Shown here piece by piece: positions 1 to 64,000 of a DNA stretch of 64,000 nt. The notes under the pieces were generated by a model. The model worked only from the letters and a program-made list of their open reading frames with translations, was not told the DNA's origin and did no database searches. Position 1 is the stretch's first letter. Each line of letters opens with the position of its first letter. The position numbers were made by a program, and so were the translations under genes. Source of the DNA: Phycisphaerae bacterium (GTDB lineage Bacteria; Planctomycetota; Phycisphaerae; Sedimentisphaerales; Anaerobacaceae); contig JAUXAB010000001.1 of assembly GCA_030615025.1 (NCBI GenBank), forward strand, positions 1 through 64,000, given 5' to 3'.

Positions 1-241
1 CAAATTGCCCAATTTGACATATTTTCATAATCCTTTGTTAATACTTTATTTACGTTCATTTTGGCTTTTTGGAAATTGGCTTTGTTTGGGTTTGTTTGGC
101 TTTGTTTTTTCCCACGTTCACCAAGTGTCTTTTTTTCATAAGCCTCTTGTATAAGGACAGATACGTTCATTTGACTTTTTTGAAATTTGGCTTTGTTTTG
201 CATAAAAAGTCTGATTTGTAGAGGACTCTCTACAGTTGTAA

Positions 242-352
242 AGGGCCCTGCCTCGCAGAATGCTACGCAGGGCAGGCCCTTCGACCCTTCGACGATGCTC
301 AGGACAGGCAAGCTCCCTTCGACAGGCTCAGGGCGGGCAGGGCTGGATAGGC
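242..352. repeat. GC-rich interspersed repeat (CCTTCGACAGGCTCAGG type)
   Basis: The segment contains CCCTTCGAC three times and an inverted pair built from GGGCCCTGCC and GGGCAGGCCC with a loop containing TGCTACGC. The words CCCTTCGACAGGCTCAGGGC and GACGATGCTCAGGACAGGC form a diverged tandem pair. It looks like a dispersed intergenic repeat and no coding frame is supported. Confidence 0.5.
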
Positions 353-625
353 GGTTTGCGTAGCTTGTAGTTGGTAGTTGGTAGTTCATAGTTCTTATTT
401 CCCGCCACACGAACGGCGGGTAAACTCCTTGCATATTTGCCGGCTTAAAAAAAAGACGTCCCTCTATAATTGCACGAATGTGCGCGTTTGAGTCGAAAAA
501 ACACCCCGATTTTTGATGCCGGATTCTCGTAACTCGATGTGAGATATGGAGATAAAAAAATTTTATTTTTTCCGGTTTTTGTCGGTAGCTATGCCCGGTT
601 TTGGTCGCGCCTTTTTACCTATATT

Positions 626-890
626 AACGCGCCACTAAGGCACAAAGACACAAAAAAATATAGCCACAGATTTCACAGATTGCACGGATTTTGTTTTTGC
701 CACGAATTGCCACGAATAAACACGAAATATATAGAAACCACGGATTTCACCGATTACGCGGATTTATTGCCACGAAGGCACAAAGGCACAAAAGAATATA
801 GCCACAGATTTCACTGATTTCACGGGATTTTCACCACGAAGGACGCGAAGGGCACGAAGAAAAATTGGCCACGGAGGGCACAGAGAACAG
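626..890. repeat. CACGAAGG / CACAGATTTCAC iterated repeat
   Basis: Variants of CCACGAAGGCACAAAGGCAC and GCCACAGATTTCACAGATT are repeated several times over about 260 bases. A related copy (GCCACGAAGGC and GTGTCTTTGTGGC) lies downstream of flhB at about 48498-48614. The array is not a coding region, although it leaves an open frame by chance. Confidence 0.6.
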
Positions 891-1118
891 AAATGGACCA
901 ATTAATTCAAGGATTTCATGGAACAGGGAAAAAAAGTACCACCTGAGGGTGCAGGCGGACACCTTTAATTGCTCCTGAATTGCAAAAGATTGAAGAATTC
1001 CATTGACTTTTCTCTCGACAGCGGGTAGTTTCTCGATTTGATGGAGCAGGGTGAAAGCTCCTTTTCGTTTCATTGCAGAGCTTTGCTACCTGAATAAATC
1101 CGAGGGGATTCGACAAAC

Positions 1119-1137
1119 AATCGCATTTTGTTGCGAA
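1119..1137 (+). promoter_or_regulatory. Shared 19-bp leader motif, copy 1
   Basis: AATCGCATTTTGTTGCGAA ends 31 bases before the start codon of the secreted repeat protein. The same 19 bases with one mismatch end 29 bases before the start at 5611. Both copies are followed by a strong AAGGAGG-type ribosome-binding site. The conserved spacing suggests a common regulatory element or promoter part; its nature is unknown. Confidence 0.45.
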
Positions 1138-1168
1138 AATATTAACAATTTTTTAAGGAGGTCGAAAA

Positions 1169-3685
1169 ATGGCTAAAAAAAGAAATCTAAAAATGTGGGT
1201 GGTAATGTCAGTATTACTGGCGGGGATGGCTCCCGCAATTGCTGCGGGAGGGGTCATCTACGTTGATGCGGATGCTTCGACGGGAGGAGATGGCCAGACG
1301 TGGGCGACGGCTTACAAGTATCTTCAGGATGGCCTGGGTGCGGCCGTGTCCGGCGATGAGGTATGGGTGGCTGAGGGCATATACAAGCCAGACGAAGGAG
1401 ACGGGATTACACCTGGGAACCGCTATGCCACATTCCAGCTCAAAAATGGCGTGGCTATCAAGGGCGGCTACGCGGGGTTTGGTGAGCCAGACCCCAATGC
1501 CCGGGATGTCGAGGTGTATGAGACTGTCCTGAGCGGCGACCTGCTTGGTAATGATGGGCCGGACTTTGCCAACAATTACGAGAACAGCTACCACGTCGTA
1601 ACCGGCAGTGGGACGGATCAAACGGCCGTGTTGGACGGCTTTACCATCAGGGGCGGAAACGCTAACGGCTCCGGGGAAAATAGGTTTGGCGGCGGGATGT
1701 ATAATCGCTCCGGCAGCCCGACGCTGACCAACTGCATGTTTACTGACAACACGGCACGGGCTGGCGGCGGGATGGGGAACCGCTCGAGCAGCAGCCCGAC
1801 GCTTACAAACTGCACGTTCAGCAAAAACTCGACCAGAGATGATCAAGGCGGCGGGATGGCCAACTGGTCAAGCAGCCCGACGCTTACAAACTGCACGTTC
1901 AGCGGCAACTCGGCTAACAGCGGGGGCGGGATGCACAACTGGTCAAGCAGCCCGACGCTTACAAATTGTACGTTCAGTGGAAATTCAGCGGAATTCGGCG
2001 GCGGGATGACCAACTATGAAGGTGGCAGCCCGACGCTGAGCAACTGCAAATTTATCGCTAATTCGGCAGGAGACAAAGGCGGCGGGATGTACAACCTAAA
2101 TAGCAGCCCGACGCTGACCAACTGCGTGTTCAGCGGCAACTCGGCGGCTTTGTGGGGCGGCGGCGGGATGGCCAACTGGACCAGCACCCCAACACTGGCC
2201 AACTGCACGTTCAGCGGAAACTCGGCGGACAGAGACGGCGGCGGAATGTGGAACTACGACAACAGCAGCCCGACTCTGACCAACTGCACCTTCAACGGCA
2301 ACTCGGCCAGCTACGTCGGCGGGATGGCCAACTTCGAAAGCAGCAACCCGACGCTGACCAACTGCACGTTCAGTAACAACTCGGCCTACAACAGCGTCGG
2401 CGGCATGCTCAACCAATGGGAATGCAGCCCGACGCTGACCAACTGCACCTTTATCGGAAACTCGGCTGGGCAGTCCGCCGGCGGGATGGACAACTATGAC
2501 GGTGGCAACCCGACGCTGACCAACTGCACCTTTATCGGAAACTCGGCAAATGTCAGCGGCGGCGGGATGGTCAATGAATTAGGCAGCAGCGCGACGGTGA
2601 CCAACTGCATCCTCTGGGGCAATACCGCGCCAAGCGATCCACAGATACACAATGATGGGACGAGTTCGGCAACTGTTAGCTACAGCGATGTACAGGGCGG
2701 CTGGCCGGGCGAAACAAATATTGATGCGGACCCATATTTCGCAGATCCGTATAATGGTGATTGTCACTTGAGGTCTGAGGCCGGCAGATGGGATCCGGTA
2801 GGTGAGAGCTGGATCAAGGATGGCGTGACCAGTCCCTGCATCGACCGTGGGAGTCTGGCTTCTGACTGGACTGCCGAATTGTGGCCGCACGGGGAACGCA
2901 TAAATATGGGAGCCTATGGAGGGACGCCAGAGGCAAGTATGTCATTGTCAGATGCAGGTAATATCGCAGATTTGAATATTGATGGCTGGGTAGGTTACGG
3001 GGATATGATGCTATTGACAGATAAATGGATTTATGAGGAGGTCTTATTGTCCGGAGACCTGAACAGAGATGGAATTGTCACTTTCACCGATTTTGCCATT
3101 TTTGCTCACAATTGGCTGGCAGGTCCCCCACCCGGTCCGGCGAGTAATCCGGAACCAGCGAATGACGCAACGGACGTCGACCCAAACGCTGATTTGAGCT
3201 GGACGGCTGCCTCTGATGCCATATCGCACGATGTGTACTTCGGCACGAGCAGTCCGGGTACATTCCAGGGCAACCAGACTGATACTATATTCGATCCCGG
3301 CACAATGGTCTATAGTAGTAGGTACTACTGGCGTATCGATGCGGTCGGTGCCTATGGCAAAACCACCGGTGAAGTCTGGAGCTTCACGACTATCTATAGC
3401 GACCTTCAGGCGAGTAATCCGAATCCAGCAGATGGCGCAACAACTGTCAGTACAACTGCTGATTTGAGCTGGACGGCTGGGGTCGGTGCCACATCGCACG
3501 ATGTGTACTTCGGCACGAGCAGTACACCGCCGTCTATAGGCAACCAGGCCGCTGCAACATTCGATCCCGGCACGATGGCTTATAGTACTACTTATTACTG
3601 GCGTATCGACGAGACTGGTGCTTATGGCACAATCACGGGTACGGTCTGGAGCTTCACAACTACGATGCCCCCACCGCTATTTTAA
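1169..3685 (+). CDS. Secreted polymorphic-repeat (Pmp-like) protein with dockerin-like segment and two FN3-like domains
   Basis: The 838-residue protein begins with a signal peptide (residues 1-25, basic start then WVVMSVLLAGMAPAIA). Residues about 172-488 are 12 repeats of 24-28 residues of the form GGGMxN-x-SSPTLTNCTFSGNSA. They carry the FxxN core of chlamydial-type polymorphic membrane repeats, which are predicted to fold as a right-handed beta-helix. Residues about 598-650 hold two calcium-loop motifs (DLNIDG and DLNRDG), like dockerin type I. Residues about 656-745 and 748-833 are two similar fibronectin-like modules sharing LSWTA, HDVYFGTSS and YYWRID. The ribosome-binding site TAAGGAGG precedes the ATG. 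The likely location is extracellular or cell surface, but the function is unknown. No cohesin is present in the window. Confidence 0.85.
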   Translation: MAKKRNLKMWVVMSVLLAGMAPAIAAGGVIYVDADASTGGDGQTWATAYKYLQDGLGAAVSGDEVWVAEGIYKPDEGDGITPGNRYATFQLKNGVAIKGGYAGFGEPDPNARDVEVYETVLSGDLLGNDGPDFANNYENSYHVVTGSGTDQTAVLDGFTIRGGNANGSGENRFGGGMYNRSGSPTLTNCMFTDNTARAGGGMGNRSSSSPTLTNCTFSKNSTRDDQGGGMANWSSSPTLTNCTFSGNSANSGGGMHNWSSSPTLTNCTFSGNSAEFGGGMTNYEGGSPTLSNCKFIANSAGDKGGGMYNLNSSPTLTNCVFSGNSAALWGGGGMANWTSTPTLANCTFSGNSADRDGGGMWNYDNSSPTLTNCTFNGNSASYVGGMANFESSNPTLTNCTFSNNSAYNSVGGMLNQWECSPTLTNCTFIGNSAGQSAGGMDNYDGGNPTLTNCTFIGNSANVSGGGMVNELGSSATVTNCILWGNTAPSDPQIHNDGTSSATVSYSDVQGGWPGETNIDADPYFADPYNGDCHLRSEAGRWDPVGESWIKDGVTSPCIDRGSLASDWTAELWPHGERINMGAYGGTPEASMSLSDAGNIADLNIDGWVGYGDMMLLTDKWIYEEVLLSGDLNRDGIVTFTDFAIFAHNWLAGPPPGPASNPEPANDATDVDPNADLSWTAASDAISHDVYFGTSSPGTFQGNQTDTIFDPGTMVYSSRYYWRIDAVGAYGKTTGEVWSFTTIYSDLQASNPNPADGATTVSTTADLSWTAGVGATSHDVYFGTSSTPPSIGNQAAATFDPGTMAYSTTYYWRIDETGAYGTITGTVWSFTTTMPPPLF

Positions 3686-3713
3686 TTAGTTTGTTACAAT
3701 CTGATGTTAGGTT

Positions 3714-3748
3714 AAAGGGCCGTGAGGATTAAACTTGCGGCCTTTTTT
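3714..3748 (+). terminator. Rho-independent terminator
   Basis: AAAGGGCCG and CGGCCTTT form a stem with one bulge around a loop of about 15 bases, followed by a run of six T, 29 bases after the stop codon of the repeat protein. Confidence 0.7.
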
Positions 3749-3921
3749 ATTGGTCCGGGTTTAAGCTGAGTATTTCACCCGGCCCTTAATAGGGGCGGGA
3801 TTCACGGCTTTTTTGAATCTTTTAATTGCGTGCCGGCCTACGGTAATAAATCTGTACGCATCAATAATAAGTTAGACTACTTCAAAAACCGCCTCGTCAG
3901 AGGAAGTATGAAATATGCGGG

Positions 3922-5076
3922 CTAAAGTTTCAGAAAAAGGTTGCCCGGCAGTTGCTTTATGAGGCCCTTGAGTCGAAGCGATATCAAGCCGGCGTTTATA
4001 TTGCCCGGTGCTAAATCGGTCTCCGTGATTAGCTGGTCTACGTGCAGCGGCTCTTTGTCCAAGCAATCGTAAATCGTTCTTTCAGAATCACTTAGATTTA
4101 ACTGGCTCACATCAAACAAGGGCGTCTCGACCTTTTCAGAGGCTTTTGCCGCTGCTGTGGCTGCATGGCTCTGAAGTTGTTTGCCGATATAGCCGAGAGC
4201 TTCCATCACATCTTCAATGGATTCGATTAGCTTTGCCCCCTGTTTTATCAACTGATGGGCACCTTTATTCAGCGGCGAGTCAATTTTGCCCGGCACAGCC
4301 ATCACCTCGCGATTATTGTCCAGCGCAGCTCTGGCGGTAATCAGTGCTCCTGAACGCAGGCCGGCCTCGACAACAATTGTCCCCAGTGACAGTCCGGCTA
4401 TTATTCTGTTGCGAGGCGGGAAGTTCTCCGACAGCGGCTCGTACTGCAGCGGTAATTCGCTAATGCAAGCGCCGGATTCTGCTATAAGCTCAAACAGCTT
4501 CTTGTTCTCCGGCGGGAAAATATTTGCCAGGCCGCAGCCCTGTACCGCAATTGTGCGCCCGCCGGCTGATAGCGCTCCCTGATGTGCGGCGGTATCTATG
4601 CCGCGTGCCATCCCGGAACAGATAGTAAAGCCGGCTGAACTTAAAAAATGGGCAAGCCGGGAAGATTGCTCCTGGCCATACAGACTGCAGCGCCGGGAAC
4701 CAACTATCGAAATACACAAATTGTCCTGCCGAGTCAAGCTGCCCTTAATGTAGAGAACCGGTGGAGGGTCATAAATCTGTTTCAATACGGGTGGATAACG
4801 CTTATCATCAAGGTGGATTATCCAGACGCCAAGCTTCTCAGCCAGCTCCAGCTCAGCAGTTGTGTCGAATTTGTTACGCGTTGCGGCAATTTGTTCAGCA
4901 GTTTTGAAACCCACTCCATCTATTTTGCCTAATTCGCTGACCGAAGCACCTAAGGCGCGATCCACCGAGCCGAAATCGTTTATAAGTTTTCCAAAAGTAG
5001 TCGGGCCGACATTATCAGCTCTGATTAATTTGAGCCATTTTTCAATATCGATGGAATGTTGCTGCGTTTTTGCCAT
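3922..5076 (-). CDS. dprA: DNA-processing protein DprA
   Basis: This cytoplasmic ssDNA-binding protein (384 residues) is known to load RecA on incoming DNA in natural transformation. The N-terminus has a helix-hairpin-helix-like part (DNVGPTTFGKLI, IDGVGFKTAEQIAA). The central Rossmann-like domain carries ISIVGSRRCS, SGMARGIDTAAHQGAL, FPPRNRIIAGLS and the VVEAGLRSGALITA stretch typical of the family. The C-terminus is a winged-helix DML1-type domain (LSDSERTIYDCL to the end). The length is usual for the family. An AGGGA ribosome-binding site lies 8 bases before the ATG. It is transcribed alone, convergent with the repeat protein. No other competence genes are nearby, so a role in uptake is not shown by context. 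Confidence 0.95.
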   Translation of the reverse strand: MAKTQQHSIDIEKWLKLIRADNVGPTTFGKLINDFGSVDRALGASVSELGKIDGVGFKTAEQIAATRNKFDTTAELELAEKLGVWIIHLDDKRYPPVLKQIYDPPPVLYIKGSLTRQDNLCISIVGSRRCSLYGQEQSSRLAHFLSSAGFTICSGMARGIDTAAHQGALSAGGRTIAVQGCGLANIFPPENKKLFELIAESGACISELPLQYEPLSENFPPRNRIIAGLSLGTIVVEAGLRSGALITARAALDNNREVMAVPGKIDSPLNKGAHQLIKQGAKLIESIEDVMEALGYIGKQLQSHAATAAAKASEKVETPLFDVSQLNLSDSERTIYDCLDKEPLHVDQLITETDLAPGNINAGLISLRLKGLIKQLPGNLFLKL

Positions 5077-5163
5077 CGCTGTTTCCCTTTAGCTGTCGTG
5101 AAGACGAGAATTTTAGCTGAAGTTTATCTAATAACCGCCTGGGGTCAACAAAAAAAATTGACA

Positions 5164-5228
5164 CTACTCGATGCTCGATGCTGGATTCTCGATACCCGAC
5201 GAGCATGGAGAATCGGGAATCAAGGATC
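5164..5228. repeat. CTCGATGC/GGATTCTCGAT fold-back repeat
   Basis: The left arm iterates CTCGATGCTCGATGCTGG and the right arm reads back as GAGCATGGAGAATCGGG, so the unit can fold on itself. The same word family occurs before rhaB (10809-10839) and before the MotE-like gene (41555-41623). Confidence 0.6.
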
Positions 5229-5436
5229 GAGACGGGCACTGCATGTAAGAGGTGGCTGAGCAGTTCGGCCCTGAGCTCACTGCCGAAGGGAATTTTCTTG
5301 TCTCCTGCATCTTCTCTTGTTATAATGACTTATAGAAAAACGTCAAAAGGGCAAGGAAGATATCCGCCGTGGCGGATCATTTCGTCTCGGTATATGACGA
5401 TGGCTTTTCCATTTAGGGATAACAAGTCGAGCAAGA

Positions 5437-5508
5437 TTGGTTAAATGGTAATTGGTTAAATGGTAATTGGTAAATGGTTAAATAGTTACCAATCACCAAT
5501 CACCAATA
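5437..5508. repeat. TAATTGGT fold-back repeat, copy 1
   Basis: The left arm iterates TTAAATGGTAATTGG. The right arm iterates its complement (ACCAATCACC). The centre AAATAGTTACCA is identical to the copy at 22267-22348. Further copies lie at 26050-26120, 47263-47351 and 55640-55751. Confidence 0.75.
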
Positions 5509-5562
5509 CAAGCTTGCACCCGCGGAAGCGGGTGGCACACATTAAAGAGTTACGGGGCAATT

Positions 5563-5581
5563 AATCGCATTTTGTTACGAA
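5563..5581 (+). promoter_or_regulatory. Shared 19-bp leader motif, copy 2
   Basis: AATCGCATTTTGTTACGAA differs at one base from the motif at 1119-1137 and ends 29 bases before the ATG at 5611. It may be a regulatory element common to the secreted repeat protein and this signalling operon. Confidence 0.45.
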
Positions 5582-5610
5582 GGAACGGTAAACCATAAGG
5601 AGGTATCGGA

Positions 5611-5907
5611 ATGATATATGAGATATTTGAAAATGAAGTTGTTATGCTTCTGATTGGCGTGGGCGTCTTGATCTTTATTCTGGGAAGTCGCCCGCGGCTG
5701 AAACGCCTTCCGGCATCGAAAATCCTTATTGTAGGCTTCTACGTGCTCCTGGTTGGCTGGGTTCTGACGGTCCTTGAGGGTTTCTTTTGTGAACGGCTTC
5801 TCGACTATCTGGAGCATATGTGCTACGCCGTTAGTTCGGTATTGGTGGCCATCTGGTGTTGGAAAGTATTTGGAAGTGGGCCCCCAAGTAGAAAGGAGGC
5901 TTTGTGA
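5611..5907 (+). CDS. Small membrane protein of a signalling operon
   Basis: This 98-residue hydrophobic protein has about three predicted membrane segments (residues about 10-27, 39-57 and 70-88). The ribosome-binding site AAGGAGG is strong. The stretch from KRLPASK to WCWKVF aligns by eye with the membrane N-terminus of the downstream kinase, sharing the order of K-rich loop, two hydrophobic helices, the L-D-x-x-E pattern and a final W-rich helix. This suggests a duplicated sensor module. The stop codon overlaps the kinase start, so the two are probably translationally coupled. I do not recognise a named family. It may modulate or pair with the kinase (inference). Confidence 0.7.
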   Translation: MIYEIFENEVVMLLIGVGVLIFILGSRPRLKRLPASKILIVGFYVLLVGWVLTVLEGFFCERLLDYLEHMCYAVSSVLVAIWCWKVFGSGPPSRKEAL

Positions 5908-7709
5908 TGCACCCTGTAGCAGTTTTTGATATTATCACTTTCCTGGCCTCTTTAGCGGCGCTGATTGTCCTGCTGAAAGGTTGGAAGCGGGCTTTGGAGC
6001 CTAAGGCCAAATTAGTGTTCACGGGGCTTCTGGTTTTTACCATGTGTTACGGCTTTAGCCTTTTCGTCGAGTGGACCTGGCAAACCAAAGTGCTGGATAG
6101 GATAGAGGACATCATTGGAGCATTGGTTCCAATGTGGTGGGCGTTTGTCATCTACGCCTTTCTTGCAGGAATCGCCGAAGAAGAGCTGCGCGAGAGAGAA
6201 GCGAGGTTTCAAGAGCTGTTCGATGAGGCCCCTGTCGGCTACCATGAGCTGGATACGGAGGGACGCATAATGCGAGTGAACCGCACGGAGCTCGATATGC
6301 TCGGTTACACCGCAGAGGAGATGCTGGGTAAGCCTGTGTGGGAATTCTCGGTCGATAAAGAGAAGTCTCGGGATACGGTTGCTGATAAGCTGGCTGGTGA
6401 CATACCACCTGGGCGGGTCTTCGAGCGCACGCTTCGGCGAAAAGATGGAAATACACTTCCAGTGCTTGTTGGTGTCCGGCTTCTGCGCGACAAGGCGGGA
6501 CGAATAAGTGGCATCCGTTCAGCCATACAGAATATCACCGAGCGTAAGCGGGCCGAGGAGTCGCTTGCGGAAGAACGCAGTTTGTTGCGGACACTGATAG
6601 ACAACATGCCAGATAACATTTTTGTCAAAGATATCGAAAGCCGATTTGTTGTCGCCAATATTGCGGTTGCGCACTTCATGGGGGCGACAACGCCTGATGA
6701 GCTGCTCGGAAAGACAGACTTCGACTTTTACCCGCAGGAACTGGCAGCCCGATATTACGCCGATGATCAGAAAGTCATCCAGTCGGGCCAGCCATTGGTC
6801 AGCCGAGAGGAGCCCGCCGTAGACGCGGCAGGCAGCCGGAAATGGTATTCAACTACCAAAGTTCCCTTGCGGGATAGCCGCGGAAAGATTGTGGGGCTTG
6901 TGGGCATTAGCCGTGATATCACGGCCCGCAAGTTAGCAGAAGAGGACAGCGAACGGCTTATGCAGACACTGGCCTTGAAGAACGAAGAGCTCGAGTCGGT
7001 TTTGTACGTTACGTCACACGATTTACGAGCGCCGCTGGTTAATATTCAGGGTTTTAGCCATGAGTTATCTCGCAGTTGCGATCTGATATGTTCAGCTCTT
7101 AGGGACAAGGTGCCGGCTGCGGATGTAGGCGAAAAAGTGCGTACTGCTTTGAATAAGGATGTTCCTGAGGCGTTGGGCTTTATTATGACCAGCGCGAAAA
7201 GGATGGATTCGCTGCTGTCAGGGCTGCTGCGACTTTCTCGATTGGGCCAAGCCGCGGTGAATATTGAGCCATTAGATATGAACGCAATGCTCACCGATGT
7301 CACCAAAAGTATGGAATACCAGGTAAAGGAGGCGGGTGCGACGGTGGACATTGAGTCACTGCCACCTTGCCTTGGTGATGCTTCGCAGATAAACCAGGTT
7401 TTCTCTAATATTCTGGATAATGCGTTGAAATATCTTGACGAATCCAGGCCTGGTGTGATACGTATATATGCCAAAGTCGAAGATGGTCAGAGTATTTATT
7501 GTGTGGAGGATAACGGAGCAGGTATCGCTCCAGAGCATCAGAGTAAGATATTTGAGATATTCCATCGGCTCGAACCCGACAAGAAAAGTGGAGAAGGACT
7601 TGGGCTAACTATCGTCAGGCACATTCTCGACCGGCATAATGGAAAGGTATGGGCAGAATCGGAGCTTGGAAAAGGGAGCAAATTCTTTGTGTCTTTGCCG
7701 AGCGTTTGA
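5907..7709 (+). CDS. Membrane PAS-domain sensor histidine kinase
   Basis: A kinase of 600 residues from the ATG at 5907. A GTG at 5904 is possible, but the AGGAGG site sits 7 bases before the ATG. It starts with three membrane segments (about 8-22, 35-53, 68-86). Next come a PAS/PAC pair (about 100-215, with ARFQELFDEAPVGYHELD) and a second PAS/PAC pair (about 225-345, with RTLIDNMPDNIFVKDIESR). The HisKA domain follows with the H-box YVTSHDLRAPLVN (His371). The HATPase_c domain has DNALKY (N box), DNGAGI (G1) and GLGLTIVRHI (G2). It is complete. Two receivers follow directly and are the likely phosphorelay targets. The signal sensed is unknown. Confidence 0.93.
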   Translation: MHPVAVFDIITFLASLAALIVLLKGWKRALEPKAKLVFTGLLVFTMCYGFSLFVEWTWQTKVLDRIEDIIGALVPMWWAFVIYAFLAGIAEEELREREARFQELFDEAPVGYHELDTEGRIMRVNRTELDMLGYTAEEMLGKPVWEFSVDKEKSRDTVADKLAGDIPPGRVFERTLRRKDGNTLPVLVGVRLLRDKAGRISGIRSAIQNITERKRAEESLAEERSLLRTLIDNMPDNIFVKDIESRFVVANIAVAHFMGATTPDELLGKTDFDFYPQELAARYYADDQKVIQSGQPLVSREEPAVDAAGSRKWYSTTKVPLRDSRGKIVGLVGISRDITARKLAEEDSERLMQTLALKNEELESVLYVTSHDLRAPLVNIQGFSHELSRSCDLICSALRDKVPAADVGEKVRTALNKDVPEALGFIMTSAKRMDSLLSGLLRLSRLGQAAVNIEPLDMNAMLTDVTKSMEYQVKEAGATVDIESLPPCLGDASQINQVFSNILDNALKYLDESRPGVIRIYAKVEDGQSIYCVEDNGAGIAPEHQSKIFEIFHRLEPDKKSGEGLGLTIVRHILDRHNGKVWAESELGKGSKFFVSLPSV

Positions 7710-7746
7710 TTATTAACAGTGGTGGTGTTGACAGGAAAGGAAAAGC

Positions 7747-8193
7747 ATGAAAAAGGAAGGTGTTATTCTTATTGCTGAGGATGATGAGGGACATTTTGAG
7801 CTGATAAAGAGGAGTCTACAGCGTGCAGGTATCTGCAATGAAATACTCAGGCTTGCGGATGGTCAGGAGACGCTCGATTTTCTTCTTATAAGGGGCGACG
7901 GGCCTAAACGGGAGCCCGACAAACAGTATCTTTTATTGTTGGATATCCGTATGCCCAAAATAGATGGGATAGAAGTGCTGGAGAAAGTCAAGCAAGACCC
8001 GGAATTAAAGAAGATTCCTGTGATTATGTTAACTGCGACAGACGACCCTCGCACGATTGAGCGTTGCCATAGCCTCGGGTGCAGTGTTTACATAGTCAAG
8101 CCGGTTGAATATGAGGATTTCGCAGATGCTGTTCGAAAAGTCGGTCTGCTTCTTTCGGTTGTTGAGGTACCGCAGATCAGCAGAGTGAAATGA
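7747..8193 (+). CDS. Stand-alone response regulator receiver (Rcp1-like)
   Basis: The 148-residue protein is only a receiver domain: acidic pocket AEDD (residues 10-13), phospho-acceptor Asp66 in LLLDIRMP, Thr96 in MLTATDD and Lys118 in YIVKPVEY. It has no DNA-binding or enzyme output domain, which is typical of Rcp1-type receivers paired with PAS or phytochrome kinases. An AGGAAAGGAAAAGC ribosome-binding region precedes the ATG. It lies 37 bases after the kinase gene and its end overlaps the leader of the second receiver. It probably accepts phosphate from the upstream kinase (inference). Confidence 0.92.
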   Translation: MKKEGVILIAEDDEGHFELIKRSLQRAGICNEILRLADGQETLDFLLIRGDGPKREPDKQYLLLLDIRMPKIDGIEVLEKVKQDPELKKIPVIMLTATDDPRTIERCHSLGCSVYIVKPVEYEDFADAVRKVGLLLSVVEVPQISRVK

Positions 8194-8210
8194 ACATGAG
8201 GAACAGGGAA

Positions 8211-8669
8211 ATGAACAAGGGTGTGGTCATACTTATCGCCGAAGATGACGCAGGACACGTTGAGCTCGTAAAGAGGAATCTGTGGCGCAGCTGTGTCGAG
8301 AGTGATATTCTGCAGTTCAAGGATGGGCAGGAGATACTGGATTTTCTGTTCAAGAGGGGCAATAAAGCGAAACACGAAGAAAAGGGCTGTTATTTTTTGC
8401 TGCTTGATATTCGGATGCCCAAGGTTGACGGGCAAGAGGTTCTTCGGCAGATTAAAGAGGACGAGGAACTGAGAAAGATTCCGGTAATTATGCTGACGAC
8501 GACGGATGAGGCAAGCGAGGTTGACCGGTACTACGAAATGGGCTGCAGTTTTTATATGATTAAACCAGCGGATTATACTAAATTTATGGAGGCGGTGGAA
8601 AATCTGGGAGCTTTCCTTTCCCTGGAGTGGGTAAGAGTACCCCATATCGATGGGGTGGGGGCCAGTTAA
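8211..8669 (+). CDS. Second stand-alone response regulator receiver
   Basis: A 152-residue paralogue of the preceding receiver, with Asp66 (LLLDIRMP), Thr96 (MLTTTDE) and Lys118 (MIKPADY). I chose the ATG at 8211, preceded by GAGGAACAGGGAA, because it puts all three active-site residues at exactly the same positions as in the neighbour. An ATG at 8190, which overlaps the previous stop, would add seven residues. There is no output domain. The two adjacent receivers and one kinase form a tandem phosphorelay unit, either with two outputs or with one receiver acting as a phosphate sink (inference). Confidence 0.9.
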   Translation: MNKGVVILIAEDDAGHVELVKRNLWRSCVESDILQFKDGQEILDFLFKRGNKAKHEEKGCYFLLLDIRMPKVDGQEVLRQIKEDEELRKIPVIMLTTTDEASEVDRYYEMGCSFYMIKPADYTKFMEAVENLGAFLSLEWVRVPHIDGVGAS

Positions 8670-8684
8670 ATGAACTGTAGTATA

Positions 8685-8862
8685 AGAGCCTATCCAAATA
8701 ACCCGCTCTATTGCGGCCGGCTGCAAAGCCCGATGCCTGCGTTGTCAGCCAAAAATGTTCTCAACGTGGAGAAAACCACGCCTCCGAGCATTTTTGGCCT
8801 GCCGCCTTGGCCTCGAACTTTTCGCTCGGCCTCATAACGACCCGGTTATTCGGATAAGCTCT
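8685..8862. mobile_element. MITE-like 178-bp element with terminal inverted repeats
   Basis: The ends AGAGCCTATCCAAATAACC (8685-8703) and the complement of 8844-8862 match at 17 of 19 positions. A second, inner inverted pair (GCCAAAAATG near 8750 and CATTTTTGGC near 8798) makes the element nearly fully palindromic. It has no coding capacity. I could not see a clear target-site duplication. It resembles a non-autonomous miniature inverted-repeat element; the mobilising transposase is not in the window. Confidence 0.7.
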
Positions 8863-9174
8863 AAGTCGGGGGTGTAAGAAACCGCCGATAAAACCGGGTG
8901 CTAAATACTATTTGGCCAACCTGGGGCCAAGACTGTATCGAATTGTAAATTGGCCTTAGAAGGCACATTATTATAAGAAAAGGTAATTATGTATTCAGCT
9001 ATGGTGATGCAAAAAAGGTTTAGGAAGATAACGGCGTAAAGTTGCCCTTTTTTTGTAACCTCTTTATTAACAACATCTTGTATTCTTCTATTCAGTAACG
9101 GTCACGATGTTTTGTGGTGCTTCTGGTGTCTGACCGTTGACTTAGGTGCTCTTTCCCATTATAATTAATATTTC
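8863..9174. other. Intergenic leader before folC, no gene
   Basis: I see no gene in this stretch. A GCCGATAA octamer at 8884 lacks a sigma-28 -35 element at the proper distance. The region just before the folC start is AT-rich (CCCATTATAATTAATATTTC) and has a TATAAT-like hexamer at about 9161. No convincing ribosome-binding site precedes the folC ATG, so that mRNA may be close to leaderless. Confidence 0.4.
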
Positions 9175-10608
9175 ATGGCAAAATCACTAAAAACAATCGG
9201 AAAGAAACGGACGAAAAAGAGCCCCTCTAAGGTTGCCAAAGTCAAAAGCAAGAAGGCTTTTAAGAACTACAAAGAGGCTATTAAGTACCTGTATGAGAGA
9301 ACTGACTACGAAAAGGAAAAGCATCTGCGATATAACGTTACGACGTTCAACCTTGAGAGGATGGAGAAACTGCTGTCTTTAGTAGGTAATCCCCACAAAA
9401 AAGTTCCTACAGTTCATATAGCCGGCACAAAAGGGAAGGGTTCGACCGCCACGATGCTGGCCAAGATGCTCGAGGCCAACGATTATACTGTTGGATTATA
9501 CACCTCGCCGCACGTCGTACACTTGCATGAGCGAATTGTGGTCAATTCAAAAATGATTAGCGAGCCGGAAATGCTTGGCTTGCTGAACCGCATTTATGCC
9601 CCGGTTGAGAAAATAGCCAAGACCGAGCAGGTCAGTTTCTTTGAGATTATGACGGCGCTGGCGTTCATGAATTTTGTAGATGCGGATGTTGATATTGCCG
9701 TGATTGAAACCGGCTTGGGCGGCAGATTGGACAGCACCAATGTTATTCGGCCCGAAGTCGTCGGAATAACAAGTTTGAGTATTGACCATCAGCATCAGCT
9801 TGGGGACACGATTGACAGCATTGCCAGGGAGAAGGCCGGTGTTTTCAAGCGTGGTGTGCCGGTTATTACTGTTGAGCAGGAGCCGGAGGCAATGCGTGTT
9901 CTAAGATTGCGTGCTACTGCCGTCAAGGCGCCGTTGAGCGTAACCGGCAGCGATATTGATTTTTCGCAACGATTTGAAACGTCGCGGGAGGACGGCCCAC
10001 ATACGAGAATCTGCCTGACGACACCAACGAGTAAATTTGAACACCTGCGAGTGCCGCTGTACGGCAAACATCAGGCCATCAACTGCGGTTTGGCCCTGGC
10101 TATGCTGGATAAACTCAAATCAAGCGGCTACGAAATAGATGACGAAAAGGCAACTGAGGGACTTAACGAGGTCTCGCTAACGGGCCGAATGGAGATGATT
10201 TGTGATGACCCGAGAATTATGATCGATGCTGCTCACAATGCGGCAAGTATCCGGGCCCTGATACATGCAATAGGTCAAAATATTCCCTACGATTCTATGG
10301 TGGTGATATTTGGCTGCAACAGTGACAAGGACGTTGAAGGGATGCTTCACGAATTGAGATATGGGGCTGACAAGGTTATTTTTACCCGCAGCAACTCGGC
10401 GAAAGCGATGTCCCCGGAAGAGCTGGCTGATATGTATACGGAAATGTGCGGCAAGATGTGCCAGACGGCTACAACTCTGGGTGAAGCACTGCGACTTGCG
10501 AAAAGCGCTGTCGACATGGAAGACTTGATTTGTATTACCGGCAGTTTTTATCTCATCGGCGAGGCCAAAATGCGCTTCCAGCCAACCCAATCACCTCCGA
10601 GCAGGTAA
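9175..10608 (+). CDS. folC: Folylpolyglutamate synthase / dihydrofolate synthase FolC
   Basis: This cytosolic Mur-ligase-family enzyme adds L-glutamate to dihydropteroate or folates using ATP. The P-loop is GTKGKGST (residues 84-91). Other family stretches are LYTSPHVVHLHERI, EIMTALAF, ETGLGGRLDSTN, SIDHQHQLG and MIDAAHNAASI. At 477 residues it is longer than the usual 420-440, because of a lysine-rich N-terminal extension of about 30 residues that is probably disordered. If that extension is not real, translation would begin at an inner codon, but no inner ATG lies near the domain start. It stands alone between the MITE-like element and rhaB. Confidence 0.93.
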   Translation: MAKSLKTIGKKRTKKSPSKVAKVKSKKAFKNYKEAIKYLYERTDYEKEKHLRYNVTTFNLERMEKLLSLVGNPHKKVPTVHIAGTKGKGSTATMLAKMLEANDYTVGLYTSPHVVHLHERIVVNSKMISEPEMLGLLNRIYAPVEKIAKTEQVSFFEIMTALAFMNFVDADVDIAVIETGLGGRLDSTNVIRPEVVGITSLSIDHQHQLGDTIDSIAREKAGVFKRGVPVITVEQEPEAMRVLRLRATAVKAPLSVTGSDIDFSQRFETSREDGPHTRICLTTPTSKFEHLRVPLYGKHQAINCGLALAMLDKLKSSGYEIDDEKATEGLNEVSLTGRMEMICDDPRIMIDAAHNAASIRALIHAIGQNIPYDSMVVIFGCNSDKDVEGMLHELRYGADKVIFTRSNSAKAMSPEELADMYTEMCGKMCQTATTLGEALRLAKSAVDMEDLICITGSFYLIGEAKMRFQPTQSPPSR

Positions 10609-10808
10609 CTGCCGGCCGTCCCTGGTCGCAAAATCCGTATTCGCATTGCGTATTGTCGTATAATTTTCCCAAATCAATTGGATTTTGTCCAGAAGTCTTG
10701 CTGCTGCACAAAGGTAGTTTCCATACCCACAAACATAATGGGCACGCCTTTATACTTCGATTTTCGATTTGCAATAACAAAGAATTTGGGTTATAAAATC
10801 GTTTCCTT

Positions 10809-10839
10809 GCTCGATACTTGATACTCGATGCTCGATATT
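10809..10839. repeat. CTCGATACTTGATA repeat before rhaB
   Basis: CTCGATACTTGATACTCGAT followed by GCTCGATATT belongs to the same word family as 5164-5228 and 41555-41623. It ends about 15 bases before the rhaB ribosome-binding site AAGGA. Confidence 0.55.
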
Positions 10840-10866
10840 AACGAACCAAACAATAAGGAATTGGCA

Positions 10867-12342
10867 ATGGCGGAAGCAAAGAAATATATCGCGGTTGACC
10901 TCGGCGCCGAGAGCGGCAGAGTGATGCTCGGCTCGGTCTCGGCTGATAAACTTGCTCTTGAGGACATACATCGCTTCAGCAACGGCCCAATTGAAGAGAA
11001 CGACACACTCCGCTGGGATTTTGACAAGCTGCTTTCAGAGGTAAAAACCGGCATAAGTAAAGCGGTAAAAAAAACAGGAAGTGGAGTATCAGGTATCGGC
11101 GTCGATAGCTGGGGCGTTGATTTCGGCCTGCTGGATGCCGATGGAAAACTGATTGAGAGTCCATATCATTACCGCGACAAACGAACCAACGGAATGCTGG
11201 AGAAGGCATTCGAGATAATGGGCAAACGCGAAATCTATGAAAGCACCGGCATCCAGTTTATGCAGCTAAATTCCTTGTATCAGGTACTCGCGATGCGCCT
11301 GGCAAATTCGGAAGCCCTGAGCAAAACCAAAAAACTAATCTTTATAGGTGATTTGTTCTCGTACTATTTATGCGGCGAAGCTTTCGGCGAATACAGCCTG
11401 GCAAGCACTTCACAAATGATGGACATGAAAACGGGACAATGGTCGAAGGCGATTTTCGATAAGCTGTCTCTGCCGATTGAGATTATGCCGGACATCATCG
11501 ACACAGGCACAGTTGTAGGCCGGTTAACCAAACCAATCGCAGACGAACTCGGGTGCACCCAGATTCCTGTTATCGCAACCGCCTCACACGATACCGCTTC
11601 TGCTGTCGCCGCGGTGCCGGCTGAAGAGAATAAGAAGTGGGCGTATCTGTCGTCGGGGACGTGGAGTCTTATGGGTGTTGAAGTACCTCGGGCAATTGTA
11701 AATGATAAGAGCTTCAAATATGAGTTCACGAACGAAGGAGGAGTCGAGAATACGATTCGGCTTTTGAAGAACATAATGGGTTTGTGGCTGATGCAGGAAT
11801 GTCGAAGACAATGGCAGAAAGACGGGACTGAGTTATCGTATGCAGAGATGACCGAGATGGCCCAAAAGGCCGAGCCTTTTGTCTGCCATATTGAGCCTGA
11901 TAACAGCGCGTTTCTTGCGCCCGGGGACATGCCGAAGAGGATAAATGATTACCTCGCTGAGACAGGGCAAATGACAATCCATGACAAGGGGCAGATGATA
12001 AGAGTGATACTGGAAAGTCTTTCGCTTAAGTATCGCTTTGTGCTGGAAGCCATCGAAGAGGTGATAGCACATCCGATTGAGGTATTGCACATTGTTGGCG
12101 GGGGGATACAAAATGAATTGTTGTGTCAGTTTACAGCCAATGCAATCGGCAGGAAGGTAATCGCAGGGCCGATAGAGGCGACAGCGAGCGGCAATCTTTT
12201 GATACAGGCCAAGGCGGCGGGACAGATAAAAACATTGGACGAGCTGAGGAAAATTGTCCGCAATTCATTTGAGCTAAAAGAGTATCAGCCGCAGGAAGCA
12301 TCACTCTGGGAACAACAATACAAGAAAGTGTACAAGTCATAA
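10867..12342 (+). CDS. rhaB: Rhamnulokinase RhaB
   Basis: This FGGY-family kinase phosphorylates L-rhamnulose to L-rhamnulose-1-phosphate with ATP in the cytoplasm. Visible signatures are YIAVDLGAESGRVMLGS (phosphate 1 loop at the N-terminus), GVDSWGVDFGLLD, YHYRDKRT, ASHDTASAV, YLSSGTWSLMGVE and HIVGGGIQNELLCQ plus ATASGNLL near the C-terminus. Starting at the ATG at 10867 (AAGGA upstream) gives 491 residues, the usual size. An earlier ATG at 10828 lies inside a repeat and would add a non-conserved tail. It is the first gene of a plus-strand deoxysugar region that also holds rhaA and the aldolase fusion. Confidence 0.93.
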   Translation: MAEAKKYIAVDLGAESGRVMLGSVSADKLALEDIHRFSNGPIEENDTLRWDFDKLLSEVKTGISKAVKKTGSGVSGIGVDSWGVDFGLLDADGKLIESPYHYRDKRTNGMLEKAFEIMGKREIYESTGIQFMQLNSLYQVLAMRLANSEALSKTKKLIFIGDLFSYYLCGEAFGEYSLASTSQMMDMKTGQWSKAIFDKLSLPIEIMPDIIDTGTVVGRLTKPIADELGCTQIPVIATASHDTASAVAAVPAEENKKWAYLSSGTWSLMGVEVPRAIVNDKSFKYEFTNEGGVENTIRLLKNIMGLWLMQECRRQWQKDGTELSYAEMTEMAQKAEPFVCHIEPDNSAFLAPGDMPKRINDYLAETGQMTIHDKGQMIRVILESLSLKYRFVLEAIEEVIAHPIEVLHIVGGGIQNELLCQFTANAIGRKVIAGPIEATASGNLLIQAKAAGQIKTLDELRKIVRNSFELKEYQPQEASLWEQQYKKVYKS

Positions 12343-12388
12343 GTGTACTACTTTTTTTACTCTTATTGGCTGACGGCAGTATGCCGGT

Positions 12389-13729
12389 ATGGAAAGGGAT
12401 ATTTTGATTGAAGAGCTTGAGCAAAAGCTCGATAGTTTTGATTCTGCAGAAAGAAAGCAAGCTCTGTCTGCACTATGTGAAAAAGTTCGGGCGGGCGAAA
12501 TTACTTTGCCGGAGCCCGGCACGGATGTCAACCTGCATTGCCATACCTTCTTCTCTTACAATAGTTACGGCTATTCGCCGAGCAAATTTGCGTGGCTGGC
12601 CCGCAGGCGTGGGCTGGCTGTTGCGGGGGTGGTGGATTTTGATGTGCTCGATGCTCTTGAAGAATTTCTTGAAGCGGCAAGAATGCTCGGTCTGAAAGGC
12701 TGCGCCGGCTTGGAGACACGGGTTTTTGTGCCGGAATTTTCGGATAGAGTGATGACTTCGCCCGGTGAGCCGGGTATTACGTACCATATGGGTGTAGGGT
12801 TCCCAAGTGCTAAGCTGCAAGGCCGGCTGAAGGAGTTTTTGCTTAATCTCCGTAAAACTGCCCAGCAGAGAAACCGGGATTTGATGGGCCGAGTGAACAA
12901 GCATCTTCGGCCTGTGGAATTGGATTACGAGCGGGACGTGCTTGTTCTGACGCCATCGGGCAACCCGACCGAGCGTCATATTTGTCTGGCCTTCTCCCGC
13001 AAAGCCAGAGAAATCTTCGATGATGATAATGCGCTGCAGCAGTTCTGGTCTGAGAAATTGGGCGTCGAGGGCAAATCGTTAGAATTACCTGAGGGCAGAG
13101 AATTGCTGAATACGATTCGAGCAAAAACCATGAAGCGCGGCGGTGTCGGGTATGTGGTGCCCGACAAAGGCTCGTTCCCATTGATGGCCGATACCAATCG
13201 GTTTGTGCTTGCTGCCGGGGGCATCCCTACTATGACGTGGCTTGACGGCACCAGCGATGGGGAAAAGGCAATTGAAGAGCTCCTGGAAGTGGGCAGAGCT
13301 GCCGGCGCGGCGGCAATCAATATTATTCCTGACCGCAATTATGGAGTGGGGCCCGGGGACGAGAAGGTGGAGAACCTCTACCAGGTAGTGGAATTGGCCC
13401 AAAAGCTGCATTTGCCTGTTGTCGTCGGGACGGAAATGAACAGCCCGGGGCAAAAATTTGTGGATAGTTTCGATAGCGAGGAGCTCTCGCCGTTGGTACC
13501 GGTATTCTTAAAAGGTGCGCATATTGTTTATGCCCATTCGGTGCTTCAACAAAAATGTGGGCTGGGATATACAAGCGATTGGGCCAAGAAAAATTTTGAA
13601 AGCGTTGCGGAGAAAAATGAATTCTTCCAAATGCTTGGAAGCACACTTGAGCCGGAAAAGGAAGATAAACTTAGCACTTTAAGTGAGGATGTAACCGCTA
13701 AGGAAATATTAGACAAGATTAGCAATTGA
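12389..13729 (+). CDS. PHP-domain protein, function unknown
   Basis: The 446-residue protein contains a PHP-type metal-dependent phosphoesterase start, VNLHCHTFFSYN (the HxH metal motif), then GVVDFDVLDALEEFLEAA and GCAGLETRVF, which fit the next metal ligands. The C-terminal half includes GVGPGDEKVENLY and VVVGTEMNSPG. It is not a DNA polymerase X or histidinol phosphatase by length or motif. Its position between rhaB and a dehydrogenase suggests a role in sugar metabolism, but the substrate is unknown. The ribosome-binding site is weak. Confidence 0.8.
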   Translation: MERDILIEELEQKLDSFDSAERKQALSALCEKVRAGEITLPEPGTDVNLHCHTFFSYNSYGYSPSKFAWLARRRGLAVAGVVDFDVLDALEEFLEAARMLGLKGCAGLETRVFVPEFSDRVMTSPGEPGITYHMGVGFPSAKLQGRLKEFLLNLRKTAQQRNRDLMGRVNKHLRPVELDYERDVLVLTPSGNPTERHICLAFSRKAREIFDDDNALQQFWSEKLGVEGKSLELPEGRELLNTIRAKTMKRGGVGYVVPDKGSFPLMADTNRFVLAAGGIPTMTWLDGTSDGEKAIEELLEVGRAAGAAAINIIPDRNYGVGPGDEKVENLYQVVELAQKLHLPVVVGTEMNSPGQKFVDSFDSEELSPLVPVFLKGAHIVYAHSVLQQKCGLGYTSDWAKKNFESVAEKNEFFQMLGSTLEPEKEDKLSTLSEDVTAKEILDKISN

Positions 13730-13737
13730 CAGGGACC

Positions 13738-13795
13738 GTCATTGCGAGGCCTGGTAGAGTTTTGTTCGGTGGGCTAAAGCCCACCCTACGAAACT
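13738..13795. repeat. GTCATTGCGAGG fragment plus GGTGGGCT palindrome
   Basis: The segment holds GTCATTGCGAGGCCTG, related to the larger repeat at 37920-38020, followed by GGTGGGCT-AA-AGCCCACC, a perfect 8-bp stem with a 2-base loop. It fills the gap between the PHP gene and the dehydrogenase gene. Confidence 0.55.
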
Positions 13796-13834
13796 GGATA
13801 AAGTCGGTGGCTGACGATGAGGGAAGTAAAGATT

Positions 13835-15529
13835 ATGGCAAACATCCCGGAAACGCAATATGCTGTGCAGCTGGTTGGTCCTGACGAGCTTGTTTTGAAT
13901 AAATCCAAAGAGGTTTTCAGGCCCGGTCGGCATCAGATTCTTTGCAGGGTGGAAGTGGTCGGGCTGTGTTTTTCCGACCTTAAATTGCTCAAGCAATTTT
14001 CCTCACATGTTCGCAAAAGTGAAATAGTTTCCGGGATTGACCCTGAAATACTCGAAGAGATACCCAGCTATGTCCCCGGCCAGAAGCCGACTGTTCCCGG
14101 TCACGAAACGGTGGTGAGAATTGAAGCGGTTGGGCCCGGCGTAGAAGGCTTTAAGCCCGGCGGCCGTTTCCTTGTCCAAACCGATTACCGTTGGCTGGCA
14201 ACCGGCAGCTCTAACGGCGCCTTCGGATATAACTTTGAAGGTGCTCTTCAGGAATACGTGCTGATGGATGAAAGGGTCATAACCTCGCCGGCAGGCGAGT
14301 CTACGCTGATACCGGTTTCAGAGGAGCTTTCGGGCTCGGCCATAGCCCTGGTCGAGCCGTGGGCCTGCGTTGAAGATGCCTATGCCTCGAGCGAACGGAC
14401 GACTTTGAAATCAGACGGGCAGATGCTTATAGCTGCCGATACAGAGGTTACTAAGGATGCTTTTCGGAATTTGTTTAATCGCTACGGTAAGCCGGCTGAA
14501 ATAACATGGGTTGCAGTAGGGGCGGTTCGCGAACCGCCCGTACTAAAATTGGATGTACCCGTTAAAAAAGGTGCAAACATATCAGGGCTTACAGATTTTA
14601 CTTATGACGATATAATCTACTTCGGCAGCTCTGCCGAAACTGTCGAAGCGTTGTTTGCAAAGGTTGCTGCAGGAGGACTGTTGAATATCGTTCTTTGCGG
14701 CGGTAAACTCGGTCAAGATGTTGTTACTATGGTGGGCCGGGTCCACTACGGTCGTATTCGGATAGTGGGCACCACAGGAACGGAGCCGGCTGATTCTATG
14801 GAAGTAATTCCCGAGGCCGACGAGATTCGGGCAGGTGACAGGATTAATGTCATCGGCGCAGGTGGACCTATGGGTACAATGCACGTGATACGAAACATCC
14901 TGCTAAATAGAGACGGGGGTATTGAAGGTGTCAGCGTTTTCGCAGGGGATTTGGACGATACGAGACTGGACATATTGACAAGAATTGCTGCGCCGCTGGC
15001 TGAGAAAAATGGGGTTGAGTATAAGCCGTACAATCCCACCAAAGAGAAAATTGCGGCCTCTTTCGATTATACGGTTTTGATGGTACCGGTGCCTGATTTG
15101 GTTGCTGCTTCGGTGCACAGTGCCGCCGAGCGGGGCCTGATAAACATCTTTGCGGGCATTGGCGCCACGGTTACCGGCAAGATTGACCTGGATTCCTACA
15201 TTGAGAAAAAGTTATATTTTATTGGGACAAGCGGCTCCACTTTGGATGATATGAAACGAATGCTGGCGGAAGCCGAATCCGGCAGACTCGATACCAATGT
15301 CAGCGTTGCGGCCATTAGTGGGCTTGAGGGTGCGACCGAAGGGATTCGGGCCGTTGAGAGCAGGTCAATAGCAGGCAAGATAATCGTTTATCCGTGCTGC
15401 CGCGGTCTGGGGCTGGTGATGCTGGAAGAGCTGAGTGAAAAAATGCCGGAGGTAGGTGGGTGTTTGAATAACGGTTTGTGGACGAAGAAGGCGGAACAGA
15501 AACTGTTGGGAATGTATCAAAATTCATAG
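13835..15529 (+). CDS. Zinc-type alcohol dehydrogenase family protein, long form
   Basis: This MDR-superfamily oxidoreductase has 564 residues from the ATG at 13835 (GAGGGA 8-11 bases before). A catalytic zinc site is suggested by GLCFSDL (Cys) and VPGHETV (Gly-His-Glu), with EPWACVEDAY later. The second half has a Rossmann motif VIGAGGPMGTMHV. The protein is some 200 residues longer than common members because an extra alpha/beta segment (about 200-320) precedes that motif. This resembles sugar-phosphate reductases of the sorbose-1-phosphate type. A 20-bp perfect palindrome is read in frame at about residues 229-235. In this neighbourhood it could reduce lactaldehyde or oxidise a sugar intermediate (inference). 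Confidence 0.8.
   Translation: MANIPETQYAVQLVGPDELVLNKSKEVFRPGRHQILCRVEVVGLCFSDLKLLKQFSSHVRKSEIVSGIDPEILEEIPSYVPGQKPTVPGHETVVRIEAVGPGVEGFKPGGRFLVQTDYRWLATGSSNGAFGYNFEGALQEYVLMDERVITSPAGESTLIPVSEELSGSAIALVEPWACVEDAYASSERTTLKSDGQMLIAADTEVTKDAFRNLFNRYGKPAEITWVAVGAVREPPVLKLDVPVKKGANISGLTDFTYDDIIYFGSSAETVEALFAKVAAGGLLNIVLCGGKLGQDVVTMVGRVHYGRIRIVGTTGTEPADSMEVIPEADEIRAGDRINVIGAGGPMGTMHVIRNILLNRDGGIEGVSVFAGDLDDTRLDILTRIAAPLAEKNGVEYKPYNPTKEKIAASFDYTVLMVPVPDLVAASVHSAAERGLINIFAGIGATVTGKIDLDSYIEKKLYFIGTSGSTLDDMKRMLAEAESGRLDTNVSVAAISGLEGATEGIRAVESRSIAGKIIVYPCCRGLGLVMLEELSEKMPEVGGCLNNGLWTKKAEQKLLGMYQNS
14520..14539. repeat. Perfect 20-bp palindrome inside a coding region
   Basis: GGGCGGTTCGCGAACCGCCC equals its own reverse complement. 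It lies in frame within the dehydrogenase gene and contributes the residues GAVREPP. Flanking GTA and GTAC extend the symmetry imperfectly. Confidence 0.85.
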
Positions 15530-15573
15530 AAACAAAGGTAAAAGAAGTTAATGAATGAAGAAAGGAACAGATT

Positions 15574-16746
15574 ATGGAAAAACACACAGCAATCAGGCAA
15601 CAATTGAACAAGCGAATTTGGCTTTTCTGCGGACTCTTGTCGGTTATCTTTTTGTCTACTGGGTGCTCCGGGCACAAATCGGGATTCAACGGTTTGAAAA
15701 TGAACATGGGAAATCTGCCTCGCCTGTCACACGCTAAGACTCGGTCAATCAGTCCGGAGAGCTTCACCGGCGAGAAGGGCAAGGGAGGGATGGCAACAGA
15801 GGGCACCGGGGCCAACGCGGCACGTGAGTTAGGACAGAGTTGGAAAGTCTCGCCGTCGGTCAGGATAAAGGCAGGGCAGACTTTCGTGATGGCCGATATC
15901 GAAGGGGCCGGCGCGATACAGCACATCTGGATGACTCCGACAGGTGACAATCGTATGAATATCCTGAGAATTTACTGGGACGGCGAGGAGAATCCCTCCG
16001 TTGAGTGCCCAGCCGGAGACTTCTTCGTGTGCGGCATGGGCCAGTATATTAAGGTGACCTCGCTGGCTGTTTGTGTTAATCCAAAGAGCGGATTCAACTG
16101 TTATTGGATGATGCCGTTTCGAAAGCGATGCAGGATTACTATGACCAATATCGATGAGAAGCCGATGACGCTATATTACCAGATCGATTACACATTGACC
16201 GATGTTCCGCAAGATTTGGCTTACTTTCACGCACAGTTTCGGCGTGTTAATCCATTGCCCTACAAAGAAGACTACACCATTGTTGATGGCATACGTGGAC
16301 AAGGGCAATACGTAGGAACGTATATGATATGGGGCTCGAACAGCCCCGGCTGGTGGGGTGAAGGTGAGATTAAATTCTTTATGGATGGGGACAAGAAATT
16401 CCCGACAATCTGCGGGACAGGGACAGAAGATTATTTCTGCGGCTCTTACGGATTTGATAATCCCAAGGGCGGTGGGTATCAGGAATTCAACACGCCTTAT
16501 GCGGGTATGCCGCAGGTTATAAAGTCTGAAACGCAGCCGCGTTTCGGGCTGTACCGCTGGCATATTATGGATCCAATCAGATTCGAGGAGGACCTGAAAG
16601 TAACGATGCAGGCATTAGGATGGCAAAGTGGCGGGAGGTATCTGCCTCTCAAGGATGACCTCTCTTCCGTTGCGTTCTGGTACCAAACTGAGCCACACGC
16701 TGGTTTTCCAAAACTGCCTGATAAAGATTCGTTGAAAATCAAGTAG
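15574..16746 (+). CDS. GH172 / DUF2961 family lipoprotein
   Basis: The 390-residue protein carries a lipoprotein signal: basic start, hydrophobic IWLFCGLLSVIFLSTGC, and Cys at residue 31 as the probable lipidation site. The DUF2961 hallmark GTGTEDYFCGSYGF is present, with IQHIWMTPTGD and LRIYWDGEENPSVE, as in glycoside hydrolase family 172. That family includes enzymes acting on alpha-fructofuranosides and alpha-D-arabinofuranosides. The likely site is the periplasm or outer-membrane face. Its place among rhamnose genes suggests release of sugars from a polysaccharide (inference). AAAGGA precedes the chosen ATG. Confidence 0.87.
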   Translation: MEKHTAIRQQLNKRIWLFCGLLSVIFLSTGCSGHKSGFNGLKMNMGNLPRLSHAKTRSISPESFTGEKGKGGMATEGTGANAARELGQSWKVSPSVRIKAGQTFVMADIEGAGAIQHIWMTPTGDNRMNILRIYWDGEENPSVECPAGDFFVCGMGQYIKVTSLAVCVNPKSGFNCYWMMPFRKRCRITMTNIDEKPMTLYYQIDYTLTDVPQDLAYFHAQFRRVNPLPYKEDYTIVDGIRGQGQYVGTYMIWGSNSPGWWGEGEIKFFMDGDKKFPTICGTGTEDYFCGSYGFDNPKGGGYQEFNTPYAGMPQVIKSETQPRFGLYRWHIMDPIRFEEDLKVTMQALGWQSGGRYLPLKDDLSSVAFWYQTEPHAGFPKLPDKDSLKIK

Positions 16747-16808
16747 CGATTCTAAGTTTTGAATTACAGTTTTCGTTTTTATTTCCTGCGTGAGGGATTT
16801 GAGACAAG

Positions 16809-18077
16809 ATGAGTGATTCGAAAGGGATTGAAAGAGCATACGAGTCAGCGCGGCAGCGTTACGCTGAGCTTGGCGTCGACACCGACAAGGCGATAGAACG
16901 GCTGGGCAAGATAGCAATATCGCTGCACTGCTGGCAGGGAGATGACGTGGGCGGGTTTGAAAGCAGCGTCAGTACCCTCAGCGGTGGAGGCCTGGTGGCC
17001 ACTGGTGCCTATCCCGGCAGGGCACGAAGCGCCTGCGAGCTGCGAGCGGATATGGAAAAGGCGATGAGTCTAATACCGGGCAAGCACCGGCTGAACCTGC
17101 ACGCAATGTACGCGGAAACGGGCGGCAAAGTAGACCGTAACGAGCTGACAGCGGAGCATTTTGCGGCCTGGATTGATTGGGCGAAAGCAAAAGGCCTGGG
17201 GATGGATTTTAACGGGACATTTTTTTCGCATCCGAAGGCCGAAAGCGGTTTCACGCTGGCCAGTGCCGATGAAGGTGAACGCCGCTTCTGGGTGGAGCAC
17301 GGGATTGCGTGCCGGAAGATCAGCGAGCAGATTGGGCGGCAGCTCGGAAGTGCGTGTGTGACAAACGTGTGGATTCCGGATGGGTACAAGGACATTCCTG
17401 TGGACCGCAAAGGTCCTCGACAGCGGCTTAGAAAATCGCTCGATGAGATATTCGCCGAAAAGATAGACCGCAGGTGGCTTTTAGATTCTGTTGAAAGCAA
17501 ACTCTTCGGCATCGGCTCGGAAAGCTATGTTGTCGGCTCGCATGAGTTTTATCTGGGTTATGCCGTCCAAAATAACATTTTACTTTGTCTGGACACGGGA
17601 CATTTTCATCCGACGGAGGAAATTTGCGATAAGATATCATCGGTAATGGCGTTTCTTGATGAGATACTGCTTCATGTCAGCAGGGGTGTCCGCTGGGACA
17701 GTGACCATGTAGTTATCCTCTCGGACGAGCTGCGCGGCCTCGCCGAAGAGATAGTGCGGGGCGATTACCTTGAAAGGGTGCATATCGGGCTCGATTTTTT
17801 TGACGCCAGTATTAACCGGGTGGCGGCCTGGGTGATAGGCAGCCGCTGTATGCTCAAGGCCCTCTTGATTGCGCTGCTGGAGCCGACGGACAAGCTGCGT
17901 GAGTTCGAGCATAGCGGTGACTTTACCTCGCGGCTGGCGATACTGGAGGAGCTAAAGACGCTGCCCTTCGGGGCGGTGTGGGATTATGACTGCAGCAAAA
18001 TGGAAGTTCCGGCAGGTGACGCCTGGCTCAAGGAGATAAAAGATTATGAAGCCCGGGTGACCAGTAAACGTAATTGA
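16809..18077 (+). CDS. rhaA: L-rhamnose isomerase RhaA
   Basis: This cytosolic metal-dependent isomerase converts L-rhamnose to L-rhamnulose, the substrate of the RhaB encoded upstream. The 422-residue length matches the family. Recognisable stretches are [15 protein letters not shown] near the N-terminus, [55 protein letters not shown] and [19 protein letters not shown] precedes the ATG at about 11 bases. The gene follows the GH172 lipoprotein by 62 bases and precedes the permease by 38, consistent with one operon. Confidence 0.95.
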
Positions 18078-18098
18078 TGATTGACAATTGACAATAGA
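18074..18098. repeat. TTGATGATTGACAATTGAC repeat before permease
   Basis: A short copy of the ATTGATTATTGATAATTG family overlaps the rhaA stop and ends a few bases before the AAAGGA ribosome-binding site of the permease gene. Confidence 0.45.
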
Positions 18099-18115
18099 AG
18101 TGAAAGGATAAGAAG

Positions 18116-19846
18116 ATGGCAGAATCAAAGTCTTCCGGTCTTATCAGACGGCTCGACAAACTTAACGAATTTGAACGGCAGCCGGTTACTCTGGACAAAT
18201 TGCAGAGCGGTCGGCATTTTGCCGGGGTTTTTGCCGGCGAGCACGTAGCGGCCACGGAGTTTGTGATTGGGGCCTTGTTTGTCAGCAAGGGGGCACATAC
18301 CTGCGATGTTATTGTGGGCTTGGTATTTGGAAATCTGCTTGCGGTCCTGTCGTGGGCGTTGATTTGCGCTCCGATTGCGATTAAGACGCGTCTTACTCTT
18401 TACTGGTATCTGCGGAAGATAGGCGGCCCGGTCGTAATGGTCATCTATAACATCCTTAATGCGGTGATGTACTGCATTTTAGCGGGGGCAATGATAACGG
18501 TTTCGGCATCCGCAGTGCGCATACCCTTTGGTATCGAGCCTGAGACAGGGTTCTTCCCGACGGACATAAGGTTTGTCTTTGTCGTACTGGGCGTCGGAGC
18601 AGTGGTGGTGACTCTGGCTATTTGGGGATTCAAAAAGCTGGCCCAGTTTGCTCAAGTTTGCTCGCCCTGGATGTTCCTGATGTTTGTCGCGGGTGCCCTT
18701 GCGATGCTGCCTGCGATAGTGGCCGACACGCCGGAAATCAAATCCCTTCATAGCTTCTATGATTTCTGGAGATTGGCCGATGCCAAAATTTGGCCGGGGC
18801 AGGAGGGCGGTTTAGGTTTCCTGCACATAGCCTCGTTTGCCTGGCTTTGTAATCTCGCTATGCACTTAGGGTTGTCGGATATGGCACTACTGCGTTATGC
18901 CAAGCGGGCCAGCTATGGATTTTACTCGGCCTTCGGGATGTACTTAGGACATTACTTAGCGTGGATTTGTGCCGGTATCATGGGGGCAGGCGCTGCCATC
19001 CTTTTGAAGACTCCTCTTACGGAGCTGGATCCCGGCTCGGTGGCAACTACTGCTCTGGGTGTGGCTGGTGCCATAGCAGTGGTTATTGCCGGGTGGACGA
19101 CGGCTAATCCTACGATTTACCGGGCGGGCCTGGCCCTGCAGATTACCACGCCGAACTGGCCCCGCTGGCTGGTGACGCTGCTTGCCGGAGCCGTCACTAC
19201 CATAATCGCGTGTTCTCCATTTGTATTCACGAAATTACTGGGTTTCGTTGCGCTTTATGGTCTGCTGCTTATGCCGATAGGCGCCATAGTTTTTGTAGAG
19301 CACTGGATTTTCCCGCGGATTGGGCTTACTCAATACTGGATATCGCGAAAAGGAGAGTTGGTTAATCGGCCGGCCCTGATTGCCTGGGGCGCGACGTTGG
19401 CAGCAGCCGTTATCGTTTGGCTGACAGGGGTGCTTCATCTGTTTTTCCTGATTATTCCGGTGTGGCTTTGCTCGGCCATCCTTTATATAGTTTTGTCATA
19501 TAAGTTTGGTGCACGCGAAAAGCTGCCTGAGCTGCCCGAAGAGGAACCGCCAGCCAGTCAGTTTGGCCGGCCCGACTTCAGCGACGTCCCGGATTTAGAC
19601 GGGCCGGGGACAAACTACCGGGCTAAAAAGTCACGAATATATTATATTTGCGGCCTAATTGCCATAGTGTCGCTTGTATTTTGCTTAGGTATATCGATAT
19701 GGGTGGCCGGCGGAGGCGCGGATGTTTATGCGGGCCGATTGAAGCAATTTCACAAAGTGCTGTTGTATGCGACGGTAATCTATTTCGTCTTCGGCACAAT
19801 CTGGATTTGCTTGAAAGAGAAAAGTGAGAAGAAAGGCGTTGAATGA
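18116..19846 (+). CDS. NCS1-family permease (cytosine/purine permease superfamily)
   Basis: The 576-residue integral membrane protein has about 12 hydrophobic segments, among them TEFVIGALFVSKG, FVVLGVGAVVVTLAIWGF and IAVVIAGWTTANPTIYRAG. The last is characteristic of the NCS1 purine-cytosine permease fold. AAAGGA lies before the ATG. NCS1 transporters normally import nucleobases, hydantoins or related cofactors. Here the gene lies between rhaA and the rhamnulose-phosphate aldolase, so a role as the deoxysugar importer is possible but unproven. A hydrophilic loop at about 460-505 rich in Pro and Glu is unusual. Confidence 0.85.
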   Translation: MAESKSSGLIRRLDKLNEFERQPVTLDKLQSGRHFAGVFAGEHVAATEFVIGALFVSKGAHTCDVIVGLVFGNLLAVLSWALICAPIAIKTRLTLYWYLRKIGGPVVMVIYNILNAVMYCILAGAMITVSASAVRIPFGIEPETGFFPTDIRFVFVVLGVGAVVVTLAIWGFKKLAQFAQVCSPWMFLMFVAGALAMLPAIVADTPEIKSLHSFYDFWRLADAKIWPGQEGGLGFLHIASFAWLCNLAMHLGLSDMALLRYAKRASYGFYSAFGMYLGHYLAWICAGIMGAGAAILLKTPLTELDPGSVATTALGVAGAIAVVIAGWTTANPTIYRAGLALQITTPNWPRWLVTLLAGAVTTIIACSPFVFTKLLGFVALYGLLLMPIGAIVFVEHWIFPRIGLTQYWISRKGELVNRPALIAWGATLAAAVIVWLTGVLHLFFLIIPVWLCSAILYIVLSYKFGAREKLPELPEEEPPASQFGRPDFSDVPDLDGPGTNYRAKKSRIYYICGLIAIVSLVFCLGISIWVAGGGADVYAGRLKQFHKVLLYATVIYFVFGTIWICLKEKSEKKGVE

Positions 19847-19900
19847 AGCGTATCGGTGTTAAGTTAACAAATTGCAAATATGAAAGTGGAGTGGATCATA

Positions 19901-22018
19901 ATGAATGAGGCTCTGGCGGATTTGATAAGAATATCGAATGTGATGGGGAAAGATTCCACCCTTGTTCAGGGTGGGGGCGGCAATACATCGGTGAAAAGTG
20001 CAGATGGTAAATATATGTATATCAAGGCCAGCGGTACGGCCCTGAAAGATATGACAACGAAAAAGGGCTGGCGAAGGTTACGGCTCGATTCGGTTCTGTC
20101 GATTATAAAAGATAAGTCAATAGTACGGCTTGACGCGCAGGCCAGGGAGATTGAGGTGGTGAATCGACTGCTTCTTGCGTGCGATGACGAGGTTACCAGC
20201 GGTGCCCGGCCATCGGTGGAATCACATTTGCACGCTTTTCTCGATAGGTGCGTGATTCATCTGCATCCTATTGCGGTGGGCGCATATGTAAATGCCAAAA
20301 ACGGGAAAGCAAAACTTGGGAAGCTTTTTAAGGGGACGGCCCCCCCCAAGCGCTTGTCCCAAGGGGGACGCCCCTTGGCGGGGACATCAAAAAGCCTGCC
20401 GTCACTTTGGGTGCCATACACAGATCCCGGCTTTACGCTTGCAAAGAGAATAGAGAAGCTGGTTGTACATTATGAGAACCGGTTCGGCAAAAAGCCGGCA
20501 ATTCTTTTCCTTCAAAAGCACGGGCTTTTCATCAGCGCCGATACCGCCGACGCTGCGTTACGGCTGGTTCGTAAGATAATTAAGCTTTGCAGCAGTAAGT
20601 TAAAAAAGCCCAAGGCCCACAAGCCCAAAACCCTTGTTTACGAGGACATCGTTGCTGCCAAATTAGCGATTCGCAAGGCGGTTTTCGATGCCACCGGCCA
20701 ATACTTACCGGTAGACTACTTTTTGACCACTGAGCCTCTGGCGGCATTTATGCGGCGTAAGGATGCGGCAAAGCTGCTGGCGACACCTGCGATGAATCCG
20801 GACGAGCTGGTGTACGCCAATGGCTCAGCGATTTGGCTGGGGCCCCGCAAACGCAAAAAAAACGGGGTCAGGAAACCCCTGGAAAACTGTAACGTCAATA
20901 CAATCACGCGGAAACTAAGGGCCCTGGTCAATAAAGGCCAGAAACCAGCCGCGGCATTTCTGGTCAAGGGTATGGGCCTCTTTGTGGCGGCTCCGAAAAA
21001 AGCCGCGCCCGTTATCGCCGAAATTACGCTCTGCTCGCTTCTTGTCCGCACTTACGCGGCGAAATTCGGCGGCGTACTCGCCCTGACGAAACGCGAGCAG
21101 GATTTCATTAACAACTGGGAAGCGGAAGCGTTTCGCAAGAAATTGGCGAGCGGGGACAGGGAAGGTGAGCTGAAAAATCGTATTGCCGTCGTTACAGGTG
21201 CCGGCAGCGGTTTGGGCAGAAGTATCGCGATTTCTCTGGCAAGGGCAGGCGCAATGGTTGGGCTTGCGGATATTGATACCGAAGCGGCAGAGGAGACTGC
21301 TGCGCTTATTAAAGGGGACTCCGGTGAAGAATGCGCCACAGGCGAACAAGCTGAAGTAATAGCGGTGCAGTGCAATGTCACCAGCGAAGCCAGTATTAGA
21401 AGGGGATTCAAGGCGGTGCTCGGCAATTGGGGTGGGCTTGATATTCTGGTCAATGCGGCGGGCCCCGTTAGAGACCCAACGGGAAAAGTCTCTAACGGTG
21501 CGGGCGTGGCTCCGGCATATCCACTCGTCGATATGCCCGTGGACAAGTGGCGTCTCGCTCTGGAAGTGAATCTGACCGGATATTTTCTTGTGGCAAAAGA
21601 GGCCGCGAGAATTATGATTCAGCAGGGAATGGGGGGCAGTATCATAAATATCAGCTCTAAATCAGGCCTCGAAGCGAGCAGGAACAATACTGCGTATAAT
21701 GCGACAAAGGCCGGCGAAATTCACATGGCCCGCGGCTGGGCACTCGAACTGGGCGAATACGGGATAAGGGTTAATTGCCTCGCTCCGGGCGATGTATTTG
21801 AGGGCCCAAGAATCTGGAATCCGGAATACATAAAGGTCTGTGCCAAAAAATACGGCATAAAACCTGAGGAAGTTATCCCTTACTATGTGAGCAAAACCGC
21901 TCTAAACCGCGAAATAACAGGGCACGACATCGCCGATTCCGTTGTCTTTTTATGTTCTGACAGAGCCCGGACCATCACGGGCCAAACGCTCGCCCCATTA
22001 GAAATTTTTCCTTTCTGA
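19901..22018 (+). CDS. rhaEW: Bifunctional rhamnulose-1-phosphate aldolase / lactaldehyde dehydrogenase
   Basis: A fusion of two enzymes (705 residues from the ATG at 19901, GGAG upstream). The N-terminal class II aldolase domain (about 1-415) cleaves rhamnulose-1-phosphate to DHAP and L-lactaldehyde. Zinc ligands are suggested by ESHLHAFLDRCVIHLHPIA and LQKHGLF. The C-terminal short-chain dehydrogenase (about 425-705) has VVTGAGSGLGRS (NAD site), NAAG, ISSKSG and the YNATK catalytic pair, and is expected to oxidise lactaldehyde to lactate. The same architecture is known for RhaEW of Bacillus. Two palindromic repeats are read in frame: at 20331-20386 in the aldolase part and at 21465-21498 just after NAAG. 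Confidence 0.93.
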   Translation: MNEALADLIRISNVMGKDSTLVQGGGGNTSVKSADGKYMYIKASGTALKDMTTKKGWRRLRLDSVLSIIKDKSIVRLDAQAREIEVVNRLLLACDDEVTSGARPSVESHLHAFLDRCVIHLHPIAVGAYVNAKNGKAKLGKLFKGTAPPKRLSQGGRPLAGTSKSLPSLWVPYTDPGFTLAKRIEKLVVHYENRFGKKPAILFLQKHGLFISADTADAALRLVRKIIKLCSSKLKKPKAHKPKTLVYEDIVAAKLAIRKAVFDATGQYLPVDYFLTTEPLAAFMRRKDAAKLLATPAMNPDELVYANGSAIWLGPRKRKKNGVRKPLENCNVNTITRKLRALVNKGQKPAAAFLVKGMGLFVAAPKKAAPVIAEITLCSLLVRTYAAKFGGVLALTKREQDFINNWEAEAFRKKLASGDREGELKNRIAVVTGAGSGLGRSIAISLARAGAMVGLADIDTEAAEETAALIKGDSGEECATGEQAEVIAVQCNVTSEASIRRGFKAVLGNWGGLDILVNAAGPVRDPTGKVSNGAGVAPAYPLVDMPVDKWRLALEVNLTGYFLVAKEAARIMIQQGMGGSIINISSKSGLEASRNNTAYNATKAGEIHMARGWALELGEYGIRVNCLAPGDVFEGPRIWNPEYIKVCAKKYGIKPEEVIPYYVSKTALNREITGHDIADSVVFLCSDRARTITGQTLAPLEIFPF
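20331..20386. repeat. In-frame GTCCCAAGGGGGAC repeat
   Basis: The segment contains the 14-base core GTCCCAAGGGGGAC (20356-20369) and a CCCCTTGG arm that can pair with TGTCCCAAGG. The same core occurs, in opposite orientation and another reading frame, in flgH at 60520-60533. It encodes the non-conserved stretch around APPKRLSQGGRPLAG of the aldolase domain. Confidence 0.7.
21465..21498. repeat. In-frame CCGTTAGAGAC inverted repeat
   Basis: CCGTTAGAGAC and GTCTCTAACGG are perfect 11-bp arms around a 12-base loop. The 34 bases are read in frame within the dehydrogenase domain as PVRDPTGKVSNG. TCTAACGG words also occur at 22050 and 51140. Confidence 0.8.
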
Positions 22019-22361
22019 TTGTATTGCCTGCTCCTATTGGAGAATTTCTAACGGGGCTCATTGCCGATTCCGGACAGGTAATGGTTCGGTAAGGGTTCAT
22101 GGCTCGTTTTCAAGACACAAGACCCTGGACGCAGGACCCCGTTTCACAAAAAGATGGCGAAATAGGAGCCCACTCAAGACTTTGGTCCTGGGTCTGCAGT
22201 CTTCTGGGCACGATTCACGACACGTTTTCGGTTGCTTTTCCAGGGCGAAATGTGCTATATTGCTGCACTGGTAACTGGTAACTGGTAATTGGTCAAATGG
22301 TAATTGGTTAAATAGTTACCAGTTACCACTCACCAATTACGAATTACAGGAGATTTGAAGT
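22019..22361. other. Intergenic repeats before E1 gene, no gene
   Basis: The gap contains a CTAACGGGGC remnant near 22050. Paired GACCCTGGACGCAGGACCC and GGTCCTGGGTCTGCAG segments lie at about 22123-22205. A large TAATTGGT fold-back lies at 22267-22348 and ends directly before the GGAG ribosome-binding site. A 60-codon open frame at 22099-22281 has no ribosome-binding site. Confidence 0.5.
22267..22348. repeat. TAATTGGT fold-back repeat, copy 2
   Basis: The left arm iterates TGGTAACTGGTAACTGGTAA, the centre is AAATAGTTACCA, and the right arm iterates ACCAGTTACCACTCACC. It ends two bases before the ribosome-binding site of the E1 gene. Confidence 0.8.
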
Positions 22362-24602
22362 ATGGATTTTTGCATTGAGGACACGCGAAAGAAACCGGTT
22401 CCGAAGTTAAACGAACTTATAAAAGACGGCATTATCACTCTCGACAACGCAACTGACTGGCTCAGGAGCATTTACGAGATTCGGTTCTTCGAGGAGAAGG
22501 TTTTTGAGCTTTTGGGCCAGAATATTATCAAAGGTGCCTCACACCTCTACGCCGGCGAGGAGGCCGTCGCCGTTGGCGCCATCGCCGCTATTGAGCGTGG
22601 CGATGTCATCGGCTCGACCCACCGCGGCCACGGTCACTGCGGGGCTATCGGCAACAAATACGCTGACACTGAGCGGGACCGCCAGAACCACTGGAACCAG
22701 ATGATGGCTGAGCTGATGGGCAAGGAGACCGGCTACTGTAAGGGGCGGGGCGGCTCGATGCACATAGCCGAAGTAGATAAGCAAAACAACCTCGGCTCAA
22801 CCGGCATCGTTGGCGGCAATCAGCCCTCGGCAGTCGGAGCAGCTTTAGCAGAGAAATACAAAAAAACAGGCAAAGTCGTGCTTTCATTCTTCGGCGACGG
22901 TTCGACCAATTGCGGCAGTTTTCACGAGTCGATGAATATGGCATCGACCTTGAAAGTGCCTTTAGTGGCGATAATCGAAAATAACCTATATGGAATGAGC
23001 GTGCCGTTCTCCGGCTCGCCTGTCGAGGGCACGAGAAAAGCCAGTAACATCGAGGATATTGCGCAAAGGGCGGCTGCCTATGACGTGCCGGCTATGATTG
23101 TGGACGGCCAGGATGCGGCTGCCGTCTTTCTTGCGGTCCGCTCCGCAGTCGAAAGGGCCAGAAAGAAAAGTCAGATGACCATTATCGAGGCCAAGACCTA
23201 TCGCTGGTACGGCCATAGCAGAAGCGACCCGCGTGCCTACCGCACAAAGGCCGAGGAGAAGGCCTGGCACGATCGCGACCCCATTATCGTCCTGAGCGAA
23301 AAACTGCTCAGCGAGAAGCTTGCCACACAGCAGCAGCTGGACGAGATTAAGGACAAGGCCTTTGCGACAATCGAGACGGCCACAAAGTTCGGTCTGGACA
23401 GTCCCTGGCCAAACACCGCCGATTTAGCCAAAGATGTATATGTCGAGGAAAGTTACCCGGCTTCGCTTATCGAGTCCGAAAGAGCCACCTCTGCAAAGGT
23501 AATGGAAGCAACCGCTGTCTTCGAAGCTGCTCTTGCTTCATCTACCAGCAAAACCAAGAAAGAGGCCACCGAGCGAGCCAGAGCAGTCGTGAAGTCGAAG
23601 TTCGGTATGGATGTTATGACCATCGGCCAGGCGGTCTCTGCCGCACAGGCTGATGAGCTGAGAAGAGATAATAACGTTATTGTGATGGGTGAAGACGTCG
23701 GCCTCTACGGCGGGGCGTATCAGGCAACTCGCGGACTGTCGGCCGAATTCGGTACCGACAGAGTCATTGATACCGCGATATCCGAAGCGGCCATCGCAGG
23801 TGGCGCGGTTGGTGCCGCTCTTCGAGGGCTAAGGCCGGTCGCCGAGATTATGTATGTCGATTTTGTTACGATAGCGATGGACCAGCTCGTTCACGTCGGC
23901 GCCTACAACCGCTATATGTTCGGCGGCAAGGCCAAGGTCCCGATGGTGCTGCGGACCGAAGGTGGCGTCGGCAGATGTATCGCCGCTCACCATTCAGAAT
24001 CGCTCGAAGCGTGGCTTATGCATCCCCCAGGGCTGTATGTGGTAATGCCGTCGACGCCGTATGATGCAAAAGGTCTGCTCAAGGCCGCTATACGCAGCGA
24101 CAACCCGGTGGTCTTTATCGAGCACAAGGCGACCTACGGCCAGCTCGGTCCGGTTCCGGAAGGCGATTATATCATTCCGCTCGGTGTGGCGGATATCAAA
24201 AGGCCCGGCAAAGATGCGACCATCGTTAGCTACAGCAGGATGGCGATGTTCTCGCTGGAGGCGGCCAAAGTGCTGGCCGAGCAGCACGGCATCGACGCCG
24301 AGGTAATCGACGTGCGAACGCTGAAGCCGCTGGACATAAAAACAATAGCTGAATCTGTTCGTAAGACCGGCCGACTCATAACCGTCAGCGAGGGCTTCGG
24401 CACCTGCGGTGCCGGCAGGGAGTTCGCCGGACAATTTATGGAATACGAGTTTGGCGACGGCAGCCACGGCTTTGATTATCTCGATGCGGCACCGGTAAAT
24501 CTGGCAGCAGCCGATGTGCCTCCGCCGATGAGTGAGCCGTTAGAGACAGCCAGTATTCCAAGCGTAGAGAAAATTGTCGAAGCTGTTAAAGCAATTGTGT
24601 AA
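22362..24602 (+). CDS. Fused alpha/beta E1 of a 2-oxoacid dehydrogenase (pyruvate/acetoin type)
   Basis: The 746-residue thiamine-diphosphate enzyme joins the E1 alpha and beta chains, which are usually separate. The alpha part (about 1-375) has STHRGHGH, GRGGSMHI and the ThDP motif GDGSTNCGSFHES with ENNLYGMS. After a linker (about 380-420), the beta part has MGEDVGLYGGAYQATRG, DTAISEAAIAGGAVGAA, VDFVTIAMDQLVHV, HHSESLEAWLMHPPG and the C-terminal VIDVRTLKPLD and SEGFGTCGAG. It decarboxylates a 2-oxoacid, probably pyruvate, and passes the acyl group to the E2 encoded next. Its position among rhamnose and fucose genes suggests that it drains pyruvate from deoxysugar breakdown. Confidence 0.92.
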   Translation: MDFCIEDTRKKPVPKLNELIKDGIITLDNATDWLRSIYEIRFFEEKVFELLGQNIIKGASHLYAGEEAVAVGAIAAIERGDVIGSTHRGHGHCGAIGNKYADTERDRQNHWNQMMAELMGKETGYCKGRGGSMHIAEVDKQNNLGSTGIVGGNQPSAVGAALAEKYKKTGKVVLSFFGDGSTNCGSFHESMNMASTLKVPLVAIIENNLYGMSVPFSGSPVEGTRKASNIEDIAQRAAAYDVPAMIVDGQDAAAVFLAVRSAVERARKKSQMTIIEAKTYRWYGHSRSDPRAYRTKAEEKAWHDRDPIIVLSEKLLSEKLATQQQLDEIKDKAFATIETATKFGLDSPWPNTADLAKDVYVEESYPASLIESERATSAKVMEATAVFEAALASSTSKTKKEATERARAVVKSKFGMDVMTIGQAVSAAQADELRRDNNVIVMGEDVGLYGGAYQATRGLSAEFGTDRVIDTAISEAAIAGGAVGAALRGLRPVAEIMYVDFVTIAMDQLVHVGAYNRYMFGGKAKVPMVLRTEGGVGRCIAAHHSESLEAWLMHPPGLYVVMPSTPYDAKGLLKAAIRSDNPVVFIEHKATYGQLGPVPEGDYIIPLGVADIKRPGKDATIVSYSRMAMFSLEAAKVLAEQHGIDAEVIDVRTLKPLDIKTIAESVRKTGRLITVSEGFGTCGAGREFAGQFMEYEFGDGSHGFDYLDAAPVNLAAADVPPPMSEPLETASIPSVEKIVEAVKAIV

Positions 24603-24605
24603 CTA

Positions 24606-24772
24606 ACGTAAAATACGAAATCCGAAGCACGAAGCACGAAACAATACCAAAATTCGAATGTCCAAATGACCAAAACGTTTGGAATGCCTGCCTTCGCAGG
24701 CACAAGTTTTGAATTTCTGTCATTTGGATTTGTTTCGGATTTCGATATTCGAATTTCGAATTTATTTCTCAC
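24606..24772. repeat. ACGAAATCCGAAGCACGAA fold-back repeat
   Basis: The left arm iterates CGAAATCCGAAGCACGAAGC, then ATTCGAATGTCCAAATGACC. A hairpin, GCCTGCCTTCGCAGGC, marks the centre. The right arm reads back as GTCATTTGGATTTG and TCGGATTTCGATATTCG. Related copies occur at 37850-37915 and inside flgA at 61558-61634. Confidence 0.75.
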
Positions 24773-24821
24773 GACGCATTATATACGCAAAGAAAAAATA
24801 CTAAGGGAAGGATATTAAGTA

Positions 24822-26063
24822 ATGGCAAGAGAAGTCAGACTACCGCAGCTTGGCCAGACGATGGAAGAAGGAACAATCGTTAATTGTATGGTCAAGGTCG
24901 GTGACGAGGTGAAAAAGGGCGATGTGATTTTTGAGATAGAGACGGACAAGGCAACCCTCGAGATGGAATCGCCCGCTGATGGTTTTGTAAAATATATTCT
25001 CGCTGAGACCGACCAGACACTGCCCGTTGGCGCACCGCTTCTGGTACTTGGTGACAAGGACGAAGAAGTACCGCAAAGCTTTGTCGACTCGCTGAAGGCT
25101 GCTGCACCTGCTGCAGCGGCTGCCGAAGCTGCACCGGCGACCACCACCGCTGAGCCAGTCGAGCCAGAGACGCCCGCAAAAGTCGAAGCCAAGCCGGCCG
25201 AGAGAGTAAAGGCCTCACCGCGGGCAAAGAAATTGGCTGAGCAGCTCGGCGTGGACCTGGCAGCAGTTACCGGCACAGGACCTGCCGGCAGAATTACCGA
25301 GCAGGATGTAAAAAATGCTGCTGCTTCGCAGCCCGCCAAACCAGCCGCAGCCCCAGTGCCCGAACCAGGCCTCAAACCTGGAGCAAAATTGCCACTCAAC
25401 AGGATTCAGAAGATAACCGGGCAAAAAATGCTGCAGTCAAAACGCGAGATACCCTGCTTTTATCTAAGTGTAAAGACTGATGTTACCGACCTGGTTGAAT
25501 TGCGGGCCAAATTGAACAAGACCAGCGACATCAAGGTCGCCTACAATGACTTTATTATTCGAGCGGTTGCAATCGGGCTGGAGAAATTCCCGATTATGAC
25601 GGGTCAGCTGGCCGGTGATACTATCGAGCTGGCAAAATCAATCGGTATTGGGCTGGCGATTTCTGTGCCGGGCGGCCTGGTTGCACCAATTGTCAAGGAC
25701 GTGAACAAAAAAGATGTCAGGCAGATTGCACGTGACAGTAAGACACTGGTTGAGAAGGCCCGCAGCAATAAACTGGCTCCCACAGATTTGGAGGGCGGCT
25801 GTATCACGGTAACTAACCTTGGTGCCTTTGAGATAGAATCCTTTATCCCAATAGTTGTGCCCGGCCAGTGCAGCATCCTGGGCATCGGCCAGATAACCAA
25901 GACCTGCGTGCCTGAGGATGGCAGCATTATGGTTCGCAAGCTGATGAGTATGATCCTTTCGGTGGACCACAAAGTCACCAACGGTGCATACGCAGCCCAG
26001 TTCCTGGACTTTGTAAGAAAGCTGCTCGAAGATGCGTCCACGTTTAGTGTTGGTGATTGGTAA
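24822..26063 (+). CDS. Dihydrolipoamide acyltransferase (E2)
   Basis: The 413-residue core subunit starts with a lipoyl domain (1-77; the lipoylated lysine lies in EIETDKATLEME). An Ala/Pro-rich linker follows, then a peripheral-subunit-binding domain (about 128-165, ASPRAKKLAEQLGVDLAAVTGTGPAGRI). The catalytic domain runs from about 185 to the end. It transfers the acyl group from E1 to CoA. The catalytic motif, usually HxxxDG, reads HKVTNG (His383), so Asp is replaced by Asn. The last four residues (VGDW) and the stop come from a TAATTGGT repeat that overlaps the gene end. AAGGA precedes the start. The E3 partner is elsewhere. Confidence 0.93.
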   Translation: MAREVRLPQLGQTMEEGTIVNCMVKVGDEVKKGDVIFEIETDKATLEMESPADGFVKYILAETDQTLPVGAPLLVLGDKDEEVPQSFVDSLKAAAPAAAAAEAAPATTTAEPVEPETPAKVEAKPAERVKASPRAKKLAEQLGVDLAAVTGTGPAGRITEQDVKNAAASQPAKPAAAPVPEPGLKPGAKLPLNRIQKITGQKMLQSKREIPCFYLSVKTDVTDLVELRAKLNKTSDIKVAYNDFIIRAVAIGLEKFPIMTGQLAGDTIELAKSIGIGLAISVPGGLVAPIVKDVNKKDVRQIARDSKTLVEKARSNKLAPTDLEGGCITVTNLGAFEIESFIPIVVPGQCSILGIGQITKTCVPEDGSIMVRKLMSMILSVDHKVTNGAYAAQFLDFVRKLLEDASTFSVGDW

Positions 26064-26120
26064 TTGGTGATTGGTAATTCAACTTACCATTTAACCAGTT
26101 ACCATTTAACCAATTACCAG
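26050..26120. repeat. TAATTGGT fold-back repeat, copy 3
   Basis: Left arm TGGTGATTGGTAATTGGTGA, right arm ACCATTTAACCAGTTACC. It begins inside the last codons of the E2 gene and ends at the AAAGGAG ribosome-binding site of fucI. Confidence 0.8.
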
Positions 26121-26135
26121 AAAGGAGTATCCGAA

Positions 26136-27860
26136 ATGGCAAAGAAAGTTAAAGCAGTACGCCTGCCGAAGCAAAGGGGCGCTACGCCAAAGGTTCCCGT
26201 TATCGGTGTTTTTGCCACCAGTGACCCACGTATCGATAAGGCCAGTCGAGCTCGCTGTCAGAACATCGCAAAGATGGCGGCTGATTGTATAAGCGGCTCT
26301 GTAGTTATGCCTGATAAGACAGCGGTCCCGGTGGTTTACTCTACCGTGCTGATAGATGGCGAGGCGCAAGCCGACATTGTAGCACAGCAGTTTCGCAAAG
26401 CCGGCGTGGATATTCTGGTATGTGTGCCGGATACCTGGGCTTTCCCGCAGCTTACCACTATCTCTCTGCTCCAGCAGTTCCCACCCAATACGCCCATAAA
26501 CATTACCTGCGGCAATAGTGGTCCCAAGCCCGGCGTGGTCTATGCCCATGCGCTCAATGGTGCGATTAGCCAATACGGGCGATTGGTTACCTTAAACGTC
26601 GGCACCTGGCCGGATACAGGAATGGACCCAAAGATGACCGACCAGACGGCCAAAAACCTTATTGATTGGTGCTATGCCGCGGTAACGGCTGTGGCCCTGC
26701 GGGGCCGACGGGTCGTGATTTTAGGCCACGACTCGATGGGAATGGAAACGGCTCTGGCCCACGTACTGCCGACAAGGAACACCTTCGGCCTCGAAATCAC
26801 CCGTTTGGATATGAAGCTTTTGGCCGATATGCTCAACAAAAAGGCTTATAGCGAAAAGGAGCTCAAAACATTACGAGGCTGGATTAACAGATACGTTGGC
26901 AAACGACTGGAGCTTCGTGATGAAGCCGACAGCGAACGATTCAATATGAGTTTGGCAATGTACTTAATTGTTCGTGACCTGATGGCAGACCTAAACGCAA
27001 TCGGCGGCGGCTTTATGAGCCAGCTGGAATGGGGCAGTGACCCGCGCGGCATTCCGCTGCCCGTTGCTGACGTGATGGAATCGTTCTTTAACAGCACGTT
27101 TGACCATAACGGCCGCAAGGCCCCGCTGCCCTATGCCACCGAAGCAGATGTCCAGGGACTTCTCACGATGCTGTTTATGACGTATCTGTCCGGCGGAAAT
27201 CCACCTCTGTTTATGGACTTCAGAAAGGTATGGGAGGCCTGGGAAATCAAGGAGCTGGCTGAAAAAATCGGCGTCAAGAAACTGGATAAGAAAGCGGACT
27301 GGATAAACAGCGGCCTGGTTGATGGTGACAATTCCGGAAGCGGGGCATTCGATTGGGCGGCGGAACCCGGAGCATCCATAGAGAAGATTATGGATGGCGT
27401 TGGAATGCCTCTTGCCGATGAGTCCTACTTCCCCGGCGGCGGCAATTCGGTTACGTTTATGACACCGGCTGGAATCGAAGGTATCGCGGCCCGATGCGCT
27501 TACAGCAGCACCACCGGACTATTCAGTATGATATGGGACGAGGCCCGCACAACCGAGGTGCCGAAGAAGCTTGCCCAGGCGATGTGTGAGCTGACTACAC
27601 CCACCTGGCCGCATACATTTGTCGTCCCGAAATACGCAAGTATGGTTGAGTATAAGCAGTATCCGCCGGCCAATCACTTCCATATGACCTGGGGTTTGCC
27701 GGTCGCCCGGCTGCAGCACTGGATGGATCAGGCGCGCGTGTGCAGCGTCACACCCTGGGCAGGGCGCCCTGCGTTCATCGAAGGTGTTGACAGGCCCCAG
27801 CCTTTGATTCATCTGATAAACGGAGGTGAGGATGCCTTCAAGATGCTCGGAGGCCGCTAA
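26136..27860 (+). CDS. fucI: L-fucose isomerase-type enzyme
   Basis: A ketol-isomerase of the L-fucose/D-arabinose isomerase family (574 residues from the ATG at 26136, AAAGGAG upstream). It interconverts L-fucose and L-fuculose and needs a divalent metal. Family stretches include VIGVFATSDPRIDKASR, VVYSTVLIDGEAQAD, CVPDTWAFPQ, HALNGAISQYGR, ILGHDSMGMETA and FYHMTW-like HFHMTWGLPVARLQHWMD near the end. Length and start agree with the family. The metal-binding residues were not assigned with certainty. A frame beginning at 26064 would translate the upstream repeat and is rejected. Fuculose kinase and aldolase are not in the window, so the rhamnulose enzymes may serve both sugars (inference). 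Confidence 0.88.
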   Translation: MAKKVKAVRLPKQRGATPKVPVIGVFATSDPRIDKASRARCQNIAKMAADCISGSVVMPDKTAVPVVYSTVLIDGEAQADIVAQQFRKAGVDILVCVPDTWAFPQLTTISLLQQFPPNTPINITCGNSGPKPGVVYAHALNGAISQYGRLVTLNVGTWPDTGMDPKMTDQTAKNLIDWCYAAVTAVALRGRRVVILGHDSMGMETALAHVLPTRNTFGLEITRLDMKLLADMLNKKAYSEKELKTLRGWINRYVGKRLELRDEADSERFNMSLAMYLIVRDLMADLNAIGGGFMSQLEWGSDPRGIPLPVADVMESFFNSTFDHNGRKAPLPYATEADVQGLLTMLFMTYLSGGNPPLFMDFRKVWEAWEIKELAEKIGVKKLDKKADWINSGLVDGDNSGSGAFDWAAEPGASIEKIMDGVGMPLADESYFPGGGNSVTFMTPAGIEGIAARCAYSSTTGLFSMIWDEARTTEVPKKLAQAMCELTTPTWPHTFVVPKYASMVEYKQYPPANHFHMTWGLPVARLQHWMDQARVCSVTPWAGRPAFIEGVDRPQPLIHLINGGEDAFKMLGGR

Positions 27861-27990
27861 GGCGAGGGACGAGAGACGAGCGACGAGAGGCGAGGGACGA
27901 AAGACGAGAGACGAGCGACGAGAGGCGAGGGACGAGAGACGAGGGACGAAAGACGAGAGACGAGGGACGGGAGACGAGGGACGAGGACAA
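27861..27990. repeat. GACGAGGGACGAGAGACGAG tandem array
   Basis: More than a dozen 7-8 bp units alternate between ACGAGGG, ACGAGAG and ACGAAAG after the fucI stop. The same words appear, inverted, in the 3' end of the TPR-glycosyltransferase gene at 52472-52517. The array leaves an open frame by chance because its unit lacks stop codons. Confidence 0.8.
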
Positions 27991-28021
27991 ACACCGCAGC
28001 GAGGTTTTTATCCGGGTCCTC

Positions 28022-28423
28022 TCAGCCGGTAGTGATTTTTTCCCTCCTTAGTTGAAGAATATATTCGATGACGTCTCTTATGCTGATAATGCCGACCAGT
28101 TTTCCTTTTGACGTGATCGGGACCCTTCTGAAAACGTTCTTTCCCAAAAAGTCACAAACATCCAGCAGACTTTCGTCCGCATCGAAGAAAAGCGGAGGTT
28201 GTGTCATAAAATCATCAACTGTTTTTTCACACCTTTCCTCCTGGTCGTAGAACAAACTTAGTACGTCTTTTTCTGAAATAATCCCCACCAGGGTCATATC
28301 ATCTTCGACCACCGGCAGACCTGATATGTGGTGTTTTGCTATAAGCTCGAGGACCTCATATATTGGGGTGTCTGCTCTTACAGTAATCACATCTTTTACC
28401 ATTATGTCTTTTGCTCTGAGCAT
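28022..28423 (-). CDS. CBS-domain pair protein
   Basis: The 133-residue cytosolic protein is made of two CBS domains. Repeat one is AKDIMVKDVITVRADTPIYEVLELI to VGIISEKDVLSLF. Repeat two is VDDFMTQPPLFFDADESLLDVCDFL to VGIISIRDVIEYI. Such Bateman modules bind adenine nucleotides and act as energy or ligand sensors. I chose the ATG at 28423, which has TTAGGAG seven bases ahead. A GTG at 28441 has no ribosome-binding site and lies at the edge of a repeat. Its target is unknown, and the flagellar fliS upstream may be cotranscribed by chance. Confidence 0.88.
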   Translation of the reverse strand: MLRAKDIMVKDVITVRADTPIYEVLELIAKHHISGLPVVEDDMTLVGIISEKDVLSLFYDQEERCEKTVDDFMTQPPLFFDADESLLDVCDFLGKNVFRRVPITSKGKLVGIISIRDVIEYILQLRREKITTG

Positions 28424-28437
28424 CTGAGCTCCTAATT

Positions 28438-28507
28438 TCACTTTTAGACGGGATTAACAGGATTTTCTATCATTTATTCTTCTATCCTGTAAATCCTGTC
28501 TGAAAGA
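28438..28507. repeat. CTTTTAGACGGGATTAACAGG fold-back repeat, copy 1
   Basis: Left arm CTTTTAGACGGGATTAACAG and right arm ATCCTGTAAATCCTGTCTG are imperfect inverted copies around TTTATTCTTCTA. A near-identical copy lies at 59829-59897 and a partial one around 48640-48705. Both full copies end right before the ribosome-binding site of a minus-strand gene. Confidence 0.8.
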
Positions 28508-28512
28508 TGCAC

Positions 28513-28872
28513 TTAGCCGATGATAGCTTTCCAGCTTTTATTCAGCTCTTCCATCAGATTGATTACTTCACGAATCATTTGAGGGTCGCGTTTTGTATTG
28601 GCCTCGGACAGGCGATTATTCATAAAACAATAGAGCTTGCGAAGATTAACAGCTATCTCACCGCCGGTATCGGTATCCAGAACTGCATTGAGCTCGTTGA
28701 TTATGTCCTGGGCCCTGGTTATGTATCGGCCCTTTGCTTCATTGTTTCCCGCCTCCAATTCTTTGATTGCCAACTTCATAAACTTGATTGCGCCGTCGTA
28801 AAGCAGGACAATGAGCCGACCTTTACTTTGTGTGGTAACTGCCGCGTCCCGATATGCTGAGAACTCCTTCAT
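28513..28872 (-). CDS. fliS: Flagellin export chaperone FliS
   Basis: This cytoplasmic chaperone binds the disordered C-terminus of flagellin and prevents polymerisation before export. The 119-residue four-helix protein shows the family start (YRDAAVTTQSKGRLIVLLYDGAIKFM), with IELxxGNNEAKGRYI-like and ITRAQDIINELNAVLD helices and the C-terminal INLMEELNKSWKAI. It lies 294 bases downstream of fliC in the same direction and could be made from the same transcript. Only a weak GGAA precedes the ATG. Confidence 0.93.
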   Translation of the reverse strand: MKEFSAYRDAAVTTQSKGRLIVLLYDGAIKFMKLAIKELEAGNNEAKGRYITRAQDIINELNAVLDTDTGGEIAVNLRKLYCFMNNRLSEANTKRDPQMIREVINLMEELNKSWKAIIG

Positions 28873-28907
28873 CGTGTTATTCCGTTATACACTTGACACT
28901 TGGAAAT

Positions 28908-29160
28908 TCTGGGACAGCCAGAAAACCGTTGGCAGTCCCGAATTTCAACTTTTCGCAGGTATGACAATTACCGTGCGGAGAACCCTGATGGCGTTGCTTT
29001 TCCCGCACCAATTAGGCGTGAGCCGAAGCTCTTTTGGTGCGGGGCGAATTTGACTTATCGGGGACTGCCACCTGTTTTTGTTTTTTAAAACAGGTGGCTG
29101 TACCAAAGAAAATTAGGGACAGCCATAAAAACGTTGGCAGTCCCGAATTTTCAAATCCTG
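28908..29160. repeat. Repeat cluster between fliC and fliS
   Basis: A pair of direct repeats, GGGACAGCCA then AACCGTTGGCAGTCCCGAAT (28913-28945) and GGGACAGCCA then AACGTTGGCAGTCCCGAATT (29108-29150), encloses two other elements. These are a 44-bp palindrome at 29001-29044 and a GCCACCTGTTTTT/AAAACAGGTGGC hairpin at about 29067-29099. The latter lies downstream of fliC and could act as its terminator. I see no gene here. Confidence 0.65.
29001..29044. repeat. 44-bp palindromic element, copy 1
   Basis: Starts TCCCGCACCAATTAGGCGTG and ends CTTTTGGTGCGGGG. Exactly 44 bases, like the copies at 32019-32062 and 43728-43771. The 13-base ends are inverted copies. Confidence 0.85.
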
Positions 29161-29166
29161 TTACTG

Positions 29167-30471
29167 TTATCTGAGCAGGGTCAACGCCATCTGCGGCATC
29201 ATGTTTGCCTGGGCTAACATAGAGACGCCGGCTTGTGACAACACCTGGTACCTGGTCAATGCCGCCATTTCGGTAGCCACATCGACATCGGAAATACGGG
29301 ACTCGGCTGACAGCAGGTTCTCGGACTGAATGTTGAGGACCGCTATGGTGCTTTCCAGACGGTTCATCTTATACCCGAAAGCCGCACGAGCTGTATCCTT
29401 TGCGTTGATAGCAGCCGTAACAGCGGTCATCGCTGCATTTGCGGCAGTAGGAGTAAGGATGTTAATGCCCTCATCTCTGAAACCGTCTGTGTCAACAACC
29501 CAGGCATCCCCATCCCATTCCTGGAATGTGTCAGGATCAACATCAGTCATAAAGTCGTATGCATCGGTCGCGACTGTACCGAATATGCCGGTTATCGTGG
29601 CAACACTGGCACCACCTTCCGCGATAGTCATGCCATCTATGTCAGTATCACGAGCGGAGATTTTCAGTTTGTAGTTGTCTCCACCGGCATCCACAATCGA
29701 AGCAGCGGAGTAGCCGAGAAAACGGCCGTTTTCATCGTACATTTGGTCCGGGTCGTTGGAAACCAAGTTGATTGCATTCGCTATCTCCTCAAGGTTATAG
29801 CTGCCAATAGCGAAGGTGACCTGTATCGTCTCCTGATTCGTGCTGTCAGCGTCAGTGAAGTCTATGTCGATTACCAAGGGATTAGCGGCAACAGTGAGCA
29901 CATCCTCCGTAGTAGTAGCATAACCGGCCTGGTTGGTCGAAGCAGATAATAAGCCGGTGCCTGTCTCGATACTAAGGCCGGACTGCGTCATATCAGCACC
30001 GGTGACGGTAACCACGTCGGTAGAGCTGCCGAACTGAATCTTCACATCATCTGTATTGTCGAGCATTTTGATTTCATTGAATTTAGTCCCGGTTGCGATA
30101 CGCTCGATTTCAGAGGCCATTTCGGCAAACTCAGCGTTCATAATTACCCGCTGCGCGGAAGAATACGAACCGGTAGTCGCCTGCTCGGCCAACTGATTCA
30201 TACGCACAAGTGCATCGTTGACTGTCTGCATAGCACCTTCCATTGTCTGCAGCATACTGATTCCGTCCATGGCGTTACGGGAACCCTGGTTTATCACAGC
30301 GATGTCGGCACGCATCAGCTCACGAACAGCCAGGCCTGCTGCATCGTCCCTTGCACTGTTGATGCGCAAACCCGACGAGAGCCTCTCGACCGACCTGGCC
30401 AGGGCATCGTAGTTTATGCCCAATTGCCGGGCAGCATTTGCTGCCATAAGATTGTTCTTAATTGCTAACAT
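29167..30471 (-). CDS. fliC: Flagellin
   Basis: The filament subunit is exported by the flagellar type III system. The 434 residues have the conserved D0/D1 start (LAIKNNLMAANAARQLG, LSSGLRINSARDDAAGLAV) and the C-terminal D1/D0 helix (LNIQSENLLSAESRISDVD, EMAALTRYQVLSQAGVSML, ending MALTLLR). The central part (about 170-350) is variable and acidic. AAGGAGT lies before the ATG, and a perfect sigma-28 promoter lies about 119 bases upstream. A glycosyltransferase is divergently encoded next to it. Single copy in this window. Confidence 0.96.
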   Translation of the reverse strand: MLAIKNNLMAANAARQLGINYDALARSVERLSSGLRINSARDDAAGLAVRELMRADIAVINQGSRNAMDGISMLQTMEGAMQTVNDALVRMNQLAEQATTGSYSSAQRVIMNAEFAEMASEIERIATGTKFNEIKMLDNTDDVKIQFGSSTDVVTVTGADMTQSGLSIETGTGLLSASTNQAGYATTTEDVLTVAANPLVIDIDFTDADSTNQETIQVTFAIGSYNLEEIANAINLVSNDPDQMYDENGRFLGYSAASIVDAGGDNYKLKISARDTDIDGMTIAEGGASVATITGIFGTVATDAYDFMTDVDPDTFQEWDGDAWVVDTDGFRDEGINILTPTAANAAMTAVTAAINAKDTARAAFGYKMNRLESTIAVLNIQSENLLSAESRISDVDVATEMAALTRYQVLSQAGVSMLAQANMMPQMALTLLR

Positions 30472-30589
30472 GTTTTAGACTCCTTAATAAAATATAGTAA
30501 ACACTCTACTGGCTTCAAAAGCCCCCATTTATTTAATCCAACATCCAACGTGCAACGAGCACGCCATAAAGCTTTACTACCAAAAACTA

Positions 30590-30616
30590 TTATCGGCCAG
30601 GAAAGAGAAGACTTTA
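30590..30616 (-). promoter_or_regulatory. Sigma-28 (FliA) promoter of fliC
   Basis: On the minus strand the sequence reads TAAA (complement of 30613-30616), 15 bases, GCCGATAA (complement of 30590-30597). This equals the known enterobacterial sigma-28 consensus in both boxes and spacing. The start codon is about 119 bases downstream. Confidence 0.9.
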
Positions 30617-30878
30617 GGAATTTGTTAATGGAAAATGACTACAAAATCGTAAGACCGGTAATCTCAATGAAATGGGGCCCGATATTGCAGCAAAGCTGCC
30701 AAGAATAGCAAAAAAGCCAAAAAAATTACGAAAATCAGCTATCTTCGAAAATTTCCCAATTTATAGTTTTACCGGACGTAAATACTTCCTTATCTAAGGT
30801 TTTGATAGCAAAGGAATAATTCTTGCTCAGATTGCTCCAAGCAGATATAGTTCAAGCCGATGCTGCACCGTATTTGTG

Positions 30879-30960
30879 TCCCGCACCAATTGCATGGGGC
30901 GCTGCGGAACCAAACAAGCGCGAACTTGCGCTCGGCCGACGCAACACAATTGGTGCAGGA
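30879..30960. repeat. Long variant of the TCCCGCACCAATT palindrome
   Basis: TCCCGCACCAATT at the left and CAATTGGTGCAGGA at the right enclose 55 bases instead of 18, including a GCGCGAACTTGCGC hairpin. It ends about 30 bases before the glycosyltransferase start. Confidence 0.75.
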
Positions 30961-30990
30961 TGGGGCGACTTTAGATAGTGGCGGCAATAT

Positions 30991-32001
30991 ATGCGGAAAC
31001 AAGAAGCACAAACTCACAAAAGGACGCTGCTTGTATTTAGTTGTCATGAGGCATGGGTATATCAGCTTGGAGTATTGGGGTATGAGCTTGACATAATTAT
31101 AGGCCTTAAGGGCCGATATAAAGAGACGTGGGATGAGCAAATACGGCCGGTGCCGCCCAATTCACGATTGCTCACTTTGCCGGAAGCGCAGCAGTCACAG
31201 ACCCGTTACTATTGTATCATAACCCACAATGTAACTGATTTGCTTGATATTAAACACAGGCCCGAGCCGCGGCTTATGGTCATTCACTCGACGCTCGAGG
31301 GACGGGCGCTCGAGGAAAAATCTGATGTTACTCCGCAAATGATGAAAGAGACGCTGCATACATACCTGAAGCTGGTCGGCGGTCATGCGGTGGCTGTCTC
31401 TATGTTGAAGGGCAAATCGTGGGGCTTTACTGAGGACATTGTACCTTTTGCGGTCAATGCGGATGATTATCCGCCCTATTCCGGAGAAACAAGTTGCGGC
31501 CTTCGTATTTGCAATTTTATTGAGAGCCGAAAGACGATTTTATTATGGGACTTTTATGAAAAGGCATTTGATGGCATTCCCGTACGTCTTGTCGGCCACA
31601 ATCCGAATATGCGAGGCGTTAGAGCCGCCAATAATTGGGACCATCTGAAGAGGATATTGCAGTCTCATCGATTTTACATCCATACTGCCAATCCGGAACT
31701 TGAAGACGGATACAATATGGCCACCTTAGAGGCAATGGCTGCGGGCCTGCCCATCCTGGGCAATCGGCACCCCGCTTCGCCCATCGAACACGGCATAAGT
31801 GGTTTCCTCAGCGACGACCCTGCTGAATTGCGCAAATATGCCAGGATGCTGCTGGAAGATAAGATTCTGGCGACAATAATGGGCAAAGAGGCCCGAAAGA
31901 CCGCTATAGAGCGATTCTCAATGACCGGGTTCAAAGAGGCATTTCTGCGGTCGATCGAGACCGCCCGTCAGAAATGGAAGCGTAGAAAGATTAATCGGTG
32001 A
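30991..32001 (+). CDS. Glycosyltransferase (GT4-like), putative flagellin-modifying
   Basis: The 336-residue cytosolic protein has a GT-B type C-terminal half: FYIHTANPELEDGYNMATLEAMAAGLPILGN, GISGFLSDDPAELRKYA and LLEDKILATIMGKEAR. These are the nucleotide-sugar-binding stretch and the usual closing helices of GT4 enzymes. The N-terminal half (LLVFSCHEAWVYQLGVLGYEL) is a typical acceptor domain start. The ribosome-binding site is weak (GGCGG) and the region before it is a palindromic repeat. It is divergent from fliC and convergent with fliK, so flagellin or another flagellar protein is a plausible acceptor (inference). Confidence 0.82.
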   Translation: MRKQEAQTHKRTLLVFSCHEAWVYQLGVLGYELDIIIGLKGRYKETWDEQIRPVPPNSRLLTLPEAQQSQTRYYCIITHNVTDLLDIKHRPEPRLMVIHSTLEGRALEEKSDVTPQMMKETLHTYLKLVGGHAVAVSMLKGKSWGFTEDIVPFAVNADDYPPYSGETSCGLRICNFIESRKTILLWDFYEKAFDGIPVRLVGHNPNMRGVRAANNWDHLKRILQSHRFYIHTANPELEDGYNMATLEAMAAGLPILGNRHPASPIEHGISGFLSDDPAELRKYARMLLEDKILATIMGKEARKTAIERFSMTGFKEAFLRSIETARQKWKRRKINR

Positions 32002-32018
32002 TTGTTCGTGGGTTCCCG

Positions 32019-32062
32019 TCCCGCACCTATTAGGCGTGAGCCTACGCTCAATAGTCGCGGGA
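32019..32062. repeat. 44-bp palindromic element, copy 2
   Basis: Begins TCCCGCACCTATTAGGCGTG and ends CAATAGTCGCGGGA; both ends pair over 14 bases with two mismatches. It fills the gap between the convergent glycosyltransferase and fliK genes and could terminate both. Confidence 0.85.
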
Positions 32063-32067
32063 TATGG

Positions 32068-33912
32068 CTATACCAACACATTTATAGAGTTGTCTGTAAT
32101 CTGCACCTGCGGTTCAAGACTATCCTGATAGCTGCTATCGTTCACGCCTATCGCGGGTTCGTTATCGCCGACGACGCCGGGATTATCGGGATTGCTCCCT
32201 TCCGGAAAGTCGGGATGCTGCTGGAATGAGCCGTCCTGCAGCGATTGGTCTCTGTAAGGCTGCTGCTCGCTTTGGTCTGTGAGCATGACTTCCAGCCGCT
32301 TTATCTGAATGCCGCAATCTGCAAGGTTTTGGATTATGTGCGGCAGTGCCCGCTCAACCTCATATCTGGTTTGTGCCCTGCTGACTTCCAATAAGCCGGT
32401 GATTTGGCCCTCCTGCTGCTCGAATTTTACAAAAACCTTCCCCAGCTCCGGTGGATGGAGACGGATGGTAATTTGCTGGGTCCCTGCTTGTTGGGATGAA
32501 GAGCTGTGAATAGATTCCAGAATCTTTTCGGTAATGCTCGCAGAGACATCGCCGGGTGGAGTCTGCGCTGGCAGATTATCGGTCTTAACGGCCTCGGAAA
32601 AGGCCGATGTTTGCTCTGTAATGGAGGTTGCGGAGTTATCAGCAGAGACTATCTGCTCGAAACCTGAATTGGAGTTATTGTTGGAGGCCGAGCTGCCGCG
32701 GTCTTTTGTTTGGCCGGTGGATACCTGGAGCTGCGGATGGTGCAGCTTCTGGTGTGTGGGGTTGCCTCGGGAATTGCCGCCCTGCCCTATGCCATCGTCG
32801 GCCGGCGGTTCTGAGAGTCGCGGCGTGCCGCTACGACCTGGCTGACCAGCAGCAGCTTCGTTGTCAGTTGATGGTTCCGGGGATATTTGACCTTGCTGAG
32901 CGGGGTTGGTTTTGTTATCAACCACTTTCTCGGCGATTAATGGGGATTTTTCCGGACCAATCCCGACAGGTTGGGACTGAAGACCAGAGGATTTGCCCTG
33001 AACCGGCGGGGAGCTGGGATTCGGTGCGGGTACTTTCTGGCCGCCGGGAACGACTGGCTTGCCTGCGATAGCCGGTTTCTTACTGGCATCTGCATCAACA
33101 AGAGCCTCGGACGCGAATTCTTCGCCAGCCAATGGGTGTGTTTTTTGACTGCCGGAAGCGTTCAAAGCGGGCACAATTGCCGGTTTTTCACTGGCAGTGG
33201 CTATTGTGCTGTGAGCATCAACAAGAGCTTTCAGGGTCAATCCTTCGCCGCTTTGTTGGTTGGTAAGGCCTCTTGTAGCGAGCGGTCTCGTGTTTGGCAT
33301 CTGTATTCTGTTCGCATTTTTACCCTCATTGGATGGAGTATCGGTAGCAAGCAGGGCCTTGGAGGTGTTAGGTGGAGCGGCTTTGAGCCCGATTTGCTTT
33401 TGGTTGATGATTAGAACGGGTTCGTTTTTGTGTGGTTTGGCGGTTTTTCCGGCGCCGGGAGGAAATCTGTCCGGTTTTAAGTTGGTAAGCAATTGGGCAA
33501 GTTCATATCCGGCCTTCGGCTCTACCTTCTTGGCGACTCCTTCTTTGCCGTGCTCGGCGTTTAGCGAGTATTGAGCTAACCAAAGCTGGACTATGCTCGG
33601 CTGGACGGCTGGGCTCCGGGTCATGTTTTGCGTTTTTGTGTTTCTGCTATCCTTAGCTTTCTGGGGCACTTTAGTCGTTATTTCTTTGCGAAGGGTATGG
33701 CTAAACCCTCGCGGCGGTTCCTTGCTGGGCCTGTTGTGGGGATTAACAAGGGTATTGTCGACCGTTTCTGTTCCACGAGCATTAGTTGTATTATCAAGTG
33801 TGGGTGGGGAAAATTGCTCGCTTTTTTTGATTGCTGCGGGCTTTGCCGGGGCTGGACCAGCACCGCTTGTGCCTGCAAACATATTACTGATTGCCAACAA
33901 GTTAGTATTCAT
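32068..33912 (-). CDS. fliK: Flagellar hook-length control protein FliK
   Basis: This exported ruler protein of 614 residues switches export specificity from hook to filament. The first 450 residues are low-complexity, rich in Pro, Ala, Gly, Ser and Lys. The C-terminal Flg_hook domain is recognisable as ITIRLHPPELGKVFVKFEQQEGQ, then a helix-rich stretch ending LADCGIQIKRLEVML. I chose the ATG at 33912, with AAGGG nine bases ahead and a sigma-54 promoter just upstream. The open frame continues to 34353, but that part would cross the promoter and run into flgB. It is divergent from the flgB operon. Confidence 0.9.
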   Translation of the reverse strand: MNTNLLAISNMFAGTSGAGPAPAKPAAIKKSEQFSPPTLDNTTNARGTETVDNTLVNPHNRPSKEPPRGFSHTLRKEITTKVPQKAKDSRNTKTQNMTRSPAVQPSIVQLWLAQYSLNAEHGKEGVAKKVEPKAGYELAQLLTNLKPDRFPPGAGKTAKPHKNEPVLIINQKQIGLKAAPPNTSKALLATDTPSNEGKNANRIQMPNTRPLATRGLTNQQSGEGLTLKALVDAHSTIATASEKPAIVPALNASGSQKTHPLAGEEFASEALVDADASKKPAIAGKPVVPGGQKVPAPNPSSPPVQGKSSGLQSQPVGIGPEKSPLIAEKVVDNKTNPAQQGQISPEPSTDNEAAAGQPGRSGTPRLSEPPADDGIGQGGNSRGNPTHQKLHHPQLQVSTGQTKDRGSSASNNNSNSGFEQIVSADNSATSITEQTSAFSEAVKTDNLPAQTPPGDVSASITEKILESIHSSSSQQAGTQQITIRLHPPELGKVFVKFEQQEGQITGLLEVSRAQTRYEVERALPHIIQNLADCGIQIKRLEVMLTDQSEQQPYRDQSLQDGSFQQHPDFPEGSNPDNPGVVGDNEPAIGVNDSSYQDSLEPQVQITDNSINVLV

Positions 33913-33945
33913 ACAGCAACCCTTATAAAAACCAACGTATTTTGA

Positions 33946-33960
33946 GCAAGCAGCGTGCCA
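33946..33960 (-). promoter_or_regulatory. Sigma-54 promoter of fliK
   Basis: The minus strand reads TGGCACGCTGCTTGC, with GG and GC exactly 10 bases apart as in the -24/-12 consensus. The expected start of transcription is about 12 bases further down, leaving a leader of about 20 bases with an AAGGG ribosome-binding site. Confidence 0.88.
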
Positions 33961-34290
33961 GTAGTCGTTAAAAGGGCTTTTGTTAGATGGTAACTGTCTG
34001 GCAATAAGAGACTTATAGAAATTGAAAAGATGGCGATTGGTCAGAAATGCCCGGCTATTAGCTGCGGTTGCGGAGAAATATTCCTGAGGAGAGGAAAGAA
34101 TTTCCGGTTTAACTGAGGTGCAGGTAAAAGGACGCTGCGGGGGGGCGTGTGGGCGTGTTAAAAAACACACGCGGGTGTATAGAAACCTGACGCCTCTGTG
34201 AGGACGTAAACAGGCGGTTATTTGAGTTTTAGCTGGTTTTTCGCAAAGAAAAGCCGGTTGACAGATTGAAAACGACCCGCTGTAAGTACT

Positions 34291-34306
34291 TGGCACGATT
34301 ATTGCT
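34291..34306 (+). promoter_or_regulatory. Sigma-54 promoter of the flgB-motB2 operon
   Basis: TGGCACGATTATTGCT matches the -24/-12 consensus TGGCAC-N5-TTGCW at all positions, with GG-N10-GC spacing. The flgB ATG is 50 bases downstream. Confidence 0.92.
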
Positions 34307-34355
34307 GATGTTTCTTGAGAAGAGAAGGTTTGTGCAGGGATATCAGGGAACAAGG

Positions 34356-34715
34356 ATGTCTAAAACGAGCAGTATACTCGATTTTCTCGAAGCCGGCATA
34401 AGGGCCGAAAGCCTTCGTCAGAAGGCCATCGCCAATAATATTGCCAATCTTGAGACCCCGGGATACCGCAGGATCGATGTCAAGTTCGAAGAGTTACTTG
34501 CCAAGCTTCTGGATTCATCCGGGGCGGTTGAGCTTAGTGAAGTTGAGCCGCAGATTCATCAGCCCAAACAGACGCCGGTAAAGTCAAACGGAAATGATGT
34601 TAATTTGGAAAGTGAAGTGGGCGAAATGGTCAAAAATACTCTTCGCTACAAGGCTTATATTCGGCTGCTCAACAAGAAGTACAACCAAATAGAATTGGCA
34701 ATGAGCATAAAATAA
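34356..34715 (+). CDS. flgB: Flagellar basal-body rod protein FlgB
   Basis: This proximal rod subunit acts in the periplasm after type III export. The 119-residue protein has the conserved N-terminal rod/hook motif (LRQKAIANNIANLETPGYRRIDVKFEELL) and the C-terminal helix (NTLRYKAYIRLLNKKYNQIELAM). The ATG at 34356 follows AGGGAACAAGG and lies 50 bases after the sigma-54 box. The longer frame from 34266 would include the promoter and is rejected. First gene of a long operon running to motB2. Confidence 0.94.
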   Translation: MSKTSSILDFLEAGIRAESLRQKAIANNIANLETPGYRRIDVKFEELLAKLLDSSGAVELSEVEPQIHQPKQTPVKSNGNDVNLESEVGEMVKNTLRYKAYIRLLNKKYNQIELAMSIK

Positions 34716-34792
34716 AATAGTTATCCATTGTTGGTTGTTGAGGGGCCGCAAGCCGGACAACGACCAGAAAGAGATGGGAAAGGATAGAGCAG

Positions 34793-35197
34793 ATGGAAGT
34801 TAACAATACCTTCAGCCCTATAGATATAGCGATTTCGGGCTTGCGGGCCCATAGCAAACAGATAGAAGTGATTTCATCGAACGTTACCAACGCTCGTACA
34901 ACCGACGTCGGCAACGGCCAGCCTTACCGCAGGCTTGAGGCGATATTCGAAACAGACGGCGGCGGTATCGGGGGCGTTAGCATAGACGAGATACTTGTGG
35001 ATATGAGCGATTTTCACATGATTTTCGACCCCGGCAACCCAAAGGCGGACGAACAGGGTTATATTGCAATGCCCAATGTTAATTTGCCCATAGAGATGAT
35101 GAATTTGACTATTGCAACGCGGGCGTATCAGGCTAACGCAGCGGTTCTGAAACGCTATCAGCAAATGGTAGAAACTACACTGGAATTACTTAAATAA
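34793..35197 (+). CDS. flgC: Flagellar basal-body rod protein FlgC
   Basis: This 134-residue proximal rod subunit starts PIDIAISGLRAHSKQIEVIS and carries the typical SSNVTNARTTD site, YIAMPNVNLPIEMMNL and the C-terminal helix ATRAYQANAAVLKRYQQMVE. AAGGA precedes the ATG. The order flgB-flgC-fliE is the universal one. Confidence 0.95.
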   Translation: MEVNNTFSPIDIAISGLRAHSKQIEVISSNVTNARTTDVGNGQPYRRLEAIFETDGGGIGGVSIDEILVDMSDFHMIFDPGNPKADEQGYIAMPNVNLPIEMMNLTIATRAYQANAAVLKRYQQMVETTLELLK

Positions 35198-35212
35198 GCC
35201 GGGGAGTAAGCA

Positions 35213-35545
35213 ATGATTAACCTAAATGGCAATGTAAGTGGGGCCCAAAACGCAATGAAGGGCGGTTGGGAGCCCAGCTCGCTGATGCCAAAGGCGGATA
35301 ATGCCAATGCCAAGAAGTTAGACTTTGATAATACCGTTAAGGCTATCGAGAAATACATATCCAAGGTCGATGAACTTCAACAGTCATCAGATATGTCCAT
35401 AAAGGATTTATTGGCCGGCAAAAATGAGGATATTATCTCGGTGGTCTCAGCGGTGGCTAAAGCTGACATGAGTTTCAAGCTTCTTGTGGGCGTTAGAAAT
35501 AAATTAATCGAAGCCTACAAGCAAACTATGAATATGCCACTGTGA
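35213..35545 (+). CDS. fliE: Flagellar hook-basal body protein FliE
   Basis: This 110-residue protein connects the MS ring with the rod and is among the first exported substrates. The C-terminal two thirds match the family: FDNTVKAIEKYISKVDELQQ, SIKDLLAGK, and ISVVSAVAKADMSFKLLVGVRNKLIEAYKQTMNMPL (read in pieces). GGGGAG lies before the ATG, 15 bases after flgC. The stop codon lies at the start of a TTGATTATTGAT repeat. Confidence 0.93.
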   Translation: MINLNGNVSGAQNAMKGGWEPSSLMPKADNANAKKLDFDNTVKAIEKYISKVDELQQSSDMSIKDLLAGKNEDIISVVSAVAKADMSFKLLVGVRNKLIEAYKQTMNMPL

Positions 35546-35618
35546 TTGATGATTGATTATTGATAATTGATTATTGTAAAAGACATTAAGAATAATCAAT
35601 AGAAAATAGTCAATAACC
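35544..35618. repeat. TTGATTATTGATAATTGA fold-back repeat
   Basis: The left arm iterates TGATGATTGATTATTGAT. The right arm reads back as AATAATCAATAG and AGTCAATAACC. It fills the fliE-fliF junction and ends at the AAAGG ribosome-binding site of fliF. Related copies occur at 18074, 46110-46235 and 58645-58677. Confidence 0.75.
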
Positions 35619-35629
35619 AAAGGCCTTTA

Positions 35630-37138
35630 ATGAACTTTTTCCAGAAGATAAGCGCAATTTGGCAAAAGGTAAGCCTTGTTCAGCAGGCTTTGTTGATTGC
35701 GATTGTTCTGACCTTTATCATTATCGGTGCGCTGCTCACTCACTGGGCCCGCCGACCTGACATGAGAGTGCTGTATCAGCAACTGTCCCCGGAAGAAGCG
35801 TCCAGGATTACAGAAAAAATCAGCGAGAAGGATATTGTTTACGAATTGCGAAACGGCGGGACAACTATCTACGTTCCAAAAGAAAAGGTCTACCAGCTTC
35901 GTTTAGATATGGCAAGAGAGGGACTTCCTGTAGGTGAGCAGGGTGGTTACAAAATATTTGATAAGGAAAAAATCGGTGTCAGCCCATTCGTTCAAAGCGT
36001 TAACCTCAAGCGAGCATTGCAGGAAGAACTTGCAAAGAGTATCCAAATAATAGATGGCGTGGTTCACGCACGGGTGCATATAGTAACGTCTGAGCGAACG
36101 CTTTTTATATCTGAATTTGGTAAGCCCACCGCTTCGGTAGTTCTTCGACTAAAGCCTGGTTATAGATTGAGCGCCTTGAACATAGCGGCAATTACACATT
36201 TGGTGTCCGGCAGTGTTGGGGGACTGACATCTGAAAATGTAACTGTGATAGACAGTCAGGGACGTCTTCTTTCGAGTCGGTCGGATCAAATAATGGCCAG
36301 CGGGGCTGGGACTGTTCAAGATTATAGGGAGAGGGTGGAGCAGAATTTGGCGAACAAGGTCGAAGAGATGCTCACCACTGTTTTAGGGCCCGGCCGGGCA
36401 ACGGTAAGAGTCAGTGCCGTTATTGATATGAACAGCGTTACTACCGTTACGGAAAAGTTAGAGCCAAAGGGCGTTGCTTCAAAGGAAGATATTATAACTA
36501 TTTCTGAACCTATGCCTGGTACTCCGTCCGCGGCAGGCGAGCCAGCCATACCAGGCGGTACAAAGAAAGATGAGACAGTTAATACCGAATACGAGATTGG
36601 CAAAACTGTGAAGCAGGAGATTATTTTGCCGGGCCAAATAAAATCTCTTTCGGTGGCTGCTTTTGTTGACTTATCGGTAGCTGATGCAAATGAAGCAGCG
36701 TCCACTGGTAGCAGCGCATTGATTATGGAATTGACTGAGGTGGAAGAGATTATTAGAAACGCGCTTGGTCTTAGGCAGGCTGACGCGCTTAAAGTGGTGA
36801 ACGTCAAGTTTCATCGCCTGGATGTTGGATCGATGATTGATGAAGAGCCGTCCAGTTGGCCTCGTTATATGGCAATTGTCCGCCATGCATCTTTAGGGAT
36901 TATGGCAGTTTGTGCGCTGCTTGTTCTTCGGATATTCAAAGGTGCGAAGAAAAAAGCTGCGGCGACGGCCGGGACAGGGCAATTGCCCGGAGCTGAGGGA
37001 TCTGTCGGCCTTCTTCCATCTGAAGCGGGGAAATCTGAGTCATTAGTGTTGCGTAAACAGATAGCCAATGCCTTGCAGCGTAATCCTGAACAGGCCAAGC
37101 AATTGTTCTCCAGCTGGCTCGAAGAAAGGGAAGGTTAA
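35630..37138 (+). CDS. fliF: Flagellar MS-ring protein FliF
   Basis: The 502-residue membrane protein forms the MS ring in the inner membrane. It has a first membrane segment at about 20-40 (ALLIAIVLTFIIIGALL), ring-building motifs (YQQLSPEEASRI, REGLPVGEQGGYKIFD, FVQSVNLKRALQEELAKSIQ, VHARVHIV), a low-complexity periplasmic loop at about 290-330, and a second membrane segment at about 412-433. A C-terminal tail (NALQRNPEQAKQLFSSWL) recruits FliG. The length is in the normal range. FliG1 starts 4 bases after the stop. Confidence 0.95.
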   Translation: MNFFQKISAIWQKVSLVQQALLIAIVLTFIIIGALLTHWARRPDMRVLYQQLSPEEASRITEKISEKDIVYELRNGGTTIYVPKEKVYQLRLDMAREGLPVGEQGGYKIFDKEKIGVSPFVQSVNLKRALQEELAKSIQIIDGVVHARVHIVTSERTLFISEFGKPTASVVLRLKPGYRLSALNIAAITHLVSGSVGGLTSENVTVIDSQGRLLSSRSDQIMASGAGTVQDYRERVEQNLANKVEEMLTTVLGPGRATVRVSAVIDMNSVTTVTEKLEPKGVASKEDIITISEPMPGTPSAAGEPAIPGGTKKDETVNTEYEIGKTVKQEIILPGQIKSLSVAAFVDLSVADANEAASTGSSALIMELTEVEEIIRNALGLRQADALKVVNVKFHRLDVGSMIDEEPSSWPRYMAIVRHASLGIMAVCALLVLRIFKGAKKKAAATAGTGQLPGAEGSVGLLPSEAGKSESLVLRKQIANALQRNPEQAKQLFSSWLEEREG

Positions 37139-37142
37139 GTAA

Positions 37143-37895
37143 GTGGCATTGACGGGTAAACAGAAAGCTGCGATGCTGTTGATGAGCCTCGATGCTGCAA
37201 CCGCCGCTGAACTGCTCAAGGGTGTTAACCCCGAGCTGGTTGGCGAATTGGCGGTGGAATTGGCATATCTGGACGCCGCTGGTTATCGCAGCGGTAAGCA
37301 GAGCACCCAAATTGCCCGGCAGTTCTGCAATTCGCTTCAGGCCGACGAACCCCGCCCCTTCGAGGGGCGGGGCGAGGGATTTCACCTTAAAAGCTTCCTG
37401 AAGGAAATGCTAAAAAGCACGGTAGGCAACGAAAAGGCAGAGCAGATCCAGACCCAGATACATAATTTGCTGCAGAAACACGACCCTTTTATACGTATTC
37501 GTTTCCTTGATTCACAAACGATAGCCTCAGTTCTGGAGAAAGAGCACCCTCGTGCTGCTGCCGTGGTTTTATCAGAACTGCCGGCAAAGAAAAGCTCCAA
37601 TGTACTCGATCTTTTCGGCGAAAGTATCCGGCTCAGTGCCATCAGGAGGATGACCACTTGTGAGAATATGACAGCGGAAGCAAAGGCACGGATAGCAGAG
37701 ACGGTTTGCAAGCGTCTCGAGGCTATTACAGCCGGTGGCGCAAGTGAAGCTTTACCAACTCGGCTTGGGCGGTCTTTAAGGAAGATGGCCGTGATTTTGC
37801 GAAGCCTGGGTAAAGAGCTTCGAGACGGTCTGCTTGGTGCAATACAGATAAAAACACGAAATTCGAAGCACGAAATCCGAAACAAATACGAATGA
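37143..37895 (+). CDS. Truncated FliG paralogue (FliG1)
   Basis: This 250-residue protein is a FliG relative that lacks the C-terminal torque domain. Its N-terminus (KQKAAMLLMSLDAATAAELLKGVNPE) nearly repeats that of full-length FliG2 downstream. The middle-domain motif EHPRAAAVVLSELPAKK is present in place of EHPQ. A CCCCGCCCC palindrome is read in frame at about residues 70-77 (PRPFEGRG). The last 15 or so residues (KTRNSKHEIRNKYE) and the stop codon are encoded by a dispersed repeat, so the gene end was probably cut by repeat insertion. GTG start with AAGG ahead, in the fliF-fliG operon. It may still bind FliF; whether it functions is unknown. Confidence 0.8.
   Translation: MALTGKQKAAMLLMSLDAATAAELLKGVNPELVGELAVELAYLDAAGYRSGKQSTQIARQFCNSLQADEPRPFEGRGEGFHLKSFLKEMLKSTVGNEKAEQIQTQIHNLLQKHDPFIRIRFLDSQTIASVLEKEHPRAAAVVLSELPAKKSSNVLDLFGESIRLSAIRRMTTCENMTAEAKARIAETVCKRLEAITAGGASEALPTRLGRSLRKMAVILRSLGKELRDGLLGAIQIKTRNSKHEIRNKYE
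37350..37372. repeat. 23-bp GC palindrome inside fliG1
   Basis: CCCCGCCCC, TTCGA, GGGGCGGGG. It is identical to the copy at 51500-51522 except for one loop base, and related to 51302-51327. Confidence 0.85.
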
Positions 37896-38020
37896 CCAAA
37901 ATACAAATGACCAAAACAGGTGTCATTGCGAGGCCTGCGAAGTCCGCCTGTGGCGGGCGGCAATCTCAACCGTTAGGTTTTGAGATTGCTTCGTCGCTGC
38001 GCTCCTCGCAATGACATGTT
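37850..38020. repeat. Composite repeat block between fliG1 and fliG2
   Basis: The first part (37850-37915) is the CACGAAATTCGAAGCACGAA family, continuing with AATACGAATGACC words. The second (37920-38020) has GTCATTGCGAGG and its inverse CCTCGCAATGAC as outer ends, GCAATCTCA/TGAGATTGC as inner arms, and a GTCCGCC-TGTGG-CGGGCGG hairpin on the left side. The second part ends about 35 bases before the GTG of fliG2. Confidence 0.8.
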
Positions 38021-38055
38021 GGCGAGGTTTTGAACATTTGGAAGGGATTAAGTAA

Positions 38056-39069
38056 GTGGTATTAGCGGGTAGACAAAAAGCTGCGATGCTGTTAATGAGC
38101 CTGGACGCCACGACTGCTGCCGAGCTGCTCAAGGGCATCGACCCCGAAGAGATTCAAGAGATTGCTATGGAGCTTGCGCGAATCGACGCATCGGAGCAGC
38201 GCAATACCAAGGAACAAGCGAAGGTTGTCCGAGAGTTCTGTAGCTCACTTCGACAAGAGAAGCAGACTAAGGCATTTAGTATGAGAGGTTTTTTCGGCGA
38301 GATGCTTGTAAATGCTCTTGGCAAAGACAAAGCGGAGCAAATTCAATCTCAGATTAGAATAACTACGGCACAAAAAGAGCTGTTTACGGGTATTCGTTCG
38401 GCCAGCACGGACGAATTGGTTCTTGCACTGGAGGGTGAGCACCCACAGACGATTGCTGTGGTACTGTCGGAGCTGGCTCCTAAGAAAAGCCAGGAGGTTC
38501 TCGCGCTTTTGGGCGAAGAGGCTCGCCTCAAAGCCGTGTGCAAGATGACCAATCCGGATCTGCTGGGAGCTGGAGTGAAGCAGCGGATAGCATCTGTAGT
38601 TAGCGAACGGCTGAAGAGTCTCAAAGGAAAAGCAGAGACTCTTGTCGTAAAACCGGGAAGACGAGAAGAAAATCTGAGAAAACTTGCTATTATGCTAAGT
38701 GGTCTGGAGAGAGACCTGCGAGACCAATTGGTTGGTGAGATCAGCAAACACGATGAGGAAACCGGCAAGATGGTGAGGAATTTGATGGTAACGTGGGAAG
38801 ATATTCCGTCAATAGCGGACAGGTCTCTGCAGGAAGCGCTGCGAACCGTAGAGTCAAGCAAACTGGCGGTGGCACTCTATGGGTCAGATGAAGAGGTCAC
38901 GCAAAAGATACGCTCAAATATATCTGAGCGGGCTGCGGCTATGCTCGACGAAGAAGCTTCACTGATGCAGGAGCCGCTGGAAAAAGAAGTTCTTGATGCG
39001 AGAGAAGAAGTTGTCAGGCCGTTGCGGGAAGCCAACGAGGAGGGCAAACTTAGAATGGTGGGGCGATAG
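38056..39069 (+). CDS. fliG: Flagellar motor switch protein FliG (FliG2)
   Basis: The full-length rotor protein (337 residues) has all three regions. The N-domain (RQKAAMLLMSLDATTAAELLKG) binds FliF. The middle domain has EHPQTIAVVLSELAPKKSQ. The C-domain (WEDIPSIADRSLQEALRTVE, LAVALYGSDEEVTQKIRSNISERAA) carries the charged torque helix that meets MotA. It starts at GTG with AAGGGA ahead. It sits after the truncated copy, and the two arose by tandem duplication. It acts at the cytoplasmic face of the MS ring. Confidence 0.94.
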   Translation: MVLAGRQKAAMLLMSLDATTAAELLKGIDPEEIQEIAMELARIDASEQRNTKEQAKVVREFCSSLRQEKQTKAFSMRGFFGEMLVNALGKDKAEQIQSQIRITTAQKELFTGIRSASTDELVLALEGEHPQTIAVVLSELAPKKSQEVLALLGEEARLKAVCKMTNPDLLGAGVKQRIASVVSERLKSLKGKAETLVVKPGRREENLRKLAIMLSGLERDLRDQLVGEISKHDEETGKMVRNLMVTWEDIPSIADRSLQEALRTVESSKLAVALYGSDEEVTQKIRSNISERAAAMLDEEASLMQEPLEKEVLDAREEVVRPLREANEEGKLRMVGR

Positions 39070-39073
39070 CACA

Positions 39074-39634
39074 ATGTCACGGACACTTACAGTCCATCTT
39101 GAGAAGCCGATTGTATCGGCAAAGATCTCAGACAATTCCCCCCTGCTTTCTTGCGAAAGCAAGAAGGGGGGTACCGAGCAAATTCAGGTACAGGATTCAC
39201 AGGCAGAGATTGCCGTGTTTTCGCAAGCCTGCCAGGCGCTCAATGGCGTGGTTGCTAAGCTCAATCAGTTTTATGATAGATTATTTGCCGAGCACAAAGA
39301 AGAAATTGCCAGACTTTCGGTAGAAATCGCCAGAAAAATATTGATGCAAAAAGTGCAGGATGGAGATTATGAAATAGAATCTATTGTCAAGGAAGCACTT
39401 AAAAATGCTCCCACACGTCAGGATGTGGTGGTGCATTTGAATCCTGAAGACCATCTTCTGTGCCAAAAGGCGCAGCAAGATGAGCCAAATGGCAGCTTTG
39501 CCGGTATTAAGTTTGTTTCGGACCAAAATATTGGGCGGGCGGAATGTTTGCTTGAGACTCCAAAAGGAATAATCGTATCGTTGATTGACGAACATCTGGA
39601 ACGAATTGGTAAAGCACTTAAGACGGCGGAATAA
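39074..39634 (+). CDS. fliH: Flagellar assembly protein FliH
   Basis: This regulator of the export ATPase FliI connects it to the C ring. The 186-residue protein has a variable N-terminus, a helical middle (QALNGVVAKLNQFYDRLFAEHKEEIARLSVEIARKIL read in parts) and the conserved end VVVHLNPEDHLLC, GIKFVSDQNIGRAECLLET and SLIDEHLERIGKAL. The ATG at 39074 is 4 bases after fliG and gives the expected size. A frame from 38993 would overlap fliG. A hairpin-forming insertion at 39138-39171 encodes the Ser/Lys stretch SPLLSCESKKGG. Confidence 0.9.
   Translation: MSRTLTVHLEKPIVSAKISDNSPLLSCESKKGGTEQIQVQDSQAEIAVFSQACQALNGVVAKLNQFYDRLFAEHKEEIARLSVEIARKILMQKVQDGDYEIESIVKEALKNAPTRQDVVVHLNPEDHLLCQKAQQDEPNGSFAGIKFVSDQNIGRAECLLETPKGIIVSLIDEHLERIGKALKTAE
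39138..39171. repeat. In-frame nested palindrome in fliH
   Basis: An outer arm of six C pairs with six G. The inner arms TGCTTTC and GAAAGCA enclose a TTGC loop. All 34 bases are read in frame near the variable N-terminus of FliH. Confidence 0.75.
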
Positions 39635-39637
39635 GCT

Positions 39638-41002
39638 ATGACTACGAGTCAGGTTGGAAACTGCTCAATTGATTTTGAGAAATTTCACTCGGCACTGCAG
39701 GATGTAAATCTGTTAGATTGCCGGGGTTCAGTGGTGCGAGTGTCGGGTCTGACGATTGAATCTAACGGCCCAATTGTGGGCTTAGGTGAGCTTTGCGGCA
39801 TCCATATTCGCGATGGCCGGCGCGTGCTGGCTGAAGTGGTAGGTTTCCAGAACGACCACCTTATCCTGCTGCCGCTACAGCATATAGAAGGCATATCACC
39901 GGGTGATACAGTAACTACCAGAACTACTCCACGCTATATTAGCCTAAGCGAAAGTATTCTGGGTAGAGTGGTAAATGGCTTAGGGGAGCCCATCGATGGT
40001 AAAGGGCCATTAGCAGGGACGGACAAGAAACAATTGGACGCAGGTAGCCCGCCGCCTTTGAGTCGCGAAAAAATTACCCGTCCTTTGGCTTTAGGGATCA
40101 GGTCAATAGACGGTGTACTAACCTGCGGCAGGGGACAGCGAATAGGCATCTTCTCGGGCAGTGGAGTGGGCAAGAGTGTTCTGCTCGGTGATATTGCCAA
40201 TTCGAGCGATGCAGTTGTCAATGTTGTGGCATTGATAGGCGAGCGTGGGCGAGAGGTCCGCGAATTTCTCGAGGGGGACCTCGGTCCAGAGGGTTTGGCC
40301 CGCAGCGTTGTCGTCATTGCCACATCGGATTCGCCTCCGATTCAGCGAGTAAAGGCAGCATTCGTAGCTGTCACAATAGCCGAATACTTCAGAGACAAGG
40401 GCATGAACGTTTTATTTATGATGGACTCGCTTACGCGGTTTGCCCAGGCCCAACGGGAAATAGGCCTTGCGGCGGGTGAGCCGCCGGCCACAAAGGGCTA
40501 CTGCCCGAGCGTTTTTTCAGTGATGCCGAGACTTATCGAACGTCTGGGCTGTGCCGAGAGCGGCAGCATCACAGGTATTCTGACAGTCCTGGTTGAGAAC
40601 GATGATCTGACTGACCCTGTGGCTGATAGTGCAAAGAGTCTGCTGGATGGGCATCTTGTGCTGTCAAGAAAATTGTCTGACAGGGGACATTATCCTGCCG
40701 TGGATATCTTACAAAGCATCAGCCGACTGATGCCCGCAGTGGTGAGCAAAGAACACAGGCTTGCTGCACAGAAGCTCAAAGAAATATATGCCATTTATAC
40801 TGACGCTGAGGATTTAATAAACATTGGTGCGTTTGCAGCGGGCAGTAATCGGCGTATCGATGGAGCGATAGCGCTGATTGAAAGGATAAACGCCTTTCTC
40901 ATTCAGCCTATTCGAGAGAGAACCGATTTTGAAGAAACTGTCAGACGATTAACTGCTATTACCCAATCGTGGGGTGAGCTGCTGGGCTCCCAAGTGCAAT
41001 GA
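39638..41002 (+). CDS. fliI: Flagellum-specific ATPase FliI
   Basis: The cytoplasmic export ATPase, related to F1-beta, has 454 residues. Walker A is GSGVGKS (residues 174-180), followed by ALIGERGREVREFLEGDLG, the Walker B stretch VLFMMDSLTRFAQAQREIGL, and GEPPATKGYCPSVFSVMPRL, which is specific to the FliI/SctN family. The C-terminal domain binds substrates. It starts 4 bases after fliH, with GGAA ahead. No anomalies were seen. Confidence 0.96.
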   Translation: MTTSQVGNCSIDFEKFHSALQDVNLLDCRGSVVRVSGLTIESNGPIVGLGELCGIHIRDGRRVLAEVVGFQNDHLILLPLQHIEGISPGDTVTTRTTPRYISLSESILGRVVNGLGEPIDGKGPLAGTDKKQLDAGSPPPLSREKITRPLALGIRSIDGVLTCGRGQRIGIFSGSGVGKSVLLGDIANSSDAVVNVVALIGERGREVREFLEGDLGPEGLARSVVVIATSDSPPIQRVKAAFVAVTIAEYFRDKGMNVLFMMDSLTRFAQAQREIGLAAGEPPATKGYCPSVFSVMPRLIERLGCAESGSITGILTVLVENDDLTDPVADSAKSLLDGHLVLSRKLSDRGHYPAVDILQSISRLMPAVVSKEHRLAAQKLKEIYAIYTDAEDLINIGAFAAGSNRRIDGAIALIERINAFLIQPIRERTDFEETVRRLTAITQSWGELLGSQVQ

Positions 41003-41052
41003 ATCGCGTTGGGGGGCCCGTTAAGCACCGAGAGTTGAGAATTGGAAATTAA

Positions 41053-41496
41053 ATGAAGCGATTTGTATGGCGTTTGCAGCGCGTCCTCGACATAAAAACA
41101 AAGAAGGAACAAAAAATGAGAGCAGAACTGCTTGAGCTGACCGAAAGGCTCGCTTCGCGCGCAGGCGAACTGCTCACGCAGCAGAGGATATTGGATGAGA
41201 TAATCGCTGGTTTGGCCGGGGAAAAGCCTAAGAAGCGATTAGGCAAGCAGGAATTCTTCTTGAGATATTCAGGGACAAGTGATGAGCAGATTAAGAAACT
41301 CAAAGAAAAGATAAGCGAGCTGGAATCCCAACAGAGAGAGAAGATTGCCGAGCTCTTAAAGGTCAGAAGGTTTAAAGAAGGTTTGGAAAGATTACGAGCT
41401 GAAGCAAAAATACAATTTATAAAGGAGCAGGAGAAACTTGAACAGAAAGAATTAGACGAGACAGCTACAATTTCATTCGCTCGAAATATGATATAG
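41053..41496 (+). CDS. fliJ: Flagellar export protein FliJ
   Basis: A coiled-coil cytoplasmic protein of 147 residues that connects the FliI ring with the export gate. It starts FVWRLQRVLDIKTKKEQKMR, the usual FliJ opening, and is almost entirely helical and charged (SDEQIKKLKEKISELESQQ, FKEGLERLRAEAKIQFIKEQ). The position after fliI is canonical. GGAAA precedes the ATG. Confidence 0.88.
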   Translation: MKRFVWRLQRVLDIKTKKEQKMRAELLELTERLASRAGELLTQQRILDEIIAGLAGEKPKKRLGKQEFFLRYSGTSDEQIKKLKEKISELESQQREKIAELLKVRRFKEGLERLRAEAKIQFIKEQEKLEQKELDETATISFARNMI

Positions 41497-41533
41497 CAAG
41501 AAAAAATAGAAAATAACAAGAGTTGAGATTTTG

Positions 41534-41623
41534 CCCGCCAAAGGCGGGTTAAATCCTCGATGGTGGATCCTCGATGCTCGTCGAGAAGCGAGTATCGAGT
41601 ATCAAGTATCGAGTATCGAGTAT
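41534..41623. repeat. GCCCGCC hairpin and CGAGTATCGAGT fold-back repeat
   Basis: A GCCCGCC-AAA-GGCGGG hairpin (41534-41548) is followed by CCTCGATGCTCG on the left and an iterated CGAGTATCGAGTATC run on the right. The run stops at the TAGGAG ribosome-binding site of the MotE-like gene. Confidence 0.75.
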
Positions 41624-41635
41624 AGGAGAAAACCA

Positions 41636-42355
41636 GTGAGTAAGAAACTAATAATAATGATAGCAGCAGCGGGGCTGATAAGCTTTGGGGGAGCGTTCGT
41701 CTACGCATGGCTTACTAAAACAGCGAAGGTTCGCCCCAGCGATGAGTTGAAGCAGCCCACGCTTGCTGCTTCCGATTCCATTACCAAGCCAAGGCTGCCG
41801 CAGCCAGAAGCCATAGGCACCGTTGGCCCCGAGGATGGCACGACGGGGAAAGCTATGACGGAAAAACGGCTCAAGAATCTTGTCGCCGACATCCGGGAAA
41901 AGATGCAGGAGTATAACAATAAGCTGCAGGCCCTTCAGCTGCGAGAGCAGAGACTGCAAGCCGCCCAGGATACGTTAAAAAAGGACATCGAAGACCTAAA
42001 TATCCTGCGAGTCGAACTTGCTTCAATCACTGCCAGTCTCAAGGAGCAGCGGGATAAGCTACGTAAGACCAGAATTGAGATTGTCCAGGCGGAAAAGACT
42101 AACCTGGTATCAATAGCAGCTACTTATGACAAGATGGACCCTACCAGTGCAAGTAAAATATTGACGAGTATGACAAAGCAAATGCAGAGTGCTGGTGTTG
42201 GAGAGGGGGGCAGTGGCCTCAATGACGCGGTGAAGATTCTGCACTATATGACAGAAAGGACCAAAGCCAAAGTATTAGCTGAGTTAGTCACTTCTGAGCC
42301 CCAGCTTGCATCTCTTTTGTGCCAGAGATTGAAACAGGTAACCGAGGGAAAGTAG
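41636..42355 (+). CDS. MotE/YlxF-like flagellar coiled-coil protein with MgtE-N-like domain
   Basis: This inner-membrane-anchored periplasmic protein has 239 residues. An N-terminal membrane segment (KLIIMIAAAGLISFGGAFVYAW) precedes a long coiled coil (about 90-160, IREKMQEYNNKLQALQLREQ and on). The C-terminal helical domain resembles the MgtE intracellular N domain (ATYDKMDPTSASKILTSM, AVKILHYMTERTKAKVLAEL). Such proteins assist stator or export function (MotE in Sinorhizobium, YlxF in Bacillus). I chose the GTG at 41636 because TAGGAG lies just ahead; a frame opening at 41531 would translate the repeat. It precedes motA by 4 bases. Confidence 0.82.
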   Translation: MSKKLIIMIAAAGLISFGGAFVYAWLTKTAKVRPSDELKQPTLAASDSITKPRLPQPEAIGTVGPEDGTTGKAMTEKRLKNLVADIREKMQEYNNKLQALQLREQRLQAAQDTLKKDIEDLNILRVELASITASLKEQRDKLRKTRIEIVQAEKTNLVSIAATYDKMDPTSASKILTSMTKQMQSAGVGEGGSGLNDAVKILHYMTERTKAKVLAELVTSEPQLASLLCQRLKQVTEGK

Positions 42356-42359
42356 TTCT

Positions 42360-43130
42360 ATGGACATTGCAACGATAATAGGAATACTTCTTGGTTTTGT
42401 GGTCATTACGACCGCCATTGTCACCGGCGGCGGCTGGCACATATTTATCCATCTTCCTTCGTTGGCGATTACCATAGGAGGAATGCTGTGCGCTACGCTC
42501 ATACATTTCTCGCTGCCGCAGTTTTTAGGGATATTTTCGGTAATCAAGAAGACAATTATTGCAAAGGTCCCGGCTCAGTCGGAGCTGATTCAAAAGATGG
42601 TTAACTACTCGGCTGTCAACAGACGTGATGGGCCGCTGGCTCTGGAGCAGGAGATTCAAAAGATAGACAATTTGTTTTTCGCCAAGGGTTTGCAGATGCT
42701 TGTGGACGGACAGGATGCCGATGCGATTCATGAACTAATGTCTATGGAGATTCAACACCTTCAGGACCGCCATGGAACAGGCAAGAAAATCTTAGAGTTT
42801 ATGGGTTCGGCTGCACCTGCTTTTGGGATGATAGGCACGCTTATCGGTCTGATTCAGATGCTTAGAAGCCTGGATTCACCTGAATCGATTGGCGCAGGAA
42901 TGGCGGTAGCTTTGATTACCACTTTCTACGGTGCACTAAGTGCTAATTTGATCTTTATCCCACTGGCTGGAAAACTGGGGCTCTATTCCAAGGCAGAGTC
43001 GACGGCTATGGAAATGATTGTTGAAGGTATCTGCGCTATTGCACGAGGTGATAATCCGACTATTGTTCGAGAAAAAATACAGGTATTTATTTCTCAGAGC
43101 AGACGGGAAGAAGTAAAGGCTACCATATAA
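42360..43130 (+). CDS. motA: Flagellar stator protein MotA
   Basis: The inner-membrane stator subunit has 256 residues and four membrane segments (about 5-22, 34-52, 148-170, 181-203). The MotA motifs are visible: the proline-bearing AFGMIGTLIGLIQML, GAGMAVALITTFYGALSANLIFIPLAGKL (in parts), and a cytoplasmic loop of about 90 residues with RRDGPLALEQEI that contacts FliG. It overlaps motB1 by one base. The GAGGGA ribosome-binding site precedes the ATG. Confidence 0.95.
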   Translation: MDIATIIGILLGFVVITTAIVTGGGWHIFIHLPSLAITIGGMLCATLIHFSLPQFLGIFSVIKKTIIAKVPAQSELIQKMVNYSAVNRRDGPLALEQEIQKIDNLFFAKGLQMLVDGQDADAIHELMSMEIQHLQDRHGTGKKILEFMGSAAPAFGMIGTLIGLIQMLRSLDSPESIGAGMAVALITTFYGALSANLIFIPLAGKLGLYSKAESTAMEMIVEGICAIARGDNPTIVREKIQVFISQSRREEVKATI

Positions 43131-43825
43131 TGAGGAAAAGCCAGCCGGAATCCGATGATGCTCCAGGTGCACCGGTATGGATGGTCACTTTCAGTGATTG
43201 TATGACGCTGCTGTTGACGTTCTTTGTGCTTCTTTTGAGTTTTTCATCCTTCGATGAGGAAATCTTTCGGCAATTAAAGGCCGTTTTCGCCGATGCTCTG
43301 CCTGCGGTCGCTCCGGAGGCCAAAAAGGATACAGATGCATTTTTATCTACGAAGCAAATCCAGGAAACAGTGCAGTTGGACGAAGGTAGCGAGAAACCTA
43401 CTTTAGATAAAGGAACTGAAGAGAGGACAAAAGAAGATACAGAGCCTGTGGATTTCCACCGTCGCAAGGTATTCTTAATCGAATCTAAAAGAATTTTTTG
43501 GGGTAAAGGCACAGCTATTTCCTCTGAAGGTCGCGGTATTATGTCTATCATGGCGTCATTCTTAAAAGAGATGCCCAACCGGATAGTCATCAGCGAAAAC
43601 AGGCCGGGCGACAACGGGGGCGGTGAACAGTTTTCTCTGACGCGGGCATGGGCGGTGTTGAAGTATTTTGCAACAGAGCAAAACCTTGACAAGAGACGGT
43701 TCAGCATCTCAGCGGCAAGCACTCTTGTCCCGCACCAATTGAGCCCAGGCTCACCCCTAATTGGTGCGGGAGAACCTGAACGGATGCTTGAGATAGTTTT
43801 ATTAGAACGGAGTATTTACAATTGA
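43130..43825 (+). CDS. MotB-like stator protein, first copy
   Basis: A stator B subunit of 231 residues with one membrane segment. The proton-binding aspartate is Asp23 in VTFSDCMTLLLTFFVLLLS. The periplasmic domain is a divergent OmpA-like peptidoglycan-binding domain (ISSEGRGIMSIMASFLKEMP, SLTRAWAVLKYFA). The usual GHTD motif is replaced by SENRPGD. Near the end, a 44-bp palindrome inserts VPHQLSPGSPLIGAGE just before the last strand, where NRRVEI is expected and ERMLEIVLL is found. It overlaps motA by 1 base and motB2 by 4 bases, so expression is tightly coupled. Confidence 0.87.
   Translation: MRKSQPESDDAPGAPVWMVTFSDCMTLLLTFFVLLLSFSSFDEEIFRQLKAVFADALPAVAPEAKKDTDAFLSTKQIQETVQLDEGSEKPTLDKGTEERTKEDTEPVDFHRRKVFLIESKRIFWGKGTAISSEGRGIMSIMASFLKEMPNRIVISENRPGDNGGGEQFSLTRAWAVLKYFATEQNLDKRRFSISAASTLVPHQLSPGSPLIGAGEPERMLEIVLLERSIYN
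43728..43771. repeat. 44-bp palindromic element, copy 3, inside motB1
   Basis: TCCCGCACCAATT and AATTGGTGCGGGA are perfect 13-bp inverted ends around 18 bases that hold GAGCC-CA-GGCTC. The length is the same as that of the intergenic copies at 29001 and 32019. Read in frame. Confidence 0.9.
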
Positions 43826-44553
43826 GACGTCGGCAGCGGGCAACCGAGACAAAACCAAAAGTCCCAGCGTATATCGTTACATTTTCAGACATGACGACGC
43901 TGCTGCTGACATTCTTTGTGATGCTCCTGAGCTTAGCGACTGTCCAGGACCCGGAATTATTTTACAAAGGCCGGGGTGCCTTTTTGCAATCTATGAAAGA
44001 GCTCGGGCTTGGAATGCTTTATAACAGAAAGCGAGGGCCTGACTTCGGCAGTGTTAAAATCAAGTATTTCATAGACACCCCTGATAAGCGATTCCCCGGC
44101 AGGAGCATAGACGCAAAAGAAGAAGAGATTCGTCGGGCTTTCAAAGATGTGAGACGGTCTATGAAGACTTTGCCTTCACAAATAGTCGCCAAAAAGACCA
44201 ACTTTTCAATAACCAATATTCGCTTTCCACCCGGCGGGGCAACCTTGAATGAGCCGGCAAAGCGGTTTTTGACCGAATTTAGCCTGCTTTTGCAGCAAGA
44301 TTCCGGTTCTAAGCCTATCAAGCTCTATGTGCTTGGTTTGGCTGGTGATGAGGCAGCTGAGAAGCAGCAGTGGATATTGTCAGCGAGGCGGGCCAAAGTG
44401 GTGGCGGACTTCCTGCAAGGTACTTTGCCTTCAGCGTCCAATTGGCCTGTTTATTCGTGGGGGGCGGGCCCCGGCGGCGACTGGGTAGGGCAAGATAGCC
44501 CGATTTCCAGACGGTCGCAGATCTTAATCGCGGTCCTGAGGGCGAGCGATTAA
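43822..44553 (+). CDS. MotB-like stator protein, second copy
   Basis: The second B subunit of 243 residues has the aspartate at the same place, Asp23 in VTFSDMTTLLLTFFVMLLS. The periplasmic domain is OmpA-like but divergent (GATLNEPAKRFLTEFSLLLQ, ILSARRAKVVADFL, SRRSQILIAVL), without a GHTD motif. Translation starts at a TTG that overlaps the motB1 stop. One MotA with two distinct MotB-type proteins suggests a hetero-B stator or two alternative stators (inference). The two copies share little sequence beyond the membrane helix. Last gene of the flgB operon. Confidence 0.85.
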   Translation: MRRRQRATETKPKVPAYIVTFSDMTTLLLTFFVMLLSLATVQDPELFYKGRGAFLQSMKELGLGMLYNRKRGPDFGSVKIKYFIDTPDKRFPGRSIDAKEEEIRRAFKDVRRSMKTLPSQIVAKKTNFSITNIRFPPGGATLNEPAKRFLTEFSLLLQQDSGSKPIKLYVLGLAGDEAAEKQQWILSARRAKVVADFLQGTLPSASNWPVYSWGAGPGGDWVGQDSPISRRSQILIAVLRASD

Positions 44554-44663
44554 TCTGTGGGAAACTGTGCACTTGTCAAGTTTTTCGACAATTTGTCCGA
44601 TTATCCACCCACCTTCGCGTTCAAATTGTTGCTAACAGCATATTAATGCCCATTCTGGTATCT

Positions 44664-44679
44664 CGGCACGGTATTTGCA
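44664..44679 (+). promoter_or_regulatory. Sigma-54 promoter of fliO-flhB
   Basis: CGGCACGGTATTTGCA has GG-N10-GC spacing and GGCACG-N4-TTGCA. It lies 69 bases before the fliO ATG, inside a region a longer fliO frame would otherwise occupy, so it also fixes the fliO start. An AAGACC-CA-GGTCTT hairpin (about 44716-44729) lies in the leader. Confidence 0.87.
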
Positions 44680-44747
44680 TACCAAATAAGCATAAGGGAC
44701 CCAACGGACAGACCCAAGACCCAGGTCTTGAGTCTTGTGTCTATAGC

Positions 44748-45266
44748 ATGACGGGATATAAGAAAAAAATCGTTGCGTTTCTGGTAACAGTTGCGGTGGG
44801 CAGCGGTATGCTTGTGGTCTACCGGGGTCAATCGGGAACTTTCGGGCCGGAATCAGAACCCAGCAACGCTGGGTTCCGATCAGTACACGCCGGTGGCGCG
44901 TCGAAATTCATAGCTGGCTCCCTGTTCGCAAGTGACCCCAATTTTTCTAAGGGACCGGGCAATAGCTCCGGCAGCAAAGATCTGTTCTTTAAAATGATGC
45001 TTTCGATTTTGCTCGTCGTTGTTCTGGGCGCAGCAGCGATTTACATCTCAAGAAAGCTTCTGCCAAGGATTACTAACCTGCCCGGCAAAGAGATTCGCAT
45101 CGCAGAAACAGTCCACCTCGGGCCGCGCAAAACGGTACATCTGCTCAAAATAGGTAACCAATGGCTTCTTATAGGTAGTACGAGTGAAAGCATCACAAAA
45201 TTGGCTGACGTAACGGATGCGCTGGCGGATTTATCAGCGCAAGAGAGGGATGCTGTGAGGGTATAA
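44748..45266 (+). CDS. fliO: Flagellar biosynthetic protein FliO
   Basis: An accessory protein of 172 residues for assembly of the FliPQR export gate. It has an N-terminal hydrophobic segment (IVAFLVTVAVGSGMLVVY) and a membrane helix at about 83-103 (MMLSILLVVVLGAAAIYISR). The typical SH3-like tail follows: EIRIAETVHLGPRKTVHLLK, NQWLLIGSTSESITKLAD. The start at 44748 follows the sigma-54 promoter. A 21-bp hairpin repeat (44856-44876) is read in frame in the loop between helices. It lacks a strong ribosome-binding site. Confidence 0.87.
   Translation: MTGYKKKIVAFLVTVAVGSGMLVVYRGQSGTFGPESEPSNAGFRSVHAGGASKFIAGSLFASDPNFSKGPGNSSGSKDLFFKMMLSILLVVVLGAAAIYISRKLLPRITNLPGKEIRIAETVHLGPRKTVHLLKIGNQWLLIGSTSESITKLADVTDALADLSAQERDAVRV
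44856..44876. repeat. In-frame GAACCCAGC hairpin in fliO
   Basis: GAACCCAGC, AAC, GCTGGGTTC form a perfect 9-bp stem with a 3-base loop. It encodes part of SEPSNAGFRSV. Confidence 0.75.
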
Positions 45267-46112
45267 ATGGCTGGTAAGCTTATTAGAATATCCTTCTTGT
45301 TGTTTGTTGTTTTGTCACCGGGCCGTTTCTCCTTTGGCAAAGATGTTATTAAGTTCCCTCAAGTACCGATGCCGACACTGCCGGGCAATACCGCCACAGA
45401 AAGTGTGCCTGTAGCCGGGGTCCCAAGCATCAGCGATTTGATGACACTTATAGATAAGGCAACCGCCAACGAGGCTAAAGACAAAGATTGGTCGACACCT
45501 GTCAAACTTGTAATCATTTTTACCGGCCTGGCGATTTTGCCAAGTCTTCTGGTGATGATGACATCGTTTACGAGAATAGTTATTGTTTTGGCCTTTGTTC
45601 GTCGCGCTTTGACCACACAAACCATACCGCCTACTATTGCTATTATAGGTCTGGCCTTGTTTCTGACGCTGTATACAATGGCTCCCACATTTGCCAGGGT
45701 CAACACGAGCTCAATTCAGCCCTATCTTGCAGACCAGATTGATTTTCAGACTGCGGGAGCCAGGGCCGGCCATTGTATCAAGGAATTTATGCTTCGGCAG
45801 AGCCGAGAATCTGATTTGGCTCTTTTTGTGCAGATGGCCAAAATAGAGCCTCCTGCCACTCCAATGGATATCGGCATGCATATAGTAATCCCGGCATTTA
45901 TTATCAGCGAATTTCGCACCGCATTTGAGATAGGCTGCCTCTTGTTTATTCCTTTTTTGTTGATAGATATAGTTATCGCAAGCGTTTTGCTCAGTGCGGG
46001 TATGATGCTGCTGCCGCCTATGATGATTTCGCTACCTTTCAAGCTGATGCTATTCATTCTTGTTGACGGGTGGGGGCTGCTGGCGAAGAGTCTTACCTTG
46101 GGTTTCAAATAA
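45267..46112 (+). CDS. fliP: Flagellar export gate protein FliP
   Basis: The inner-membrane export gate subunit has 281 residues. It has a cleavable signal peptide (about 1-24), then membrane segments with LVIIFTGLAILPSLLVMMTSFTRIVIVL (in parts), the family motif TSFTRIVIVLAFVRRALTTQ, LALFLTLYTMAPTF, FIISEFRTAFEIGCLLFIPFL and SAGMMLLPPMMISLPFKLMLF. Length and motifs are normal. GAGGG precedes the ATG, one base after fliO. Confidence 0.95.
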   Translation: MAGKLIRISFLLFVVLSPGRFSFGKDVIKFPQVPMPTLPGNTATESVPVAGVPSISDLMTLIDKATANEAKDKDWSTPVKLVIIFTGLAILPSLLVMMTSFTRIVIVLAFVRRALTTQTIPPTIAIIGLALFLTLYTMAPTFARVNTSSIQPYLADQIDFQTAGARAGHCIKEFMLRQSRESDLALFVQMAKIEPPATPMDIGMHIVIPAFIISEFRTAFEIGCLLFIPFLLIDIVIASVLLSAGMMLLPPMMISLPFKLMLFILVDGWGLLAKSLTLGFK

Positions 46113-46235
46113 TTGACTATTGAATATTGACTATTGATTATTGAAAAACAGAAGACAGACAGAGGCGCGAAGGTAAGTGCGCGGTAAGACTATGGACAAC
46201 GGACGCAATAGTAAATAGTAAATTGAAAATTGAAA
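46110..46235. repeat. TTGACTATTGAATATTGA repeats around the fliP-fliQ junction
   Basis: AATTGACTATTGAATATTGA words follow the fliP stop, and AGTAAATTGAAAATTGAAA words run up to the fliQ ATG. Between them (about 46150-46205) is unexplained sequence. No ribosome-binding site remains before fliQ. Confidence 0.6.
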
Positions 46236-46505
46236 ATGGATAGTAGTTTCGTTCTTTACCTGGGCCGGCACACTCTCGAGACGGCTTTGTTTTTAGCTGC
46301 CCCGATTCTGGTGACCTGCATAGTGGTTGGGGTGGTGGTGACACTACTGCAGGCAGTTACTTCCATACGCGATATGACTTTAACGATAGTCCCCAAGCTC
46401 CTGGCTGTTGGTATCGTCACACTGATGTGTGGCGGCTGGATGCTTCAGCTGATACTTAGATTTGCAAACGAAATTTTTGGCCATATCCAGAATATTGGGC
46501 ACTGA
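46236..46505 (+). CDS. fliQ: Flagellar export gate protein FliQ
   Basis: An export gate subunit of 89 residues with two membrane helices: LETALFLAAPILVTCIVVGVVVTLLQAVTSIRDMTL (in parts) and VPKLLAVGIVTLMCGGWMLQLIL. The TLLQAVTSIRDMTL stretch is the FliQ signature. The ATG at 46236 is immediately preceded by a TTGAAAATTGAAA repeat and has no recognisable Shine-Dalgarno site, which is unusual in this operon. It starts 123 bases after fliP, and fliR follows after 3 bases. Confidence 0.93.
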   Translation: MDSSFVLYLGRHTLETALFLAAPILVTCIVVGVVVTLLQAVTSIRDMTLTIVPKLLAVGIVTLMCGGWMLQLILRFANEIFGHIQNIGH

Positions 46506-46508
46506 CTT

Positions 46509-47261
46509 ATGACGCTGATGATCGAAAAACTGCTTGCTTTTGTGATGGTGTTGACAAGGATTTCAGCGTTTTTTATGGTGCTTCCTGTTTTTGGCTGGAG
46601 GACTATTCCGGTTAGGATCAAAGTTGGGCTGACCGTTCTGCTGGCGATTTTCTTTTCGGTAATAACACCTCTGGCCATCGAGCCCACGCGGGTTTCTGTA
46701 TTGGAGGCGATATTGCTGATAGCCAATGAAGCAATCTACGGTTTAGCTCTGGGATTAGTTGCCGCCATTGTATTTTCTGCGGTTAAGCTCAGCGGACGGA
46801 TTATCGAACGGCAGATGGGTTTAGCTATGGCCCAGGTTTTGGACCCATTGACTGGTGAGAGGACCCAACCGCTGGGCAGCTTGTTGGAAATGATATTTAT
46901 AATCCTGTTTCTAAGCGCCAATGGTCACCATTTGCTTTTGCTGATTATATCGAGAAGTTACGAGGCATTTCCGGCTGGTAGTATCCCGACAGTAACGGTT
47001 TTGACTGTCGGAGTAATAAAAGCCGGCTCAACAATGTTAATTGCCGGGCTAAAATTGGCTGCACCAATGTTGGCGGCGTTCTTGCTGTTGATGGTGGTGT
47101 TAGCCGTGTTGGCCCGCATAGTTCCGGAGATGAACATTCTATTCATCTCTCTACCATTGCGTGTAGGCCTGGGCCTGTTAATGGTGACGATGTTTTTGCC
47201 ATTTATTAACGCATTCGTGGCCGAATTCGCTGATTGGATGGGCAAACTGCTGCCTTTGTGA
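46509..47261 (+). CDS. fliR: Flagellar export gate protein FliR
   Basis: The inner-membrane export gate subunit has 250 residues and about six hydrophobic segments. It includes LTRISAFFMVLPVFGWRTIPVRIKVGL, the FliR opening (read in parts), NEAIYGLALGLVAAIVFSAV, GRIIERQMGLAMAQVLDPL and, near the end, FISLPLRVGLGLLMVTMFLP. The start lies 3 bases after fliQ. The TAATTGGT fold-back begins one base after the stop. Confidence 0.93.
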   Translation: MTLMIEKLLAFVMVLTRISAFFMVLPVFGWRTIPVRIKVGLTVLLAIFFSVITPLAIEPTRVSVLEAILLIANEAIYGLALGLVAAIVFSAVKLSGRIIERQMGLAMAQVLDPLTGERTQPLGSLLEMIFIILFLSANGHHLLLLIISRSYEAFPAGSIPTVTVLTVGVIKAGSTMLIAGLKLAAPMLAAFLLLMVVLAVLARIVPEMNILFISLPLRVGLGLLMVTMFLPFINAFVAEFADWMGKLLPL

Positions 47262-47262
47262 G

Positions 47263-47351
47263 TGGTAACTGGTAATTGGTGATTGGTGATTGGTAACTGG
47301 TGATTATTTAACCAATAACCAATAACCAATTACCGTTTACCAATAACCAAA
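47263..47351. repeat. TAATTGGT fold-back repeat, copy 4
   Basis: Left arm TGGTAACTGGTAATTGGTGA, right arm ACCAATAACCAATAACC, together filling the fliR-flhB junction. It ends at the GATAGAGG ribosome-binding region of flhB. Confidence 0.8.
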
Positions 47352-47366
47352 GATAGAGGATAGAGT

Positions 47367-48434
47367 ATGCCAGAGAAGCCGGCTGCCGAAAGGACCGAAC
47401 AGCCAACACCGAAGAAACTGGAGAGAGCCAGGGAGAAGGGGAAGGTGCCGCAGAGCCAGGAATTGACGTCGATTGTGACACTTCTGGCACTGATAATGAT
47501 AGTGGCTTTATTGGGTCCGAGTCTGCTGCAATGGTTCATTATGCAAGTCAAGCACGGCATGTCATGTGAAATTGCTGTTTTCGCTGACAGCAGAGCATTT
47601 TGGAGTTTTACAAAAGCAAAAATTGTCGATTCGATACTTATTGTCTGCCCCATTCTTGCAGCACTTTTTGCAGGCTCTGTCTTGGCTTGTGCTGCTATCA
47701 GTGGCCTGAATTTCGCACCGGAAGCTATAAGCTTGAAATTCAGTCAGCTAAATCCGGTAACAGGATTTGGCAAGCTCGTAAACGCCCGGTCTATGGTAAA
47801 ACTCTTAGCATCCATATTAAAATTGCTTTTTGTCTCATTCATCGTCTGGTTCTATCTTCAGAGCAGGCTCGATATGCTCGCTAACCTTCGATGGGCCTGG
47901 CCCGCACAGATACTTGTAGTTATCGCGAAGATAATACTCGGCCTTGCGATACGCGTTGGCATTGCGCTATTGGTCATAGGTATTGCCGATGCCTTTTATC
48001 AGAAATGGAAATACCTCCAGGAGCTGAAGATGACACGCCAGGAAGTAAAACAAGAGCGCAGAGACACAGAAGGTTCGCCGGAAGTCAAAACTCGAATCCG
48101 GAGGGCCCAGTACGAGCTGGCCAGGAAGCGAATGCTGCAGGAAGTGCCCAAGGCCAGTGTGGTCCTCGTCAACCCGGCACACGTAGCTGTTGCGCTGCGC
48201 TACGATGCCAAGACGATGGAATCGCCCGTCCTGGTGGCCAAAGGAGCGGACCAGCTGGCAGAAAAAATCAGGGAAATCGCACGGGCTTACGGCGTGCCTA
48301 TCATAAGAAAACCAGAGTTGGCAAGAACAATATATTCGACAGTGGAGCTCGGAGGGCCTATCCCGCAGACTTTATACGTGGCGGTAGCAGAGGTGCTGGC
48401 TATGATCTATCGGTTGCGGCATAGGAAAAAATAA
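47367..48434 (+). CDS. flhB: Flagellar export switch protein FlhB
   Basis: The inner-membrane substrate-specificity switch of the export apparatus has 355 residues. The N-terminus PAAERTEQPTPKKLERAREK is the family opening. Four membrane segments follow, then the cytoplasmic linker KMTRQEVKQERRDTEGSPEVK. The autocleavage site is NPAH (residues 269-272) instead of the common NPTH. Asn-Pro and His are kept, so cleavage is still expected, but perhaps with altered rate. Last gene of the fliO operon. flhA, usually next to flhB, is absent here. Confidence 0.95.
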   Translation: MPEKPAAERTEQPTPKKLERAREKGKVPQSQELTSIVTLLALIMIVALLGPSLLQWFIMQVKHGMSCEIAVFADSRAFWSFTKAKIVDSILIVCPILAALFAGSVLACAAISGLNFAPEAISLKFSQLNPVTGFGKLVNARSMVKLLASILKLLFVSFIVWFYLQSRLDMLANLRWAWPAQILVVIAKIILGLAIRVGIALLVIGIADAFYQKWKYLQELKMTRQEVKQERRDTEGSPEVKTRIRRAQYELARKRMLQEVPKASVVLVNPAHVAVALRYDAKTMESPVLVAKGADQLAEKIREIARAYGVPIIRKPELARTIYSTVELGGPIPQTLYVAVAEVLAMIYRLRHRKK

Positions 48435-48494
48435 AATATGTCTTTGATTGGAAACTGAAAAATCCCCTCCAGGGGCAGGGACAGCCGATCTGAT

Positions 48495-48705
48495 TTTTGC
48501 CACGAAGGCAAGTGAATTAGTGAATTAGCGAATTAGCGAATTAGCGGATTAGTAGCCCAGTTTGAGCAATTAACTAATCAACTAATCAACTTCGTGTCTT
48601 GGTGTCTTTGTGGCTGCTTCTTCTTAGTTTCGCTGTACAGGCTTTAGACAGGATAACAGGATAAAACAAGCCCGACAAGTCGGGCCTGTCGATCCTGTCA
48701 AAAAA
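48495..48705. repeat. Repeat cluster between convergent flhB and fliD
   Basis: GCCACGAAGGC and GTCTTTGTGGC at the outside enclose iterated GAATTAGCGAATTAGCG and CAACTAATCAACTAATC words, forming a fold-back (48498-48614). An ACAGGATAACAGGATAA stretch and a GCCCGAC-AA-GTCGGGC hairpin (about 48672-48687) follow. The hairpin may end transcription of both genes. No gene is seen. Confidence 0.65.
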
Positions 48706-48710
48706 AGTCT

Positions 48711-51119
48711 TTACATGAAAATACCAAAACTCAAGACAGCCATTTGTCGTTGTATCAAAGCTAATGTTTTCTCAAGGCGGGCAAAGCGAGCAATCAGTCT
48801 GTCTTCTTTTTTAGTCAGGTGGTATTCTTCAGCTTCAATTCTTTCCTGGATGTTCTCTATTATATCGCCCACGTGTTTCTGGTCGATTTGAATGGTGCCG
48901 CTCGACGCCTTGAGCATTCTATCTATGGCATCCTCAATAGCCCCGGTAAAGCCCTGCTTGACCCGGATGGTAGCATAGATGGTGCTGCTGCCCGTGGTGG
49001 GAACGGTTACCTGCAGACCGTTTTCGGGGTACACCGTGTCGCCATTGTCGTCGAAGGTGCTGTTGCCGGTAATGACATTGCCACTAATGGTCGCCTCCCG
49101 ATATTTCGAATCACCTTCACTTGAAAGTTTTATCCAGGCCTTGTCGATGGTGCCGCCGGAATACTCGACCTTGACCCTGTAGCTGCCTGCTGTCGTATAC
49201 TTACTGCTGGCGCTGTAAAACTCTATATCGTTGCTGTCGGAGCTGCCGGTTTTATCGGCTCCGATTATGGCAAGAACGTCCATATAGTCTTCGGCTATGG
49301 CCTCATCGAAGACATTTGTGTCTAAACTCAATACTCCGTCCTTGTCAAGCTCAAGACCGATTTGCCCCGGCAGCAGAAAGGTGTCGATATCCTCTATAAA
49401 TCCGCTGGTCCGGGAGATAAGGGGCGTGAGAAGCTGCGAGCTTATAGTTGAAACGATATAATCTCCCATTAACACACCGGCAGTCTTTAAGACGTCATTG
49501 TAGCCGGTCCTTTCCTTAATATACGTAACAGCAGCGTTATAGGCGTTAACCATAGAGTTCAGTTTGCTTTTGACCGATTGGATGTCTCTTGTCAGAGTTA
49601 TCTTCTCTCCCTCACTTGTATCGTGCAGATGCAATGTTACACCGCTTATTACATCACCAACAGTGTTGGAGCTTCTGCTGATGTAACCATCCTGGCCTTT
49701 GTAATATTCGGACATCACCCACTCCGAAGCGGTCGGAGGAGTGAGGTTACTCGTGTCAATAACAAGCATGTTAACGTCACCTGCAGTGGTGGTGAATGTA
49801 AATGTCATGATACCTCCACCGTTCGTATCCAAAATATCACCGCCTACCACTATGTCGTTAGCATTTACGTTTGGCAACGCTTCTAATGCCGCTTGAACGC
49901 TGTCGACACCAGTTAGAGGAGCATCGTAGGCAATATCCGTGGTTGTTTGGCCATCATAAGTCAGGGTAAACGTATCACTACCACTTCCCTTGTCAGTAAA
50001 GGTCAGATACTGCACCTCTGCCACTGCTGGAGTTGAAGGAAAGCCATCCACCTTGATCTTAGAGTCCTGAGCAGCCTGGCTTAGAGTAAAGTCTGCCGGT
50101 TGAAAATTGTTGTTAAGGCCCGACGCTGTTGTGCTGTTGCCTTGTGTTTCGTCCCAATCTCCAAGTTGATAAGGCAACGTCAGCGTTGTGTCACCTGAGC
50201 CCGGGGCGTAAGTCAAAAGAATTTCAAGATTGCTCGTGCCTGAGGTATTATCTGTCAAAATAATTTCGCCATTCTCAAAAACTGCTTTGGCAATCCCGTC
50301 AAAGGCATCATTAATCTCCGAAATAAGATGGCCGACTGTGGTGTTTTCCGTAACGCTAAGGGGTGGATGGGTTATATCAGCACCGTTATGGTCTTTACCG
50401 GTTATTTGAATCTGTTCGTCTCCCTGCAGACCGCCGTTCTCACTAAATTGGTCAAGTTCTGTGATTTTAGTGCTCAGAGTGGCGTTATCAGAATCAACAG
50501 TAAAAGTAAAATCCGGTTTAGCTTGCCAGACTTCCGTGCTGCCTGCATTTATGAAGATTCTGTAATCCGTGCCGGCCTCATTGCCATTCAGTACCAGATG
50601 GTAGGTGTTGTTGTAGCGCAGCAGACTTGCCGTAACGCCGGGATTGTTCGCATCGTTATTGATTAAACCGACGAAATCCTCCAGCGTTGTTTCAGCGGTG
50701 GTCGTTAGGATTGTTTCCTTGTGGTTATATGAGTAAATAAAAGTTCCTGCTCCGACGTAATCCTCGACATATTCGAGGCCGTCCGTCTGGACCCACCGCT
50801 CGGCATTGGCCAGCCGATTGATTACAACTGTGTGACTACCTTCAAAGGCGTTATAGGACGCTTCAGCGGTCAATATATCCTTGTCGCTGGAAGCGGCTGA
50901 AAAAGAGCGAAGTTCATCGGCATCGGAAAGAGCACGAAGGGTGGTTCTTAAGGTGCCCAGACTCATTTCCAGGCTGCTCAGGGCGCTTTTTCTTTCTTCC
51001 CACACCCCCTTGCGATCTTGGTACATGTAGAGCGTACGGCGCTCGATTGCCATTAGTTGAGCGATGAGGGTATTTGTGTCAATGCCTGTTAACAGGCCTG
51101 GAAGACGTAAACTTGGCAT
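48711..51119 (-). CDS. fliD: Flagellar hook-associated protein 2 (filament cap) FliD
   Basis: The extracellular filament cap protein is 802 residues, much longer than the usual 450-650. The N-terminal domain is typical (LPGLLTGIDTNTLIAQLMAIERRTL, FSAASSDKDILTAEAS). The C-terminal domain has SVKSKLNSMVNAYNAAVTYIKERTGY, GQIGLELDKDGVLSLD and a final coiled coil ending RLEKTLALIQRQMAVLSFG. The extra length is in the middle, including an insert at about residues 365-465 related to one in FlgL. A short AAGG precedes the ATG. It is the last gene of the operon with the sigma-54 promoter at 53986-54001. Confidence 0.93.
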   Translation of the reverse strand: MPSLRLPGLLTGIDTNTLIAQLMAIERRTLYMYQDRKGVWEERKSALSSLEMSLGTLRTTLRALSDADELRSFSAASSDKDILTAEASYNAFEGSHTVVINRLANAERWVQTDGLEYVEDYVGAGTFIYSYNHKETILTTTAETTLEDFVGLINNDANNPGVTASLLRYNNTYHLVLNGNEAGTDYRIFINAGSTEVWQAKPDFTFTVDSDNATLSTKITELDQFSENGGLQGDEQIQITGKDHNGADITHPPLSVTENTTVGHLISEINDAFDGIAKAVFENGEIILTDNTSGTSNLEILLTYAPGSGDTTLTLPYQLGDWDETQGNSTTASGLNNNFQPADFTLSQAAQDSKIKVDGFPSTPAVAEVQYLTFTDKGSGSDTFTLTYDGQTTTDIAYDAPLTGVDSVQAALEALPNVNANDIVVGGDILDTNGGGIMTFTFTTTAGDVNMLVIDTSNLTPPTASEWVMSEYYKGQDGYISRSSNTVGDVISGVTLHLHDTSEGEKITLTRDIQSVKSKLNSMVNAYNAAVTYIKERTGYNDVLKTAGVLMGDYIVSTISSQLLTPLISRTSGFIEDIDTFLLPGQIGLELDKDGVLSLDTNVFDEAIAEDYMDVLAIIGADKTGSSDSNDIEFYSASSKYTTAGSYRVKVEYSGGTIDKAWIKLSSEGDSKYREATISGNVITGNSTFDDNGDTVYPENGLQVTVPTTGSSTIYATIRVKQGFTGAIEDAIDRMLKASSGTIQIDQKHVGDIIENIQERIEAEEYHLTKKEDRLIARFARLEKTLALIQRQMAVLSFGIFM

Positions 51120-51153
51120 TTTTGTTTGCCTTTTTGACCTCTAACGGTTTTAC

Positions 51154-51178
51154 AAAGGTCTCCAGAGGACCTTTTTTT
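51154..51178 (+). terminator. Hairpin with T run upstream of fliD
   Basis: AAAGGTC, a 7-base loop and GACCTTT are followed by more T (seven in a row), so it is a rho-independent terminator for plus-strand transcription. No plus-strand gene ends nearby. On the minus strand the same hairpin lies in the fliD leader, so its role is unclear. Confidence 0.4.
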
Positions 51179-51301
51179 ATCTTGTTTTTTGTTTTATCCT
51201 GTTGTCCTGTCTAAAGCCTGTACTATTCCAAACTCTATTTTCGCTAAAAAAACACGTTCACTTAACTATTTATCCCATATTTGCCCCACTTCTTGCTTTC
51301 G

Positions 51302-51327
51302 CCCCGCCCCTTTTGGAAGAGGCGGGG
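51302..51327. repeat. CCCCGCCCC palindrome between fliD and the FliT-like gene
   Basis: CCCCGCCCCTTTTGGAAGAG followed by GCGGGG, an intergenic relative of the in-frame copies at 37350-37372 and 51500-51522. Confidence 0.65.
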
Positions 51328-51359
51328 TTCGCAAGAAGGCAGCGGGGCCTTTTGCACAA

Positions 51360-51701
51360 TCAAATATGACTACGGTAAATCTGTATGGTCTTTTTGCCTT
51401 TACGAACCCTGCTCAGCTTCTCGGAAACGTCGGCTTTCTGAGCTGTGATGGCCAGGCATAGGTCTTCGTATAATTTCCGCAATTTCTCTCGTCGCCCTCC
51501 CCCGCCCCTCCGAGGGGCGGGGTCAAGAATCCCTGTCTGGGCAATTTTTTCAACAAGCCAGGCGCCTCGCTCGCTTAATATCCCGACGTCTTTGATGTTA
51601 CCTTGCCGGGCCAACTCTATCTGCTTTTCTAACAGAACCTGCAGCTCATCCAGCAAATGTATTTGGTCATCGCCAATTACATCAGTATTATTGGTAGTCA
51701 T
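51360..51701 (-). CDS. Small helical protein, putative FliT/FlgN-type chaperone
   Basis: The 113-residue charged, helical protein (LLDELQVLLEKQIELARQGN, REKLRKLYEDLCLAITAQKADVSEKL in parts) has the size and heptad pattern of flagellar export chaperones. It sits directly upstream of fliD, where FliT is often found, so a FliD chaperone is likely by context. The sequence alone is not diagnostic. A CCCCGCCCC palindrome is read in frame as DPAPRRGGGGRR in the middle of the protein. Its start overlaps the stop of the TPR gene (ATGA). Confidence 0.65.
   Translation of the reverse strand: MTTNNTDVIGDDQIHLLDELQVLLEKQIELARQGNIKDVGILSERGAWLVEKIAQTGILDPAPRRGGGGRREKLRKLYEDLCLAITAQKADVSEKLSRVRKGKKTIQIYRSHI
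51500..51522. repeat. 23-bp GC palindrome inside the FliT-like gene
   Basis: CCCCGCCCC, TCCGA, GGGGCGGGG, one base different from the copy in fliG1 (37350-37372). Read in frame on the minus strand. Confidence 0.85.
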
Positions 51702-52342
51702 CCGATTTGAACTCCTGCTTGTCTTTCTTTGGCCAAACCGTGTTCGACTTCTTCCAGCAGATTGGCTGCATCTTTGTTGTCCGGGTCCAGAGTTAACATG
51801 TCCAGCAGGATTTTTTTGGACTGCTCAAGCCTGTCATCCTTCATATACAGCGCTGCCAGAGGGAACATAACAGAGGCATCGCCCGGGTGCATATTCAAAT
51901 ACAGCTCCAGGTAGTGAATGACCTTGGCGAATGAGCCCATCTGGCAGGATGTTTGAAACAGACCCAGAAGAGCTATCAGGTTGTCGGTGTCCAGCTCCAG
52001 GCATTTAAGATACATCTCAAAAGACTGCTTGTAGTCGGCTCTTTGCTGGGCGACCATAGCGAGGCCGGCATAGGCCTTGGCGCAATTGGCGTCCAGCCGA
52101 CAAGCAACCCTGAAGGCTATTTCAGCGTCATCAAGTCCGCCATCGGCGGATTGCAGCGCGACTACCCCAAGGCCAACGTAGGGACCCGCCTCATCAGGGC
52201 CTAAGACGGCTGCTTTTTCGTAGCATTGCTGTGCCTGTGTGTAGTTGCCGTTAGAGATGTAACAGTCACCAAGTGCCTGCAGCACTTCATACTGCTGGGC
52301 TGAATCATACTGCTGGTCAGTATCGTCTTGTGTTATGTCCAT
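51698..52342 (-). CDS. Tetratricopeptide-repeat protein in flagellar operon
   Basis: The 214-residue soluble protein consists of about five TPR units of 34 residues: ALGDCYISNGNYTQAQQCYE, GLGVVALQSADGGLDDAEIAF, GLAMVAQQRADYKQSFEMYL, SCQMGSFAKVIHYLELYLN and LAALYMKDDRLEQSKKILLDML. No catalytic domain is present. It lies between a TPR-glycosyltransferase and a chaperone-like gene, and overlaps the latter by 4 bases. A scaffold role for glycosylation or export of flagellar proteins is an inference. Confidence 0.85.
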   Translation of the reverse strand: MDITQDDTDQQYDSAQQYEVLQALGDCYISNGNYTQAQQCYEKAAVLGPDEAGPYVGLGVVALQSADGGLDDAEIAFRVACRLDANCAKAYAGLAMVAQQRADYKQSFEMYLKCLELDTDNLIALLGLFQTSCQMGSFAKVIHYLELYLNMHPGDASVMFPLAALYMKDDRLEQSKKILLDMLTLDPDNKDAANLLEEVEHGLAKERQAGVQIG

Positions 52343-52391
52343 AGCAATTCTTTTCCGCAGACAATTTGTTCTGCTCTTTCGAGTAGTTCAA

Positions 52392-53921
52392 TCACCGAAT
52401 TAAAATCTTTTTTTCACGCTTCGCGCGATACGGTTGACGATGGATGATGGACGATGGATGATAACAAAGCGTCTCTCGTCCCTCGTCCGGCGTCTCTCGT
52501 CCCTCGTCCGGGGTCACGCTTTCGGATTCGAGCTGCATGAAAATGTCGTTGATCTTTATCAGCTGGTTTTGAAGCGGGTAGTTTTCCTCAACAAATCTGC
52601 GATACCTTTGTGGTTCGTACCTACAGATGAGAATCTGCTCACAGAATTCTTCGGAGATGTTAAACAAGAATTCGGATGGGAACGCCTGGTCGGCACCTGG
52701 GAAGTTATGGATGACCGGTTTTAGGCCGCAGGCCATCCCTTCCAACAGCCCCATACTCTGGCCTTCAATGATACTGGTGGAAACGATGTAATGTTTATCC
52801 TCAAGCCAGCAGCTCACATCTTCTTGCCCCGCCATAGGGGGGTCAAAGAACACCACATCACGAAGGTCAAGAGCATCAACCATATACTTTAGATATTGTT
52901 CAAGAGCCGCATCCGCAAATTCTCCGGCAAAGAACAAACGGTACTCTCGGTCGATGTAGTGCAGCTTTTGCATACACTGCAAGACGAAAGCGGGGTTCTT
53001 TACCATCCTCAGATTGGCCAAAAAAGCAATATTTTTGCCGCGTCGGCGATTTGTAAACGCAAATTTTTCAAGATTTACACCGTTGGGAATAGTAACTATC
53101 GACGTTGACTCATCGAGCCCTGGGACCCTTTGGATAAGGGCGTCCCTGACAAAGCTGCTGCCGGCAGTGACGAGGATGTCGATATTGGCCCAGTTAACTT
53201 CTTGGGGCCACTGCTTATAGGCTTCGTAGCGGTGCAGTCTTATAATGTTCTTGCAAACTTTCGGCAGCTTCGAGGCTGTTACTGCAAGATTGGTACACCG
53301 CTCAAACCAGCAGATATCGCTCCATTTCATTACTTCTACCAGTTCTTCTTCTGTCTGGTCTTCAAAAAGGTGTACTTCAAAGCGCTGCTTTGTAAATTCG
53401 GCAATTTCGTTAAGAAACCTCGTACCATCGCTGCCGCAGAAGAAAGCCACCTTCGGCATTTTAGAATGGATTGCTTCGATCATCGGCTGGAGGATTTTCT
53501 GGTCGGGCGCGATTTCGAGTGAGCGTAGCAGCATTTCGATAGCGCCGCCCTTATTATCCTGCTCCAGCAATGTGTTGGCGGTTCTGTTAAGTACGTCCGC
53601 GTCCAATATGCCCATCCACTCCATATCATCAAAAAGCTGCATAGCTTCGTTTGCGCGGCCCTCGCCAAGATATGCTTCTACCAGGTTCCACACTATCTCA
53701 GCAGAGTCACCCTGCAAACTCTTAGCTTTGACAAAATGGTTGATGGCTTCATCGCAGCGCCCCAGGCAATAGAGAATTGCCCCTGCATCGTTCAGCACCT
53801 GTGCATCGTCCGGTGCTGTGTGAAGATGTTCTTGAATACAAGCAAGAGCTTCCTGATATTTGCCGGCTTCAGCTAATTCCAAACCCCTCTCGTAGTGATT
53901 CGAATTTGTTACCAGTGTCAT
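52392..53921 (-). CDS. TPR-domain glycosyltransferase in the fliD operon
   Basis: The 509-residue cytosolic protein has N-terminal TPRs (about 1-150: ERGLELAEAGKYQEALACIQ, GAILYCLGRCDEAINHFVKA, WNLVEAYLGEGRANEAMQLF). A GT4-like domain follows: VAFFCGSDGTRFLNEIAEFT, VTIPNGVNLEKFAF, NIAFLANLRMVKNPAFVLQCM, YRLFFAGEFAD and STSIIEGQSMGLLEGMACGLKPVIHN with the Glu-x7-Glu type end. The last 40 residues are encoded by GACGAGGGACGAGAG and GATGGATGATGG repeats, so the natural end is probably near residue 466. A sigma-54 promoter at 53986-54001 and GGAG before the ATG tie it to flagellar expression. A likely flagellar protein glycosyltransferase (inference). Confidence 0.85.
   Translation of the reverse strand: MTLVTNSNHYERGLELAEAGKYQEALACIQEHLHTAPDDAQVLNDAGAILYCLGRCDEAINHFVKAKSLQGDSAEIVWNLVEAYLGEGRANEAMQLFDDMEWMGILDADVLNRTANTLLEQDNKGGAIEMLLRSLEIAPDQKILQPMIEAIHSKMPKVAFFCGSDGTRFLNEIAEFTKQRFEVHLFEDQTEEELVEVMKWSDICWFERCTNLAVTASKLPKVCKNIIRLHRYEAYKQWPQEVNWANIDILVTAGSSFVRDALIQRVPGLDESTSIVTIPNGVNLEKFAFTNRRRGKNIAFLANLRMVKNPAFVLQCMQKLHYIDREYRLFFAGEFADAALEQYLKYMVDALDLRDVVFFDPPMAGQEDVSCWLEDKHYIVSTSIIEGQSMGLLEGMACGLKPVIHNFPGADQAFPSEFLFNISEEFCEQILICRYEPQRYRRFVEENYPLQNQLIKINDIFMQLESESVTPDEGRETPDEGRETLCYHPSSIIHRQPYRAKREKKILIR
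52434..52517. repeat. GATGGATGATGG and CGTCTCTCGTCCCTCGTCC repeats in a gene end
   Basis: Two repeat types, a GATGGATGATGGACGATGG run and two copies of CGTCTCTCGTCCCTCGTCCG, are read in frame as the C-terminus of the TPR-glycosyltransferase. The second type is the inverse of the array at 27861-27990. Confidence 0.8.
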
Positions 53922-53985
53922 CTACTTTGCTCCATATTTACGGGCTTCCCAAACGCATGGCCTAATAGCCATATACTAACCGTCG

Positions 53986-54001
53986 TGCAAATCCTGTGCC
54001 G
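53986..54001 (-). promoter_or_regulatory. Sigma-54 promoter of the TPR-glycosyltransferase to fliD operon
   Basis: The minus strand reads CGGCACAGGATTTGCA with GG-N10-GC spacing. The start codon of the TPR-glycosyltransferase is 64 bases downstream. It separates this unit from flgL, which ends up at 54127. Confidence 0.8.
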
Positions 54002-54126
54002 TTAACCAAAAGACGGGTATTCACTTGCAATTCCGCAGTTCCAAATACAAAATTTGTATGAATATCAAACATCTATGTCATTCGAAAAATCATCCTTTGG
54101 TTTTTAACCGTTGTTCTCAGCAGCTA

Positions 54127-55629
54127 TCAGAGGAAATCCAGCAGCGACATAGACATAAGTCTTGCAGCCACCGATAACGACATTTGGTATAGAACCTCGC
54201 GGCGAGAGAGATCTATGGCAACCTGGGCGATGTCGGCTTGCTCCAGGCGTGTCGTTTCTTCCATAGCGTTGTACCGTATATCCTCTAAATTTTCCTTGAG
54301 ATTGTCCAGAAAGCCGACTTTTGACCCTATACGAACCTCACTTTGGACCAAAAGATTCCTTATCTCGTCCAGCGAATTAAATGAATTACTCAGCAGCGTC
54401 TGTAATTGAGCATCGGTATGTCCTTTTTCATTTTTCAATATATCCCGAATAGTAATGAATGCGTTGAATATATCATGGGTCCCGGTTACGACTACCAGCT
54501 CAACACCGGTACTGATTGTTCCCGAGGCATTAACATACAGGACTTGTCCATCCGGATTTATTATAGCCACGTTGGTCTTATCACCGATGGGGATACCAAC
54601 TGCCGTTCCGCCGTCAATGGAAAGTTGCTTGCCTCCATCGTTGTCTGTTGAAATCGCCGGCACCGCTCCATTATTCAGGTCGACATCAGTAACTACCATC
54701 TCTGCAACGTTGGTCAGTTCCAGTGCACCGGTAAATTCAATGGTAATACCATTGGCATCATCAAGAAAATCGCCGGTACAAGTTACATCACCACTGCCAA
54801 TGTCACCCAGAGTTTCCAACGCATTTTCAACGTCAGCAGCAGTAGCATGGTAGCCAACATTAACTGACAGCGGCACCGTAGCACCGAAGGCTATGTTAAT
54901 ATTGCCGGACGTAGGCGTTCCCGTGATTGTAATGGTTTGCTTCTCGTTTACCTCGGCGGCTACGGTCAGCCAGGTAAAACCTGTAACACTCGATGTCCCT
55001 GTTCCGGCTGTAACGCCGGTATTGCCAAGAATAAATTCCGGTGTGCTGCGATCATTCGAGCGAAAGAGATCATCACCTACATAAAAAGCTGATGATTCCA
55101 CACCTGGAGCCACCTCTACATCCCGGCCCTCAACGCTGCCCTTGTAAGTTACTTTGGTGATTGTTCCATTAGTAGGTGTTGCGACATAGGGTGCCGAGCT
55201 CGTATTACCGCCTCCAAACAGGTATTGGCCCATACGTTTGGTATTAGCCAACATAATTACCTGATCCAATAAATCGTTGACTACCTCTGCGTTCCTTTTT
55301 CGTGACGCTTCGTCATAGATGCCTCCGGTGAGTTGAGTTAGACGTGCTCTCATCCCTTCCTTCCCTGCAACCTCATCGAACATATTCTGAACAATGCTGA
55401 AGGAAAGCTCCAAAGTGCTAACGACCTCCGAGAGGTTGTCTATATAATTTTCTAAAGACCTTTCCTGAGAGTTGAGCCCCAAAATCCGGTATGCGGCAGA
55501 CGGGCCGTCAGAGGCCCGATTTATCCGGGCGCCGGTAGACGCTTGTTCTTGCAGGCGAGCCATCGCCTCGGCGTGCAAACTCAGTGCAAAGCTAATATTA
55601 TTGTAAATATTGCCTAATGTTCCGCTCAT
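54127..55629 (-). CDS. flgL: Flagellar hook-associated protein 3 FlgL
   Basis: The hook-filament junction protein has 500 residues; usual lengths are near 300-320. The N-terminal helix (GNIYNNISFALSLHAEAMARLQEQASTG, SDGPSAAYRILGLNSQERSL) and the C-terminal helix (ETTRLEQADIAQVAIDLSRREVLYQMSL) are typical. The extra length is a central insert (about residues 215-345) that includes a module shared with FliD. The ATG at 55629 is preceded by GAGG. A frame from 55671 would translate a TAATTGGT repeat. It follows flgK in the operon. Confidence 0.92.
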   Translation of the reverse strand: MSGTLGNIYNNISFALSLHAEAMARLQEQASTGARINRASDGPSAAYRILGLNSQERSLENYIDNLSEVVSTLELSFSIVQNMFDEVAGKEGMRARLTQLTGGIYDEASRKRNAEVVNDLLDQVIMLANTKRMGQYLFGGGNTSSAPYVATPTNGTITKVTYKGSVEGRDVEVAPGVESSAFYVGDDLFRSNDRSTPEFILGNTGVTAGTGTSSVTGFTWLTVAAEVNEKQTITITGTPTSGNINIAFGATVPLSVNVGYHATAADVENALETLGDIGSGDVTCTGDFLDDANGITIEFTGALELTNVAEMVVTDVDLNNGAVPAISTDNDGGKQLSIDGGTAVGIPIGDKTNVAIINPDGQVLYVNASGTISTGVELVVVTGTHDIFNAFITIRDILKNEKGHTDAQLQTLLSNSFNSLDEIRNLLVQSEVRIGSKVGFLDNLKENLEDIRYNAMEETTRLEQADIAQVAIDLSRREVLYQMSLSVAARLMSMSLLDFL

Positions 55630-55639
55630 TAAAACCTCA

Positions 55640-55751
55640 TTGGTTATTGGTGATTGGTAATTGGTTACCATTTACCATTTACCAGTTACCATTTACCAGT
55701 TACCAGTTACCATTTACCAGTTACCAGTTACCATTTACCAGTTACCATTTA
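55640..55751. repeat. TAATTGGT fold-back repeat, copy 5 (largest)
   Basis: ATTGGTTATTGGTGATTGG is followed by at least nine ACCATTTACCAGTTACC-type units over 112 bases, filling the flgK-flgL junction. On the minus strand it ends at the GAGG ribosome-binding site of flgL. Confidence 0.8.
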
Positions 55752-55756
55752 GCTGT

Positions 55757-57751
55757 TTATATTATTTCCATAATAGCTGAAATCGACGTCTGAACTGCAC
55801 TTAAATATTTGGCCAGTGCCTGAAACATCTGTCCGAAGACCAGCATTTGCGCAGCTTCTTCGTTGATGTTGACACCGCTTGTCTCAGTTTGTTGATTGGC
55901 AAGGTTTTGGATTATAAACTCGATGTTGTCCTCGCGAATTTGTTTAATGGAGAGTTCTTGACCTATGTCCGTAACCAGCCGGCGATAAAACTCTCCGGGT
56001 GTCATACTTTTCAGGCTGCTTATCGTCGTCTTGTCCTTCAAGCCTGCCATTCGGGCAATATTGGTGTTGTCATCCATATCCGCACCCAGAGATGTCGCTA
56101 TTCGCCCGGGTGTAGCAGATATATCCGAACAAACCGCTATATCTGAAGCGCTGCTGCCGGAAAAAAAGGTGTTGATTCCAACCGCAGACAAAAGTCCAGA
56201 GGTATCGGTATCACCATAAACATTTACTTTGAAATAGTCGTTATTAAGCAGGTCGCCGGTTGTAAGGGATATCTTGATACCGCTACTGCCAACGTCAATC
56301 AATTCACCTGCCGCATAACCGGAACCAATGTTGAGGGTAGCAACCACACTTCCGGCACCGTCGTCATCCTTCACTTCAAGCTTCAAGGTACCGTTGCCTA
56401 CCGAGCCGGTGCCTGATACCGTAAACCTGAAAGTGTCGTTATCTGTGCCTGTGTAGATACCTGATACAGACACAATGGGATCCGATGACCCACTAAAACT
56501 GATATCAGCAGTTTTAGGTTTCGGCAGTACACAGGGGAGAAAATCGAATTTATAGCCCGTCTCGGCTGTGATGGTCAGCTGATTTGAAGAATTTAGCGAA
56601 GCACTTACACCGGTAAGGAGCTCAATAGCGTCTTTTACATCAGTTAATGTATCGCAGCCAGCATCATTATCATCTGCATCAATACTAATTAACTCCCGTG
56701 TTATTTCCTTCGTGCTGGTGTTGGTAATTCTTATATATACTTCACCGTCGGTTATACCGCTGATGCTGGACAAATCTTCTGTGGTCATTGCCCAGCCGGT
56801 CAGTTCGGTAAACGAGCCCGCTGAACCTGCTCCCTGGACATGATATTGATTTATCTGTTGTATTATTGCACCTGCTAAGGTGTCCAGGTCGTTGCGAATA
56901 TCAGAGATAAGTTCGTTTCTCAACGACAATAGCCCGCCGAGCCGGCCGCCCTCCACGTTTGTAATATAACTGCACACCCCAGCGGCCGACATACCCAGCT
57001 TGTCGTCACCTGTCAAACTTACCTCCAATTCAGTAACATAGGGGCCTGCCACCACGGGTGTCCCCCCAGCGCTGACATCAACCACACCATGCTCTTTGAC
57101 CTGAGTCTGGACACCAATCAATTCAGACAGTTCTGTTATGTACCGGTCCCTTTGGTCACATAAATTGTTGGCCTGCCCCCCAGTTATTTCTATCCTTTCT
57201 ATGTTACTGTTTAGCTCGGCTATTCTGTTTGTCAGCGTGTTAATCTGCTCGATAGTGTTTTCAGCTTCTAATTTAATCTCGTTTTCCAGGGCGGTCAGAA
57301 ATTCTCCTAATGTTCTAAATCGATAAGCCATAGCCTCAGCTGCGCTTACAGCGTCGGTTTGGCACCTGCTCACTGCTGGATTAGCGCTAAGGTCTTGTAA
57401 CTTGTTGAAAAAATCATCTATAACTGTGCTCAAGCCGCCACCAGCCGAAAACTCTCCGAGTGCACTCTCGACTGTGCGCAGCGTAGCGAATTCCTGCGAG
57501 ACCTGTCCTAATGACGACTGCTGTCGGAGCAGCTCCTGCTCCAAAAGGCGGTCGATCATTCTGAAGACGCCGGCGACATCCACGCCTCCTCCCAATACAA
57601 GCGAGCCAACCTGCGACGTGCGTGCAGGAGTCAGACTTATCCTCTGGCGGTGGTAGCCCGGAGTGGCCGCATTGGCAATATTATTGCCGATCGTATCAAG
57701 GGCCTTCTGAGCTGCGTCAAGGCCGCTAAGACCTATGGAGAAACTATCCAT
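55757..57751 (-). CDS. flgK: Flagellar hook-associated protein 1 FlgK
   Basis: The hook-filament junction protein has 664 residues, slightly long. The N-terminus has the rod/hook motif (SGLDAAQKALDTIGNNIANAATPGYHRQR in parts). The middle region has RQQSSLGQVSQEFATLRTVE, FFNKLQDLSANPAVSRCQTD and a beta-rich variable domain at about 400-530. The C-terminus has SGVNINEEAAQMLVFGQMFQ and a final helix with AKYLSAVQTSISAI. GGAG lies before the ATG. It comes 27 bases after flgN. Confidence 0.95.
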   Translation of the reverse strand: MDSFSIGLSGLDAAQKALDTIGNNIANAATPGYHRQRISLTPARTSQVGSLVLGGGVDVAGVFRMIDRLLEQELLRQQSSLGQVSQEFATLRTVESALGEFSAGGGLSTVIDDFFNKLQDLSANPAVSRCQTDAVSAAEAMAYRFRTLGEFLTALENEIKLEAENTIEQINTLTNRIAELNSNIERIEITGGQANNLCDQRDRYITELSELIGVQTQVKEHGVVDVSAGGTPVVAGPYVTELEVSLTGDDKLGMSAAGVCSYITNVEGGRLGGLLSLRNELISDIRNDLDTLAGAIIQQINQYHVQGAGSAGSFTELTGWAMTTEDLSSISGITDGEVYIRITNTSTKEITRELISIDADDNDAGCDTLTDVKDAIELLTGVSASLNSSNQLTITAETGYKFDFLPCVLPKPKTADISFSGSSDPIVSVSGIYTGTDNDTFRFTVSGTGSVGNGTLKLEVKDDDGAGSVVATLNIGSGYAAGELIDVGSSGIKISLTTGDLLNNDYFKVNVYGDTDTSGLLSAVGINTFFSGSSASDIAVCSDISATPGRIATSLGADMDDNTNIARMAGLKDKTTISSLKSMTPGEFYRRLVTDIGQELSIKQIREDNIEFIIQNLANQQTETSGVNINEEAAQMLVFGQMFQALAKYLSAVQTSISAIMEII

Positions 57752-57778
57752 TTTTGGACTCCGTTCACGTCACCATTC

Positions 57779-58300
57779 TCAAAACTGCAGATTAACAAAA
57801 GCCATATCACTTCGCTGTCTGGTTGCACCATTGGAACCGTAGTAAACTGTCCCTGTATTCCCAAGGTTGAAAACGCTTTTCAAAAGCATTCTGTTGAATC
57901 TGGCACACTCTGACAAAAGCAACGCTGTGCTCAAATGTTCTTTCTTAAGCTCTTTAATCAATGATTTTAATTTCGCCTTCCTCCTGGTCACTTGCTCTTT
58001 TTTTTCATTCGGCAGGCTGGCTTCGAGTGTCGATAGAGTCATTTGCTCGAGGCCGCAGCCAAAAGCACTCGCCAATTCTTTTCGTATCGACTGCCGTTTT
58101 AATTCGTGGCGAAGGTTTCCGTCCGTCTCAGCTTGGATGCTCTCAAGTAGTTTACCCAAAGCGACATCGTCATGCTTGATAACCAGGCTGCGCAGCTCAT
58201 TCAGTTTTGACAGACTCTCCTGTATATGCTGGATGTCTTTGTCGAGAACAGTCAGCAATTCATCGACTTTACCTTCTATTTCAATTGCCGTCGCTTTCAT
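57779..58300 (-). CDS. flgN: FlgN-type flagellar export chaperone
   Basis: The 173-residue helical protein (KVDELLTVLDKDIQHIQESLSKLNELRSLV in parts, RRKAKLKSLIKELKKEHLSTALLLSECARFNRMLLKSVF in parts) has the usual FlgN length and a conserved C-terminal pattern with an aromatic tail (TGTVYYGSNG). FlgN escorts FlgK and FlgL, whose genes follow. Its ATG overlaps the stop of the FlgJ-like gene. Confidence 0.85.
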   Translation of the reverse strand: MKATAIEIEGKVDELLTVLDKDIQHIQESLSKLNELRSLVIKHDDVALGKLLESIQAETDGNLRHELKRQSIRKELASAFGCGLEQMTLSTLEASLPNEKKEQVTRRKAKLKSLIKELKKEHLSTALLLSECARFNRMLLKSVFNLGNTGTVYYGSNGATRQRSDMAFVNLQF

Positions 58301-58641
58301 ACACGCCCATCCAGTGACTGCGTCGTTTTGTTTGTCTGGTCCGGATTAGTTAAAGTCCGGTAAATATCCTTCCAGAGCCCCAAGCCGCCACTATTTGCCA
58401 GATGACGGGACAGGTATAGCCAGAATATTCCCTGAATTTGTTTGGAAGCCCCGTCTTCGTCAAAGCCCCAGTCCCCGATAGTATTTTTCATTTCGTCCAG
58501 CAGCTTACTGATTAAAACCGATTCAAAATCTTTGGCTGCTTGTTCTTTTTTCTGTTCTAAAATGCCGTCGACCTTGCTTAAATTCCCCAGTGGTGGAGGA
58601 AGGGAGACGGGTTCGGTTAATATCAATTTGGCGCTATCCAT
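58297..58641 (-). CDS. flgJ: Rod-binding protein, FlgJ N-terminal domain only
   Basis: The 114-residue protein matches the rod-binding half of FlgJ: KEQAAKDFESVLISKLLDEMKNT, GASKQIQGIFWLYLSRHLA and GGLGLWKDIYRTL. The muramidase domain found in enteric FlgJ is missing, as in many phyla, so a separate lytic enzyme must open the peptidoglycan. The start codon follows a TTGATTATTGATTATTG repeat and AATTAAAA, with no Shine-Dalgarno site. It lies between flgI and flgN. Confidence 0.85.
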   Translation of the reverse strand: MDSAKLILTEPVSLPPPLGNLSKVDGILEQKKEQAAKDFESVLISKLLDEMKNTIGDWGFDEDGASKQIQGIFWLYLSRHLANSGGLGLWKDIYRTLTNPDQTNKTTQSLDGRV

Positions 58642-58644
58642 TTT

Positions 58645-58677
58645 TAATTGATTATTGATTATTGATTATTGATTATT
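58645..58677. repeat. ATTGATTATTGATTATTG repeat before flgJ
   Basis: Four TTGATTA units directly abut the start codon of the flgJ-like gene on the minus strand. Same family as 35544-35618 and 46110-46235. Confidence 0.65.
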
Positions 58678-58708
58678 TTTTTAACTTTAGGCACTTTAGT
58701 CACTTTAC

Positions 58709-59815
58709 TTACATTATCACCAGCTTGGCTTGAAGGGCACCGGCTTTTTTCAAGGCATTGAATATCGCTATCATGTCTCTCGGTGTCGCTCCTATGGCAT
58801 TGAGGGTATTGGCCAGCTCCGAGACGGTAACTGTCCTGGAGACAGGAATCAGATACCCTTCTTTCTCTTCGACCCCTACTATAGTTTCCGGAATAACTGC
58901 CGTTGTGCCGGCATCAGAGAAAGGTGCGATCGGCTGAGAAACTTTTGCGGTTTCCCTGATCTTTATAACCAGACTTCCCTGCGAAATCGCCACTGCAGAT
59001 ATGCCGACATTTTCACCGACTACGATTGTGCCGGTGCGTTCGTTAATAACCACCACCGCAGGAATATCAACCTTGACGTCGTGCTTTGTAATATCAACGA
59101 TAAAGCCGGCTATACCCGTTTGACCAATTTCACTGGGGACTTTAACTTTGATGGTGCCGGCATCAACTACTGCTGCACTGTTTGGAAAAGCTGCGTTAAT
59201 GGCTTTACTGATTCGCTCTGCAGTTGAAAAATCGCTGTTTCTAAGATTAAGCGTGATAAGCCTGTGCCCCGCGATGTATTCGACGAAATGAGCTACTTCC
59301 TCCTTTTCAACTATAGCGCCGCCCGGAATTCGCCCGACCGTCTGGTGGTTCTTTGTGATTGAAGCCTTATCGCCTGCTGCCGTCCAGCCGCCAATTGAGA
59401 CTCCACCCTGGGCCACGGCATAAACCTGGCCGTCAAGACCTTTTAATGGCGTCGGCAAGAGCATTCCGCCTTGAAGGCTTTTGGCATCTCCTATAGCAGA
59501 GACGTCAACGTCAATTCGTGAGCCTTCACGGGCAAAAGGTCCCAGCTCTGTTGTAACCATAACCACAGCAATATTGCCGCCGGTCAAATCCGTAGGAGTA
59601 AGAACCAGTCCCGAATCCCTTAATATATTCGTCAGCATTTGTCGCGACAGCACTGTGCTGTCACCGGTCCCGGCCAGACCAATAACCAACCCGATACCTC
59701 TGATCGGGTTGCTGCGTATCCCCTGAATATCAACAATGTCCTTGATTCGCTCACATTGTCCAACTTCAACCGTGCTTAGCAGAATTGCGAACAAAAGTAT
59801 TAAACGAGATTTCAT
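58709..59815 (-). CDS. flgI: Flagellar P-ring protein FlgI
   Basis: The periplasmic P-ring protein has 368 residues with a signal peptide (SRLILLFAILLSTVEVGQC). Conserved stretches are RIKDIVDIQGIRSNPIRGIGLVIGLAGTGDS, VVMVTTELGPFAREGSRIDVDVSAIGDAKSLQGGMLL and VVINERTGTIVVGENVGIS (quoted in parts), ending with LNAIGATPRDMIAIFNALKKAGAL. The ATG at 59815 has AAGGAG ahead. A GTG at 59833 lies in a repeat edge and is rejected. The P ring implies peptidoglycan crossed by a rod in a diderm envelope. Confidence 0.96.
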   Translation of the reverse strand: MKSRLILLFAILLSTVEVGQCERIKDIVDIQGIRSNPIRGIGLVIGLAGTGDSTVLSRQMLTNILRDSGLVLTPTDLTGGNIAVVMVTTELGPFAREGSRIDVDVSAIGDAKSLQGGMLLPTPLKGLDGQVYAVAQGGVSIGGWTAAGDKASITKNHQTVGRIPGGAIVEKEEVAHFVEYIAGHRLITLNLRNSDFSTAERISKAINAAFPNSAAVVDAGTIKVKVPSEIGQTGIAGFIVDITKHDVKVDIPAVVVINERTGTIVVGENVGISAVAISQGSLVIKIRETAKVSQPIAPFSDAGTTAVIPETIVGVEEKEGYLIPVSRTVTVSELANTLNAIGATPRDMIAIFNALKKAGALQAKLVIM

Positions 59816-59828
59816 CTGAACTCCTTTT

Positions 59829-59897
59829 TTCACTTTTAGACGGGATTAACAGGATTTTCTATGATTTATTCTTCTATCCTATAAATCCTGTCTAAAA
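59829..59897. repeat. CTTTTAGACGGGATTAACAGG fold-back repeat, copy 2
   Basis: Nearly identical to 28438-28507 across about 65 bases. It overlaps the flgH stop codon on one side and ends at the AAGGAG of flgI on the other, matching the arrangement before the CBS gene. Confidence 0.85.
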
Positions 59898-60554
59898 TGG
59901 CCAAAAAACATCGAATATTCTGCCGAGCCAGCCTGGCTTAGTGTATGGTGCAGAGATACCTGTGTTCTTGGTTACTATACGAAAGTCTGCAACCTGTTCG
60001 CTCTTAACGGTGTTATCAAACGTAATATCGCTCGGCCTGACTATCCCGCTTACCTCAATGGTTTGTATATCACCTGCAATACTACGGTGACGTATTCCCA
60101 TAACCACGAGGTTGCGGTTCGGAAGGATATCCACAACGACCACGGTGACACGATCGACGAACTTGCGCTCGTCTTTGAAGTCAGCCTTGCTTTTCAGCTC
60201 ATTAGTGGATTCAGCCGCCATGGTAAAACCGGGGATGCGGGGTAGAAGATTATTATTTGGTGTTATGATCCCCAGCTCTCCATTAAAGGTGGTTGATTTG
60301 TCAACCTTCTTTTTCAAATCTCTTTTTGACTTGTTATCCACCTTGCTATCTTCGCTAATCCTAATGGTCAGTATATCGCCTATGTTACGGGCCACATCGT
60401 CGGCGTATAAAGCTCCCATATTCTTGCCACGCCTATGCCAGATAGAATCTGCTTGTAAGTCACCCATTGGCGGAGCCCAGCAGAGCAAAAAAACCGTTAA
60501 GATAAACACACCGAGAGGTGTCCCCCTTGGGACTAAACCTATTCTATTGCTCAT
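59892..60554 (-). CDS. flgH: Flagellar L-ring protein FlgH
   Basis: The outer-membrane L-ring protein has 220 residues. Conserved parts are ALYADDVARNIGDILTIRISEDSKVDNK, FKDERKFVDRVTVVVVDILPN, LVVMGIRHRSIAGDIQTIEVSG and IVRPSDITFDNTVKS (quoted in parts). The N-terminus has a hydrophobic signal, but I see no lipobox: the only cysteine (LLCWAPP) is inside the hydrophobic core, whereas most FlgH proteins are lipoproteins. A GTCCCAAGGGGGAC repeat is read in frame just before the signal (VPRGTPLG). TAAAAGGAG precedes the ATG. Confidence 0.92.
   Translation of the reverse strand: MSNRIGLVPRGTPLGVFILTVFLLCWAPPMGDLQADSIWHRRGKNMGALYADDVARNIGDILTIRISEDSKVDNKSKRDLKKKVDKSTTFNGELGIITPNNNLLPRIPGFTMAAESTNELKSKADFKDERKFVDRVTVVVVDILPNRNLVVMGIRHRSIAGDIQTIEVSGIVRPSDITFDNTVKSEQVADFRIVTKNTGISAPYTKPGWLGRIFDVFWPF
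60510..60535. repeat. In-frame GTCCCCCTTGGGAC repeat in flgH
   Basis: The core 60520-60533 is the inverse of 20356-20369 in the rhamnulose-phosphate aldolase gene. It encodes part of the FlgH signal-peptide start in a different reading frame from that used in the aldolase. Confidence 0.7.
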
Positions 60555-60566
60555 TGTTTTCTCCTT

Positions 60567-61658
60567 TTAGAAAACCGGTTCCACGGTCCCGTCTTCATTG
60601 ACCCTGGCTAAGATTATTCGTTGTGAGTCCAGGTTTCGCACCTTTATATATTCACCAGCTCGCCCATCCTGCATAGCTTTTCCGATAGCCGTAACCAGAA
60701 ACAGCGGTCTTTCAATTCGAATAACAACATTCTTATTTCGCCCGACAATAACTGCAGGCTTGACGGGGCCCAACATATGCGGCCCAAGCACGGTCTTTGC
60801 CGGCAGCCGGCGTTTGGCGATAAGACCATAGGGTGGCCTCCAATTGGCAGGCTCCGGATGGCTTGATATGGCGCTTTCTATCTTGACATTCTCAGAGCTG
60901 ATAATCGCACCTGCAGGAATGTCAACCAGCGTCACTGCTCGGTGACAATTGTATTTTAAGCGGAAAGTTACTTCACACTCCCCTATCTGTTTGCCGTTCT
61001 GTATCACAACAATCTGGACCTTAGTCTGGTTTCTTGCGATGCTTTTGACCAAACGTGGGGACAATTTTATATCTTTGCTTTTTCCAGGTACGGCCAAATC
61101 CTTCGGTATCCGTATCGGGTCCCATTGGCAAACCGAACCAGTCCGCCATTGGCGGAGATTTTTTTTCAGGAACGCGCTTGCCAGCTCAACGAATTCGCTG
61201 CCTTTGATAATTTTCTGCTGCCGTTTTACCGTTATTTTTTCCGCACCGGTTAATGTCACTTTTGATGCCGGGATTCCGTTGCAGGCCAATCTGCTCAGGA
61301 CCATTGACCTGTCGATGACGATTTCCTGGCCCGGCACTGAAATCCGACCCAAGGTAATTTTGCTTGCTTTGGCTGCAAGTCCGTCTTCACGCGGATTGCC
61401 CCGGATTATGCTGACTTCACCCAGGCTAATAGTATCGTCTTTGATTGTGACCTCTCTCGGCAGGTAGAGCTGTAGAGTAGAATCCTTCTGTAAGTCGTTG
61501 GCTTCGGTATTCGCCCCGTTAGCTGATGCCCGGCAAAAAAGTACACAGGTCATACAAAGAATAATGAATATCGAACAAGGAATTTCGAAGTTCGTCATTC
61601 GATATTCGATATTCGATATTCGATATTCGATTGCTCTTGTGCTCTTTCTTCTGCTCAT
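60567..61658 (-). CDS. flgA: Flagellar P-ring assembly protein FlgA
   Basis: A periplasmic chaperone (363 residues) needed for FlgI ring formation. The C-terminal SAF-type domain shows VTLVDIPAGAIISSENVKIE, AKRRLPAKTVLGPHMLG, VVIRIERPLFLVTAIGKAMQDGRAGEYIKVRN (in parts) and RIILARVNEDGTVEPVF. The N-terminal 45 residues are odd. IEYRISNIEYRMTNFEIP is encoded by an ATTCGATATTCGATATTCG repeat and runs into the signal-peptide core IFIILCMTCVLFC. AAGGAA precedes the ATG at 61658, so the repeat is translated. It lies between flgG and flgH. Confidence 0.9.
   Translation of the reverse strand: MSRRKSTRAIEYRISNIEYRMTNFEIPCSIFIILCMTCVLFCRASANGANTEANDLQKDSTLQLYLPREVTIKDDTISLGEVSIIRGNPREDGLAAKASKITLGRISVPGQEIVIDRSMVLSRLACNGIPASKVTLTGAEKITVKRQQKIIKGSEFVELASAFLKKNLRQWRTGSVCQWDPIRIPKDLAVPGKSKDIKLSPRLVKSIARNQTKVQIVVIQNGKQIGECEVTFRLKYNCHRAVTLVDIPAGAIISSENVKIESAISSHPEPANWRPPYGLIAKRRLPAKTVLGPHMLGPVKPAVIVGRNKNVVIRIERPLFLVTAIGKAMQDGRAGEYIKVRNLDSQRIILARVNEDGTVEPVF
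61558..61634. repeat. ATTCGATATTCGATATTCG fold-back repeat inside flgA
   Basis: GAATATCGAACAAGGAATTT and its inverse iterated as TTCGATATTCGATATTCG form a fold-back that encodes the flgA N-terminus. The family also occurs at 24606-24772 and 37850-37915. Confidence 0.8.
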
Positions 61659-61667
61659 AGTGGTTCC

Positions 61668-62453
61668 TTATCTAACAATTTCATTTGCCGTTCGAAGCAT
61701 ATCGTCGCCTGCCTTTATTGTACGCGAGTTTATCTCGTATGCGCGCTGGGCGGTTATAAGGTTGACCAGCTCAGTTACCATCTGGACATTGGCTTTTTCC
61801 AGAAATCTCGATTGAATAGTGCCGAAACCCGCATCTCCTGCAGTGCCGGTCGTAGGTGTGCCGCTTGCCGGGGTCTCTGCCAGCAGATTATCTCCTTCAC
61901 TTGAAAGACCCGACGGATTAGGAAATCGGGCCAATTGAAGATTACCTACAACTGATGATGTCCCCGCAGCATCGGTAACATTAACACCTCCATCTTTTTC
62001 GATACTTACGGAGGTAACGTCTGCTGGAATAGTAATCGCCGGCTCTAAGGTGTATCCGGTGGTAGTAACTAACTCACCGTTGGCATTCCTTTGCAGTGAT
62101 CCGTCGCGGGTGTACCTTAGATCGCCATTTGGCAAAGTTACCTGAAGGAAGCCCTCGCCCGTAATAGCAATATCAAGAGCTCGGCCGGTATTCTGAAGCT
62201 CACCGGCGGTATGCACTTTTATTGTAGATATAGCGCGGACTCCACTGCCTATTTCCAGACCACCGGGAGAATTTATGCCCGATGCCACTTCCGTGCCGGG
62301 TTCTTGCAGCGTGATGTAGAGCAAATCACCAAAATTAATTTGGCTTCGCTTGAAACCCGTGGTGTTAATGTTGGCAAGATTATTGGCTATCACATCCACC
62401 ATCATTTGTTGGGCTGTCATACCCGTCGCCGCAGTGGAAAATGCTCTTAACAT
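61668..62453 (-). CDS. flgG: Flagellar distal rod protein FlgG
   Basis: The 261-residue periplasmic rod subunit begins MLRAFSTAATGMTAQQMMVD and has the rod motif VIANNLANINTTGFKRSQINFGDLLY, FLQVTLPNGDLRYTRDGSLQRNANGELVTTTG (in parts), FPNPSGLSSEGDNLL and the C-terminal EKANVQMVTELVNLITAQRAYEINSRTIKAGDDML (in parts). All are typical of FlgG. The length is exactly that expected. AAGGAG precedes the ATG. Confidence 0.96.
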   Translation of the reverse strand: MLRAFSTAATGMTAQQMMVDVIANNLANINTTGFKRSQINFGDLLYITLQEPGTEVASGINSPGGLEIGSGVRAISTIKVHTAGELQNTGRALDIAITGEGFLQVTLPNGDLRYTRDGSLQRNANGELVTTTGYTLEPAITIPADVTSVSIEKDGGVNVTDAAGTSSVVGNLQLARFPNPSGLSSEGDNLLAETPASGTPTTGTAGDAGFGTIQSRFLEKANVQMVTELVNLITAQRAYEINSRTIKAGDDMLRTANEIVR

Positions 62454-62509
62454 AATATTGTTCTCCTTATTTTAATGGTTCATATATTCTAAAGCAGGCT
62501 TCGGTGCCC

Positions 62510-63259
62510 CTAACCCATAGCCACACTTAAAATACTACTGGTGGCTTCCTTTTGAGCTGAGACGAACTTCATGTTCGCTTCGTAGAGTCTGGACACCATC
62601 AGCATGTCCACTAATTCTTCGACCATCTTAACGTTGGATGCCTCCTGGTAGCCTTGTTTTACAACTATATGTTCGGCTGCTATATGTTCGGCTGCAACCG
62701 GCGTTACATCCTGCTTTGGCATCCGGTAGCAATTCTCACCGGCCGGCACAAGTTTGTTTTCATCGTCTTTGAAATCAACAAATTTGAATTTCCCTATAGC
62801 TGTGTCACCGGCACTGATGCTGCCGTCGCTTGAGACATACAGTTGCGAGAGTACCACACCGCCCGGTATTGTGATCGGCCCGGCTTCGCCTGCTACAATC
62901 CTTCCCACGGAATCCACTATTTGGCCGTTTTGATTCGTAAGGAATACACCGTTGCGGGTATAAAGCGGACCTTCGGGTGTCTCTATCACAAAGAAACCTT
63001 TGCCATACAGTGCAAAGTCCAGGGGCCGATCTGTCTCTACAATACTGCCCTGAGAAAAATCAAATACCGAATTCAAATCAATGCTGCCGGGAGAATAAGT
63101 TTGCAGCCCCGTTCCCTGTGCCTCGAGGGATTTTGAAAAAGCGTTGCATCTACGCTTGTATCCGACCGTGCTTACATTGGCCAGATTGTGCGCGATTATA
63201 TCAAATTCCCGCGTTAACGCATCAATGGTTGTACTAATTTGGGCTGTAATCTCAGACAT
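62510..63259 (-). CDS. flgF: Flagellar rod protein FlgF (flagellar hook-basal body family)
   Basis: A proximal rod subunit of 249 residues from the ATG at 63259, preceded by AAGGGG. It shows IAHNLANVSTVGYKRRCNAF, FSQGSIVETDRPLDFALYGKGFFVIETPEGPLYTRNGVF (in parts), ISAGDTAIGKFKFVDF and the C-terminal QEASNVKMVEELVDMLMVSRLYEANMKF (in parts). The pairing with flgG supports FlgF. Its start overlaps the end of the PilZ gene by 8 bases, so a frame starting at 63325 is not used. Confidence 0.93.
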   Translation of the reverse strand: MSEITAQISTTIDALTREFDIIAHNLANVSTVGYKRRCNAFSKSLEAQGTGLQTYSPGSIDLNSVFDFSQGSIVETDRPLDFALYGKGFFVIETPEGPLYTRNGVFLTNQNGQIVDSVGRIVAGEAGPITIPGGVVLSQLYVSSDGSISAGDTAIGKFKFVDFKDDENKLVPAGENCYRMPKQDVTPVAAEHIAAEHIVVKQGYQEASNVKMVEELVDMLMVSRLYEANMKFVSAQKEATSSILSVAMG

Positions 63260-64000
63260 CTTGAACCCCTTGCACGGCCGCAGACTCCAAAGCGCCTTCC
63301 GCTGCGTTTTCCGAAACCGGAACATCTTGACTTTCAGCCCCGGTTCTTAGCGAAGCTGCATTGGTAGCGCGAATCAGCTCATTAATGTCTGAGTCGCTTA
63401 AGCCTATCAACTCAACCGCTATTGAAAAACCATTTGGTATGACTTTGGTGTGTCTAACCTCGCCGATATCTTCTACTATTTTTGATGTTTCTGTTTCGTC
63501 CTCCTGACTCGCTGGGGCCGAATCTTGGTCCTCTTCTTCATCATCCAGCTTAAGCACTACCAACACTCTGTCGTCTACTTTTACTTCCAGCGGAGCCTCT
63601 ATACGCAACCCGGGACCGGCCAGCTCAGTAACAACCGCAGGTACAAATTCCGGCGGTCCCCAACCGCTCTCAGAAGCGCTTACCGAACTTCGGTATATTC
63701 TGAAGCTCTTCATACTTTTGCGACCACTTGCGGCAGGTGCTCTGGTGAATGGAAAGTGTGCGATAAAGGCTGGTTTGTCTACCGGAACGCGCAAAAAACG
63801 CCGGCGATTAACGAAACGCAGTTCATCACTGTGATTTAAAACCAATACGTCACCGTTGCAGCTGATCACCGAAGTATCAAATTCCCAAACCGAAGCGCCA
63901 AAATAATAACGCGCACACCAAACCTCTCCGAAAATAATTTTTACCGGCTTTATCAATTTAACCACCAGCTCTATATCATTATTCTCTATTACGGTCGACT
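63252..64000 (-). CDS. PilZ-domain (YcgR-like) protein, 5' end outside window
   Basis: At least 248 residues are visible. The frame is open to the window edge, so the N-terminus is cut off. It shows a YcgR-type start (ISCNGDVLVLNHSDELRFVN) and the c-di-GMP-binding arginine motif RRRFLR leading into VPVDKPAFIAHF. A later PAVVTELAGPGLRIEAPLEV takes the place of the usual D/NxSxxG. An acidic tail follows (LDDEEEDQDSAPASQEDETE). Proteins of this kind slow the flagellar motor or adjust expression in response to c-di-GMP. It overlaps flgF by 8 bases and so is probably coupled with rod synthesis. Confidence 0.8.
   Translation of the reverse strand, partial: STVIENNDIELVVKLIKPVKIIFGEVWCARYYFGASVWEFDTSVISCNGDVLVLNHSDELRFVNRRRFLRVPVDKPAFIAHFPFTRAPAASGRKSMKSFRIYRSSVSASESGWGPPEFVPAVVTELAGPGLRIEAPLEVKVDDRVLVVLKLDDEEEDQDSAPASQEDETETSKIVEDIGEVRHTKVIPNGFSIAVELIGLSDSDINELIRATNAASLRTGAESQDVPVSENAAEGALESAAVQGVQDV

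Follow-up and report, generated by a model that had tools for sequence, protein, structure and literature searches.

Among the closest described counterparts of the repeats reported here are the TAACTGA heptamers, which form direct repeats in marine Beggiatoaceae, cyanobacteria and Bacteroidetes (PMC4679880). They resemble the present elements in their 7-nt unit, in lying in intergenic DNA, often just upstream of start codons, in their patchy occurrence over lineages and in having target genes of no functional class (PMC4679880). TAACTGA repeats consist of one dominant word in 169 direct sets and one indirect set, mostly without a Shine-Dalgarno (SD) site (PMC4679880), whereas here we find more than 100 word classes, fold-backs with a nearly fixed arm order, retained SD sites and use of the stop-codon side of gaps as well. 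In Xanthomonas and Nostoc, the GGGAATC and GGGGAYT repeats (PMC4692102) are likewise dispersed heptamers with variable positions, over-represented in non-coding DNA, and their sites are conserved among relatives while their length varies (PMC4692102). Their words are G-rich and G-quadruplex-forming (PMC4692102), whereas those studied here are mostly A+T-rich, fall into many families and have complementary arms. Compared with heptameric SSRs, the elements share the 7-nt unit and the over-representation outside coding sequence; the pattern of one or few words per genome in direct arrays was not found, the words falling into 145 classes and the arms being complementary.

Dispersed palindromes offer further comparisons. 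Rickettsia palindromic elements (RPEs) are also dispersed and also occur in frame in protein genes (review, PMC10969869); they are ~150 bp long with a conserved family sequence (PMC10969869), and, set against that description, the elements here are shorter, are built of tandem heptamers and occur within genes only in a stop-free family. REP/BIME elements and MITEs are likewise short palindromes of intergenic DNA that are present in many copies and differ strongly among related genomes (PMC3733652, PMC10969869). Internal tandem heptamers are not described for them (PMC3733652, PMC10969869) and, unlike those classes, the present elements showed neither a transposase link nor a target-site duplication. 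Heptamer arrays and in-frame dispersed palindromes are thus already known; of many-word heptamer fold-backs we found no description in a literature search whose coverage of subscription journals was thin.

The window analysed, a stretch of 64,000 nt, comprises positions 1-64000 of contig C128 in a Sedimentisphaerales MAG of 3.92 Mb and 132 contigs; the best matches to its proteins come from Sedimentisphaerales/Phycisphaerae MAGs. Together with further stretches of the same genome it forms a sample of ~1.09 Mb (~28% of the genome), in which our own simple gene caller placed 890 genes with 85% coding sequence. Densities are approximate because the sample was taken partly from contigs chosen for the TGGT word; the periodicity and within-gap tests are independent of that choice. 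Stretches from four other genomes (G026, G022, G023 and G018) were also picked partly for TGGT matches. On contig C3 (L092, 21860-21980) the contig end falls within a TGGT array, so array lengths in the assembly may be underestimates. The elements of the window and their immediate surroundings are as follows.

22267-22347, plus strand: TGGT (TAAYTGG) fold-back, located in the leader that precedes the fused PDH E1 gene and directly touching the SD AGGAG.
22232-22261, plus strand: promoter-like TTGCTT, 18 nt, TATATT, upstream of that fold-back and apparently kept in relatives, judging from an alignment by eye.
22348-22364, plus strand: translation start of the PDH E1 gene, with the SD AGGAG at 22348-22352 and the start codon at 22362-22364.
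5437-5507, no strand: TGGT fold-back in a 534-nt divergent gap, start codon ~100 nt away.
26050-26119, plus strand: TGGT fold-back that provides the stop codon of PDH E2 and ends beside the SD of the next gene.
47263-47350, plus strand: TGGT fold-back filling the gap before flhB, where G004 has other sequence.
55639-55751, minus strand: TGGT fold-back preceding a minus-strand gene, its arms unequal (28 and 84 nt).
18072-18095, plus strand: one-armed TTGA heptamers spanning the rhaA stop codon.
35543-35620, plus strand: TTGA fold-back filling the gap before fliF, beginning at the upstream stop codon.
46112-46237, plus strand: TTGA arm at a stop codon (46112-46145) and a second heptamer arm (46207-46237).
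58647-58677, minus strand: perfect ATTGATT heptamers; a minus-strand start codon with no obvious SD lies 6 nt away.
10808-10837, plus strand: heptamers of the CTCGAT family in a single arm that overlaps the called start codon.
41553-41623, plus strand: CTCGAT fold-back that runs up to an SD; the corresponding junction in G003 holds a heptamer element of TTGA type.
5167-5193, no strand: CTCGAT heptamers in a divergent gap.
24606-24768, no strand: compound CGAA/ATTCGAA fold-back between PDH E1 and E2, where G003 and G004 have a gap of 35 nt.
28436-28509, minus strand: CAGGATT fold-back with words of 8-9 nt, one of 19 matches in the genome.
59828-59897, minus strand: second CAGGATT fold-back, 96% identical to the 28436 copy (70-nt pair).
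61559-61631, minus strand: TATCGAA fold-back within what is called as the 5' part of a gene on the minus strand.
27863-27986, plus strand: one-armed array of GACGA heptamers and 14-mers at the end of a lipoamide dehydrogenase-like gene.

The words named by an earlier sequence-only reading of the window were present at every place it gave, and Tandem Repeats Finder calls most of them, with periods of 7, 14 or 21. Fold-backs of iterated words occur far beyond chance (40 elements, and 1 when the sequence was shuffled locally by dinucleotides), heptamer clusters number 170 observed and 6 shuffled, and TGGT words top the list of over-represented intergenic 8-mers in the genome's own sample. To measure the period, exact 6-mer self-matches were counted by distance in intergenic, shuffled and coding DNA. 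In the 1.09-Mb sample, intergenic self-matches at lag 7 amount to 63.5 per 10 kb, against 3.2 in shuffled DNA, a ~20-fold excess, and 4.3 in coding DNA, which is near background. Multiples of 7 also spike, up to 42; lags 5, 6, 12 and 13 lie at about background, and lags 8-11 are raised but far less than 7, with words of 8-11 nt also present in the sample. Matches at lag 7 occur in 159 of the 662 gaps and represent 145 word classes. Among tandem runs containing 10 or more self-matches, 64 have period 7, and none has period 4, 5, 6 or 13. The TGGT (TAAYTGG), TTGA (TTGAYTA), CTCGAT (CTCGATR), CGAA-type and GACGA-type families all have 7-nt units; CAGGATT, with words of 8-9 nt, is the exception among the families listed. 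The proposed word length of 7-10 bp therefore does not hold for most families, in which the period is 7, and, from the period-7 spike and the Tandem Repeats Finder periods, families described as unrelated in sequence share a unit length, CAGGATT apart.

In a typical element, heptamers form the left arm and complementary heptamers the right, with a short centre in between. Which arm comes first is nearly fixed, at 26:0 for TGGT, 10:0 for CTCGAT and 7:0 for TTGA among decided cases; a wider word list gives 26:1 for TGGT here and 55:5 when all genomes are counted. Reverse complementation preserves arm order, so the order belongs to the element and not to the direction of the gene. The two-armed architecture proposed from the sequence holds for many elements and is not general, since the TGGT clusters of the sample divide into 26 two-armed and 14 one-armed, and the elements at 10809 and 18074 are one-armed. 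Arms range from 7 to 160 nt, and their lengths within an element show no positive correlation (rho -0.31); matched arm lengths, considered as a sign of selected stems, were thus not seen. Word order is partly mirrored between the arms (mean z -0.94, s.e. 0.29, 16 elements). Some centres are not heptameric and recur at dispersed places: the 18-nt centre TGGTATATTCGAATAACC has six copies in this genome, on six contigs, is absent from the 40 relatives searched, and has one copy in G026, a genome outside those 40.

The window also holds repeats of other kinds. A palindrome of the form CCCCATTAGAAA...TTTCTAACGGGG (21992-22056), with 52 half-sites in the 1.09-Mb sample, lies inside the 3' end of an aldolase/SDR gene ending at 22018, and the displaced C-terminal codons (IADSGQVMVR) come after it. 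Eleven 81-nt tandem repeats (1713-2609) encode an NCTFSGNSA-like motif in an 838-aa ORF. A ~100-nt palindrome, GTCATTGCGAGG...CTCGCAATGAC (37915-38016), has words that are enriched in the intergenic DNA of the sample, with similar sequence in other gaps, and similar copies of an inverted repeat, CCCGCACCAATT...AATTGGTGCGGGA (43725-43774), occur at a different gap in G003.

Heptamer elements also occur inside genes, in a family-dependent way that matches the stop codons in the words. CTCGAT words are stop-free in all frames on both strands; TTGA words contain stop codons on both strands and TGGT words on one. Accordingly, of these three families only CTCGAT has clusters within called genes (7 of 19 heptad clusters, against 0 of 43 for TGGT and TTGA together, p=1e-4). 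A looser word-count test for a purge of stop-containing words from genes was borderline (p=0.056), because chance words in genes are counted too. The RPE-like trait of palindromes in frame within genes is thus displayed by the CTCGAT family alone, and two sites were checked against orthologs. In a phosphatidylserine decarboxylase-like gene and a glutamate synthase small subunit-like gene (both named by sequence resemblance), the protein is longer than its orthologs by 18 and 14 aa, respectively. At both sites, DNA alignment with orthologs shows that the element replaces ~15-30 ancestral nt in a variable loop, and the encoded peptides SSIEYRES and SILDARYSILD are the heptamer read in frame.

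The sequence-only reading had also held that nearly all elements stop within a few bases of an SD site. This is so for those at 22267, 26050, 28438, 35544, 41555, 47263, 55640 and 59829, which end at or close to an SD or start codon, and overstated for the rest: the element at 5437 lies ~100 nt from the start codon, that at 24606 ~40 nt from the SD, that at 46110 sits at the upstream stop codon, that at 10809 overlaps the start, and that at 58645 has no obvious SD. At five places (18074, 26050, 35544, 46110 and 47263) the element begins level with the upstream stop codon or within it, and so lies as close to the stop as to the SD; those at 26050 and 35543 contain that stop codon. We compared the 137 elements in the 970 co-directional gaps of five heptamer-rich genomes with a null in which each element was put at random in its own gap. 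Elements ending 8-25 nt before a start codon numbered 35 of 137 (23.6 expected, p=0.002), and those beginning no more than 10 nt from the upstream stop codon 47 of 137 (31.7 expected, p<0.001). Where the gap had at least 80 nt to spare, 21 of 82 elements fell in the stop-side decile and 11 of 82 in the start-side decile. The positional bias is therefore real, but two-sided, with the stop side at least as strong as the SD side.

Elements are about as frequent in convergent gaps, where there is no start codon, as in co-directional ones, an outcome that the sequence-only reading had itself named as refuting it. Occupancy per 100 gaps is 11.0 in convergent, 13.2 in co-directional and 17.4 in divergent gaps, and the per-base density is similar in convergent and co-directional gaps (8.0 and 8.9 per 10 kb). 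The TAACTGA-type arrangement, immediately upstream of the start with the SD largely replaced, was not found either, as the location is two-sided and the SD is kept at 22348. Positioning specific to ribosome-binding sites is ruled out as the main signal by the stop-side bias and the occupancy of convergent gaps.

The junction around 22267 was compared with those of relatives. The downstream gene (22362-24602) encodes a 746-aa protein in which PDH E1 alpha and beta are fused, an arrangement common to relatives across the order and found in some other phyla. In the leader, a promoter-like TTGC...TGCTATATT is kept across relatives. Between the expected transcription start and the SD, this genome has a TGGT fold-back, L014, L021 and L043 have a fold-back of GCGTAT-type heptamers, and most others have ordinary sequence. 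RNA folding predicts a strong hairpin in this genome's own leader (shuffle z -3.3 in one comparison and -5.0 in another), and the PDH leaders of most relatives have no significant hairpin, which rules out a conserved leader hairpin swapped for heptamers. The whole window gave no Rfam covariance match at gathering score. Between PDH E1 and E2 the gap is 219 nt here against 27-35 nt in several relatives, and in other relatives it holds ACG-type heptamers in variable number.

Over 78 comparisons of orthologous gaps, elements were present in both genomes in 11, in this genome only in 11, in the other only in 5 and in neither in 51 (p=1.7e-4). Some shared junctions hold the same inherited element, and at others the family differs (C128:41496, C38:74331, C4:9434). 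Congeners mostly have no element at the orthologous junctions, and other genera sometimes have an unrelated heptamer family. The fliF ortholog of one congener (L153, G003:C71:9378-10886) has one internal TAG.

The families are distributed unevenly. The TAATTGGT pattern has 56 matches here against 0-2 in the congeners G001-G004, so this family either spread recently here or was lost in the congeners; the CAGGATT element has 19 matches here, 14 in G008 and 0-1 in congeners. A strict TGGT fold-back pattern was found in no other of 392 genomes drawn, of which none but our own belonged to the same family. The 7-nt spike is strong in this genome (G000), G003, G026, G022 and G018, and absent or weak in G001, G004 and G012. 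In G023 (L201-L205) the leading intergenic period is 8 (52 per 10 kb at lag 8, 36 at lag 16), with words such as TAATTGGT. Twenty short samples, of which four represent the same family and the others the wider phylum, showed little heptamer signal and mostly no spike. Heptamer fold-backs of different words (TGAATTA, GTGAATA, GGCTGAA) occur in an Acidobacteria MAG (L075, 239-295 and 10931-11002) and a Methylomirabilota MAG (L058, 11967-12025). With the uneven spread among the genomes sampled, this indicates a phenomenon that is patchy and wider than the phylum.

We favour, at slightly better than an even chance for the reading as a whole, dispersed palindromes of 7-nt words that spread by copying, are resized in 7-nt steps, undergo template switching between arms and are confined by selection; as part of that joint reading, the spreading repeats would be selfish or mutationally driven DNA and not regulators at ribosome-binding sites. 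A short heptamer stretch or a whole fold-back would be copied to a new site and replace some resident sequence, probably through template switching at microhomologies or ectopic copying out of an array already present; such replacement is what we see at the two coding sites. The arms would then lengthen or shorten separately, in ~7-nt steps, by replication slippage, as their independent lengths and the 7-nt periodicity suggest. Intrastrand template switching between the arms may maintain their rough complementarity, a step to which the partly mirrored word order points. Template switching between inverted arms and slippage are both documented elsewhere (PMC8604942, PMC8794818), and an origin by polymerase slippage has been proposed for the heptamer excess in work cited in PMC4692102. 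Selection would halt the arrays at coding sequence on one side and at the SD or promoter on the other, so that they appear to abut ribosome-binding sites, and would tolerate in-frame stop-free words within genes but not stop-containing ones. Slippage alone leaves the choice of 7, rather than 5 or 6, unexplained; the copying and the 7-nt ruler are both inferred. We identified no copying enzyme, no donor-recipient pair and no target-site duplication, which weighs against this reading, as do the excess of elements just before the SD and the borderline word-count test.

Elements of MITE or REP/RAYT type with heptamer arms, mobilised by a transposase, would equally be palindromic, dispersed and lineage-specific in copy number; Y1_Tnp genes are present, and another palindrome of the window, at 21992-22056, resembles a recent insertion into a gene. 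Y1_Tnp genes and heptamers are mismatched, however, with G022 rich in heptamers without Y1_Tnp and G001 and G004 carrying Y1_Tnp without heptamers; its presence does not track heptamer abundance, which speaks against Y1 transposase as the mover. The coding sites, of which few (two) could be resolved, are replacements and not clean insertions, the arm lengths seem too variable for fixed terminal repeats, and a search of the sample (~28% of the genome) for opposite arms set far apart, within 6 kb, yielded none and no long two-armed parent with cargo. We consider this origin unlikely. Somewhat less likely still is the proposal of the sequence-only reading that the fold-backs act as mRNA hairpins beside the SD, controlling translation or protecting the mRNA. 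The strong predicted hairpin at 22267 (z -3.3), the excess of elements 8-25 nt before start codons, the unrelated heptamer fold-backs in the PDH leader of other species and the correlated junction occupancy between genomes agree with it, and re-use of junctions by different families above expectation could also mean a local function. Taken together, the two-sided bias, the use of convergent gaps, the in-frame copies within genes and the scarcity of significant hairpins in PDH leaders leave a function in mRNA stability or translation tied to the ribosome-binding site unsupported, and the unmatched arm lengths and the lack of an Rfam match also speak against it. The alternative offered with it, a targeting mechanism, survives only in the loose sense of seeding at gene edges and re-use of junctions.

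A purely local origin, in which 7-nt slippage acts in place on a chance seed without dispersal, would account for the ACG-type words between PDH E1 and E2, which run from single words to long arrays in many species, and for cyanobacteria, indels of 7 nt have been reported at repeats of a similar kind (PMC4679880). We regard it as very unlikely, as shared non-heptamer centres, a near-fixed arm order at dozens of unrelated loci and the 96% identical 70-nt CAGGATT pair require copying or common descent. Least probable to us is a dedicated machine with a 7-nt step that writes words at gene edges: the sharp period, the 145 word classes and the heptamers of other words in the Acidobacteria and Methylomirabilota MAGs fit it, but there is no candidate gene, G023 is dominated by period 8 and words of 8-11 nt also exist. 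The related conjecture of a 7-nt-ruler enzyme, whether polymerase, reverse transcriptase or repair enzyme, that writes words and their complement in several phyla with a lineage-specific vocabulary is one we hold doubtful, about as improbable as the mRNA hairpins.

An excess of heptamers in bacteria has been noted in the literature, where its cause is not established. This genome follows a 7-nt rule over more than 100 unrelated words, in fold-backs of near-fixed order and in numbers far above those of its congeners; since the rule spans so many words and empty sites are available for comparison, the cause of the 7-nt step becomes testable. The elements also caution against assuming a role in translation for every repeat that touches a ribosome-binding site, and an odd repeat peptide in a protein loop, such as one resembling SIEYRES, can be repeat DNA read in frame.

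Follow-up and report, generated by a model that had tools for sequence, protein, structure and literature searches.

The 23-bp palindrome carried by two flagellar genes of a Phycisphaerae MAG is very probably an ultra-short nonautonomous mobile element that enters DNA through a 4-bp staggered cut made by a recombinase acting in trans. It inserts precisely, duplicates 4 bp of its target, follows a sequence rule in its choice of target, and has done so repeatedly; the target-site duplications together with the empty sites identify it as a mobile element. It belongs with the selfish palindromes of the MITE, RPE, or GC-cluster-like kind and, for bacteria, counts among the smallest mobile units of DNA on record. 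The genomic evidence, which consists of empty sites, covarying duplications, and nested and tandem insertions, shows a unit of 23 bp to be mobile in bacteria, near the lower size limit. We found no description of this palindrome in the literature searched.

Anatomy of the palindrome and its copies in the window

The consensus of the palindrome is CCCCGCCCCT-NNN-AGGGGCGGGG, in which a 3-base loop is all that separates two 10-bp inverted ends (5'-CCC[C/A]GCCCCT and AGGGGCGGGG-3'). The stem is conserved and folds strongly (RNA, -21.8 kcal/mol; DNA, -13.1 kcal/mol), and the loop is CCG or CGG in 85 of 111 copies and variable in the others. Terminal inverted repeats and target-site duplication, the hallmarks of MITEs, are both present, and the 23-bp length and 3-base interior fall short of the internal sequence and usual length (~50 bp or more) of that class.

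In the window (the whole stretch of DNA that was analyzed, 64,000 nt), three matches to the palindrome with no more than 3 mismatches were found versus 0.03 expected from shuffled sequences, and a control pattern gave 0 matches in every genome, so that chance and GC bias were rejected as their source. An Rfam search of the window returned no match. The copy CCCCGCCCCTTCGAGGGGCGGGG at positions 37350 to 37372 lies in frame in fliG1 (37143 to 37895, plus strand) at a point where orthologues lack 27 bp, between the duplications CGAA (37346 to 37349) and CGAG (37373 to 37376), which are one substitution apart. The copy at 51500 to 51522 lies in a small FliT-like gene of the flagellar locus (51360 to 51701, minus strand) that adjoins fliD. 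Its insertion was imprecise and one duplication has been lost: the target copy survives at 51523 to 51526 as TCAA, which reads TTGA in the direction of the gene, and the opposite-side copy at 51496 to 51499 was not kept. The earlier note had placed both palindromes at exactly these coordinates, and both are perfect and differ by a single loop base. They are translated as that note described, as ...ADE-PRPFEGRG-EG... in fliG1 and, on the minus strand, as ...DP-APRRGGGG-RRE... in the FliT-like gene, and the related intergenic copy that it listed at 51302 to 51327 is present as a 26-bp variant, CCCCGCCCCTTTTGGAAGAGGCGGGG, with TTCG on either side (51298 to 51301 and 51328 to 51331).

Beyond that account, the window contains the 4-bp direct repeats, a diverged intergenic 23-bp copy (CCCGGCCCTTAATAGGGGCGGGA, 3778 to 3800) between TTCA flanks at 3774 to 3777 and 3801 to 3804, and two CCCCGTTAGA-family elements. 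One of these is 38 bp long (CCCCGTTAGAGAC...GTCTCTAACGGTG, 21463 to 21500) with CGGG on each side, and the other is 64 bp long (CCCCATTAGAA...TTCTAACGGGG, 21993 to 22056) with flanks CTCG and CTCA. They represent a sister family found in the same genomes, with ends CCCCGTTAGAA...TTCTAACGGGG, a total length of 29 to 110 bp, and the same 4-bp YNNR duplications, and this family has the internal sequence and length of MITEs.

The gene names given previously hold in part. That of fliG1 is borne out by its N-terminal and middle domains (FliG_N, PF14842; FliG_M, PF14841) and not by the C-terminal domain (FliG_C), which it lacks. Pfam returned no match for the FliT-like gene, so that the name of that gene depends on its position adjoining fliD. 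The fliG1 gene ends in a repeat-derived tail, KTRNSKHEIRNKYE, and in relatives its full-length matches fall within open frames of 331 to 416 aa. The fliG1 gene may therefore be undergoing decay, separately from the palindrome.

Target-site duplications and empty sites

Identical 4-bp direct repeats flank 86 of the 111 distinct copies, and the repeat varies from copy to copy with left matching right. Exact 4-bp repeats were seen at 50 of 67 copies, compared with 7.5 expected when flanks were re-paired, and 5-bp repeats at 0 of 67. All 86 duplications fit YNNR, most commonly as TTCA, CTCG, TTCG, or CTCA, and as YNNR is its own reverse complement, the rule is independent of copy orientation. A G before the duplication and a C after it are favored (best context, G-YTCR-C); an apparent class of 6-bp duplications was mostly the 4-bp class plus these favored flanks. 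The 26-bp variants obey the YNNR rule too, as do all 23 duplications of the sister family. This shared rule suggests one shared machinery, of which the 23-mer would be the minimal substrate.

Comparison with relatives revealed the corresponding empty sites. The closest relatives at fliG1 (G003 and G004) read GCC GAA/GAT - GAA/CAA GGA TTT, whereas the window reads GCC GAC GAA [palindrome] CGAG GGA TTT, which is exactly 27 bp more. The earlier note had asked whether relatives free of the palindrome contain the same peptides, and they do not: 19 fliG1 orthologues lack PRPFEGRG, the close ones among them being exactly 9 codons shorter (27 bp = 23 + 4), and FliT-like orthologues have PADPVFNEE or a shorter sequence at the palindrome position. 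In the FliT-like gene, the palindrome stands in place of ~27 bp of the sequence of G001 and G002, with TTGA kept on one side only, and a copy in a glycosyltransferase gene is similarly imprecise.

Insertion has occurred more than once in the same gene. In MTAP, the span between fixed motifs is 35 residues in most relatives and 44 in the genome of the window, with a CGAG duplication. The MTAP of the congeneric G003 carries a separate 27-bp insertion, which lies three codons further on and has a TAAA duplication, as well as a different insertion containing the GGGCGGTTCGCGAACCGCCC palindrome. A separate GTAG-type REP, GTAGGGGCGGTTCGCGAACCGCCC, was noted at window position 14516 and in L233, and the same palindrome core occurs in the G003 MTAP beside the 23-bp element. 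A scan of fetched homologues, some at 67 to 85% identity, gave a net gap of 9 residues at ~14 independent insertions. Elsewhere, a copy has inserted into another copy's loop and is flanked there by a CGAG duplication, and the tandem TTCA-26mer-TTCA-23mer-TTCA represents two insertions at one target. One orthologous site is filled in both CSMAG_1316 and CSMAG_1493, and some insertions are therefore old and common to several genomes. A Ser/Thr-kinase-like gene at L114:6848 has an insertion that neighboring paralogues on the contig do not have.

These comparisons leave almost no credence for the idea that selection shaped the palindrome in place as a structural motif, a terminator, or the binding site of a host protein. 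Such a motif would account for the GC-rich palindrome but not for precise 27-bp insertion differences with duplications, a coding location in any phase, and a patchy distribution. The empty sites already refute an origin in place, and the refutation is limited to origin.

Insertion in genes and distribution among genomes

Intragenic copies were called from long ORFs and homologues, since gene calling by codon usage lacked power. By this measure, 80 of 106 testable copies are in frame in long ORFs. The counts for three of the genomes, 8 of 13 in G000 (the genome of the window), 46 of 59 in G026, and 6 of 13 in G022, are near the 84 to 91% of the DNA that ORFs cover. The 80 intragenic copies are read in each of the three phases and in either polarity, which agrees with the earlier proposal that the likeness between the two flagellar genes is one of DNA and not of protein. 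Element and duplications together are open in five or six frames in 96 of the 106 copies. An insertion adds 23 + 4 = 27 bp, or nine codons, and because the element also has almost no stops in any of its six frames, insertions in genes are tolerated, which offers a simple reason for the life of the palindrome in coding DNA. Tolerance in the form of 9-residue Pro/Gly/Arg-rich linkers would explain a genic share near coding density, unlike that of REPs, and insertion within genes seems to be close to neutral, as expected of a 9-codon addition. Such linkers are present in dozens of proteins, conserved enzymes among them, and annotations, alignments, and structure models for these lineages therefore contain transposon-derived segments.

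The palindrome is patchily distributed. The genome of the window has it in 12 places with no more than 2 mismatches, and the control pattern in none; relatives of the same family have 84 copies in one genome and 16 in another, and most other genomes have 0 or 1. Carriers are Phycisphaerae MAGs from several genera of one family, and in an even draw of 392 genomes across the planctomycete phylum, the strict pattern occurred in one, that of the window itself. IMG/VR gave no match to the strict pattern among viruses. A MAG of candidate division TA06 (B6T1B8) harbors 7 copies whose private loop is usually TGT, and the contigs that bear them encode sorting-domain-like C termini. This suggests transfer between phyla, with some residual chance of mis-binning. 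The genomes with at least 7 copies are this MAG, G000, G022, G026, CSMAG_1255, and CSMAG_1493. At L081, L083, L084, and L087 of that MAG, several copies lie within TTCGTG-like repeat arrays with TTCG on both sides.

Candidate machinery and known systems

A trans-acting recombinase would make a 4-bp staggered cut at YNNR and join the palindrome to the cut target, with gap repair yielding the duplication, and the same machinery would serve the 26-bp variant as well as the longer elements with CCCCGTTAGAA ends. The enzyme sought is thus sharply defined by a 4-bp stagger, YNNR, and ends 5'-CCC[C/A]G, and the most likely candidate would be a DDE-type transposase encoded elsewhere, whether lost, unassembled, or unrecognized. 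We rejected IS1380/piggyBac-like transposases, which share CCC tips and 4-bp duplications: the sole PF13701 gene, in G000, has none of these ends in its vicinity, and neither PF13701 nor PF01609 occurs in G022 or G026. IS5/IS1182 and IS701 were rejected as absent or present in one genome only; among the six element-bearing genomes tested, PF05598 is absent from all and PF13546 from five. DDE families with duplications of 4 to 5 bp are absent or sporadic, and the DDE_Tnp_1 search gave no link to the element. The ~1.2 Mb sampled contained no autonomous parent of 0.5 to 5 kb with these ends, and long end pairs that might have passed for one were independent neighboring copies. MAG assemblies often lack multicopy IS, and as the carrier genomes are incomplete MAGs, the absence of a transposase is weak evidence.

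REP elements, palindromes of 20 to 40 bp that are in some cases intragenic (PMC3733652), offer another comparison. It is very improbable that the 23-mer is a REP moved by a RAYT (Y1 tyrosine transposase), even though its size and palindromic form agree and RAYT-like genes occur in G000 and G026. The foot of the palindrome has no GTAG or CGTC tag, and its flanks are variable YNNR direct repeats. Around the RAYT loci examined, no copy lies <1.5 kb away; the RAYT at C128:121069 likewise has none nearby, and no RAYT was found in the element-rich G022. REPs, moreover, are mainly extragenic, in contrast to the copies described here, and the 23-mer has true 4-bp duplications, which HUH enzymes are not known to make.

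One consideration against transposition is that a classical synaptic complex would have to pair the two ends of a single duplex of 23 bp, which is very short for the purpose. This awkward size lends some appeal to RNA- or hairpin-mediated copy-and-paste, in which the hairpin would enter a staggered break either through reverse transcription or by being joined there as single-stranded DNA. The strong folding, the conservation of stems while the 3-base loop varies, and the probable transcription of the many genic copies are consistent with such a route, and the same idea was raised for yeast mitochondrial GC42 (PMC4478555). We nevertheless consider it unlikely, as a DNA transposon is suggested both by the strictness of the 4-bp YNNR duplication and by the sister family, whose interiors are longer and whose ends are inverted. 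Within the preferred reading of recombinase-mediated insertion, we tentatively entertain the possibility that a complete bacterial mobile unit may consist of little beyond two recombinase ends, served by a recombinase that belongs to none of the known transposase or RAYT families and makes the 4-bp YNNR staggered cut, with a length tuned to whole codons and a spread inside genes.

Several known systems share features with the 23-mer. Yeast mitochondrial GC clusters such as GC42 (42 bp) are likewise short, patchy GC-rich palindromes with duplication-like direct repeats and no mover assigned (PMC4478555); they differ in their AG or ACT flanking repeats, whereas the 23-mer is bacterial, shorter, flanked by 4-bp YNNR, and located for the most part within protein genes. 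Rickettsia palindromic elements, which are selfish and lie in frame in protein genes, are ~100 to 150 bp long and have a conserved peptide frame (PMC10969869, PMC2229807). The 23-mer also occurs in frame within unrelated protein genes, but it is far shorter, uses all phases and both strands rather than one peptide frame, and has clear 4-bp duplications. It is like MITEs in its inverted repeats, duplication, and lack of coding capacity and unlike them in having hardly any interior and no parent IS in the sample, and the CCCCGTTAGAA sister family fits MITEs well. The Nostoc small dispersed repeats (SDR) of Elhai et al. in 2008 are reportedly mobile repeats of ~21 to 27 bp with no enzyme known and would, as such, be a similarly small counterpart.

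The sister family also enters genes. Its members classed as intragenic all have lengths of 2 mod 3, a result that is partly circular in that the class is defined by an open frame. At L137:10552 and in a homologue on L100, elements of this family apparently lie in prepilin-like leader peptides (KAFT-PLE...LTGFT-LIELLVV), where they add residues ahead of the hydrophobic segment.
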